Shown in pieces: positions 1-40,286 of a stretch of 40,286 bases of DNA; positions within the stretch are counted from its first letter, which is position 1; every line of letters starts with the position of its first letter. Source of the DNA: Chitinophagaceae bacterium (GTDB lineage: Bacteria > Bacteroidota > Bacteroidia > Chitinophagales > Chitinophagaceae). The position numbers and the translations under genes are program-made. Where the stretch lies: the NCBI GenBank assembly GCA_026415715.1, contig JAOAGO010000003.1:88204-128489 (forward strand), given 5' to 3'. Under the pieces are notes generated by a model. That model ran no database searches, was not told the origin of the DNA, and worked only from the letters and a program-made list of their open reading frames with translations.

Positions 1-1
1 A

Positions 2-1246
2 GGTGGAGGAGCCGGTACCAGGTTGTATCCGCTTACAGCCACGCGGTCAAAGCCCGCAGTTCCGATAGCCGGTAAATACCGGCTTGTGGATATTCCGATT
101 TCCAACTGTCTCAATAACGGTATCGGCAGAATGTTTGTCCTCACGCAGTTTAATTCCGCATCGCTGAACCGGCATATCAAAAACACATATCATTTCAGTC
201 CCTTCAGCAAAGCCTTTGTGGATATACTGGCAGCCGAACAAACACCCGATAATCCCACCTGGTTTCAGGGTACGGCAGATGCCGTTCGCCAGGGATTAAG
301 GCATATTGCACCGTTTGAAAGCGATTATGTACTTATTCTTTCCGGCGACCAGTTGTATCAGATGAGCTTTGCCGATATGTTGCAGAATCATATCCGTTGC
401 GAGGCCGACATTTCAATTGCCACCATACCCGTAAGCCAGCGTGAAGCGCCTGAATTCGGCATCATGAAAACACAGGACGGCTTTATCACCTCTTTTATAG
501 AAAAACCCAAAAAAGAAGTGCTGAACGACTGGGTCAGCGATACCGGTGAGCTGATGAAAAGCAAGGGAAGAGTATTTCTGGCCTCCATGGGTATTTATAT
601 TTTTAACCGGAAATTGCTGTTCGACATTCTTCAGAATGAAATGCCGCAAGCCACCGATTTCGGTAAGGAAATTATCCCCTGGTCAATACAGAAATATAAA
701 GTGGCCAGTTATCAGTACGAAGGATACTGGACGGATATCGGAAATATTAATTCCTTTTTTGAAGCCAATCTGGGGCTTACGCAAGATTTGCCGGATTTTA
801 ATCTTTTTGACAATGATAATGCCATTTATACCCGTCCCCGCATGCTGCCGCCCGCCAAAATCAGCGGCACCACGCTGGAAAAAACCATTGTTGCCGAAGG
901 ATCCATCATCAACGCTTCACGGATTGAAAATTCGGTTATCGGCATCCGTTCCCGTATAGGGCATGGCACCACCCTGGTGAGCACATACATGATGGGAAGC
1001 GATTATTACGAAACCCTGGATGAAATTGCCTCGTCGTACAGTAAAGGCTATCCGTTGCTGGGCATCGGCGACCGCTGTTATATCCGCAATGCCATACTGG
1101 ACAAAAATGTAAGAATTGGCAACGATGTGCGGATTATCGGCGGAGACCATTTGCCCAACACCGACAACGAACTTTATACCGTGAAAGACGGAATAGTTGT
1201 GGTAAAAAAAGGTGTGGTATTACCTAACGGATTTGTTATACAATAA
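2..1246 (+). CDS. glgC: Glucose-1-phosphate adenylyltransferase (ADP-glucose pyrophosphorylase), 5' partial
   Basis: The enzyme makes ADP-glucose from glucose-1-phosphate and ATP, the committed step of bacterial glycogen synthesis in the cytoplasm. The frame is already open at base 2 and reads GGGAGTRLYPLT then KPAVPIAGKYRLVDIPISNC, the N-terminal nucleotide-binding signature of the family. Only about ten residues before the GGGAGTR motif should be missing, so the real start lies outside the window; the TTG at 23 is inside the gene and is not a start. The middle carries GDQLYQM, EFGIM and IEKPK motifs of the nucleotidyltransferase domain. The last ~130 residues have the hexapeptide-like pattern of the left-handed beta-helix regulatory domain. 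It converges on the next gene, and nothing links it to the xylan locus. Family assignment is firm; allosteric properties cannot be read from sequence. Confidence 0.95.
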   Translation, partial: GGGAGTRLYPLTATRSKPAVPIAGKYRLVDIPISNCLNNGIGRMFVLTQFNSASLNRHIKNTYHFSPFSKAFVDILAAEQTPDNPTWFQGTADAVRQGLRHIAPFESDYVLILSGDQLYQMSFADMLQNHIRCEADISIATIPVSQREAPEFGIMKTQDGFITSFIEKPKKEVLNDWVSDTGELMKSKGRVFLASMGIYIFNRKLLFDILQNEMPQATDFGKEIIPWSIQKYKVASYQYEGYWTDIGNINSFFEANLGLTQDLPDFNLFDNDNAIYTRPRMLPPAKISGTTLEKTIVAEGSIINASRIENSVIGIRSRIGHGTTLVSTYMMGSDYYETLDEIASSYSKGYPLLGIGDRCYIRNAILDKNVRIGNDVRIIGGDHLPNTDNELYTVKDGIVVVKKGVVLPNGFVIQ

Positions 1247-1658
1247 GCGAAAGAAAATTTTTTACGGATTGAATTTTCCTCTTTATTGCCGGAAAATATT
1301 TCATGTAATGTTTCTGAGCGGATTTTGCGATTTTCACTCACGTTATAATATATGCCTTCGCTTTACCAGTCTTGCAGATTTGGAATGTAATATCAGTTTT
1401 AAAAAATTAACCGGATTTCAGTATCGTATCGTAAACGGAAAATTCTCCGGGCAGGGCTATCTCGTGTTTCTTACGGTGTATAGCTTTTTGTGCAAAGGCT
1501 GAATCAGAGATATCAAAATGTCCTGTTTAAGCCATACTTTGACATGGCAGATAGCCGGGAATTCAACAAGGGCTTATTTCGTCCTGTAATGAAAGAATAT
1601 TTCCTAAATAAATGAATGTCCCGCAACAGATTTACCTTCAATAAGCCGTTGTAAAAAT
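1247..1658. other. Intergenic region between convergent genes, no gene seen
   Basis: This 412-bp stretch lies between two gene 3' ends. A 7-bp A/T-rich hairpin (GAAAATT at 1253-1259 with AATTTTC at 1272-1278) follows the glgC stop and precedes a pyrimidine-rich run, so it is a weak terminator candidate. A 96-codon open frame overlaps the end of glgC and starts inside it; its composition looks random and I do not call it a gene. Nothing else is recognised here. Confidence 0.5.
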
Positions 1659-2819
1659 TCATCCTTTCAGCTCCGTCCATTTTTTCTCCGACTGAGAGGA
1701 TTCAACTGCTTTTTCAATAAACAACATTCCCCTAACTCCTTCTTCAACGGAAGGAAAGTCGAGCCATTCGGGCTGCGGGGCTAAACCCGTGAGGCGGGCA
1801 TGTAGGGTGAGTGCAAAATTTCTGTACAGGTTGGCAAAGGCTTCCAGATACCCTTCGGGATGGCCGGCCGGCGTGCGGGAATTATGCGCCGCAAAAGAAC
1901 TGACATAACCGGTGCCGGTGCGATAGATTTCCGTCGGCTTGTCGGGCCATTTTACCAGCAGGGTATTTGCATCTTCCTGTTTCCATTCCAATCCGCCTTT
2001 TTCCCCATACACTCTGATTTTTATATTATTTTCTTCGCCGGCGGCAATTTGTGTGGCCATCAGTACGCCGCTGGCTCCGTTTTCGAATCGCAGCAGCATG
2101 GCGCCGTCATCATCCAGCTTCCGGCCCGGAACCTTCGTGTGCAGGTCGGCGCAGATGTGAGTTACTTTTAATCCGCTGACATATTCGGCCAGATTGAAAG
2201 CATGCGTGCCGATATCGCCTATTGAACCGGCTTTGCCGCTTCGGGCCGGATCAGTTCGCCAGGATGCCTGAATTTGACCTGTACCTTCCAGAAAGGTGCT
2301 GAGCCAGCCCTGAGGATACTCTACATAAATTTTCCGGATTTTTCCGAACAGGCCCGACAATACCATTTGCCTGGCCTGCTTTACCATCGGATAACCGGTG
2401 TAGGTATGGCACAGCAACAAAAGCAACCCGCTACGTTCTGCCTGTGCTTTGAGTTGCAGCGCTTCCTGAAGCGAAAAAGTCATTGGTTTTTCCAGTACCA
2501 CATGAAATCCTTTTTGCAGCGCCAGCATGGCCGGTTCAAAGTGTACATGATTGGGCGTTACGATGCTGACAAAGTCAATACGTTTGTCGGGCGGAAGGGC
2601 AGATTCCTTTTCCAGCAATTCGTTGTAACTGCTGTAAATTCTGTCATCGGGCAGCAACAGGGCTTTGCCTGATTCAATGGCTACGTCGGGCCTGGAACTC
2701 AGCGCTGCGGCGGTCAGCTCAATCAATCCGTCTATGTTGGCGGCTATCCGATGTACTGCACCGATGAATGCGTCTTTTCCGCCGCCAATCATTCCCATTC
2801 TGAGTTTTCGTGTAAGCAT
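1659..2819 (-). CDS. Gfo/Idh/MocA family NAD(P)-dependent oxidoreductase
   Basis: A cytoplasmic dehydrogenase family that oxidises or reduces sugar and inositol hydroxyls with a bound or free nicotinamide cofactor. The 386-residue protein has the N-terminal Rossmann signature GMIGGG (9-14), the family EKP motif (110-112) whose lysine is catalytic, and GDIGTHAFN (201-209) supplying the conserved aspartate and histidine. No signal peptide is visible. It is divergent from the MFS carrier with only 120 bp between them, suggesting a shared control region. The neighbouring sugar isomerase-like proteins and GMC oxidoreductase make a role in oxidising an unusual sugar or glycoside likely, but the substrate cannot be told from sequence. 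The ATG at 2819 is the first in the frame and fits the family N-terminus. Confidence 0.92.
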
Positions 2820-2939
2820 CGCAAACCTTAGAGGTGATTTCTGTGAATAAAAAAATAGGATTTACCGACACAATAATAATTACAAAATGTTAATTTTAGC
2901 GTTTTTAAATTTATTTTACAAAGTCAAAAGCTTGCCGAT

Positions 2940-4157
2940 ATGAATTTTAACACCCGCCTGCAGTTATCTGTCATGATGTTTCTGAATTTTTTTATCTGGG
3001 GCATCTGGTTTGTTACCATGGGAACCTATTTAATGAAGGGTAATATTTCCGCCACGGGCGAACAAACCGGACTGGCCTACGGTACACAATGTTTAGGCGC
3101 CATCATTGCTCCGTTTATTATCGGACTGATTGCCGATAAATATTTTGCCGCACAGAAAATCTTAGGTGTGTTGCACCTGGCAGGCGCTGTGCTGTTGTAT
3201 GTGCTGAGCAGTCAAAGCACATTCACAGATTTTTATACGTTACTGGTTTTGTATATGATTCTTTATATGCCCACGCTGGCTTTGGTAAATTCCATAACTT
3301 TAAAACAGGTTAGCAGCGCCGAGAAAGATTTCGGCAGCATACGCATGTGGGGAACCATTGGCTGGATTGTTGCGGGATTGATTATCGGGTGGATGGCCTG
3401 GGAAAAAAATCCGGCACAACTGAATATAACTTTTAAAGTGGCGGCAGTTGTAGCGGCTGTATTCGGCATCTATTCTTTTTTCCTGCCCGATACACCGCCG
3501 CCCAAGGCAGGACAGCAAACGTCGCTGAAGGAAATTTTGGGACTGGATGCCCTGCAGGTATTGGCCAACAAAAACTACCTGATTTTTTTTATTGCTTCCG
3601 TTTTGATATGCATTCCGCTGGCCTTTTATTACGGACAAACAAATGTTTTTTTAAATGAAGCGGGAATGGAAAAAGCAGCCGGTAAAATGACGATGGGGCA
3701 AATGGCCGAAACGATATTTTTATTCTTATTGCCCTGGTTCTTTGCCCGCTTCGGCACAAAACAAATGCTGCTGATCGGCATGCTGGCCTGGGTGGTTCGT
3801 TATGCTTTATTTGCCTACGGCGATACCGGTTCCAATATCTGGATGCTTTATCTGGGAATTATTCTGCACGGAATATGCTATGATTTCTTTTTTGTAACCG
3901 GACAGATTTATACCGATAATACGGCAGGTCCAAGGGTAAGATCTTCGGCACAGGGATTGATTACACTGGCCACTTACGGAGTAGGTATGTATATCGGTTT
4001 TTATGTAGCCGGACTTATTGTGGACTATTACAAAACCGGAAATACACACGAATGGAATAAAATCTGGATGATACCCTGCCTGTTTGCCGCAGGGGTGGCC
4101 CTTTTGTTTACTTTGTTTTTTAAAAATGAAAAAGCAAAACCTGCCGTGGCTTCATGA
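2940..4157 (+). CDS. MFS transporter, nucleoside:H+ symporter (NupG-like) family
   Basis: An inner-membrane carrier of the major facilitator superfamily. The 405-residue protein is hydrophobic throughout, with a pattern fitting 12 membrane helices; its N-terminus (MMFLNFFIWGIWFVTMGTYL) and the FGSIRMWGTIGWI segment are typical of the nucleoside/H+ symporter branch. In Bacteroidota, members of this branch often sit beside Gfo/Idh/MocA oxidoreductases and TIM-barrel isomerases and probably carry sugars rather than nucleosides; that is an inference from context. Its TGA overlaps the next ATG by 4 bases (ATGA), so it is translationally coupled to the hydroxypyruvate-isomerase-like gene. The start follows an A/T-rich leader with no Shine-Dalgarno sequence, normal for this phylum. 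Confidence 0.88.
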   Translation: MNFNTRLQLSVMMFLNFFIWGIWFVTMGTYLMKGNISATGEQTGLAYGTQCLGAIIAPFIIGLIADKYFAAQKILGVLHLAGAVLLYVLSSQSTFTDFYTLLVLYMILYMPTLALVNSITLKQVSSAEKDFGSIRMWGTIGWIVAGLIIGWMAWEKNPAQLNITFKVAAVVAAVFGIYSFFLPDTPPPKAGQQTSLKEILGLDALQVLANKNYLIFFIASVLICIPLAFYYGQTNVFLNEAGMEKAAGKMTMGQMAETIFLFLLPWFFARFGTKQMLLIGMLAWVVRYALFAYGDTGSNIWMLYLGIILHGICYDFFFVTGQIYTDNTAGPRVRSSAQGLITLATYGVGMYIGFYVAGLIVDYYKTGNTHEWNKIWMIPCLFAAGVALLFTLFFKNEKAKPAVAS

Positions 4158-5035
4158 AAAGAAAAACCGCCATCAAATCCTTACTGGGTACCGGAGTGTT
4201 GCTGGCCGCATCGGGCAGATGGGCTGAAACATTTGCCGATGAAATTTCAGCATTACCTTTAAAAGGAAACATCCGGCACTCCGTTTGTTCGTGGACATAC
4301 AATTTTCTTTCGCTTGAAGAATTGTGTGCTGTGGTAAAACGGCTGGGCTTTTCGGCCATTGACCTGCTGGCTCCGAAAGACTGGCCGGTGATACAGAAGT
4401 ACGGCATTACCTGCAGCATGTGTTATACGGCCGGTAAAATCAGCTTAACCGAAGGCTGGAACGACAAAAAAAATCATGACTGGCTGATTAAAGATTATAC
4501 CGAAGCCATTCCGCTGGTGGCCAAAGCGGGTTATAAAAATCTGATTTGTTTCAGCGGCAACCGTAACGGCATGGATGACGAAACGGGATTAAAAAACTGC
4601 ACGGAAGGACTGAAAAAAATTATGTCTCTTGCCGAAAAACACGGTGTTATTGTTCAGATGGAGCTGTTTAACAGCAAGGTAGATCATAAAGATTATATGT
4701 GCGACAAGAGCGCCTGGGGGGTTGAACTGTGCAAACGTATCGGTTCGGAGCATTTTAAATTGCTGTATGATATTTATCATATGCAGATTAATGAGGGGGA
4801 TATTATCCGCACCATCAGGGAAAACTCCGTGTATTTCGGGCACTATCACACGGCCGGGGTACCGGGACGAAATGAGATTGATGAATCGCAGGAATTGTAT
4901 TATCCCGCCATCATGCGGGCTATTGTAAATACCGGATACAAAGGATTTGTGGCGCAGGAATTTATCCCTACCGGAAAAACCAACGCCGAAAAAATAAAAG
5001 CATTACAGAAAGCCATAAAGATTTGCGATGTGTGA
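4154..5035 (+). CDS. Hydroxypyruvate isomerase-like TIM-barrel protein (exported)
   Basis: A member of the xylose-isomerase-like TIM-barrel superfamily closest to hydroxypyruvate isomerases. Family motifs are visible: the metal-ligand glutamate in VQMELFNSK, the LLYDIYHMQINEGD strand, and GHYHTAGVPGRNEID, followed by a C-terminal QEFIP glutamate. Length is 293 residues, about 30 longer than cytoplasmic Hyi. The extra N-terminus (MKRKTAIKSLLGTGVLLAAS) looks like a degenerate Tat or Sec signal, so the protein is probably periplasmic. An exported copy next to a GMC dehydrogenase argues against simple hydroxypyruvate metabolism and for isomerisation or epimerisation of a keto-sugar; this is inference. 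It overlaps the upstream MFS gene by 4 bases. Confidence 0.85.
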   Translation: MKRKTAIKSLLGTGVLLAASGRWAETFADEISALPLKGNIRHSVCSWTYNFLSLEELCAVVKRLGFSAIDLLAPKDWPVIQKYGITCSMCYTAGKISLTEGWNDKKNHDWLIKDYTEAIPLVAKAGYKNLICFSGNRNGMDDETGLKNCTEGLKKIMSLAEKHGVIVQMELFNSKVDHKDYMCDKSAWGVELCKRIGSEHFKLLYDIYHMQINEGDIIRTIRENSVYFGHYHTAGVPGRNEIDESQELYYPAIMRAIVNTGYKGFVAQEFIPTGKTNAEKIKALQKAIKICDV

Positions 5036-5118
5036 AAAAAATTCCGGAACGTGAGGATGAATATCGTGCGGCGTAATGGATTTTGTGCGTTAAAGCCGAT
5101 GAGCATGATACAGCTTAC

Positions 5119-5305
5119 GGGCTGCCCCGCCCGGAGCACGAACGAAGTGAGGTGCGCAGCGGCCCGGTTCTTCGAGCAAATTTTTAGAGAAATATGATTT
5201 TGTTTAACTGATTTTTGAAACATGAATTTGATGCAGGCCGCAAGCACGGTTACTGCGAAGGGCGGGGAACTGAAGCCGAGAAAAGAACAGGAAGCTGACA
5301 GCCCC
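5119..5305. repeat. Structured intergenic repeat, copy A (long, divergent)
   Basis: First of three related intergenic elements (others at 18067-18178 and 39153-39254). It opens with GGGCTG (5119-5124) and closes with CAGCCC, and carries an inner CCCCGCCC (5125-5132) that pairs with GGGCGGGG (5260-5267). The last 13 bases (AGCTGACAGCCCC) are identical to copy C. The inner arm is about 125 nt, much longer than in the other copies, and the second hairpin seen in B and C is degenerate here. It fills most of the 308-bp gap before the GMC oxidoreductase and ends 38 bp before that ATG. No gene is seen in the gap. Confidence 0.7.
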
Positions 5306-5343
5306 GGAAAAAATAAAAATGTTTAAAAACTAAAAATAAAACT

Positions 5344-7023
5344 ATGGCCGATAATCAATACGATGCAATTGTAGTAGGCTCCGGCATCAGCGGCGGCTGG
5401 GCCGCCAAGGAGCTTTGCGAAAAAGGACTGAAAGTACTGTTGCTGGAACGCGGCAGAAACATTGAGCACATCAAGGATTACAAAAATGCGATGAAGGAAT
5501 TGTGGGAATATCCGCACCGGGGCGGGCGAACGCAGCAGATGATAAAAGATTATCCGAAACTGAAGAGAGATTACCCGCTGAATGAAAAAAATCTGGATTT
5601 CTGGGCGAGCGACAAAGACAGTCCTTACACGGAAACCAAACCCTTTTCCTGGTTCAGGGGGTATCATGTAGGTGGGCGTTCGCTGATGTGGGGGCGGCAA
5701 AGCTACCGTTTCAACAAATGGGATTTTGAAGCCAACGCCAAAGAAGGAATCGGGATAGACTGGCCGATACGTTATGAAGACCTTGCGCCCTGGTACAGCT
5801 ACGTGGAGCGTTTTGCCGGCATTCAGGGAAGCAAAGAAGGACTGGAAGTATTGCCCGACGGAGAATTTATGCCGCCGATGGAACTGAACTGCGCCGAAAA
5901 AGTGGTAAAGGAAAGACTTGAAAAAGCATACAACAATAAACGAAAACTGATTATAGGCCGGTCGGCCAACATTACCGTGCCGCATTACGGACGAACGAAC
6001 TGCCAGTTTCGTGACCGCTGTTGGCTGGGTTGTCCCTTCGGCGCCTATTTCAGCACCCAATCGGCCACGCTGCCGGCAGCGATGAAGACAGGCAACCTGA
6101 CCTTAAGGCCGTTCAGTATTGTAACCCGGGTGCTGTACGATAAAGATAAAAAAAGAGCAACCGGCGTAGAAGTGCTGGATGCGGAAACCCTGAAAACCTA
6201 TGAGTTTAAAGCCCGGGTGATATTTCTGTGCGCTTCTGCTTTTAACAGCACCTGGATACTGATGAACAGCGCCACCGATATATGGCCGGACGGGTTGGGA
6301 AGCAGCAGCGGCGAACTGGGACATAATGTAATGGATCATCATTTTCGAGTGGGTGCAGAAGGAATAGTGGAAGGGCTAAGTGATAAATACGAATACGGAC
6401 GAAGGCCTACGGGCATTTACATTCCCCGATTCCGGAATGTTTTTGGCGACAAGCGGGATTATCTGAGAGGTTTCGGCTATCAGGGTGGCGGCGGCCGGGG
6501 AAGAGGTATTGCAGTGCCAGAGTTTACTATTGGAGCAAAACTGAAAGAGGCCTTGAGCGTACCTTCGGAACATTGGGGATTCGGTATTATGGCATTTGGC
6601 GAAATGCTGCCCTATCATGAAAACCGCATCACCCTGAATAAAAATGTAAAAGACAAGTGGGGGCTTCCCGTACTGGACATGAACGTGGAACTGAAAGAGA
6701 ATGAACTGCGGATGCGAAAGGATATGATTCAGGATGCGGTGGAAATGCTGGAGGCCGCCGGCGTAAAAGACGTAAGGCCGGTAGATCACGGTTATGAAGT
6801 TGGTATGGGTATTCATGAAATGGGAACGGCCCGGATGGGTAAAGATCCCAAAACATCGGTACTCAACAAGTGGAATCAGGTGTGGGATGCTCTGAATGTT
6901 TTTGTTACGGATGGCGCCTGTATGACTTCTTCATCCTGCGTAAATCCTTCGCTTACTTACATGGCCATTACAGCACGGGCCGCTGATTATGCCGTAAGTG
7001 AATTAAAAAAAGGAAATTTGTAA
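5344..7023 (+). CDS. GMC family FAD-dependent oxidoreductase (dehydrogenase large subunit)
   Basis: A flavoprotein of the glucose-methanol-choline family, of the type that forms the large subunit of gluconate 2-dehydrogenase and glucoside 3-dehydrogenase complexes. The 559-residue protein starts with the FAD-binding GSGISGG (12-18) and ends its dinucleotide fold in LLLERG. A cysteine-rich segment (NCQFRDRCWLGCPFG) is shared with the membrane-linked dehydrogenase branch. The C-terminal half has HEMGTARMG with H491 as the expected catalytic base and SSCVNPSLT with N534 as partner. No signal peptide is visible; such subunits are usually exported by riding on the Tat-carrying small subunit, and that partner is two genes downstream. 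Electrons would pass to a cytochrome or quinone not encoded here. The substrate, probably a sugar or glycoside hydroxyl, is inferred. Confidence 0.92.
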   Translation: MADNQYDAIVVGSGISGGWAAKELCEKGLKVLLLERGRNIEHIKDYKNAMKELWEYPHRGGRTQQMIKDYPKLKRDYPLNEKNLDFWASDKDSPYTETKPFSWFRGYHVGGRSLMWGRQSYRFNKWDFEANAKEGIGIDWPIRYEDLAPWYSYVERFAGIQGSKEGLEVLPDGEFMPPMELNCAEKVVKERLEKAYNNKRKLIIGRSANITVPHYGRTNCQFRDRCWLGCPFGAYFSTQSATLPAAMKTGNLTLRPFSIVTRVLYDKDKKRATGVEVLDAETLKTYEFKARVIFLCASAFNSTWILMNSATDIWPDGLGSSSGELGHNVMDHHFRVGAEGIVEGLSDKYEYGRRPTGIYIPRFRNVFGDKRDYLRGFGYQGGGGRGRGIAVPEFTIGAKLKEALSVPSEHWGFGIMAFGEMLPYHENRITLNKNVKDKWGLPVLDMNVELKENELRMRKDMIQDAVEMLEAAGVKDVRPVDHGYEVGMGIHEMGTARMGKDPKTSVLNKWNQVWDALNVFVTDGACMTSSSCVNPSLTYMAITARAADYAVSELKKGNL

Positions 7024-7032
7024 AAAAACGAT

Positions 7033-8937
7033 ATGCGAAACAGAATTCTTTTTCTGTGGATTTTTTTCTTTGCGCAGGCGGCAGCACAGCCTAAGGGAGA
7101 GAATTATTATTATACGTTTAAACAAGGCCAAACCGATCAGGATATAAGCCGTACGGAAAATCTGAAACAACGGGAAGTGTTGCGAAAAGACAGATCCGTA
7201 CTGATAGAATCAAAGGTTTTGCCTTTGCCCTTGCAAGACGTAAAGCCTTTTCTTGCCGTATCGGCCCGATGGTATGAAAAGGAAGGAATGGAAAAAAATA
7301 CATTTCTGTATCTGCGTTTTTCTGCCGACGGTATTCAATTTGACGAATGGCAATTACTGGCTGAAGATGAACATTTCACCGAAGGTGAAAAGCATGCTAC
7401 CGGATTGCTTTATTATGAAAAGGAAGCCCGATATTTTCAGTACCGGATTGAAACCAACCGAAACGGTGCCGGCATTACGGCCAGGGAAGTGATGTTTAAT
7501 TTTTTTAATCCGGGAAAAATCAGGGAAGATCAAAAGTTGCCTGCCGGCAAAAACAGTGAAGAAGAACACCGGGAAGAAAACGTAGCGGCCTGTCCCTGTT
7601 ACTTACCCCCCTACAAGTCACGCACCGAGTGGGGGTGTCCGCAGGGACAGGGACGGGTAAGCGGCGTAGGCACTTCTCCAGCAGTTACACATTTGATTGT
7701 ACATCATTCTGCCGGCTCAAATACCTCAACCAACTGGGATGCGGTAGTGCTGAGCATCTGGAATCTTCATGTAAACACCAACGGCTGGAGCGATGTAGGC
7801 TACAACTGGCTTATAGCGCCCAACGGGCAATTGTATGAAGGAAGGGGCGGAGGAGAAAATGTGATTGGCGCCCATTTTTGCGGCACCAACTCGGCCACCA
7901 TGGGTGTGTGCATGATCGGCACCTATACTTCGGTTCCGGTAACCGATACGGCAAGAGCGACCCTGGTAAGAATTCTCGGATATAAGGCCTGCCAGTCAAC
8001 CATTAATCCATTGGGACAAAGTTTACATCCGGCATCAGGGTTAAATCTGTTTCACATTTCAGGGCACAGGGACGGATGTGCAACGGAGTGCCCGGGTGGA
8101 AATTTTTACGCCACGATACCCGCCTTACGCACGGAAGTGAATCATTATATCAACAGTTGCCCACCATGTCCGCCTCCTGCCAATCCCGTCATCAATGCCA
8201 CGCCCTCAACGGCATCTGCATGTCAGGGTGATTCGGTATTGTTAACCGCTGCTGCAGACAATTGCAGCAATTGTACATACAGTTGGAGTAACGGAGCAAC
8301 AACTCCGTCTGTTTATGTAAAAACTTCCGGCAAGCAGACCGTATTTATGAGTAGTTCGTGCGGCCGGGTGAGTCAGGTGCAAACGGTAACGATACATCCG
8401 AGTGTAACCCCTTCAGTTCAGATTTCAAGAACCTCATGTAACTCTTCGGCCATTACCTATTCGGTTAGCGCCTCAAACAACGGAGGAACGGCGCCAGCTT
8501 ATCAATGGTATGTTAATGATACGGCCCGAGGGAGCGGAAATACCTTTACGTTAAACAATCCGGTAAACGGCACAAGAGTATTTTGCCGCATGACCAGCAA
8601 TGCGCCCTGCGCTTCACCGCAAACGGTAAACTCCGGTACGGATACCGTAAACTGTGTAGTTACATCGGTAAGCCAATTAAACGATGTGGAATATATCCGC
8701 GTAATGCCTAATCCGGCAAGTCGGCAGGTTTATCTGGACATTCAGCCCAAAAGGCCGGGAGTCTTTTCGTTCAGAATTGCCGATGCTAACGGAAAAGAAA
8801 TATACCGGCTTGCGGAAAGAAGAATTATTTCCCGATCCGTTTTCAGGATTTCGACGGAAGGATGGCTTAGCGGCACTTATGTTGTGATTATTTATTTCAA
8901 CAATAAATCTATTTCCAAACCTTTAATTGTTTTATGA
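7033..8937 (+). CDS. Secreted N-acetylmuramoyl-L-alanine amidase/PGRP-domain protein with T9SS sorting domain
   Basis: A 634-residue exported protein. Residues 1-18 form a signal peptide; about 30-160 form a beta-rich region of unknown role. A peptidoglycan-recognition/amidase_2 domain spans about 195-375 with expected zinc ligands H224 (IVHHSAG), H345 (SGHRDG) and C353 (ECPGG), plus the conserved tyrosine Y257 (GYNW). All catalytic positions are present, so amidase activity on the peptide stem of peptidoglycan is plausible. Then comes an Ig-like/PKD-like linker (about 385-550) and a type A T9SS domain beginning near VMPNPAS, ending in KPLIVL, which directs it across the outer membrane. It starts 9 bp after the GMC gene and its TGA overlaps the next ATG, so it is embedded between the two dehydrogenase subunits. 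Target (own wall or competitor wall) is unknown. Confidence 0.9.
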   Translation: MRNRILFLWIFFFAQAAAQPKGENYYYTFKQGQTDQDISRTENLKQREVLRKDRSVLIESKVLPLPLQDVKPFLAVSARWYEKEGMEKNTFLYLRFSADGIQFDEWQLLAEDEHFTEGEKHATGLLYYEKEARYFQYRIETNRNGAGITAREVMFNFFNPGKIREDQKLPAGKNSEEEHREENVAACPCYLPPYKSRTEWGCPQGQGRVSGVGTSPAVTHLIVHHSAGSNTSTNWDAVVLSIWNLHVNTNGWSDVGYNWLIAPNGQLYEGRGGGENVIGAHFCGTNSATMGVCMIGTYTSVPVTDTARATLVRILGYKACQSTINPLGQSLHPASGLNLFHISGHRDGCATECPGGNFYATIPALRTEVNHYINSCPPCPPPANPVINATPSTASACQGDSVLLTAAADNCSNCTYSWSNGATTPSVYVKTSGKQTVFMSSSCGRVSQVQTVTIHPSVTPSVQISRTSCNSSAITYSVSASNNGGTAPAYQWYVNDTARGSGNTFTLNNPVNGTRVFCRMTSNAPCASPQTVNSGTDTVNCVVTSVSQLNDVEYIRVMPNPASRQVYLDIQPKRPGVFSFRIADANGKEIYRLAERRIISRSVFRISTEGWLSGTYVVIIYFNNKSISKPLIVL

Positions 8938-9557
8938 TGGACAGAAGAGAATTACTGAGATACATTGCGGTACTTACCGGCGCTGCCGTAGCCGGCGGGG
9001 AATTGTTTCTGACCGGTTGCAAAACCACAGATAAAAGCGCACCCGTTTTCGACGAAAAGACCATAGCATTACTGGACGAAGTGGCCGAAACAATCATTCC
9101 TGCCACAAATACACCCGGTGCAAAGGCTGCCAGGGTGGGCGAATTCATGAAGGTAATGGTAACAGACTGTTACACACAAAAAGAACAGGATGCTTTTATG
9201 AAAGGTATTAAAGCGTTAGAGGAAGCATGCCGCAAGATGTACGGAAAATCTTTTATGGATTGCACCCCGCAGCAGCGTCATGATTTTCTGGTAAGTCTTG
9301 AAAAAGAAGCCAAAGCCTTTAATGAAAAGGTGGACGAAAAAGAGAAACCTTTGCGGGAAGAATACAAAAAGAAAGGCAAATGGTATGAATTTGAGGCAGA
9401 GCCAAGGCATTATTACACAATGATGAAACAACTGACCCTGCTTGGATTTTTTACCTCAAAAACCGGAATGACCGAAACCTTACGTCATGTGCCCGTGCCG
9501 GGTAAATACGACGGATGCACTCCCTACTCACCCGGAGAAAAAGCCTGGGCAGAATAA
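8934..9557 (+). CDS. Gluconate 2-dehydrogenase subunit 3 family lipoprotein
   Basis: The small subunit of GMC-type membrane-linked dehydrogenases, needed for export and assembly of the flavin subunit. The 207-residue protein starts MMDRRELLRY, with a twin arginine at R4-R5 followed by a hydrophobic stretch and a lipobox FLTGC (cysteine 29), so it is probably a Tat-exported lipoprotein. The body contains the family segment FDEKTIALLDEVAETIIPAT and a C-terminal LLGFFTSKTGM. The ATGATG start gives two possible methionines; the first overlaps the TGA of the amidase gene by 4 bases. Its partner is very likely the GMC protein at 5344-7023, although the amidase gene lies between them. I am sure of the family, less of the substrate of the complex. 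Confidence 0.9.
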   Translation: MMDRRELLRYIAVLTGAAVAGGELFLTGCKTTDKSAPVFDEKTIALLDEVAETIIPATNTPGAKAARVGEFMKVMVTDCYTQKEQDAFMKGIKALEEACRKMYGKSFMDCTPQQRHDFLVSLEKEAKAFNEKVDEKEKPLREEYKKKGKWYEFEAEPRHYYTMMKQLTLLGFFTSKTGMTETLRHVPVPGKYDGCTPYSPGEKAWAE

Positions 9558-9584
9558 TTTTTTCCAACAATAACCGATGAGCTT

Positions 9585-10466
9585 ATGAACAGAAAAGAGT
9601 TTTTAATAAACAGCAGTCTCTATCTTACAGGAATAAAGTTAACCGGCGAACCCTTTTTTTTCTCCAAAACGGAAACCGAAATTGAACTTGCCGGAAAAAT
9701 AAATTTGTTCGGACTGCAGCTTTACACACTAAGGGAAGATTTTCCCAAAGACCCCAAAGGGGTGCTGGCACAGGTGGCTTCGTATGGTTACAGGCAGATT
9801 GAAAGTTTTGAAGGACCGAATGGTATGTTTTGGGGCATGCGCCCGAAAGAATTTAAAAACTACATTAACGACCTGGGTATGGAACTCATTGCCAGCCACT
9901 GCAATGTGTTTCAGGATATGGAAAAAAAAGCAGCGGAAGCGGCAGAAGCCGGCATGAAATATCTGATTTGTCCGTGGATTGGCCCGCAAAAAACGATGGA
10001 CGACTATAAAAAAATGGCCAATCGATTTAATGAGTTGGGTGAAATATGCCGGAAGAACGGTTTACGCTTTGCCTATCACAATCATGATTACAGCTTTAAA
10101 CCGTTAGAAGGCCGCATACCGCAGGAGATTCTGATGCAGGAAACCGAGGCTTCGCTGGTGGACTTTGAAATGGATATATATTGGGTGGTAACGGCAGGAG
10201 CTGATCCTGCCGAATGGCTCAAAAAAAACAAAAACCGTTTCCGCCTTTCGCATGTGAAAGACAGAAGTAAAAACCCTGTAGCCGACAATTCCAAAAATTC
10301 TGTTGATTTAGGGACAGGAAGTATCCCGTTCCGAAAACTGCTGCGTACCGCCCTCCGGTGCGGAATGGAATATTTTATAGTAGAACAGGAAGCTTACCCC
10401 AACGGCAGTCCTCTGGAAGCGGTCAGGAAAAATGCGGAATATATGAAGCGCTTGGGGGGAAGATGA
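9585..10466 (+). CDS. Sugar phosphate isomerase/epimerase-type TIM-barrel protein
   Basis: Belongs to the AP-endonuclease-2/xylose-isomerase-like TIM-barrel superfamily. The 293-residue protein shows the barrel start LFGLQLYTLREDF, the LIASHCNV strand, FAYHNHDYSF carrying metal-ligand histidines, DFEMDIYW with the metal-ligand aspartate, and LSHVKDRSK. The N-terminus (MNRKEFLINSSLYLTG) looks like a degenerate Tat/Sec signal, so a periplasmic location is possible. Proteins of this exact type often neighbour Gfo/Idh/MocA and GMC oxidoreductases, and relatives take part in keto-glycoside cleavage or keto-sugar isomerisation; for this one the reaction is inferred only. It starts 27 bp after the dehydrogenase small subunit and is the last gene of the plus-strand group. 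Confidence 0.88.
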   Translation: MNRKEFLINSSLYLTGIKLTGEPFFFSKTETEIELAGKINLFGLQLYTLREDFPKDPKGVLAQVASYGYRQIESFEGPNGMFWGMRPKEFKNYINDLGMELIASHCNVFQDMEKKAAEAAEAGMKYLICPWIGPQKTMDDYKKMANRFNELGEICRKNGLRFAYHNHDYSFKPLEGRIPQEILMQETEASLVDFEMDIYWVVTAGADPAEWLKKNKNRFRLSHVKDRSKNPVADNSKNSVDLGTGSIPFRKLLRTALRCGMEYFIVEQEAYPNGSPLEAVRKNAEYMKRLGGR

Positions 10467-10506
10467 TGTTTTTAACGGAAGAATATTAGTTTATCCCATA
10501 AATTCC

Positions 10507-10530
10507 GGAAACGAAAGCGTTATTCTTTCC
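10507..10530. terminator. Possible bidirectional terminator hairpin between convergent genes
   Basis: In the 135-bp gap between two gene 3' ends, GAAAG (10513-10517) pairs with CTTTC (10525-10529), with partly matching GGAAA/TTTCC flanks. The stem is short and no clear T-run follows on the plus strand, so this is only a candidate. Confidence 0.25.
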
Positions 10531-10601
10531 GCAAAATCATTTTATTCATTCCGCCAGGGAAACTCTTATGGGTTTTCTCTTCCCTATCCTTTCTGCTTTT
10601 T

Positions 10602-12140
10602 TTACTTTACAGCCACCACTATTACCGAGGCGGGAGGCAAAGTAAGTTTCAACTGATTATTGCTGATTTGAAAGGCTGTAAACTCCTGTGGTTTTATTTT
10701 TTCCGGTTCGGAAAAACTGTTAAAATCCTGCAGGCGTGAAGAACGCAGAATCCTCGCTTTAGCCTGCCGGGGCTGTATAAAACCTAAATCAATAATTACT
10801 TCCTGAGCTTTTGTAGCGTGAATATTGGTTATGGATAGATGAACGTTTCCTGCCGCATCTTTTGAAGCAGAAGCTGAAAGGGAAGGAACCGATTTATTTT
10901 CCCATACATAATCAGCACACGATACTGTGAGGGGAATCATCACGGCCTGCTGATGGACTTTGTACATTTCCATTACATGATAGGTTGGAGTAAGGATGAG
11001 TTTTTCGCCCTGTGTTAAAATAACGGCCTGTAACACATTAACCATCTGCGCCAGGTTGGCCATGCGAACTCTATCGCAATGGTTATTGAAAATATTTAGT
11101 GTTACCCCGGCAATCATCGCATCCCGCATGGTATTTTGCTGAAACAAAAACGCTTTATTGGTTCCCGGTTCGGCGTCATACCAACCGCCCCATTCATCAA
11201 CCACCAGTGCCACTTTTTTTTGCGGATCATATTTATCCATGATTTCTTTGTTTTTTCGTACAATCCGTTCCATTCGCCAGGTTTGTTCCATGGTTTTGAA
11301 ATACTCCGCCTCGCTAAACTGCGTTGCTGAACCTTTTTTATTCCAGTCAATTACCGAATAATGATGGATGGATAATCCTTCCATGCGGCGTAGGGGCACC
11401 TGTTTCATTACGGTTTCTGTCCAATCATAATCTTCGGTACCCGGGCCTACAGCTATCCGAAACAATTTTTCGGAATTGCCATAGGTCGTCATCAGGGTAG
11501 CATACTTTTTATATTCGTTTACATAATATTCCGCACTCATATGCCCGCCACAATCCCAGGACTCGTTACCAATACCCCAGTATTTTACATTCCAGGGTTT
11601 ATCTCTTCCGTTTTGCTTTCTCAGGTCGGTCAGGCTGCTTGCACCGTCCGGATGATTGACATAATGCACCCATTCCACGGCTTCCTGCACGGTTCCGCTG
11701 CCCATGTTAACGGCGAGATAAGGCTCCGCGCCGATTAATTCACAAAAATTCAGAAACTCATGTGTGCCGAAGCTGTTGTCTTCTCTTACATTGCCCCAGG
11801 CGGTGTTGTTTATATGTTTTCTTTGATTTTTCGGGCCAATACCGTCTTTCCAATGGTAGATGTCGGCAAAACACCCGCCCGGCCACCGCAACACCGGAAC
11901 CTGAAGTTTTTTCAACGCTTCAATGATATCACGTCGTATTCCGTTTATATGGGGGATTTTGATTTGGTCATCTCCCACATAAATTCCATCATAAATGCAG
12001 CGGCCCAGATGCTCGGCAAAATGCCCGTAAATATTTTTACTGATGGTATCTTTTGCTTTTTCCGGAAAAAGCACAATCCGGTTTTGCGCCGTAAGGGCTA
12101 GGTTGCCAAGCAGAAAAAAGGCAAATAGTATTCTGAGCAT
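10602..12140 (-). CDS. abfA: GH51 alpha-L-arabinofuranosidase (exported)
   Basis: Removes alpha-L-arabinofuranosyl side chains from arabinoxylan or arabino-xylooligosaccharides. The 512-residue protein has a signal peptide (about 1-18, ending LALTAQ), the GH51 N-terminal signature NIYGHFAEHLGRCIYDG, LRWPGGCFADIYHW, the acid/base glutamate E193 in GIGNESWDCGG and the nucleophile E316 in VVDEWGGWYD. The C-terminal ~130 residues form the beta-sandwich of the family. It is probably periplasmic because no lipobox or T9SS domain is seen. It starts 11 bp after the esterase gene and is the last gene of the long minus-strand xylan unit. Family identity is very firm; preference for xylan- or arabinan-derived substrates cannot be decided except from context, which favours arabinoxylan. 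Confidence 0.96.
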   Translation of the reverse strand: MLRILFAFFLLGNLALTAQNRIVLFPEKAKDTISKNIYGHFAEHLGRCIYDGIYVGDDQIKIPHINGIRRDIIEALKKLQVPVLRWPGGCFADIYHWKDGIGPKNQRKHINNTAWGNVREDNSFGTHEFLNFCELIGAEPYLAVNMGSGTVQEAVEWVHYVNHPDGASSLTDLRKQNGRDKPWNVKYWGIGNESWDCGGHMSAEYYVNEYKKYATLMTTYGNSEKLFRIAVGPGTEDYDWTETVMKQVPLRRMEGLSIHHYSVIDWNKKGSATQFSEAEYFKTMEQTWRMERIVRKNKEIMDKYDPQKKVALVVDEWGGWYDAEPGTNKAFLFQQNTMRDAMIAGVTLNIFNNHCDRVRMANLAQMVNVLQAVILTQGEKLILTPTYHVMEMYKVHQQAVMIPLTVSCADYVWENKSVPSLSASASKDAAGNVHLSITNIHATKAQEVIIDLGFIQPRQAKARILRSSRLQDFNSFSEPEKIKPQEFTAFQISNNQLKLTLPPASVIVVAVK

Positions 12141-12151
12141 ATTTCGGTGTT

Positions 12152-14086
12152 TTATTGATCCGTTCTGAAGGGTGAAGCCGGTAAGCCGTCTTTGTTGTAT
12201 AATGTTATATTTACCGGATTATCGGCCCACAGATATCGTACATATTTCGGATTGTTTACTTTTTCGCTCCACACTACCACGGAGTTACCTTCAATACGGG
12301 CATTGGCCCATACAAACTGTTTGTCTTCGCCCGCAATGGCAAAACCGCTAATCCATTCATCACGGCCCGGTGCATGCAACGTTGAGTCTCTGAAAATCAA
12401 ACCGCTTCCGGTATGATCAAATTGCAGAATGATTTTATCTTGTTGTATTTCTGCCGATTTCCATAGCGGGCCGGAATGGACAATGTGTTCTCCATAGGCT
12501 TTCGCCCTAGCTCCCAAAGCCAGCCGGATACCCACTTCTTTTTTGTTATCCGGATGAATGTCGTTCCATTCGCCTAAATCAATAGCCACTGCCATTGCTG
12601 TATTATTCAGGCTCAGGCATTTCATCTGAGCTTCGCGCAACAAAGCCCATTGGCTTTCGCCGGGAACATAATCATAATCCAGAAAAGATGTGAGCTGAAC
12701 ATACAAAAAAGGCGCTGCAGGCATATTCCACCGGTCTCTCCAATCATGAATCAGGCCTGCAAATAATTCGGCATATGTGTTGGCCCGGGAAACATTGGAT
12801 TCACCCTGATACCATACAAAACCTTTTATTGCATAATTTTTCAACGGGGCAATCATACCGTTGAAAAGTACGCCGGGTTGTGTTTGAGGCCTGTATTGGG
12901 GACGAAGAGAACGGGGATGAAATACCTGACTCACTTTGTAAAACCAGGTTCCCTTAAGGTCTATGGTATCTTTTCCCGAAAGCAAAGCGTAAGGCTTATC
13001 GGGAACGAAACCTCCTTTGCCTTCATAATTGGTTACTTTAACAACAATAACATTTGTTCCTGATTTCAGCAGGCCTTCCGGTATGGTGTAGCGGCGTTGC
13101 GGATACTGATACGTTGTATTGCCGATTTTTATACCGTTTACATATACTTCATCTGCATCTACTATTCTGCCCAGCCATAACTGAGCCGGACGGCCTTCAA
13201 AGCGAGGTGGAAGTGATATTTCTTTCCGATACCAAACCACGCCGTCCAGCGCCCTGAGCCCCTGATCTTCCCAGTAGCCGGGAACGTTTATTGTTCGCCA
13301 GTTTTTGGGCAAATAATCAGTACGGAACCATTCGGGTTGGCTGATACCGGCTTCTGCAGTAATACCCAGCGATACGGGTCTGGTTCGGTTTTGTATCGCG
13401 GTGTCTCGATTATTTAGCACCTGTTGATATAAATCGGGAAATTTTTTCAAGGCTTCTTCACTCATCCAGGCTTCAACCGGCGTACCGCCAACAGTGGAAT
13501 TAATGATGCCAACAGGAATTTTATATTTTAAATGAAGTTCTTTTGCAAAAAAATAGGCTACGGCTGAAAAGTTTTTCACATCGTTACCCACCGCACTTTT
13601 CCATGCTCCGCCGGCCGTATTTTTTTGCGGCACAAAAAAGTCGTAGTGTTCAGGCACCAGAAACTGACGGATGTGCGGGTAATTTGCCTGCCTGATTTCT
13701 TCGGCATATATCACATCATGATGTTGCAGCTGATGCTGCATATTGCTTTGCCCGCTGCATAGCCATACATCGCCTACCAGAATATCTTTCAGTTCTATCC
13801 GATTCAGGCCCTGAATAACCATGTTAAAGGGGCCGCCAGGTTTTTGCGGCAAAATGCGAAGAGACCAGACTCCGTCGTTTGCCGTAACGGTAACATATTT
13901 CTTGTTTCTGAATGATACCGTAACTTTTTCTGAAGGCGCTGCATAGCCCCAGATCGTTAAGGGCACATCTCTTTGCAATACCATGCCGTCGCTGATGAGA
14001 AAGGGCAACCTTACTTCGGCACGGATGTTTGTGAAAAGAGCCGTTAACATGAGATACCCTGATAATGTAATTTTCCTCCGAATCAT
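12152..14086 (-). CDS. Sialate O-acetylesterase-type SGNH esterase with inserted GH2-like beta-sandwich (candidate acetylxylan esterase)
   Basis: An exported esterase of the sialate-O-acetylesterase family; in a xylan locus it most likely removes acetyl groups from xylose units. The 644-residue protein has a signal peptide ending near NIRA (about 22), an N-terminal beta-sandwich, then WLCSGQSNMQHQL with nucleophile S114, WYQGESN as the oxyanion-hole block, and WNDIHPDN with D509 and H511 completing the catalytic site. A galactose-binding/GH2 sugar-binding-like domain interrupts the catalytic domain at roughly 240-390 (GVVWYRKEISLP, VDADEVYVNGIKIG). This split layout is common in the Bacteroidota family. 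It lies 31 bp after the alcohol dehydrogenase gene and 11 bp before GH51, in the same direction. The sialate name is inherited from the family; nothing here points to sialic acid. Confidence 0.92.
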   Translation of the reverse strand: MIRRKITLSGYLMLTALFTNIRAEVRLPFLISDGMVLQRDVPLTIWGYAAPSEKVTVSFRNKKYVTVTANDGVWSLRILPQKPGGPFNMVIQGLNRIELKDILVGDVWLCSGQSNMQHQLQHHDVIYAEEIRQANYPHIRQFLVPEHYDFFVPQKNTAGGAWKSAVGNDVKNFSAVAYFFAKELHLKYKIPVGIINSTVGGTPVEAWMSEEALKKFPDLYQQVLNNRDTAIQNRTRPVSLGITAEAGISQPEWFRTDYLPKNWRTINVPGYWEDQGLRALDGVVWYRKEISLPPRFEGRPAQLWLGRIVDADEVYVNGIKIGNTTYQYPQRRYTIPEGLLKSGTNVIVVKVTNYEGKGGFVPDKPYALLSGKDTIDLKGTWFYKVSQVFHPRSLRPQYRPQTQPGVLFNGMIAPLKNYAIKGFVWYQGESNVSRANTYAELFAGLIHDWRDRWNMPAAPFLYVQLTSFLDYDYVPGESQWALLREAQMKCLSLNNTAMAVAIDLGEWNDIHPDNKKEVGIRLALGARAKAYGEHIVHSGPLWKSAEIQQDKIILQFDHTGSGLIFRDSTLHAPGRDEWISGFAIAGEDKQFVWANARIEGNSVVVWSEKVNNPKYVRYLWADNPVNITLYNKDGLPASPFRTDQ

Positions 14087-14117
14087 TTTCCGATAGTTTT
14101 TTAAACGCTTTGAAAGT

Positions 14118-15170
14118 TTATTTTTTCAGGGATGCCAGGTCAATGACAAAGCGGTAACGGACATCATTTTTCAACAGCCGCTCATAGGCATTATTGATTT
14201 GTTGCATAGGAATCACTTCCACATCGGCGGTGATGTGGTTGGCTGCACAATAGTCAAGCATTTCCTGAGTTTCCTTCAGTCCTCCAATCATGGAACCTAT
14301 GATACTTCTTCTGTTAGTGATCAGTGTAAAAGGATTCAAAGCGGGCTGCTCTGCAGGAAGTCCTACCAGTAACAACTTTCCGTGCAGCCTGAGCAGATTC
14401 AGGTATTTTTCCAAATCGTGATTGGCCGACACGGTATCCAGAATAACATCAAAATAATTTCTCCTGGCGGTCATGGCGGCCGTATCCGAGCCCAGCAGGA
14501 AATCGTGAGCGCCCAGCCACAAGGCATCGGCTTTTTTAGAAGGCGAGTGACTGATAACGGTTACTTCTGCTCCGAACGACACGGCGAATTTCACTCCCAT
14601 ATGCCCTAATCCGCCCAGTCCGAGCACAGCTACTTTCATTCCCGGCGATACCTGAGCGTAACGTAAAGGCGAGTAGGTTGTAATTCCCGCACAAAGCAAG
14701 GGCGCTATCGCGGCCAGGTTGCCGTTGTCTCTGATGTGAAAAACATAATTTTCCTGCACTACAATTTGTGTGGAATATCCGCCCTGGGCAAGCGTTTTTC
14801 CATCTCTTTCATAACCGTTGTAGGTTCCTGTCATTCCTTCATCACAGTAGTTTTCATAATTATTTAAACAATTAGGACATTTGCGGCAACTGTCCACAAA
14901 CACACCCACACCGGCCAGGTCACCTTTCCTGAATTTAGTCACTTTACTTCCCACCTGTACCACCCTACCTATAATTTCATGACCCGGCACCATGGGATAA
15001 AGCGAGCCGCCCCATTCGTTTCTTACCTGATGCAAATCGCTGTGGCAAACGCCGCAATACAAAATTTCAATCTGTACGTCATCTTCACGTGGCACTCTTC
15101 GATGAAATTCATAAGGCTTTAATTCATCGGTTGGATTGTACGCTGCAAAGGCTTTTGTCAGAGTATTCAT
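14118..15170 (-). CDS. Zinc-dependent NAD(P) alcohol dehydrogenase (CAD/YahK-like)
   Basis: A medium-chain, cytoplasmic alcohol dehydrogenase or aldehyde reductase. The 350-residue protein has catalytic-zinc residues C42 (GVCHSD) and H64-E65 (VPGHE), four structural-zinc cysteines C95, C98, C101 and C109, and a nucleotide-binding GLGGLGHMG. It resembles the cinnamyl-alcohol-dehydrogenase/YahK branch that reduces aldehydes with NADPH. Its ATG overlaps the TGA of the GH3 gene by 4 bases, so it is translationally coupled to a xylosidase. The substrate in a xylan operon is unclear: reduction of a plant-derived aldehyde or of a sugar aldehyde are both possible. Start at 15170 is the ATG of that overlap and fits the family N-terminus. 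Confidence 0.93.
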   Translation of the reverse strand: MNTLTKAFAAYNPTDELKPYEFHRRVPREDDVQIEILYCGVCHSDLHQVRNEWGGSLYPMVPGHEIIGRVVQVGSKVTKFRKGDLAGVGVFVDSCRKCPNCLNNYENYCDEGMTGTYNGYERDGKTLAQGGYSTQIVVQENYVFHIRDNGNLAAIAPLLCAGITTYSPLRYAQVSPGMKVAVLGLGGLGHMGVKFAVSFGAEVTVISHSPSKKADALWLGAHDFLLGSDTAAMTARRNYFDVILDTVSANHDLEKYLNLLRLHGKLLLVGLPAEQPALNPFTLITNRRSIIGSMIGGLKETQEMLDYCAANHITADVEVIPMQQINNAYERLLKNDVRYRFVIDLASLKK

Positions 15171-17812
15171 TTTATCAGTATTTTTTTTGTAATGACATTG
15201 CTTGTCGTTGCGTGTGGCATATTGGGCTGGCCGCCGCCTATACTGATGGTTATAACTCCTGAGGGCTGAAATAATTCTCCCGAGTTTTCATGTACCAGGC
15301 TTAGTTCATCCGGTGTCAGGCGGAAGCTGACGTTTTTGCTTTGGCCTGCTTTCAGAAAAATACGTTGAAATCCTTTCAGGGCCCTGATGGGTTTTCGCCC
15401 TTTGTAGTCGTTATGTGTGACATAGAGTTGAACTACTTCTTCGCCATCTCTGCTGCCTGTATTGGTTACACGAGCCGAAACCATAATTGTTTTTCCTTTG
15501 CCCGATGTGGCGGGACATGAAAGGTGACTATACCGGAACTGTGTATAACTTAACCCGTAGCCAAAGGGATATAAAACGTCGCCGTTGAAATAGCGGTAAG
15601 TGCGCCTGCTCATGTCGTAACTCTTGAAATCGGGCAGATCGTTGTCGCTTTTGTAAAAGGTTACGGGCAATCGTCCGGCCGGATTATAATCGCCGAACAG
15701 CACATCTGCTACTGCCGTACCTGCACTTTGTCCGGCATACCAGGCGTTCAGTATAGCCGGTATGTTTTCCTGTTCCCAGGGAATGGCTATGGCGCTTCCG
15801 GTCATCATCACAAAAATTACCGGCTTTCCGGTTTGTTTCAGGGCCTTCATCAGCTGCGTTTGTACAGCAGGTAACCGGATGCTGGTTCTGTCGCCGCCGA
15901 GAAAACCCGGGGCATCAACGGGCATTTCTTCGCCCTCCAGCTGAGGCGAAATGCCGCCTACGAAAATGATGGCATCGGCGTCTTTCAGCCGTTCGGCCAG
16001 CTGATTGAAGTCGGTTTTTACATACCGCCCCGATTTCAGTTTTACCAAAGCGTTTCCTTCGCCCTGGTAGTATTCCATGACGATTTTTATGGGTTGACCT
16101 TTTTGCACCGGCACGCTGAATTGCCTGGCTCCCCAACGATTCCGTGTCCATGCATTTATCCAAAGTGAATCATTGATGTAAACACGATATCCGTCGTCAG
16201 CTTCCGCTTCAAAGTGCATCAAACCATCAATCTCCGGCCGCAAATATGTAGTATATCGGGCTGAAAAATTTAAGGTTCCTATTCCCGGCGCCGGTGTTTG
16301 CCCTTCGGGCCAGTAATGGTCAATTTCGTTTTCCCACTGCACTATCTGCGGATTACCTTCAAGGGTCTTATTATTAAAATATTCTGCCTTCACACCGGGT
16401 TTACCGTCTATGCTAAGCAGCCGGCTTATGTCGTCGTATAGCAGTAAGGTATCATTTGTAAAATTTATTGCTTTTTCAAAAACGATTTCGGTACTGCTTC
16501 CCAGCTTTTCCTTCAGGCCATCCAGCACAGTAACCACACGAGAAGGCATGCCGTTGTAGTTGCCGAGTACAGCAATGCGATTATCGGCATTGGGTCCTAC
16601 TACGGCTATTTTTTTCAGCTTTTTACTAAGGGGCAAGGTCTGGTTTTCATTTTTCAGCAGTACCATACACTGTCGGGCCATGTGCAAGGCATGCGCTTTA
16701 TGTTCCGGAGCTTCCAGCACATTGGCTGTGATTCGGGCATAGGGCACTTTAGCCGGCGGGTCGAACATTCCCAGACGATAACGGATGGCAAACAAACGCC
16801 TTAGTGATGAGTCCAGCTGCGCTTCGGCAATGCGGCTACTTTTTACGGCATCGTAGAGTTTTTTATATACGACATGTCCGCACTCCAGGTCGGTGGTATG
16901 AACCAATGCATCTAAAGCAGCGCTGAGGGTGTCGGGATGAGTTTTGTGATATTTGTAGAAATCGTCAAGCGCCCAACAGTCGGAAGTGACGTAGCCTGTA
17001 AATTTCCATCGCCGGCGCAAGATGTCTGTCATGAGCACATCACTGGCGCAGCAGGGTTGGCCATAGATGGCATTGTAAGCACACATTACACCCGCTACGC
17101 CGGCTTTGGTTATCAGTTCGCGGAAAGCCGGCAGATAGGTATCCCATAAATCATAAGTGGAGGGATTAAAATTGTCGGAATGCCTTGTAGGTTCGGGGCC
17201 GCTATGTACGGCAAAATGTTTGGCGCAGGCAGCGGCTTTCAGGTAATAGGGATGATTGCCCTGAAGGCCGCGAACGAAAGCGGCTCCGAGCTTTGCCGTG
17301 AGAAAAGGATCTTCGCCGTAGGTTTCCTGTCCGCGCCCCCATCGCGGGTCGCGGAAAATATTGATGTTAGGTGTCCAGTAAGTGAGCCCCATATATCGTT
17401 CATGATTACGCCCTTGCTGCATGGCAAGGCCGTAAACGGCCCTTCCTTCGGTAGCTGACTGGTCAGCCATTTTTCTGAGTGAATTTGTATCCCATGTAGC
17501 AGCCATGGCGATGGCTTGAGGATAGGACGTAACCTTGTAAGGGGTTCGGGCAACACCGTGCAGTACTTCGTTCCACCAATCGTATGCCGGAATGCCCAAA
17601 CGAGGTACAGCCGGTGTAGCATTGAGCATTTGCGCAACTTTTTCTTCCAGGGTTAACCGGCTTATCAGGTCGTTAATACGTGTTTCGGGCGGAAGTGATG
17701 CATTCCACATCGGGAATGATTTATAGTCCTGCGATGTTGCCTTTGCCCCGCAACATAACAGCAGCTGAAGGAGTAAAGTTTTTCTCAGGAATACTGATGA
17801 TTTTGCTGCCAT
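15167..17812 (-). CDS. GH3 beta-xylosidase/beta-glucosidase with PA14 insert (exported)
   Basis: Hydrolyses terminal beta-linked sugars, here most likely xylose from xylooligosaccharides. Numbering is from the ATG at 17812 (881 residues); an in-frame TTG at 17848 would add 12 residues before the signal peptide and is less likely. Residues 1-28 are the signal peptide. The (beta/alpha)8 domain has YWTPNINIFRDPRWGRGQET, a CAKHFAVHSGPE block and GYVTSDCWAL with nucleophile D278. A PA14 carbohydrate-binding domain is inserted at roughly 470-610 (GVKAEYFNN through GEGNALVKLKSG). The second GH3 domain and a C-terminal fibronectin-III-like domain follow (YPFGYGLSYTQF). The lack of lipobox suggests a periplasmic enzyme. 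A 406-bp gap separates it from GH43 upstream, so it may begin a second transcript. Confidence 0.95.
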   Translation of the reverse strand: MAAKSSVFLRKTLLLQLLLCCGAKATSQDYKSFPMWNASLPPETRINDLISRLTLEEKVAQMLNATPAVPRLGIPAYDWWNEVLHGVARTPYKVTSYPQAIAMAATWDTNSLRKMADQSATEGRAVYGLAMQQGRNHERYMGLTYWTPNINIFRDPRWGRGQETYGEDPFLTAKLGAAFVRGLQGNHPYYLKAAACAKHFAVHSGPEPTRHSDNFNPSTYDLWDTYLPAFRELITKAGVAGVMCAYNAIYGQPCCASDVLMTDILRRRWKFTGYVTSDCWALDDFYKYHKTHPDTLSAALDALVHTTDLECGHVVYKKLYDAVKSSRIAEAQLDSSLRRLFAIRYRLGMFDPPAKVPYARITANVLEAPEHKAHALHMARQCMVLLKNENQTLPLSKKLKKIAVVGPNADNRIAVLGNYNGMPSRVVTVLDGLKEKLGSSTEIVFEKAINFTNDTLLLYDDISRLLSIDGKPGVKAEYFNNKTLEGNPQIVQWENEIDHYWPEGQTPAPGIGTLNFSARYTTYLRPEIDGLMHFEAEADDGYRVYINDSLWINAWTRNRWGARQFSVPVQKGQPIKIVMEYYQGEGNALVKLKSGRYVKTDFNQLAERLKDADAIIFVGGISPQLEGEEMPVDAPGFLGGDRTSIRLPAVQTQLMKALKQTGKPVIFVMMTGSAIAIPWEQENIPAILNAWYAGQSAGTAVADVLFGDYNPAGRLPVTFYKSDNDLPDFKSYDMSRRTYRYFNGDVLYPFGYGLSYTQFRYSHLSCPATSGKGKTIMVSARVTNTGSRDGEEVVQLYVTHNDYKGRKPIRALKGFQRIFLKAGQSKNVSFRLTPDELSLVHENSGELFQPSGVITISIGGGQPNMPHATTSNVITKKILIK

Positions 17813-17851
17813 ATATTTCTTTTTTGTTCTGTAAAGGCTTCCAATCAATTC

Positions 17852-17882
17852 AAAGTATATACTTTCAAGCTAATGAACCGAT
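17852..17882 (-). promoter_or_regulatory. Candidate regulatory sites upstream of the GH3 gene
   Basis: A perfect 14-bp palindrome (AAAGTATATACTTT, 17852-17865) lies 40 bp before the GH3 ATG. Nine bases farther out, TGAACCGAT (17874-17882) resembles the operator half TGCAACCGAT found twice by lacI, with one base missing. Together they could hold the promoter and operator of a GH3-to-GH51 transcript. No clear -33/-7 pair was found, so this is tentative. Confidence 0.3.
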
Positions 17883-18066
17883 AAAATGCCCTTATTCCTT
17901 CGCCACACCCATAATATACAACTCAAAATTCAACTTGTCCTCAAGTCTGCTTCTCAAATCTTTTAAACTGAAGGGTACACTTCTTGAATGAGAAACGAAA
18001 TGCAGAGTTTTGTGCTTACTCATTATTTTATTTTTTTTCCATGCCGACAGAATATCTGCCGCCGAC

Positions 18067-18178
18067 GGGCTGCCCTGCCTGAAGGGACTGGCCCACCGCC
18101 GCAGGCGGTGGGCGGAGTGAAACGAACCCCGCAAGGCAGGGGACTGCAGTTGAGAGATGCACTGCAGGTGAAAGCCCC
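18067..18178. repeat. Structured intergenic repeat, copy B
   Basis: Second copy of the repeat family, in the gap between GH43 and GH3. It opens with GGGCT (18067-18071) and closes with AGCCC. CCCTGCCT (18073-18080) pairs perfectly with AGGCAGGG (18134-18141), where the other copies have a C:G pair in place of this T:A. Inside is a perfect 9-bp hairpin CCCACCGCC-GCA-GGCGGTGGG. A second arm pairs CTGCAGT (18144-18150) with ACTGCAG (18161-18167) around a loop containing GAGAGATG. The rest of the gap (17813-18066) has no gene; a 103-codon minus-strand open frame over the repeat is a by-product of its sequence. Confidence 0.75.
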
Positions 18179-18218
18179 AAATCTTATTTAGTTGATTCAG
18201 CATAAAGCGGAATATATT

Positions 18219-19241
18219 TCAGTTGCCGTACGGTTTTATTGTGATGATTTTTCCATTGTTGTCGTAATACAGCGGTGTGCATTTTACGCTGCGCAAGTGG
18301 GTGACGCCGCCGCTGAGCAGGCTGTCGTGGTAAAACAAATACCATTGACTGCCGATGGCACAAATACTGTGGTGGGTTGTCCAGCCTACAACCGGCTCCA
18401 GGATGCGGCCGGCATAGGTGAAGGGGCCATACGGGTTGTCGCCAATGGCATAACAGAGAAAGTGAGTGTCGCCGGTGGAATAGGAAAAATAATACTTGCC
18501 GTTGTATTTGTGCATCCATGGCGCTTCAAAAAATCTGCGGTTATTGTCGCCCTGCAAGAGGGGCTTACCGTTTTCGTCGAGGATTACCACATCGGCGGGA
18601 GGTTCGGCAAATTCGAGCATGTTATCTTTCAGTCGGGCTACTTTGGCACATAGTGCGGGTTCATCATTTTCGGGTAAAAAGGCAAAAGGGCTTTCGGGCT
18701 GAGCGGGATTAAAGGTTCCGTTACGCCAGCGCTGTAACTGACCGCCCCAGATACCTCCGAAATAGATGTAATGACTTCCGTCATCATCTTTGAACACGGC
18801 GGGGTCAATGGAAAAACTCCCCGGAATGGGTTGAGGCTCTGCGGCAAACGGGCCGGCCGGTGAGGAACTTGTTGCTACGCCGATTCGGAAGATACCCTCT
18901 TTGTCTTTGGCCGGAAAATAAAGGTAATAGACGCCGTTTTTTTCGGCTGCATCAGGGGCCCACATTTGCTTTGCTGCCCAGGGAACCTCTTTGATATGCA
19001 GCGCAACGCCTTCATCTACTGCCGGTGCATCGGGATGGTCCATCCGCAATACATGGTAATCTTCCATGGCGAAATGGCTGCCCAGGTCGTCAAATGCATC
19101 ACCTGCGTCAATGTCGTGAGAACAATAGATATAAATTTTTCCTTCGAATACATGTGCCGACGGGTCGGCGGTATAAATATGAGTAACCAATGGTTTTGAA
19201 ATGGCGTTTTGTTGCAATACTTCGATGTTGATGATTTCCAT
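18219..19241 (-). CDS. GH43 family glycoside hydrolase, cytoplasmic (beta-xylosidase/arabinofuranosidase)
   Basis: A five-bladed beta-propeller hydrolase acting on xylooligosaccharides or their arabinose branches. The 340-residue protein shows the three GH43 acidic residues: D26 in YTADPSAHVF (base), D146 in FSIDPAVFKDDDG (pKa modulator) and E239 in FFEAPWMHKYNG (acid). It has no signal peptide, so it works inside the cell, and it starts 12 bp after the GPH symporter gene. The pairing implies that the symporter brings in short xylooligosaccharides for this enzyme to finish. The choice between beta-xylosidase and alpha-L-arabinofuranosidase cannot be made by eye. Confidence 0.93.
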   Translation of the reverse strand: MEIINIEVLQQNAISKPLVTHIYTADPSAHVFEGKIYIYCSHDIDAGDAFDDLGSHFAMEDYHVLRMDHPDAPAVDEGVALHIKEVPWAAKQMWAPDAAEKNGVYYLYFPAKDKEGIFRIGVATSSSPAGPFAAEPQPIPGSFSIDPAVFKDDDGSHYIYFGGIWGGQLQRWRNGTFNPAQPESPFAFLPENDEPALCAKVARLKDNMLEFAEPPADVVILDENGKPLLQGDNNRRFFEAPWMHKYNGKYYFSYSTGDTHFLCYAIGDNPYGPFTYAGRILEPVVGWTTHHSICAIGSQWYLFYHDSLLSGGVTHLRSVKCTPLYYDNNGKIITIKPYGN

Positions 19242-19253
19242 AGTGCGTTGGTT

Positions 19254-20702
19254 TTACTGATGGGTTTGCAAACGGGCTCTTCTGGCCAGCAGTTCAGACT
19301 CAATCAGCGCTTCTTTGTTTTTATCTATTTCATAAAAAAACAAAAGCGCTGCGCCGATGAAAAACGGAATGGCAGGATATAAACTAACTATCAATCGGAT
19401 ACCCGTAATGGCCGATTCGGGCTGTGCCGCTTCGCTGTTAGGCTGATAATGATACCATCCCAGCAAGGCGGTGAGCAGGGCGCCGCCAACGGATAAGCCG
19501 CCTTTTAATCCTACCATCATGGCCGAAAAGATTAATCCGGTAAGTCTTCGGTTGTTTTTCCATTCGTTAAAATCAGCTACATCGGCAATCATAGCCCAAA
19601 GCAGCGGTATGGTAATTCCGTAAAAAAAACCGTGCAATATCTGAGCCAGAAATATGAGGCCGATTTGCTGAGGGGTAAAGAAGTAAAACAACAAGATAAA
19701 GACCGCTGAAACAGCCAGGAAAACTCCAAAGACATTTCTCTTGCCGTAACGATCGGCCAGGGGTTTGGATAGCAAAATGCCGATTATCATGCAAATGATG
19801 CCGCCGGCATTGAATAATCCCAAACCCGCTGAAGTGATTTCGGCGCCGAAGAAATTGAGGCCGGCGGAAGAAAGCCAACCAATGACAGGGCTGATAAATT
19901 TTTCCAGGCTTTGCTTGTCCACATAATTTTTAAAGTAATACACATAGGCGCCGCCTTTCATAGCCAAGGTAATAAATACCAATACGGTAAGCGTGAGCAT
20001 AATGAACCATGGTTTGTTTTTTCCGAGACTTTTAAGGTCGTCGCGTAGCCCTGTTTTCTGTTCGGGTGGCGGTTGTACTCTTTCCCTGGTGCTAAAAAAG
20101 GTAATAAGCAGCATGGCCGTGCCGATAATGGCCAGCCAAATCATGAGTTTACTGATACCTACTGCCTTATTTCCGTTTCCTGCATACTCAATAATGGGCA
20201 GCATAAACACCTGAACAAAAAACTGGGCAAACATTACGGCTATGAAACGATATGCGGAAAGACTGTTTCGTTCTTTCATATCGCCGGTAATCACCCCGCT
20301 GAGTGCGCCATACGGTAAATTATTGGCTGCGTAGAGAAACAATAACAAGGTGTAGGTGACCGCGGCATAGGCTACGCTGGCTTCGTTTCCGAATTTTGTG
20401 AAGGCCAGCACTGAAATTATACCGAGCGGGAAGGATGTCCATAAAATCCATGGACGAAACTTACCCCATCGGGTGTTGGTACGGTCGGCCAGGGCGCCAA
20501 TAATGGGGTTGAAGGCGAAGGCGGCTATTATGCCCACGGTGAACATAATGGCAGAGGACTGAGCGGCAGTAAGTCCGTATATATCGGTATAATAGTACGC
20601 CAGATAAGTGACCAGTGTCTGGAAAATCAGGTTGGCGGCAAGGTCGCCCAGACTGTATCCTATTTTTTCGCCGGCGCTTAGTTTGTGCGTAGTTGGTTTC
20701 AT
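19254..20702 (-). CDS. GPH family glycoside-pentoside-hexuronide:cation symporter
   Basis: An inner-membrane sodium- or proton-coupled carrier for pentosides and oligosaccharides, related to MelB, XynP and YicJ. The 482-residue protein begins GEKIGYSLGDLAANLIFQ and carries the family cytoplasmic-loop signature GALADRTNTRWGKFRPW; hydrophobicity fits 12 helices. The start is the ATG at 20702; the open frame also extends two codons upstream to a TTG at 20708, which is less likely. It is followed after 12 bp by GH43 with no signal peptide. I infer uptake of xylobiose or xylotriose, possibly arabinosylated, from the periplasm. Confidence 0.92.
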   Translation of the reverse strand: MKPTTHKLSAGEKIGYSLGDLAANLIFQTLVTYLAYYYTDIYGLTAAQSSAIMFTVGIIAAFAFNPIIGALADRTNTRWGKFRPWILWTSFPLGIISVLAFTKFGNEASVAYAAVTYTLLLFLYAANNLPYGALSGVITGDMKERNSLSAYRFIAVMFAQFFVQVFMLPIIEYAGNGNKAVGISKLMIWLAIIGTAMLLITFFSTRERVQPPPEQKTGLRDDLKSLGKNKPWFIMLTLTVLVFITLAMKGGAYVYYFKNYVDKQSLEKFISPVIGWLSSAGLNFFGAEITSAGLGLFNAGGIICMIIGILLSKPLADRYGKRNVFGVFLAVSAVFILLFYFFTPQQIGLIFLAQILHGFFYGITIPLLWAMIADVADFNEWKNNRRLTGLIFSAMMVGLKGGLSVGGALLTALLGWYHYQPNSEAAQPESAITGIRLIVSLYPAIPFFIGAALLFFYEIDKNKEALIESELLARRARLQTHQ

Positions 20703-20741
20703 ATGCAAGCAATAATTTGTTAAAAAGAAGATTCAGCGATT

Positions 20742-21854
20742 TTAAGATTTGATTTTTAATACACGGTAATAAGCCGGTTTGGGCTTCAGCGAACGGTCGA
20801 ACAGCAGCGGATGGTTGGTTCGCCCTCTTATCGGCCAGTCGTTCAGCCAGCTTTGGCCGTCGTGAACACCCCAGAACGTGACGCGGCTGATTTTGTCTTT
20901 ATGCTTCAGAAACAGACGAAACAGGGCCTCATAATCTTTTGCCAATTGTTGCTGAACACTGTCGGGCAAACCGTTTGTGTAGGGATTAAGTGCGGGATTT
21001 GATGCCTGGCGCTGATTTACATCTGCCCCCTGTACATTGCGCGGCAGCACTTCCAGATCCAGTTCGGTAATCATGACTTTTATCCCCAATGCGGAGAATT
21101 CCAAAATGCTTTCTTCAATATCTTTAAAAGGCACCTTGCCGGCAAGCCAATGTCCCTGAATGCCCACCCCATCGAGCCGCACACCGGCCTGTTGAATTTT
21201 TTTGAGCAGGTTAATACAACCCTTTCGTTTGGCAGGTTGTTCGATATTGTAATCGTTGTAGTAGAGTTCGGTATGAGGCGCGGCAACCTGTGCCAGGCGA
21301 AATGCTTCGGTAACGTAATTTTCGCCCAATTTTTCCAGAAAGACAGAGAGGCGCATGGTTCCGTCTTCATTCAGCGCCTCATTTACCACGTCCCACGACA
21401 AAATTTTTTTATCATATCGGGCTGCAATGGTTTTGATATGGTTTTCGAAGAATTGCCTGACGGAGTCCGGGTCTTTCATGCTGCGTACAAAAGCCGGAAG
21501 CTGACTGTGCCAAATCAGGGTATGGCCGTTCACCTTCATGTTATACTTTCGTGCGAATTCAACCATTTTATCTGCCGGTTCGAAGTTGAAGGTATTCCAT
21601 TGCGGCTGCATCACTTCCGCCTTCATGATATTTTCGGGCGTAATGGCATTGAATTGTTCTGCAATTAAAGCCGTTTCTTCAGGATTTTTTTCCTGTATCT
21701 GGTCTAAACTCAAGGCTGTACCAATCAGAAAGTCGTTACCAAAGGCTTGTTTGAGCGTAATATTTTGTTTTTGTACTTTCTTTCCCGTAACGCATGCTTG
21801 CTGCCAAATCACGGCAGAACTTAACAAAAAGACGAAGAGATAACTGGCTTTCAT
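20742..21854 (-). CDS. GH10 endo-beta-1,4-xylanase (single domain, exported)
   Basis: Cleaves internal beta-1,4 bonds of xylan or large xylooligosaccharides. The 370-residue protein is a compact GH10 catalytic domain: ITPENIMKAE (71-80), NGHTLIWHSQLP (109-120), acid/base E159 in SWDVVNEAL, QGHW (233-236), nucleophile E264 in VMITELDLEV and a C-terminal FWGVHDGQSWLND. The N-terminus has a hydrophobic signal followed by C21 (QQAC), which could be a relaxed lipobox; either periplasmic or lipid-anchored placement is possible. It differs from the other GH10 in the locus by lacking a CBM insert, which suggests action on shorter chains after import. It lies 50 bp after uxuA and 39 bp before the symporter, same strand. 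Confidence 0.95.
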   Translation of the reverse strand: MKASYLFVFLLSSAVIWQQACVTGKKVQKQNITLKQAFGNDFLIGTALSLDQIQEKNPEETALIAEQFNAITPENIMKAEVMQPQWNTFNFEPADKMVEFARKYNMKVNGHTLIWHSQLPAFVRSMKDPDSVRQFFENHIKTIAARYDKKILSWDVVNEALNEDGTMRLSVFLEKLGENYVTEAFRLAQVAAPHTELYYNDYNIEQPAKRKGCINLLKKIQQAGVRLDGVGIQGHWLAGKVPFKDIEESILEFSALGIKVMITELDLEVLPRNVQGADVNQRQASNPALNPYTNGLPDSVQQQLAKDYEALFRLFLKHKDKISRVTFWGVHDGQSWLNDWPIRGRTNHPLLFDRSLKPKPAYYRVLKIKS

Positions 21855-21861
21855 AGTTATT

Positions 21862-21869
21862 AACCGGTT
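21862..21869. promoter_or_regulatory. AACCGGTT core before the second GH10 gene (possible LacI-type half-palindrome)
   Basis: An 8-bp perfect palindrome, AACCGGTT, lies 7 bp before the GH10 ATG in the 50-bp uxuA-GH10 gap. AACCGGTT is a common core of GalR/LacI-family operators, but the flanks here (ATT and GTT) do not extend the symmetry. Weak evidence. Confidence 0.2.
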
Positions 21870-21904
21870 GTTTTTGAGTTATGCTTCAACAATACTTTAA
21901 AATA

Positions 21905-23071
21905 TTAAGATTCCATTCTTTCCAGTGCGTAGTCCACTCCCCGTAACTCTGCCAGTCCTTTTAATCGACCGATAGCAGAGTAGCCGGGATAAAATGTTTT
22001 ATTCAGGTCATCCAGCATCTGATGCCCGTGGTCGGGACGCATTGGCAAAGAAATTTTTCTTCTTCGCTGTATTTCGTGCACCTCTTTGATTACGGAAAAC
22101 ATATCCGTGTCGCCGGTTATATGTCCGGCTTCATAAAAATTTCCGTTGTCATCCCGCTTTGTATTTCTGAGATGCAGAAAGTGCACGCGGTCGCCAAATC
22201 GTTTTAACATATTTATTATGTCATTGTCAGGCCTTGCGCCAAGCGAACCGGTACAAAAACACAAACCGTTTTCCTGTAAAGTAACAGCATCGAGGATATC
22301 GGCTAAATCCTGTTCGGTGCTTACAATTCTTGGTAAACCCAGAACCGGATAAGGGGGGTCGTCAGGATGAATAGCTAAAGAAACACCGGCTTCTGCCGCT
22401 ACGGGAACCACTTCTTTCAAAAAAAGAAATAAATTTTCCTTAAGCTTTGAGGGACTTACATTCCGATACTGTTGCAGTGCAGCCAATATTTCTTCGGCAG
22501 TGAAATCACGGGTTGTGCCGGGCAAGGCAGTAGTACAACTTTTGAAAACAGCTTCTTTCCCCTCTTCATCAAGCGAGTCAAGCTTTTGTTTGGCCAAAGC
22601 CAGCTCTGAATCCGTATAGTCAGATTCGGCGCCGGGCCGTTTAAGCATAAACACATCAAAGGCAATAAAAGATGCTTTTTCAAAATATAAAGCCCGGCTT
22701 CCGTCCGGCAGTTCGTATGAAACATTAGTTCTTATCCAGTCCAGTACAGGCATAAAATTATAAGTAATCACTTTGATGCCATGCTGTGCCAGATTCCGGA
22801 TGCTTTGTTTATAATTGTTGATATGGTTAATATATTCTCCGGTTCGTCGCTTTATATCTTCACTTACAGGCAGGCTTTCGACTACTGTCCAGGTCAGACC
22901 TGCTTTTTCTATCATTTCTTTTCTTTTTTTTATCTCTTCAGAAGGCCACAATGCTCCCGGTTCATACTGATGCAATGCCGTAACCACTCCGTCACAACCT
23001 GCCTGACGAATATCGCTTAACCGAACCGGGTCGTGAGGTCCAAACCATCGCATGGTGTAGTGCATCAGCAT
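21905..23071 (-). CDS. uxuA: D-mannonate dehydratase
   Basis: Dehydrates D-mannonate to 2-keto-3-deoxy-D-gluconate in the hexuronate pathway, cytoplasmic. The 388-residue protein has the family N-terminus MRWFGPHDPVRLSDIRQAG, SLAIHPDDPPYPVLGLPRIVS with a metal-ligand histidine, LCFCTGSLGARPDND with the metal-ligand cysteine, HFLHLRN, and RPDHGHQMLDD with metal-ligand aspartate and histidine. Methionines at codons 1, 3 and 7 could each start; the ATG at 23071 is used. It lies 19 bp after the SSS symporter gene. Placed in a xylan operon it handles glucuronate released by GH67 (36967-39111), after isomerisation to fructuronate and reduction to mannonate. The isomerase UxaC is not in the window. 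Confidence 0.96.
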   Translation of the reverse strand: MLMHYTMRWFGPHDPVRLSDIRQAGCDGVVTALHQYEPGALWPSEEIKKRKEMIEKAGLTWTVVESLPVSEDIKRRTGEYINHINNYKQSIRNLAQHGIKVITYNFMPVLDWIRTNVSYELPDGSRALYFEKASFIAFDVFMLKRPGAESDYTDSELALAKQKLDSLDEEGKEAVFKSCTTALPGTTRDFTAEEILAALQQYRNVSPSKLKENLFLFLKEVVPVAAEAGVSLAIHPDDPPYPVLGLPRIVSTEQDLADILDAVTLQENGLCFCTGSLGARPDNDIINMLKRFGDRVHFLHLRNTKRDDNGNFYEAGHITGDTDMFSVIKEVHEIQRRRKISLPMRPDHGHQMLDDLNKTFYPGYSAIGRLKGLAELRGVDYALERMES

Positions 23072-23090
23072 ATTTTATTCATTATTTTTT

Positions 23091-24722
23091 TCATCCCCTG
23101 AAATAAACCAATATGGATACTACAATGGCAACCAGCAGTACTGAAGCCAAAATATCCCATTTCGAATAACTGCTTTTCGCCAATCTTTTGTGCTCTTCGG
23201 TGAGTGTTCCCATTGTAAGTCCCTGAATTTTTTCAGCCGGTTGAGGCTGTGTAAGCAGGCTGAATACGATACACACCACAACACAGGCTGCAAACATGTA
23301 TATGGCCATGTGTGCAAAATTTATTTTTGCAATCAATACCAACAGATTTCCCGCGTTGGAAACATCATCTCCTGAATATTGCAATTCGGCAATTATGCGA
23401 ACGGCAGCTGCCACTAATCCAAACAACAGCGTAGCAATTGCGCCCTGAGCGTTGATTCTCTTCCACAGAATACCTAAGAGGAAAACAGCCGTAATCGGTG
23501 GCGCTATGTAGGCCTGAATATTTTGAAGATACTGGTATAAAACACCGCCACCGATTTTCTGCATAATCGGGATCCATAACATTCCCAACAGTACAATGAA
23601 TGCGGTAGCCGCCCGGCCGATTCGCACCAGTTTTTCTTCAGATGACTGAGGATATATTTTTTTAAAAATATCTACCGTAAAGAGTGTTGAAGCCGAATTG
23701 AACACCGAAGCAAGCGAACTCATCAATGCTGCCATAAGCCCTCCGGCCACCAATCCCTTCAGCCCCTGAGGCAGCAAATATTGAACCATTGCCGGAAATA
23801 CTTCATCGCTCTTTTCGTATTGCAGTATTCCCTTTTTTTTCAGCGCATAGGCGATAATACCGGGAATGAGGAATATGAAAATTGGCGTGAGTTTGAGGTA
23901 TGCCCCGAAAATAGCACCCCGGCGTCCGATAGTGATATTATGAGCCGACAAGGTACGTTGCACGATGTACTGGTCGGTGCACCAGTACCAGATTCCTACG
24001 ATGGTGCCGCCTATTAACATACCGGTCCAGGGAAACTTCGGATCGGACGAAGGTCTCCACATGTTGAAATGATTAGTACCGGCTGTTGCTTTGAGTTCAT
24101 CCCAGCCGCCCACGGCATGTAATCCAAGAACAGTGATAATCACAGAGCCCAGAATGAGTATAACCGTTTGAAATGCTTCAGTATAAACAACGGCTCTCAT
24201 GCCGCCCAAAATGGTATAAATTCCGGTAATCAGTACTACGGCCAGGGCGCCGTGAAAAAAGCTTATTCCAAGCAATTGAGACACAACAATTCCGCCTGCA
24301 TAAATTGTAACCGATACCTTAGTAAGAACATAACCTGCAATAGAGAAAAGCGACAGAAACCATCTGGACCGGCTATCAAATCGTTTTTCAAGAAACTCCG
24401 GCATGGTAAAGGCTCCGCTTCGCATATAAAAAGGCAGGAAGAACCAACCCAACAGCAGCACAATCCATGCATGCAGTTCGTAATGAGCCATTGGCACACC
24501 TGATTCAGCACCGGTGCCGGCAAGCCCCACCACATGTTCCGAACCGATATTGGAAGCGAAAATGGATGCACCGATAACAAACCAACCTACATTACGGCCG
24601 GCAAGGAAGTATTCTTCAGTCGTTTTATTCCTGCGTTTAATTACCCACCAGGCAATTCCCAGCAAAATAAGAAAGTAAGCAGCCAATACCATCCAGTCTC
24701 CGAATTGCAAGGTCGTTTGCAT
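23091..24722 (-). CDS. Sodium/solute symporter family (SSS, SGLT-like) sugar transporter
   Basis: An inner-membrane sodium-coupled sugar carrier. The 543-residue protein fits the family's 13-14 helices and shows the signature segments TTEEYFLAGRNVGWFVIGAS and ASNIGSEHVVGLAGTGAESG, followed by AFTMPEFLEKRFDSR, the N-terminal half of the sugar-binding core, and VYTEAFQTVILILG. It sits between the aldose 1-epimerase gene (13 bp gap) and uxuA (19 bp gap). Xylose, arabinose or glucuronate are the likely cargoes; the position directly after xylB, xylA and epimerase favours xylose, but this is inference. Confidence 0.92.
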   Translation of the reverse strand: MQTTLQFGDWMVLAAYFLILLGIAWWVIKRRNKTTEEYFLAGRNVGWFVIGASIFASNIGSEHVVGLAGTGAESGVPMAHYELHAWIVLLLGWFFLPFYMRSGAFTMPEFLEKRFDSRSRWFLSLFSIAGYVLTKVSVTIYAGGIVVSQLLGISFFHGALAVVLITGIYTILGGMRAVVYTEAFQTVILILGSVIITVLGLHAVGGWDELKATAGTNHFNMWRPSSDPKFPWTGMLIGGTIVGIWYWCTDQYIVQRTLSAHNITIGRRGAIFGAYLKLTPIFIFLIPGIIAYALKKKGILQYEKSDEVFPAMVQYLLPQGLKGLVAGGLMAALMSSLASVFNSASTLFTVDIFKKIYPQSSEEKLVRIGRAATAFIVLLGMLWIPIMQKIGGGVLYQYLQNIQAYIAPPITAVFLLGILWKRINAQGAIATLLFGLVAAAVRIIAELQYSGDDVSNAGNLLVLIAKINFAHMAIYMFAACVVVCIVFSLLTQPQPAEKIQGLTMGTLTEEHKRLAKSSYSKWDILASVLLVAIVVSILVYFRG

Positions 24723-24735
24723 ATTTTTTTTGAGT

Positions 24736-25776
24736 TTAATTTAGGGAAAACCGAAAAATTGTTTTTTCATGATATTCTTTATCCGGTGTGAGCAGGGTTT
24801 CCGGAAAATGCGGATGGTTTGGACTGTCCGGAAAATGCTGTGTTTCCAGGCAAATCCCGCCGAAAGGGTGCAGGGCAGATGCAGAGGATAAAGCTGTTTG
24901 TCCGGAAGACAACATATATCCGTTATACACATGGATTGCCGGTTGGGTGGTGAACACATCCAGCACCCGGCCGCTGGGTTTATGCCGGAGTGTGGCAGCA
25001 TGAACAGGCGAAGATTTCCTTTTACAATTTATTACCCAGGAGTAATCAATATTACGGGGAGCGCCAAGGGCAGGTGCCAAAGACCTGAACGAACGGAAAT
25101 CCAGCTCAGTGTTCCGTATATCTCTGATTTCTCCGGTAGGAATTAACTGTTCGTTTACTTCAACAATACTTTCAGCGGGAATCATGATTTCGTGCATATA
25201 AATATCTCTCTCAGTTCCTGCAGACAGATTGAAATAGCTGTGATTTGTAAGATTTACGTACGTCGGCTGATCGGTACGGGCATAAAAACCGATATGCAAC
25301 TCCCTGTCAAATAGCTGATAGGTAACTTTTACTTTCAGATTGCCCGGAAATCCTTCTTCACCGTCCGGACTGGTATAAAAAAAAACCAGTCCTGATTTAT
25401 CCGGTAAGATATCGGCTTCCCAGAATTTTTTATCAAAACCGATTGCTCCGCCATGAAGGCAATAGGATGTACCGTTTTGATTTAACCTGTATTCTGTTCC
25501 GTTGATGCGGAAACGGCTGCCGGCGATACGGTTGGCAAAACGGCCGCAAATTCCACCAATGTAGTGTCCGCCAAAACGAAAATAATCTTCCAGATTCGTA
25601 AATCCCAACACGATATTTCCCGGTTTTCCCGATTTATCGGGTGTGAAAATACCGGTAAGGGTTGCACCATAGTTAATGGCGTGTATTTGCAGGCCTGAAG
25701 GATGGGTAACGATAAAACGATGTACCGTTTTTCCATCCATTTCAGCAAATGGCAATATGGAAAAAGAAGCAGACAT
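24736..25776 (-). CDS. galM: Aldose 1-epimerase (mutarotase)
   Basis: Interconverts alpha and beta anomers of free sugars. In a xylan locus it would supply the alpha-xylopyranose used by xylose isomerase, since xylosidases can release the beta anomer. The 346-residue protein has NRIAGSRF (83-90), LHGG with H108, NLTNHSYFNLS with the catalytic acid H179, and CLETQHFPDSPNHP with the catalytic base E311. No signal peptide is visible, so it acts in the cytoplasm. Its ATG shares one base with the xylA TGA (TGATG), so the two are translationally coupled. A perfect 16-bp palindrome lies across this junction. Confidence 0.95.
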   Translation of the reverse strand: MSASFSILPFAEMDGKTVHRFIVTHPSGLQIHAINYGATLTGIFTPDKSGKPGNIVLGFTNLEDYFRFGGHYIGGICGRFANRIAGSRFRINGTEYRLNQNGTSYCLHGGAIGFDKKFWEADILPDKSGLVFFYTSPDGEEGFPGNLKVKVTYQLFDRELHIGFYARTDQPTYVNLTNHSYFNLSAGTERDIYMHEIMIPAESIVEVNEQLIPTGEIRDIRNTELDFRSFRSLAPALGAPRNIDYSWVINCKRKSSPVHAATLRHKPSGRVLDVFTTQPAIHVYNGYMLSSGQTALSSASALHPFGGICLETQHFPDSPNHPHFPETLLTPDKEYHEKTIFRFSLN

Positions 25777-27131
25777 CAGATAAACCGGTTTATCAGATTT
25801 TCCAGGTATTCCTGTTTGCCGCTGATGGGTTTCGGCTGGCCCATGGAAAGGGCATAATTTCTCAAATCGGTAAGAGAGAGGTTTCCCTTTTCGAAGTCAG
25901 CACCTGCTCCGCTGTCAAATGATGCGTAACGTTTTTTTCTTAATTCTTTATATTCGGAATGTTGCAGGATGTTATCGGCAATGATTAATGCCCGGGCAAA
26001 TACATCCATTCCGCCAATATGAGCATAAAACAAGTCTTCCGGGTCGGTACTGTTTCTTCTTCTTTTCGCATCAAAGTTGATACCACCACCCTGAAAACCG
26101 CCGTGTTCCATAATAATCAGCATGGCTTCAGTTATTTCATTAATATTGTTTGGAAACTGATCCGTATCCCATCCGTTCTGATAGTCGCCACGGTTGGCAT
26201 CAATACTGCCCAGTAGTCCGGCATCAGCAGCCACCTGTAGTTCATGGGTAAAAGAATGTCCTGCCAACGTTGCATGGTTTACTTCAATATTCAGACTGAA
26301 GTCATCAAGTAAGTCGTACTGACGCAGGAAGCCGATAACGGTTTCACAATCGTAATCATACTGATGTTTACTGGGTTCGCACGGTTTGGGTTCAATAAAA
26401 AACTTTCCTTTGAAACCGATGCTTCTGCCGTATTCGGCTGCCTTACGTAAAAACATGGCCAGATGTTCTTTTTCTCTTTTCATATTGGTGTTCAGTAAGC
26501 TCATATATCCTTCTCTGCCCCCCCAAAACACATAATTCTGGCCGTTCAATGCCACCGTAGCATCTAAGGCTGCTTTTACCTGTACAGCTGCATGCGCTAC
26601 TACCAGAAAATCAGGATTTGTGGCAGCGCCGTTCATGTATTTGGGATGAGAGAAGAGGTTTGCTGTACCCCAGAGCAGTTGTACCCCACTGGCTTTTTGT
26701 TTTTCTTTCAGATATTCAGCGATGGCAGCCAGTCGTTTTTCATTTTCTGCCGGATCATCAGTAAAATCAATCACATCCACATCGTGAAAGCAATAAAAGG
26801 GTATGCCAAGTTTGGTGATAAATTCAAAAGCGGCGTCGGCTTTTGCTTTTGCTCTTTCCAGCACGTCTTTTTTATCTTCCCACGCAAAATGATGTGTGGG
26901 TAATCCAAAAGGATCGGCTCCGTTTCCGTTGAAACTGTGCCAATAGGCACAGGCAAAACGCAACCAATCTTTCATGGTTTTTCCTGCTACAACTTTTTCC
27001 GGGTTATACCAGCGGAAAGCCAGAGGATTGTCTGTTTCGGGTCCTTCATAGTTTATCCGACCGATTCCTTTAAAATATTCCTGATCGCCGACTGTTACGT
27101 TGATCTTTTCTTCATGAGTAAGTACTGACAT
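25776..27131 (-). CDS. xylA: Xylose isomerase (class II)
   Basis: Converts D-xylose to D-xylulose in the cytoplasm using two divalent metals. The 451-residue length and N-terminal extension mark a class II enzyme. Active-site elements are visible: HFAWEDKKD (81-89), FHDVD with catalytic H116 and D119, [20 protein letters not shown], metal ligands E247 (FIEPKP) and E283 ([14 protein letters not shown]), and [19 protein letters not shown] with D311 and D322. The first 20 bases lie inside the 3' end of xylB, and the stop shares a base with the epimerase start, so three genes are tightly coupled. Confidence 0.98.
25779..25794. promoter_or_regulatory. Perfect 16-bp palindrome with AACCGGTT core at the xylA/epimerase junction
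   Basis: GATAAACCGGTTTATC is a perfect inverted repeat covering the last codons of xylA and ending 2 bases before the epimerase ATG (25776). The AACCGGTT core is typical of GalR/LacI-family operators. It could be an internal operator, a small RNA hairpin, or coincidence of codons (it encodes part of the XylA C-terminus NLINRFI). Confidence 0.35.
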
Positions 27132-28626
27132 ACAGATTATTGTTTTTTGTAAGAATTAAATGATTGAGTTTTTCTTTCCAGGAGTAATACAATTCGTCAT
27201 AAATACCATTTTCTGAAGGTTCTATAACCTCCACCGGTCGGTAAGAAGCAAAAGCTTCTTCAGGTGATGCGTAAATCCCGGCACCTGTTCCGGCTCCGAT
27301 AGCTGCACCCACACTGCCGTCGCCTTCATACAATTCCACAGCAATACCCGTAGAATTTACAAAAGCTTCCGTAAAAACTTTACTAAGAAACAGGTTAGAT
27401 TTTCCGGCTCTGATCACTTCAGGTTGAATGCCTATTGCTTTTAAAATTTCCAGTCCGTAACGAAAAGCAAAGACAATTCCTTCCTGTGTGGCACGAAACA
27501 GATGAGCGGGAGTATGGAAGTTATAATCTATATTGAAAATTTCAGCTCCTATAATTTTGTTGCCCAGCATACGTTCTGCGCCGTTGCCAAAAGGAAATAC
27601 CAGCAGACCGTCGCTGCCGGGCGGAACAGTAGCCGCAGCCTCATTCATGGTTTCGTAAGTGAGCGCCTGCCCGAATAAATTACGCATCCACCGGTTAGAT
27701 ATACCGCATCCGTTTATGCACAGCAAAACGCCAATAGAATTATTTTGTAAACTGTAATTTACATGAGCAAAACTGTTTACTCTGGATTCAGGGTCTGAAA
27801 TTAAACGGTCGCTTACGGCGTACACTACTCCTGAAGTTCCTGCCGTAGCGGCCACTTCGCCCGGTTTCATCACATTGAGGAAAAAAGCATTGTTGGGCTG
27901 ATCGCCGGCTTTATAAGCCACCGGTATTCCGGCTTTAAGTCCTAAACGACCGGCTACTGTTTCCGTTACGCATCCATGCACGGAAAATACGGGTTTTACT
28001 TCAGGAAAGAAATCCTGTGAAAATCCGAAATAACTCAAAATGTCATCAGATAGTTTTTTTTCGGAAAAATCCCAGAATATCCCTTCACTTAAGGCAGAGA
28101 TGGTAGTTGTAATGTTTCCTGTTAGTTTAAGCGCAATGAAGTCGCCGGGAAGCATTACCTTATGAATCTTTCTGTAGGTTTCCGGTTCATTTTTTTTCAC
28201 CCATCCCAGTTTGCTTGCCGTAAAATTTCCCGGAGCATTGAGAAGTCTGTACCGGCACACTTTTTCTCCGATTACTGACTCAGCCTCTTTACCTGTATCA
28301 ATTGCCCGGCTGTCGCACCATATGATACTGTTTCGAAGTACATTATTTTCTTTATCTGTAATTACCAGCCCGTGCATCTGATATGCAATACCTACAGCAC
28401 AAATATCCTTAGGATTATAAGTGCCGGATGAGTGACATTTCAGAATGGCTTGTGTAACGTGCTCCCACCATATTTCCGGATTTTGTTCAGCCCATCCTTG
28501 CTTCAACGAAATGATGTCGGCTTCTCTTTCGGGATAATTGGCAGAGGCCACTCTTTTCAATTTCTGTGCGTCAAGAACAGAAACTTTTACTGAGGATGTG
28601 CCCACATCAATGCCGAGTAATAACAT
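27112..28626 (-). CDS. xylB: Xylulokinase (FGGY family)
   Basis: Phosphorylates D-xylulose to xylulose-5-phosphate for the pentose phosphate pathway. Numbering from the ATG at 28626 gives 504 residues starting [15 protein letters not shown], the N-terminal ATP-binding signature of FGGY kinases. An upstream in-frame TTG at 28692 would add 22 residues read from a palindromic repeat and is rejected. Other motifs are [18 protein letters not shown] (substrate-contact region), [11 protein letters not shown] (position of the catalytic aspartate), [10 protein letters not shown] and the C-terminal [11 protein letters not shown]. Its stop lies 20 bases inside xylA. A 108-bp gap with a hairpin-forming repeat separates it from the GH10 gene upstream, so its translation may be set separately from the genes before it. 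Confidence 0.96.
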
Positions 28627-28627
28627 T

Positions 28628-28684
28628 CCCTTACGCTTTTCCCCATCCGCTAAGGGGGAAGGAGTTTTTAAAACCTTCTCCCCG
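28628..28684. repeat. Palindromic (REP-like) repeat in the xylB leader
   Basis: Three G- or C-rich segments can pair in two exclusive ways. GGGGGAAGG (28654-28662) pairs either with CCTTCTCCCC (28674-28683) or with CTTTTCCCC (28636-28644). On the transcript (minus strand) the third segment lies immediately before the xylB ATG. C/G-rich palindromes of this look are scattered in many Bacteroidota genomes, so it may be a mobile or repetitive palindrome rather than a dedicated switch. Only one copy is in the window. Confidence 0.55.
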
Positions 28685-28734
28685 GGATTCAATGTTGTAT
28701 AAATAAAAATATCTTAATTTCCTGAAATCTAAAT

Positions 28735-30360
28735 TTACTGTCCTTTTAATCCCTGCAGAAATCCTGCATAAGCGGGTTTCTTTTCATAATTATCATCATA
28801 CAGCAAGGGTCTTTCGGCTCCATTATTGTATAACCAGCTGTATTTATCAACGATTCCCCATACGGTAATACCCGCCTGCTGCGCTTTAGGTATATGTTTC
28901 AGGTACGACTGAACAACATATTTATACATGACTGCCTGATGAGCGGCCAGTTCGGGTGTCAATTTTCCGGAAGCATTACCCAGAACAGCTCTGACATCTA
29001 GTTCAGAAATTCTGATTTTAAGCCCCGTGGCACCTAACTTCTTCATCATATTATCAATACCGGCATAGCTTGTATTGCGGGTAATGTGCATTTGTGTACC
29101 GATGCCGTCCACTTTTGCGCCAGCCGCCTTCAGTTCGTTGACAAAAGCGATTAAAGAATCTAATTTTGCCGGATTGGATTCCAGGTTGTAATCATTAATG
29201 TACAAGTCGGCGGTGGGGTCGGCGGCTCTGGCATAGTTAAACGCTTTTAAAGCCCAGTTTCTTCCCATATAGTGCGACCATACAAGGACATCATTTGCCG
29301 TAGTGGATGTATTGCTGTTATTACGAATAGCTACCGGGTTGTCGGCAAAAGGCTCGTTTACCACATCCCATGCTCTTACTTTGGATTTATAACGGTTTAC
29401 CATGGCGGTAATAAAATTCCTCATGGCGGTATCTAATTTGTTGGCTATTTCTGCACCGCCGGGAGGGGTGATTACTTCTGTAACGCTGATATCGTCTATG
29501 AAATAAGTGTTGGCTACTTTTCCCATATCCAATACAATTCGGGTGGGAACGGTAGCAGTTTTAGTAAATGTAAACGTTATTTGCTGCCAACTGGTTCCCA
29601 GATTATCCTGATCGGCCTGATAAGAGCTGGGCGATGCGCTGTTGTCCGGATTTAATGACATACGCATAGACCCGCCTGCACTTGCACAGCGGATCCACAA
29701 AGAGGCCCGGTAGGTTTTGCCGTTATCCATCGGAATAGGATCGCTGGCTAACTGTACCCTCCATTGTTGCGTACCGTAGTTTTGATTTACGAATACCCGG
29801 AGAGCTCTGCTTCCGCTTCTGAATTCGCCCGGTGTGGTGGTAATTGTAAATGAGGATGAACCAGCCGGATTACCGGTGTTGAACTGGCTCCAGTTTGAGA
29901 GGTTGTTTTCGAAGCCACCGTTTGTCAGCAATTCAGTTGGAGCGGGTAACGTAATTCCGGCATAACTTTTCAGATAATTGGCATTATTATTTTGATGCCA
30001 TACCAGTGTGTGGCCGAAAATACCCATAGAGCCCACGGCATTTACCAAAGCATCGGTATTCGTGAAATTGAAGTTACCGTTATCCTGAACAATGGCACCA
30101 TGTTTCATCTGATATTCAAAAACCACTTCATCAAAATCACGCTTTGCAATATTTGCATAATTCTGATCATTCAGAAACGGACTATAGGATATAGCACAGC
30201 CGATAGGAAAATCTGCTGCTTCTTTCAGCGGGGTATTTACATCAGTAAAATTTCCGGTATTTAAAATTCCTACATCAGGAACTCGACGACAACCGGTTTG
30301 GTAAATCAGTGAGCTGATGATGGCGGAAAACCAGATAAATTTTATTTTTTTCATAATCAT
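28735..30360 (-). CDS. GH10 endo-xylanase with CBM4/9-type module inserted in the catalytic domain (lipoprotein)
   Basis: The likely surface xylanase of the locus. Numbered from the ATG at 30360 (541 residues; ATG at 30354 is an alternative, and a TTG at 30378 is less likely). A signal with C24 (YQTGC) suggests lipid anchoring. The GH10 domain begins at about 50 and reaches FGHTLVWHQ (115-123), then is interrupted by a carbohydrate-binding module at about 141-300 (ELLTNGGFENNLSNW at its start, YFIDDISV at its end). The barrel resumes with acid/base E336 in WDVVNEPF and nucleophile E453 in ISELDVR. This split arrangement is known from xylanases of Bacteroides and Prevotella xylan loci, where the module binds xylan. 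It follows susD by 21 bp, the usual place for a surface enzyme in a polysaccharide utilisation locus. Confidence 0.95.
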   Translation of the reverse strand: MIMKKIKFIWFSAIISSLIYQTGCRRVPDVGILNTGNFTDVNTPLKEAADFPIGCAISYSPFLNDQNYANIAKRDFDEVVFEYQMKHGAIVQDNGNFNFTNTDALVNAVGSMGIFGHTLVWHQNNNANYLKSYAGITLPAPTELLTNGGFENNLSNWSQFNTGNPAGSSSFTITTTPGEFRSGSRALRVFVNQNYGTQQWRVQLASDPIPMDNGKTYRASLWIRCASAGGSMRMSLNPDNSASPSSYQADQDNLGTSWQQITFTFTKTATVPTRIVLDMGKVANTYFIDDISVTEVITPPGGAEIANKLDTAMRNFITAMVNRYKSKVRAWDVVNEPFADNPVAIRNNSNTSTTANDVLVWSHYMGRNWALKAFNYARAADPTADLYINDYNLESNPAKLDSLIAFVNELKAAGAKVDGIGTQMHITRNTSYAGIDNMMKKLGATGLKIRISELDVRAVLGNASGKLTPELAAHQAVMYKYVVQSYLKHIPKAQQAGITVWGIVDKYSWLYNNGAERPLLYDDNYEKKPAYAGFLQGLKGQ

Positions 30361-30381
30361 TTTTTTTAGTGAAACCAATAA

Positions 30382-32247
30382 TTAATAACCGGGATTCTGA
30401 TATTTTGCTTTGTCGGGATCATTTACATTATCTAATTGTGAACGTGGAATAGGTCTTAAAACATGATGCGCCTGGATACGGGGTGCGGCATCACTGTTAT
30501 ACATTCGTACACGCTCTATTAATTTTCCTCTGACGGCCAGGTCCGGCCAGCGGGTACACTCTCCGCACATTTCCCGGGTTCTTTCATCCAATATAAAGTC
30601 CAATGTAATTTGAGAAGGTGAAGTGACACGAATCGCATTGTACCGGTTTGTTACTTCTGCCGTGGAAAGACCAGGACGAAATGCGGCTCTTTGCTTCAAA
30701 ACATTAATCAGATTCATTGCCTCTGTATTGTTGCCCAGCCTGTGAGCCGCTTCGGCAGCCAGCAGGTAAGTTTCTCCTAGCCGAAATACAGGAAAAGGCC
30801 GTGTACCCTGATTGTTTGCATCCAGGTTGTTGTGATCTTCAAATTTGCGTATGCTGGGATACATATTCCGAGTAACCACAGGATCAATCGAGCCTCCGCT
30901 GAAGTAAAATTCGCGGGGAGCAATCACTCTGTAGGGTTTTAATCTGGGTCCGGGAGGTGAAATTCCATTCAGTGAATCTGCTATCTGATTCGTCAGCGCC
31001 AGAACAAATGCCGTATCGGCCACAGCGGTCGGGCCTTCTATATTAAATGAAGTTTGACCGGCCGGCATATTGGTAGTAAAGCCTCCTTCATTAGAGGTAG
31101 TTTTATACACCGTTCTGAATGTACCCTCATAACGACTATCATTGATTTTGTCTGCAAAGGCAGTAAATATAGTATAAGGAGTGGGGCAAAATCTTCTGAT
31201 CGGCCTTCCATAGGGAATTGCCCTGGTGCGGCAAGGTTGTGCAGTAGATGTATTTAAAGGAGCTCTGACTGCAGTATAGTCGCCACAAAAATCGTTATGC
31301 GCATCCACGCCTTTTCCTGCGCCGATGCTATTTGGCGTGCCCACTTCATTAGCCCCGAAATTTCCGGGTACCCGCTCCACAGAAAACAGAATTTCGCTGT
31401 TGTAGTCATTACCTACTCTGAAGATATCGGCAAAATTTTGTTGCAGAGCCACACCGTATTTTGCCTGATTATTAATTATCTCCATAGCTGCGTTGTAGGC
31501 ATTCTGAAAGTCGGTGGATTGTGCCGCGGCAGAATAACCTCTAAACAAATAGGCTTTGGCCAGCAGATGAAATGCAGCTGCCTTTGATAGTTTGAATGCA
31601 TTGGCAGGCCTTTTATCAGGCAGATTTTCCGCAGCAAACCGTGCATCATCAATTATAGCCTGATAATTTTTTACCAGCAACTGATCGGTCGGCAAACGGT
31701 TAAAACCCTGAAATGCGGTTTGGTTAAACTTCAGTTCACCGCTTCCCAAATCCAGAGGCACAGCGCCAAAATATTGTACCAAATTAAGATAATATAGTGC
31801 CCGCAGAAAACGAATTTCGCCCAACATACTGTTTTTCTGGGCATCCGGAATCGGCACAACGGGTGCAAACTCAATCAGACCGTTTGCCAGGTTGATGTTG
31901 TTGAAACTACGATTCCAGGGGGTGAGCAAAGCACCGTTTGAAGCGTCCAGTGTATAATTTCCCAAAGTCAGATAATCCTGGGTCCCGCCAGCACCGTTTC
32001 GGGGTTGTTCGGCATAGGTATATTCATCGGTGCCCACGGTGGAAAGTCCAACTGCACCTTCCGGACCGTAAAGAAACCGCAACCCTGAATAAAGGGCATT
32101 TATTCCGGACTGAAATCCGGAAGGGGTTTTGAAGTATTCAGTAGAAAAAACGGTGAACGGCCTTTCCTCCAGTTTCTTGTTACAGCTTACAAAAAACAGG
32201 TCGGGAATCAAGGCAAGCAGAATAATCAAAAAAAGTTTATTTTTCAT
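30382..32247 (-). CDS. susD: SusD/RagB family outer-membrane glycan-binding lipoprotein
   Basis: The surface lid protein that captures oligosaccharides and delivers them to its SusC partner. The 621-residue protein has a lipoprotein signal ending FFVSC (cysteine 22), then the N-terminal SusD-like region (YFKTPSGFQSGINALYSGLR, EIRFLRALYYLNLVQYFG) built of TPR-like helices, and the C-terminal SusD/RagB domain (RLGETYLLAAEAAHRLGN, FILDERTREMCGECTRWPDL). It starts 30 bp after susC. At 621 residues it is toward the long end of the family, in line with xylan SusDs, but the ligand is inferred from the neighbours rather than from binding-site residues. Confidence 0.96.
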   Translation of the reverse strand: MKNKLFLIILLALIPDLFFVSCNKKLEERPFTVFSTEYFKTPSGFQSGINALYSGLRFLYGPEGAVGLSTVGTDEYTYAEQPRNGAGGTQDYLTLGNYTLDASNGALLTPWNRSFNNINLANGLIEFAPVVPIPDAQKNSMLGEIRFLRALYYLNLVQYFGAVPLDLGSGELKFNQTAFQGFNRLPTDQLLVKNYQAIIDDARFAAENLPDKRPANAFKLSKAAAFHLLAKAYLFRGYSAAAQSTDFQNAYNAAMEIINNQAKYGVALQQNFADIFRVGNDYNSEILFSVERVPGNFGANEVGTPNSIGAGKGVDAHNDFCGDYTAVRAPLNTSTAQPCRTRAIPYGRPIRRFCPTPYTIFTAFADKINDSRYEGTFRTVYKTTSNEGGFTTNMPAGQTSFNIEGPTAVADTAFVLALTNQIADSLNGISPPGPRLKPYRVIAPREFYFSGGSIDPVVTRNMYPSIRKFEDHNNLDANNQGTRPFPVFRLGETYLLAAEAAHRLGNNTEAMNLINVLKQRAAFRPGLSTAEVTNRYNAIRVTSPSQITLDFILDERTREMCGECTRWPDLAVRGKLIERVRMYNSDAAPRIQAHHVLRPIPRSQLDNVNDPDKAKYQNPGY

Positions 32248-32277
32248 AACTTATAATTTTCAATTATTTGAAAAAAA

Positions 32278-35200
32278 TTAAAGCGTCAGGTTAACCCCAA
32301 AAGTGTATGTACGACGTGGAGGAGTACCTAAACCAATCGTTATGGCGCCGTTTCCTCTGGCATTGTTTCGGATGTTGCCCGGGTTACTCACTCCCTGATT
32401 TCCGACTCCGGTACCTTCGGGATCAATACCTGTTTGACGGAAATAGGGCGAAAACAGGGTGGCCAGATTATCAATGGTAAAATACACTCTGGCCGAACGG
32501 GCTTTCAGATAGCGCAAAACTGAACGATTGAACGTATAACCAAAGTTTACGCTTCTGATTTTTACAAAAGTGCCGCTGTAATATCCCAACGTAGTCCACG
32601 CCGTACTAATGTTACTGAAACTGGCCTGAGGTCTGGGGAACCAGTTCGTCGGATTGGTGGGCGTCCAGTAATCTACTTTCAAACCGTTTCTTCTGCCATC
32701 CAGTACGGTCAAATAACTGGCAAAGGGCTGGTGAATCTGACTGATCAGTAAACCGCCAAACCGGGCATATATGACCGTAGAAAAATCAAAACCTTTGTAT
32801 GTAATGCGATGTGTCATTCCACCCTGCAAATCCGCATCCTGATCACCGATAACATAACGGTCATGTAATTCGGTAATTCTGCCATCGGGTTTTCCGTCCG
32901 GGCCACTGTAATCCTGCAATTTAATTTGCCCCGGTACCGAGCCGAAAGCAGCAGCCTGTGCCGCTTCGCTGATTTGCCAGATGCCCAGTTTTTTATAATC
33001 ATAAATGGCAGTCATGGAATGACCTACAAACAACTGATTGCCGACATCCTGTTTAATTCCGCTCGATAACCGGATAATTTTGTTTTTGTTAAAAAACAAA
33101 TTGATATCCGTACTCCAGTTAAATCCGGAACGTGTATTTATATTTTCGGTCGTCAGCGTTAATTCGAATCCTTTGTTGGTGATTTTGCCTACATTGGTCA
33201 GGAAAGCGCCGGCAACTCCGGATGTTACAGGTAATGTTACGCTGTAAAGTACTTTATCTGTTGCAGAGTTGTAATACTCCATGGTCCCTGTAATTCTGTT
33301 CTTAAATAAGCTGAAATCAAGTCCGATATTAGTTGTGGAAGTGAACTCCCAGGATAATCCGGGATTGGGAAGTGTAACAACATTGTAACCTGTTACAATA
33401 GTGGGACCATAATTATATCTGATAATATTTCCGCCCGTAGAACCTGCAGCCAAACCGTTGGAGTTACTCACCAAACCTAATGATTCGTAGGGATTAATGG
33501 CCTGATTTGACGTTTGCCCCCAGCCGGCACGCAGTTTGAGTTGAGAAACATTTTTTACGTTGCTGAAGAATTTCTCATCAGAAATAACCCAACCGGCTGA
33601 TACTGCAGGATAATTAAACCACTTATTTCCTTTGGCCAGGCGGGAAGAACCATCTCTGCGGAAGGTAACGGTAAGTAAATATTTATTATCGTATGCATAG
33701 TTTACTCTGGCCATGTAGGACAGTAATGCCCAACGACTTTCATTTCCGCCCAACGAAGTGTTCGCTCCCGTAATGGGTGTAGATAAAGCCAGATTGTAGA
33801 ACTGGACAAAATCTTCGGTGATGGAATCTTTTCTCACGAAATTATTATACGATTGAGATTCCTGAATACTGTACAGTAGTGTGGCGCCCAGTTTATGTAC
33901 TCCCTTAAATACATTATCGTAATACAATAGATTTTCAGCTGTATAGCCCCAGGTTTCTCCGTTATCCACACTGGCTATGTTGCCCTGACCCGCTCTGAAA
34001 TAGCTCGGGTTATTGGGCGGATTGTCTGCCCCCTGAAACTGAGCACTGTGCTGTTGAACATAATTCAGCCCCAGATTGAGGCGATATTTTAACCCTTTAA
34101 AAAATTCAATTTCTCCGTACAAAGTATTGAAGGTCCGGAGGCGCCGGATGCGGTCAACCCAGTTGTTGTTATTTCTTTTCAGAAATAAGGGATTATAGCG
34201 GTCAGCCGCATTGTTATCATCTACATTACCCCAGGGTCTGAGGTAAATTGCCCCTGTGGAATCATAAGGCGGCATGAGGGGACTTAATGCCAGAAGTGAA
34301 AACAAAGGACGGCCGGAAACAAATTGAGCGCCATGCTGAATGATTAAAGAATTCTGGGTATTTACCCCTACTTTAATGATTTTGCCAACGCGGCTGTCTA
34401 TGGTAGCTCTCAACGTGTAACGATTAAATTCTTCTCCGGGCAGCACAGTGGTTTCTTTGAAATATCCGCCGCCAAGTGAAAAATTGTTTCCGCTGTGCCC
34501 TCCCGCTACCGTAATATTATGGTCGGTTCGGATGGAATTCTTATAAAGCAGTTCCTGCCAGTTTGTATTTCTTCCCAACTGAATCCCCCTTAATTCTTCG
34601 GGCATATATCCTCCACCCCAGGGTGAAATATTTCTCATGGCCTGGTATTCTGTTGCATCAAATACCGGAAAAGGATTAGCCACCTGGCCGATTCCGTAAT
34701 ATCCGTTATAGGAAACAGTGGTTTCGCCGCTTCTGCCTTTTTTGGTAGACACCAGAATCACACCGTTAGCGCCCCGCGAACCATAAATAGCGGTAGCAGA
34801 AGCATCTTTCAGAATTTCAACCGAAGCCACATCATCAGGATTTATATCATTCAGATTGCCATCCCATGGAATATTATCCACCACAATTAAAGGTTCATTT
34901 GAGCCGGTAATAGAGCGATTACCCCGAATCCGAATCTGTGCGCCAGCACCCGGTTGATTTCCTACCCTTTGTACTTCCAGACCGGCTGCACGGCCCTGAA
35001 GCGCTTGCTGAAGATTAGCCACCGGCACTTCACGAAGCGCTTTTTCTGATACTGAAACAATGGCGCCGGTTACATCTCTTTTTCTTTGAGTTCCGTAACC
35101 AACAACCACCACTGCGTCCAGGTTTTTTTCATCGGGATTCAGCCAAACGGTTAAAGTATTCCGGTTGCTCACCGCAATTTCCTGCGTTTGGAAATTGACG

Positions 35201-35442
35201 GCAGAAATAACAAGCACCGCATTAGGTGATACATTGATAACAAAGTTTCCTTCATCGTCCGTTACGGTTCCGCCTGAGGTTCCTTTTACAGTAACAGAAG
35301 CCGAAGCAACAGGTTGGCCATCGCGTGCCTGCACTTTACCTTTTACGGTAATGTTCTGCGCCATACCCAGAACTGGCGCCCACATCAAAAGCAGGATAAG
35401 TAATCTTATCCGGACACAGAAAAATAATACATGCTTTTTCAT
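32278..35442 (-). CDS. susC: SusC/RagA family TonB-dependent outer-membrane transporter
   Basis: Imports oligosaccharides across the outer membrane with energy from TonB. Numbered from the ATG at 35442 (1054 residues): signal peptide to about GMAQ (28), a carboxypeptidase-D-regulatory-like domain (VKGKVQARDGQPVASASVTV), the TonB-box region with VVVVGYGTQRKRDVTGA, the plug domain (RGNRSITGSNEPLIVVDN, EILKDASATAIYGSRGANGV) and a beta-barrel ending in RTYTFGVNLTL with the aromatic/leucine C-terminal pattern. The open frame continues 57 codons upstream to an ATG at 35613, but the signal peptide fits only the 35442 start. It is the first gene of the xylan unit, about 220 bp behind a promoter candidate that overlaps a LacI-type operator. 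Confidence 0.97.
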   Translation of the reverse strand: MKKHVLFFCVRIRLLILLLMWAPVLGMAQNITVKGKVQARDGQPVASASVTVKGTSGGTVTDDEGNFVINVSPNAVLVISAVNFQTQEIAVSNRNTLTVWLNPDEKNLDAVVVVGYGTQRKRDVTGAIVSVSEKALREVPVANLQQALQGRAAGLEVQRVGNQPGAGAQIRIRGNRSITGSNEPLIVVDNIPWDGNLNDINPDDVASVEILKDASATAIYGSRGANGVILVSTKKGRSGETTVSYNGYYGIGQVANPFPVFDATEYQAMRNISPWGGGYMPEELRGIQLGRNTNWQELLYKNSIRTDHNITVAGGHSGNNFSLGGGYFKETTVLPGEEFNRYTLRATIDSRVGKIIKVGVNTQNSLIIQHGAQFVSGRPLFSLLALSPLMPPYDSTGAIYLRPWGNVDDNNAADRYNPLFLKRNNNNWVDRIRRLRTFNTLYGEIEFFKGLKYRLNLGLNYVQQHSAQFQGADNPPNNPSYFRAGQGNIASVDNGETWGYTAENLLYYDNVFKGVHKLGATLLYSIQESQSYNNFVRKDSITEDFVQFYNLALSTPITGANTSLGGNESRWALLSYMARVNYAYDNKYLLTVTFRRDGSSRLAKGNKWFNYPAVSAGWVISDEKFFSNVKNVSQLKLRAGWGQTSNQAINPYESLGLVSNSNGLAAGSTGGNIIRYNYGPTIVTGYNVVTLPNPGLSWEFTSTTNIGLDFSLFKNRITGTMEYYNSATDKVLYSVTLPVTSGVAGAFLTNVGKITNKGFELTLTTENINTRSGFNWSTDINLFFNKNKIIRLSSGIKQDVGNQLFVGHSMTAIYDYKKLGIWQISEAAQAAAFGSVPGQIKLQDYSGPDGKPDGRITELHDRYVIGDQDADLQGGMTHRITYKGFDFSTVIYARFGGLLISQIHQPFASYLTVLDGRRNGLKVDYWTPTNPTNWFPRPQASFSNISTAWTTLGYYSGTFVKIRSVNFGYTFNRSVLRYLKARSARVYFTIDNLATLFSPYFRQTGIDPEGTGVGNQGVSNPGNIRNNARGNGAITIGLGTPPRRTYTFGVNLTL

Positions 35443-35660
35443 TACACGTTGTTTTAAGTAAACAAATAATTGAATAAAAAATGACCCAAAAACCGTTTCG
35501 GGAATTTTAATAAGGCGTAATAACAATGCCACAGAGATATTGCGCGGAGCAAGGAAGGTATCAGAAGAGATTCTGAGATGTTGATTTACCTGATGTGCAG
35601 TCAAACTTCTCATATGGCAAACAAGGTTTAAAATCTAAACCCGAAATCAGTTAGTGAAAG

Positions 35661-35690
35661 CGAATGTAGTACATTTTTTTTATTTTGCAA
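35661..35690 (-). promoter_or_regulatory. Candidate susC promoter (Bacteroidota -33/-7 type)
   Basis: Read on the minus strand, TTG (35690-35688) is followed after 19 nt by TACATTCG (35668-35661). This fits the Bacteroidota sigma factor pattern TTG-N19-TAnnTTTG with one mismatch in the -7 box. The -33 TTG lies inside the operator at 35686-35699, so a bound LacI-type repressor would block RNA polymerase. The predicted transcript start is about 210 nt before the susC ATG, giving a long leader. Confidence 0.55.
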
Positions 35691-35699
35691 CCGATTACA
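35686..35699. promoter_or_regulatory. LacI-family operator 1 (susC side)
   Basis: TGCAACCGATTACA (reverse TGTAATCGGTTGCA) is an imperfect 14-bp palindrome around a central CG. The reverse strand fits the cre consensus TGTAANCGNTNNCA of LacI/CcpA-type regulators. It is repeated exactly at 35909-35922, and the shared block is 20 bases (TTTTGCAACCGATTACATAA). It overlaps the -33 element of the susC promoter candidate. Confidence 0.75.
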
Positions 35700-35700
35700 T

Positions 35701-35720
35701 AATTTTTTTTAAAAAAAATT
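35701..35720. promoter_or_regulatory. 20-bp A/T palindrome beside operator 1
   Basis: Eight Ts followed by eight As, flanked by AA and TT, form a perfect 20-bp palindrome directly next to operator 1 on the upstream side of the susC promoter. It could act as an UP-like or bendable element; A/T tracts this long also occur by chance in such leaders. The rest of 35443-35660 and 35721-35908 holds no gene that I can support. Confidence 0.35.
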
Positions 35721-35908
35721 TTTCACCACAGTATTTCAATTAATTAAATTGACATTTGCATTCATTTTTTTTAAAATATAATTATAAAAAATACCGAATC
35801 AAACTCATTTTAATAAATTGATTTTCAATTTTATAATTTATTTTTATCAATTTTGTGAAATTCTTCTTATTTTTTCCTATTTTTATTTATGCAATCTTTG
35901 AATTTTTT

Positions 35909-35922
35909 TGCAACCGATTACA
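35909..35922. promoter_or_regulatory. LacI-family operator 2 (lacI side)
   Basis: Exact second copy of TGCAACCGATTACA, ending 7 bases before the lacI ATG at 35930. A repressor bound here would block its own transcription or early elongation. Centre-to-centre distance to operator 1 is 223 bp, about 21 helical turns, which would permit looping between the two sites. Confidence 0.75.
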
Positions 35923-35929
35923 TAAAAAT

Positions 35930-36967
35930 ATGAAAAACAGAAAAGAAATCACCATCTACGATATTGCCCGAAAGCTTTCACTGTCTTCTGCCACTGTCAG
36001 CAGGGCACTTCGCGACCATCCGGCCATCAACAAAAACACCAAACGGAAAATTCAGGAAGCGGCCAGAGAAATGGGCTACCGTCACAACAATTTCGCCAGC
36101 AACCTCCGACGACAAAAAACACACACCATTGGCGTAATGCTGCACGAACTGAACAGTAACTTCATCACTTCCGTATTATCCGGTATCGAAAAAGTAACTA
36201 CCGAGGCTGGGTATGACATCATCATAGCACACGCCGGAGAAAGCTATCAAAAGGAAATTGCAAACGCTAACAACCTTTTTCACAAAAGGGTGGATGGCGT
36301 AATAGCTTCCCTTTCCTTCACCACGGAAAACCTGCAGCACTTTCAGCAGTTTTTCGACAAAAACATTCCGGTCATCTTTTTTGACCGCGTAGATGAAGAA
36401 AGCGACTATACGCATGTTATTATAGACAATTATCGCTGCGGTTATCTGGCCACCAAACATCTGCTGGAACAAGGCTGCCGGAATATTGCCTTACTTACAT
36501 CCAGTCTTAAACGAAACGTGTACGCCCAGCGCCATCGCGGGTATGCCGATGCGTTATATGATGCCGGCATACCTTATCAGGAAAACTATGTAATGATTAA
36601 AGATCTTTCCGAACAAAGCGCCATAGAAGCAGCGCGGGAAATTATGGCTATGAATCCTCTTCCCGACGGGCTTTTTGTTACCAACGATTTTGAAGCAGCC
36701 GTATGTATGCAGGAGCTCAAAAAGCATGGCATACGCATACCGGAAGACATTGCCGTTGTAGGATTTAACAACGATGCCGTCAGTAAAATTGTGCAGCCGA
36801 TGCTAACCACGATTAACTATCCGGGTAAAGAAATGGGAGAAATTACGGCCCGAAATCTAATCAACCACCTACAAGGCATAGATAATCTGGAAAACACCAA
36901 GCGCATCATCATTAAATCAGAACTGATTATCCGCGAGTCTTCCTTGAAAAATAAAACTGCAGTTTGA
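35930..36967 (+). CDS. LacI/GalR family transcriptional regulator
   Basis: A sugar-responsive DNA-binding regulator, probably of the flanking xylan genes and itself. Numbered from the ATG at 35930 (345 residues): helix-turn-helix at 7-27 (TIYDIARKLSLSSATVSRAL), hinge helix NNFASNLRRQKT with the minor-groove leucine L59, then a periplasmic-binding-protein-like effector domain (TIGVMLHELNSNF, DGVIASLSF, NIPVIFFDRVD, PDGLFVTNDFEA, IAVVGFNNDAVSKIVQP, LTTINYPGKEMG). A GTG at 35855 is in frame, but that start would put operator 2 inside the coding region and adds residues unlike the family. Its stop shares a base with the GH67 start, so regulator and alpha-glucuronidase are co-expressed. The inducer is unknown. 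Confidence 0.95.
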   Translation: MKNRKEITIYDIARKLSLSSATVSRALRDHPAINKNTKRKIQEAAREMGYRHNNFASNLRRQKTHTIGVMLHELNSNFITSVLSGIEKVTTEAGYDIIIAHAGESYQKEIANANNLFHKRVDGVIASLSFTTENLQHFQQFFDKNIPVIFFDRVDEESDYTHVIIDNYRCGYLATKHLLEQGCRNIALLTSSLKRNVYAQRHRGYADALYDAGIPYQENYVMIKDLSEQSAIEAAREIMAMNPLPDGLFVTNDFEAAVCMQELKKHGIRIPEDIAVVGFNNDAVSKIVQPMLTTINYPGKEMGEITARNLINHLQGIDNLENTKRIIIKSELIIRESSLKNKTAV

Positions 36968-39111
36968 TGAAAAATTTTTTGCCTGTCTTCTGCTTCTTAA
37001 TTCTGTCAGCATGTTGTCATGCGCAAGCGGGATATCATCTTTGGTTAAATTACAATTACATCAACAACCCAACGCTATCGAAGCAGTACAGAGAACTGAC
37101 ATCAGCTGTTTACCTGCCGGGTCACTCGCCTACCCTTGACGCCGTGCGCTATGAACTAAACAAAGCCATCCCCGCAATGCTCGGCAGTAACGTGTTGTAT
37201 ACCCGTGATATCCGTTCGGCCGGCGTTATATTTACAAAAAACCTCTCTGAGAAGTCTGATCAGGTGCCATGCTCATTACCTTTTGAAGCGCTGAATGAAG
37301 AGGGTTATTTCATACGGTATTGCGGCGCTTCGGGAAAACCGAAAATTATTATAGGCGCAAAGTCGGATATCGGATTGCTTTACGGTGCATTTGGTCTTTT
37401 GCGAATGATGCAATTGCATTTTGCTCCGCAGAAAATGAATACCACCACCTCACCGGCTGTGAAGCTGAGGTTGCTCAATCACTGGGACAACCTGAACCGC
37501 ACGGTAGAAAGAGGGTATGCCGGATTCAGCATATGGAACTGGCATACGCTGCCCGAATACCGGGACCCGCGTTATACCGATTATGCAAGGGCCAATGCTT
37601 CAATCGGAATAAACGGAACAGTACTGACCAATGTAAATGCCAATGCTACCGTATTGACGCGGGAATGGTTGCTGAAAGTAAAAACGCTGGCTGACCTTTT
37701 CAGACCTTACGGGATAAAAGTTTATCTGACTGCACGTTTCAGTGCGCCTATTGAAATCGGCAAATTGAAAACGGCTGATCCATTGAGTGACTCCGTCAAA
37801 AACTGGTGGAAGGAAAAAGTAAGGGAAATTTATGCGCTGATTCCGGATTTCGGCGGTTTTTTGGTTAAGGCAAATAGTGAAGGACAGCCGGGGCCTCAGG
37901 ATTATAATCGAAGCCATGCTGATGGCGCGAATATGCTGGCTGATGCACTGGCGCCTCATGGCGGCATTGTAATGTGGAGGGCTTTTGTGTATAGGCCTGA
38001 TATTACCGACCGTTTTCGAGCTGCTTATGACGAGTTTAAGCCCTTAGACGGAAAGTTCAGGGATAATGTGTTGATTCAGGTGAAAAACGGGCCGATTGAT
38101 TTTCAGCCGAGAGAGCCCTTCTCTCCGCTGTTTGGTGCGATGCCTCAAACTAATATGATGATGGAATTTCAAATTACTCAGGAATATGTCGGTCAAGCAA
38201 CGCATCTGTTTTTTGTAGCACCCTGGTACAAAGAAGTTCTGGATGCAGATACGTATGCAAAAGGTAAAGGTTCAACAGTGAGCAAGGTAGTGGACGGAAG
38301 CCTTTATGGCAAAACATTGACCGGTGTGGCCGGAGTCAGTAATATAGGAAATGACATCAATTGGTGCGGGCATCCTTTTGCACAGGCCAACTGGTATGCC
38401 TTTGGCCGGCTGGCCTGGAATGCAACACTTCCTGCGGGAGAGATAGCAGAAGAATGGATAAAGCAAACCCTGACTCATGAAAGCCTTGCGGTACAACGAA
38501 TAAAACATATCATGCTCCATTCTACAGAAGCACTTATCAATTATATGACGCCTATCGGGCTTACACATATCATGCAGGACGGGCACCACTACGGGCCAAT
38601 GCCGTGGGGAAACAGCTTTCAAAGGGCTGACTGGAATCCGGTGTATTATCACCGGGCCGACACTAACGGTATCGGTTTTGACCGTACGGAAAAAGGAAGT
38701 AATGCATTAAGTCAGTACTTTACCGAAGTAAAACAGCTATTCGAAAACCCGGCCACCTGTCCTGATGAATATTTGCTGTGGTTTCATCGTGTGCCCTGGC
38801 ATCATAAAATGAAAAGCGGAAGAACTGTTTGGGAAGAGTTATGTTACCGTTATTATACCGGAGTGGATTCGGTTCGTTCGTTTATAAAGTTGTGGCGCAG
38901 TGTGGAAAAATGGATACAGCCGGCTATTTACCGCCAGGTAAGTGATTTACTGGAACGGCAGTTGTATGAAGCCCTCTGGTGGCGTGATGCCTGTATTTTG
39001 TATTTTCAAACATTTTCAAAGATGCCGATACCGAAGCCATACGAGGCTCCTAAGCAAACCCTGGAGTATTTTAAAAACCTGAAAATAAATTATGCACCGG
39101 GGCATTGGTAG
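36967..39111 (+). CDS. aguA: GH67 alpha-glucuronidase (exported)
   Basis: Removes (4-O-methyl-)glucuronic acid from the non-reducing terminal xylose of glucuronoxylan oligosaccharides. Numbered from the ATG at 36967 (714 residues; a TTG one codon earlier is rejected). The signal peptide ends near CHAQ (20). The N-terminal domain includes GLLYGAFGLLRMMQ; the barrel has LLNHWDNLNRTVERGYAG, EIGKLKTADPL and KANSEGQPGPQDYNR. E305, D378 and E406 have exactly the spacing of the acid and the two base residues (292, 365, 393) of the Cellvibrio enzyme. It follows lacI with a one-base overlap and precedes the SDR by 164 bp. It is expected in the periplasm, acting after oligosaccharide uptake. Confidence 0.96.
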   Translation: MKNFLPVFCFLILSACCHAQAGYHLWLNYNYINNPTLSKQYRELTSAVYLPGHSPTLDAVRYELNKAIPAMLGSNVLYTRDIRSAGVIFTKNLSEKSDQVPCSLPFEALNEEGYFIRYCGASGKPKIIIGAKSDIGLLYGAFGLLRMMQLHFAPQKMNTTTSPAVKLRLLNHWDNLNRTVERGYAGFSIWNWHTLPEYRDPRYTDYARANASIGINGTVLTNVNANATVLTREWLLKVKTLADLFRPYGIKVYLTARFSAPIEIGKLKTADPLSDSVKNWWKEKVREIYALIPDFGGFLVKANSEGQPGPQDYNRSHADGANMLADALAPHGGIVMWRAFVYRPDITDRFRAAYDEFKPLDGKFRDNVLIQVKNGPIDFQPREPFSPLFGAMPQTNMMMEFQITQEYVGQATHLFFVAPWYKEVLDADTYAKGKGSTVSKVVDGSLYGKTLTGVAGVSNIGNDINWCGHPFAQANWYAFGRLAWNATLPAGEIAEEWIKQTLTHESLAVQRIKHIMLHSTEALINYMTPIGLTHIMQDGHHYGPMPWGNSFQRADWNPVYYHRADTNGIGFDRTEKGSNALSQYFTEVKQLFENPATCPDEYLLWFHRVPWHHKMKSGRTVWEELCYRYYTGVDSVRSFIKLWRSVEKWIQPAIYRQVSDLLERQLYEALWWRDACILYFQTFSKMPIPKPYEAPKQTLEYFKNLKINYAPGHW

Positions 39112-39152
39112 TGCTGATCAGCAAATGGATGAATGATGCCGTACCGACGAAA

Positions 39153-39254
39153 GGCTGCCCCGCCTGAAGGGTTTAGCCTTACGCCTGTGGCGGAAGGCCG
39201 AAGCCCGTAAGGCGGGGGACTGCAGGTGAGAGATGCACCGCAGCTGACAGCCCC
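39153..39254. repeat. Structured intergenic repeat, copy C
   Basis: Third copy. GGCTG (39153-39157) pairs with CAGCC near the 3' end; CCCCGCCT (39158-39165) pairs with AGGCGGGG (39210-39217). Inside, GGGTTT pairs with GAAGCCC and GCCTTACGCC with GGCGGAAGGC (9 of 10 pairs), giving one long arm. A second arm pairs CTGC-A-GGTG with CACC-GCAG around AGAGATG. The whole folds as a three-stem junction. It lies between GH67 and the SDR and ends 21 bp before the SDR ATG. Confidence 0.75.
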
Positions 39255-39275
39255 AAAAAATAAAAACAAAAAAAT

Positions 39276-40019
39276 ATGAGTGAAAGAAAAGTTGCCATTG
39301 TTACGGGTGGCGGTTCAGGACTGGGACTGGCGATTGCCGCAAAATTCACACAAGAGGGAATCATGACGGTGATTGCCGGGCGAAATGCTGAAAAGCTGCA
39401 GGAGGCGGCTGCCCGGTTGGGTGAGCTTTGTTTGCCCGTTCCTTTCGATGTAAGTGAGCTGAAGACGGCGCCGGATTTTGTGCATCAGGTGGTGAAACGT
39501 TGCGGAAAAATTGACATTTTGGTGAACAATGCAGGAATCAATCTGAAAAAAGAATTCACGGAAGTGACGGATGAGGAATTTGAGCAGATTATCAGAACGA
39601 ATTTAACGGGTGTATTTGTATTGAGCCGTGAAACGGTTAAGCAAATGATACTTCAGGGGAGCGGATGTATTATTCACATCAGTTCAATGGCTGCGCAATA
39701 CGGCATACCCAAAGTGATTGCTTACACGGCAAGCAAAACGGCAATAGACGGAATAACCCGTGCTATGGCAGTAGAGTTAGCCCCAAAAGGAATAAGGGTA
39801 AACGCCATTGCGCCGGGATTTATTTATTCGGACATGACCGCGAAAGCGCTGGATACCGACCCTGAACGTAAAGCGAAAGTGTTCGGCAGAACACCCATGG
39901 GCAAAATGGGGCAACCGGAAGATATTGCCGAGGCGGCATACTTTCTGGCAAGCGATGCGGCAAAATATATAACCGGTGAAGTATTGCGAGTAGATGGCGG
40001 TAATGCGATTGGGTTTTGA
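39276..40019 (+). CDS. Short-chain dehydrogenase/reductase, candidate fructuronate reductase (D-mannonate oxidoreductase)
   Basis: A classical SDR of 247 residues: cofactor motif TGGGSGLG (10-17), NNAG (84-87), catalytic serine at 136-137, Y150 and K154 in YTASK, and the C-terminal LASDAAKYITGEVLRVDGG typical of sugar-acid reductases such as gluconate 5-dehydrogenase. It follows GH67 on the same strand. With uxuA in the xylan operon and no other mannonate oxidoreductase in view, reduction of fructuronate to mannonate is the most economical role; this is inference, and 5-keto-gluconate or another keto-acid is possible. The ATG at 39276 follows an A-rich leader directly behind repeat copy C. 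No signal peptide; cytoplasmic. Confidence 0.9.
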   Translation: MSERKVAIVTGGGSGLGLAIAAKFTQEGIMTVIAGRNAEKLQEAAARLGELCLPVPFDVSELKTAPDFVHQVVKRCGKIDILVNNAGINLKKEFTEVTDEEFEQIIRTNLTGVFVLSRETVKQMILQGSGCIIHISSMAAQYGIPKVIAYTASKTAIDGITRAMAVELAPKGIRVNAIAPGFIYSDMTAKALDTDPERKAKVFGRTPMGKMGQPEDIAEAAYFLASDAAKYITGEVLRVDGGNAIGF

Positions 40020-40098
40020 CGTAAGCAACTTACCCGTAAGGATGGATTACCGGAAAATAACGAGGCTTTAAAAAATATTCTTCAGATTTTTATCAGCT

Positions 40099-40286
40099 GT
40101 GTTCAACAAATAAGTGCAATTTATATAGGAGAAAGGAAAATGCTTTTTAGGGCTTTTTTCCTTTAAACCGGGTAGCACAATCTTTGTATTGCGTATGTCA
40201 AAGAAATAAAAACAACTCAGTTTAGAGCAAAGATATCAAATACAGGTTCTCATACAAGCGGGAATGAAACAAAAACAAATTGCCAG
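40099..40286 (+). mobile_element. Left end of an IS30-like insertion sequence (truncated by window)
   Basis: The last ~190 bases hold the start of an IS30-family-like transposase reading frame. A candidate left terminal repeat, GTGTTCAACAAATAAGTGCA at 40099-40118, lies about 75 bp before its ATG. The right end is outside the window, so neither the inverted repeat nor a target duplication can be verified. Between the SDR stop and 40099 no feature is seen. Confidence 0.45.
40195..40286 (+). pseudogene. IS30-like transposase N-terminus, 3' partial, in-frame stop at codon 5
   Basis: From the ATG at 40195 the frame reads MSKK, a TAA at 40207-40209, then KQLSLEQRYQIQVLIQAG and MKQKQIA to the window edge. 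The part after the stop is the typical N-terminal helix-turn-helix start of IS30-family transposases, which commonly open with a short lysine-rich lead and SLEQRYQI-like text. No ATG, GTG or TTG lies between the stop and that text, so the copy appears broken at its start, unless it uses a rare start codon or the stop is a sequencing error. The rest of the gene is beyond the window. Confidence 0.5.

Follow-up and report, generated by a model that had tools for sequence, protein, structure and literature searches.

The window analysed here, a stretch of 40,286 nucleotides from a Chitinophagaceae genome, carries three members of a large family of dispersed hairpins, which we interpret, with a probability of roughly 0.45, as DNA hairpins of the Flavo-1 superfamily (Rfam RF01705) that are non-autonomous units mobilised by a recombinase of the integron-integrase/Xer type. 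That the copies represent a dispersed mobile DNA element is considered likely, and the tyrosine recombinase linked to some of them is tentatively put forward as a candidate mobiliser, at somewhat less than even odds. A more general proposal, which we regard as doubtful, is that the whole superfamily would correspond to folded-DNA recombination sites served by a tyrosine recombinase of integron type that is widespread among Bacteroidota, with the hairpin travelling alone or together with the gene.

The initial annotation had described three copies (A, B and C) of a structured element, and all of them are present in the sequence where it had placed them (Table 1). The anatomy of the family runs from a conserved 5' segment through a closing stem P1 (GGGCTG/CAGCCC), an inner stem P2 of eight pairs, a GRA/GNA-type internal loop, a GGG/CCC step and a variable tip to a second arm, which is found in some copies, and to the 3' edge AGCCCCAAA; the end logos obtained for the copies of this genome (own copies) are GAAGGGCTG and AGCCCCAAA. 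The shared ends that had been proposed are indeed present, but the conserved zone extends past both borders: it starts weakly some 36 nt ahead of GGGCTGC, is clear from about 26 nt and continues for about 16 nt beyond AGCCCC, and the model match of copy B takes in part of this upstream segment. In agreement with the claim of a structured fold, the folds of copies B and C are much stronger than those of dinucleotide shuffles (z −4.94 and −5.35, respectively, with 0 of 200 shuffles as good in each case), and this is less so for copy A, which is of a long-tip type whose first arm contains an AT-rich insert and has a weaker fold (z −1.93, equalled by 10 of 200 dinucleotide shuffles).

Table 1. Positions of the hairpin copies and their stems within the window.
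Feature	Position	Strand	Evidence and details
Copy A, whole model match	5106..5310	+	covariance model R2; contig C33:93309-93513
Copy A, closing stem P1, 5' strand GGGCTG	5119..5124	+	fold; 3' strand CAGCCC at 5299-5304
Copy A, inner stem P2, 5' strand CCCCGCCC	5125..5132	+	sequence, fold; 3' strand GGGCGGGG at 5260-5267
Copy B, whole model match	18054..18183	+	covariance model; C33:106257-106386
Copy B, P1, 5' strand	18067..18071	+	fold; 3' strand 18173-18177
Copy B, P2, 5' strand CCCTGCCT	18073..18080	+	fold; 3' strand AGGCAGGG at 18134-18141
Copy B, second arm hairpin CTGCAGTTGAGAGATGCACTGCAG	18144..18167	+	fold; only part of the family has a second arm
Copy C, whole model match	39139..39259	+	covariance model; C33:127342-127462
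Copy C, P1, 5' strand	39153..39157	+	fold; 3' strand 39248-39252
Copy C, P2, 5' strand CCCCGCCT	39158..39165	+	fold; 3' strand AGGCGGGG at 39210-39217

A search of the complete genome and of other Chitinophagaceae had been proposed as a check, and the covariance-model search retrieves both additional copies and relatives: a model built from 13 copies yields 69 matches (E≤1) in the 2.63 Mb of the own genome, besides the relatives described below. Using blastn, 47 matches are obtained (E≤10), some of which are two pieces of one copy, and two further copy fragments are cut by contig ends, while a search with a fixed IUPAC pattern found nothing. The copies are scattered across the contigs and do not form a tandem cassette array. 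Contigs also break off within copies and where a recombinase gene begins (L039 start; L104, L105); therefore, the repeats seem to break the assembly and the copy counts are floors. Regarding the variable parts, the AT-rich insert of the long-tip subtype is partly similar among the copies at window 5106-5310, C11:42738, C11:92207, C11:101249 and C1:11228. By eye, a CCCCGAATWATCGGGG hairpin was noted at the same place on the 3' side of the first arm in six own-genome copies with differing P2 (C2:28357, C10:14691, C27:5165, C2:46381, C55:65969 and C1:49060). A hammerhead-like CTGATGA string in the second arm was also considered and was set aside on inspection by eye.

The pairing of the stems was evaluated in an alignment of 76 rows, 71 from own copies and 5 from relatives, fitted to the structure of the model. 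Within P2, 91.8% of the cells are paired and 132 cells have changed on both sides versus 3 on one side, which upholds the view that the two strands of the inner stem change together. For the whole structure, the covariation score and the share of paired cells were each reached by none of 500 shuffles, and the number of pairs with two-sided change by 6 of 500. A 13-row MAFFT alignment is in agreement, with 18 two-sided and no one-sided changes in P2 and 97.1% of the cells paired, indicating that the covariation does not arise only from the structure-fitted alignment. Altogether, the covariation and the strong folds point, as the initial annotation had suggested, to a family of intergenic elements selected for structure.

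The P2 stem could be parsed in 71 copies (66 own and 5 from relatives; of the 76 rows, 3 were unparsable and 2 were dropped for weak complementarity), among which 36 distinct and mostly Watson-Crick stems are found; an A.G or G.A mismatch occupies pair 5 in 16 copies and pair 6 in 14. G-U pairs account for just 3 of the 524 standard pairs in the 76-row alignment; in structural RNAs, G-U intermediates are common. From this near-absence we would read the pairing of P2 as being maintained at the DNA level, or else as being re-established when one arm serves as the template for the other. A distinct scenario is observed for the second arm (CTGCAG...CTGCAG), which holds for copies B and C and for some others but is paired in just 52–70% of the cells of the same alignment and thus is not a family trait. 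Even on a modest reading, the family offers a large natural collection of stems that have been rewritten with hardly any wobble intermediates.

In respect to known families, the window has no Rfam match at gathering score, Flavo-1 included, and Flavo-1 was likewise absent from 14 own copies at E≤5 and from the own genome at E≤0.001, where the best 18 candidates were scored. Its relatives, however, can be reached stepwise. The model R1, for which no copies but the own ones were used, finds G005, G010, G015, G018 and G020 among 38 genomes, and R2 additionally finds G039 and G050. When 20 loci of relatives were scanned against Rfam, Flavo-1 was detected in 17 at E≤5, with two exceeding the gathering cut-off of 42 bits, and a second scan, comprising the 14 own copies and 6 congener loci, detected it in all 6 congener loci; for the loci of G018, G020, G039, G048 and G050 the E values range from 7e-5 to 0.13, and the weakest of these would not be proof by itself. 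As these loci of relatives match Flavo-1 and the own copies do not, the window copies are a diverged branch of the Flavo-1 family, with homology established via intermediates. The former statement that no known family could be named can thus be refined, as relatives of the own copies do match one.

The likeness to Flavo-1 comprises P2 and the tip, over which the relatives match, including the A.G mismatch in P2 and the GAA/GNA-type loop, as well as the occurrence of many dispersed copies in some genomes: the Flavo-1 model matches 61 of 244 genomes of the bacterial family (E≤0.001), and five of these have at least 18 matches. On the other hand, the own copies are too diverged and fall short of the model, the element is larger here, with P1, the end segments and the CCCCAAA edge lying outside the 76-nt Rfam model, and Rfam files the family as RNA whereas the present evidence favours DNA. 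In the catalogue, Flavo-1 stands as an RNA whose function is unknown; should the hairpins be DNA sites, the Rfam family would need reclassifying. Within the genus, R2 matches 10 of 42 genomes, the own one included, and the same 10 match R3; the copy numbers are very uneven, with 57–69 matches in the own genome, 10 in G048 (R3), 1–2 in eight others and none in 32 of the 42. Across the order, R3 matches at least 31 of the 248 genomes drawn, in 21 of 125 genera, these counts being floors as the best 11 candidates per genome were scored, and outside the bacterial family it is mostly the inner hairpin alone that matches.

Comparison of the flanks revealed that five own copies have long upstream DNA in common. 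The copy at C46:1165-1298 starts about 70 nt past the stop codon of an unbroken tyrosine-recombinase frame of 363 residues, which opens at the contig edge with its start outside the contig. This protein matches PF00589 (2e-38, 132.3 bits against a cut-off of 27.1) and PF13495 (5e-12), and its best solved relative in the PDB is IntI4 (5.8e-34). Judging from these matches, it is a predicted tyrosine recombinase of the integron-integrase/Xer-like type, falling below the curated NCBIfam cut-offs both for XerA/integron integrase (201.5 bits, cut-off 220) and for integron integrase TIGR02249 (187.2 bits, cut-off 265). IntI carries a specific insert in its catalytic domain, and in the alignment to the C46 recombinase residues 203-247 of IntI4, which may be this insert, have no counterpart. 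The same gene is found at C6:60149, C49:3410 and C54:3368, in a form with one common internal deletion joint, where homology starts near (C/T)AAATTTAC and stops at the 3' end of the hairpin, and at C31:608 only the 3' end of the gene is left. Because one deleted form is present at three places, the recombinase gene and the hairpin would most simply have been copied as one block.

An additional feature is found near this left border: among 80 named relatives of the gene, 35 have CAAATATACG-like sites, which resemble attI, at a distance of 56–222 nt ahead of the matched frame, compared with 4 of 80 in a downstream control, the pattern having been written after 19 of the 80 had been inspected. 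By eye, a Bacteroidaceae MAG (L307) and Epilithonimonas bovis (L312) have common DNA left of the recombinase that reaches the attI-like site, an arrangement to be expected from the capture of a cassette.

The association between hairpin and recombinase was analysed in other genomes. Among 20 hairpin-bearing genomes, 19 have a recombinase relative at E≤1e-20, in some cases only a housekeeping-like Xer, and 14, the own one included, have one at E≤1e-60. In G048 the recombinase gene lies within 300 nt of a hairpin (R3, 100.2 bits) whose match was made before the gene came to light, the hairpin being on the gene's other side; the same side is occupied in G302, where the hairpin match within 300 nt is weak (Flavo-1 32.4 bits, E 0.0044; R3 E 0.0063). 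In total, 136 tyrosine-recombinase loci were scanned with R3 (30 + 26 + 80, some possibly being one gene under two names; 11 of the first 30 are housekeeping-like Xer genes, and several loci are cut by contig ends), and no hairpin was found within 300 nt in 133 of these, the remaining 3 including the own copy that prompted the idea. A partial R3 match lies about 740 nt from the recombinase in L304, the remaining matches being weak (E 0.018 to 0.9) or distant, and Rfam detected no Flavo-1 in 17 recombinase loci or in the 12 scanned of the 80 named loci.

At the level of whole genomes, the recombinase (E≤1e-35) is present in 34 of 61 Flavo-1 genomes versus 64 of 183 others (Fisher one-sided P 0.0035, with no correction for kinship, the two draws of 244 genomes being assumed the same and the own genome counted as Flavo-1-negative). 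It occurs in 10 of 16 genomes with at least 5 Flavo-1 matches, and at this threshold it is absent from 27 of the 61, including G128, G299, G378, G399, G401 and G468, each with at least 5 matches. Given the 3 of 136 loci and the modest co-occurrence, the recombinase as mobiliser is a candidate and not a finding. The link between the hairpin and an integron-like recombinase is nevertheless the new and testable part of this work; for Flavo-1 it was not found in the titles and opening lines of abstracts of the open papers covered.

Further evidence for mobility comes from two close species of another genus, G338 and G403. A unit of about 156 nt is matched, wholly or in part, at 41 places in G403. 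Four syntenic pairs of 20-kb regions, selected because they share copies, were compared; of the 7 unit matches on the G338 side, 6 have an in-place counterpart in G403. One whole unit of about 157 nt, which lies next to another in inverted orientation, occurs in G403 and is absent from G338; this unit was missed by blastn and was seen by eye and then by motif (row L217 +). The copies are short, have no frame of their own, are dispersed and have apparently been copied to new sites, as in MITE-like elements. A DDE transposase might then be the agent, with the hairpin as internal cargo or by-product of MITE-like derivatives, and by eye the G338/G403 units do have AT-rich inverted termini resembling ACTAAAAATGTAATGA / TCATTACATTTTTAGT, which makes a DDE-type mobiliser possible there, and the polymorphic G403 unit seems to be flanked by an imperfect 8-nt repeat. 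Yet a scan over 23 G338/G403 copies detected no duplication at a fixed offset (best z 3.80 in 2475 tests, read as chance), and the own copies lack such inverted ends and have no direct repeat clearly above chance: the longest averages 5.78 against 5.59 expected over 63 copies (P 0.095), and the offset scan of 62 copies gives best z values of 4.04 in 3000 tests for 5-mers and 2.92 in 3000 for 8-mers, also read as chance. We consider this explanation unlikely; the transposase search covered Y1 (PF01797) alone. That search bears on elements of the REP/RAYT or IS200/IS605 type handled by a Y1 HUH transposase, an option which the initial annotation had offered and which could be favoured by REPs being intergenic palindromes with stem mismatches. 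No PF01797 match exists in the own genome at E≤0.001, whereas the same search gave hits for 5 of 14 control genomes, and the recombinase that accompanies five of the repeats belongs to the tyrosine type, so this option is not supported and is very improbable.

The location of the copies is informative in respect to the explanations that invoke no mobility. Copies A, B and C lie between genes with clear Pfam domains, six in all, as had been stated, although two presumably spurious antisense short frames overlap copy A (4900-5247, 115 aa) and copy B (17892-18203, 103 aa). With crude longest-frame gene calls of at least 360 nt for 68 own copies, 19 of those flanked by like-oriented neighbours are in sense and 18 in antisense; a further 18 lie between convergent and 8 between divergent genes, and 5 have one open side. 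Stop codons are closer to the 3' edge than to the 5' edge (median 40 versus 150 nt, one-sided P 7e-5). Convergent genes had also seemed to be preferred at the 3' edge (43 of 68), but this depended in part on short frames and does not hold once the 360-nt minimum is applied (39 of 67, binomial P 0.22), and only the distance asymmetry is retained. The orientation figures and the proximity to stop codons agree better with DNA elements that are tolerated downstream of genes than with an element acting in transcripts. A structured RNA, either a non-coding RNA or a UTR element as Rfam files Flavo-1, would account for the strong folding and covariation, and the conserved GRA/GNA internal loops and the A.G mismatch also fit RNA motifs; against it stand the absence of strand bias, the scarcity of G-U in the varying stem and the presence of about 70 highly diverged copies in one genome, which weaken both RNA options raised initially. 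A Flavobacterium transcriptome study reports Flavo-1 hits that coincide with several 5' transcribed regions, but the hits lie sense or antisense indistinctly, many outside transcribed regions, and gave no real clue to function (PMC9723704). We thus hold an RNA to be quite unlikely. Even less probable are non-mobile host elements, such as bidirectional transcription ends or chromosome-folding sites selected after gene ends: the stop-codon proximity and the excess of convergent over divergent pairs would be expected from them, but the shared recombinase remnants and the nested insertion common to six copies are signs of copying, and so are the very uneven copy numbers within the genus and the whole-unit difference between G403 and G338.

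The non-autonomous mobile element therefore remains the best of the three options raised initially. According to the mobile-hairpin reading, the copies would act as folded DNA hairpins, either single-stranded or cruciform, and would spread as non-autonomous units, the mobiliser in this lineage most likely being a tyrosine recombinase of the integron-integrase/Xer type. This enzyme would recognise the fold, that is, the constant base P1 and CCCCAAA edge, the sequence-free P2, the A.G mismatch and the GRA/GNA loop, and by analogy with IntI on attC the crossover would take place at the 3' CCCCAAA edge. The attC sites of integrons are likewise long imperfect hairpins with constant ends and a variable mismatched stem, and the resemblance extends to the recombinase, being nearest to IntI4 in the PDB and having an attI-like site before the gene in many named relatives. 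The own copies differ in that they lack the GTTRRRY/RYYYAAC core at their ends, the 3' edge being different, and in that they are dispersed rather than arrayed, while the own recombinase departs from integron integrases in its score below the cut-off and perhaps in the unmatched IntI4 segment. REP/BIME, ERIC and BOX elements are also intergenic, palindromic and present in many copies with no reading frame, but the elements described here are longer and have a great stem divergence with compensation, and no Y1 transposase was found. If the proposed mechanism is true, it would represent a new class of hairpin recombination, testable in common laboratory strains of Bacteroidota, in which stems are freely rewritten while the fold is kept.

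Two observations regard the surroundings of the hairpins. In several G338/G403 copies (L207, L213, L214 and L215) a second palindrome, of the type CTGTAGCATTAATTTTTTTTCAAAAAATACGCTACAG, abuts the CCC of the hairpin 3' edge, and such a palindrome is present at L394 ~7217-7353, matching a place in G338 without one. In the window, copy A is flanked by genes with TIM-barrel and GMC-oxidoreductase domains, copy B by GH3 and GH43 genes, and copy C by a GH67 gene and a short-chain dehydrogenase; the GH3, GH43 and GH67 genes (15167-19241 and 36964-40019) suggest a hemicellulose-use locus.
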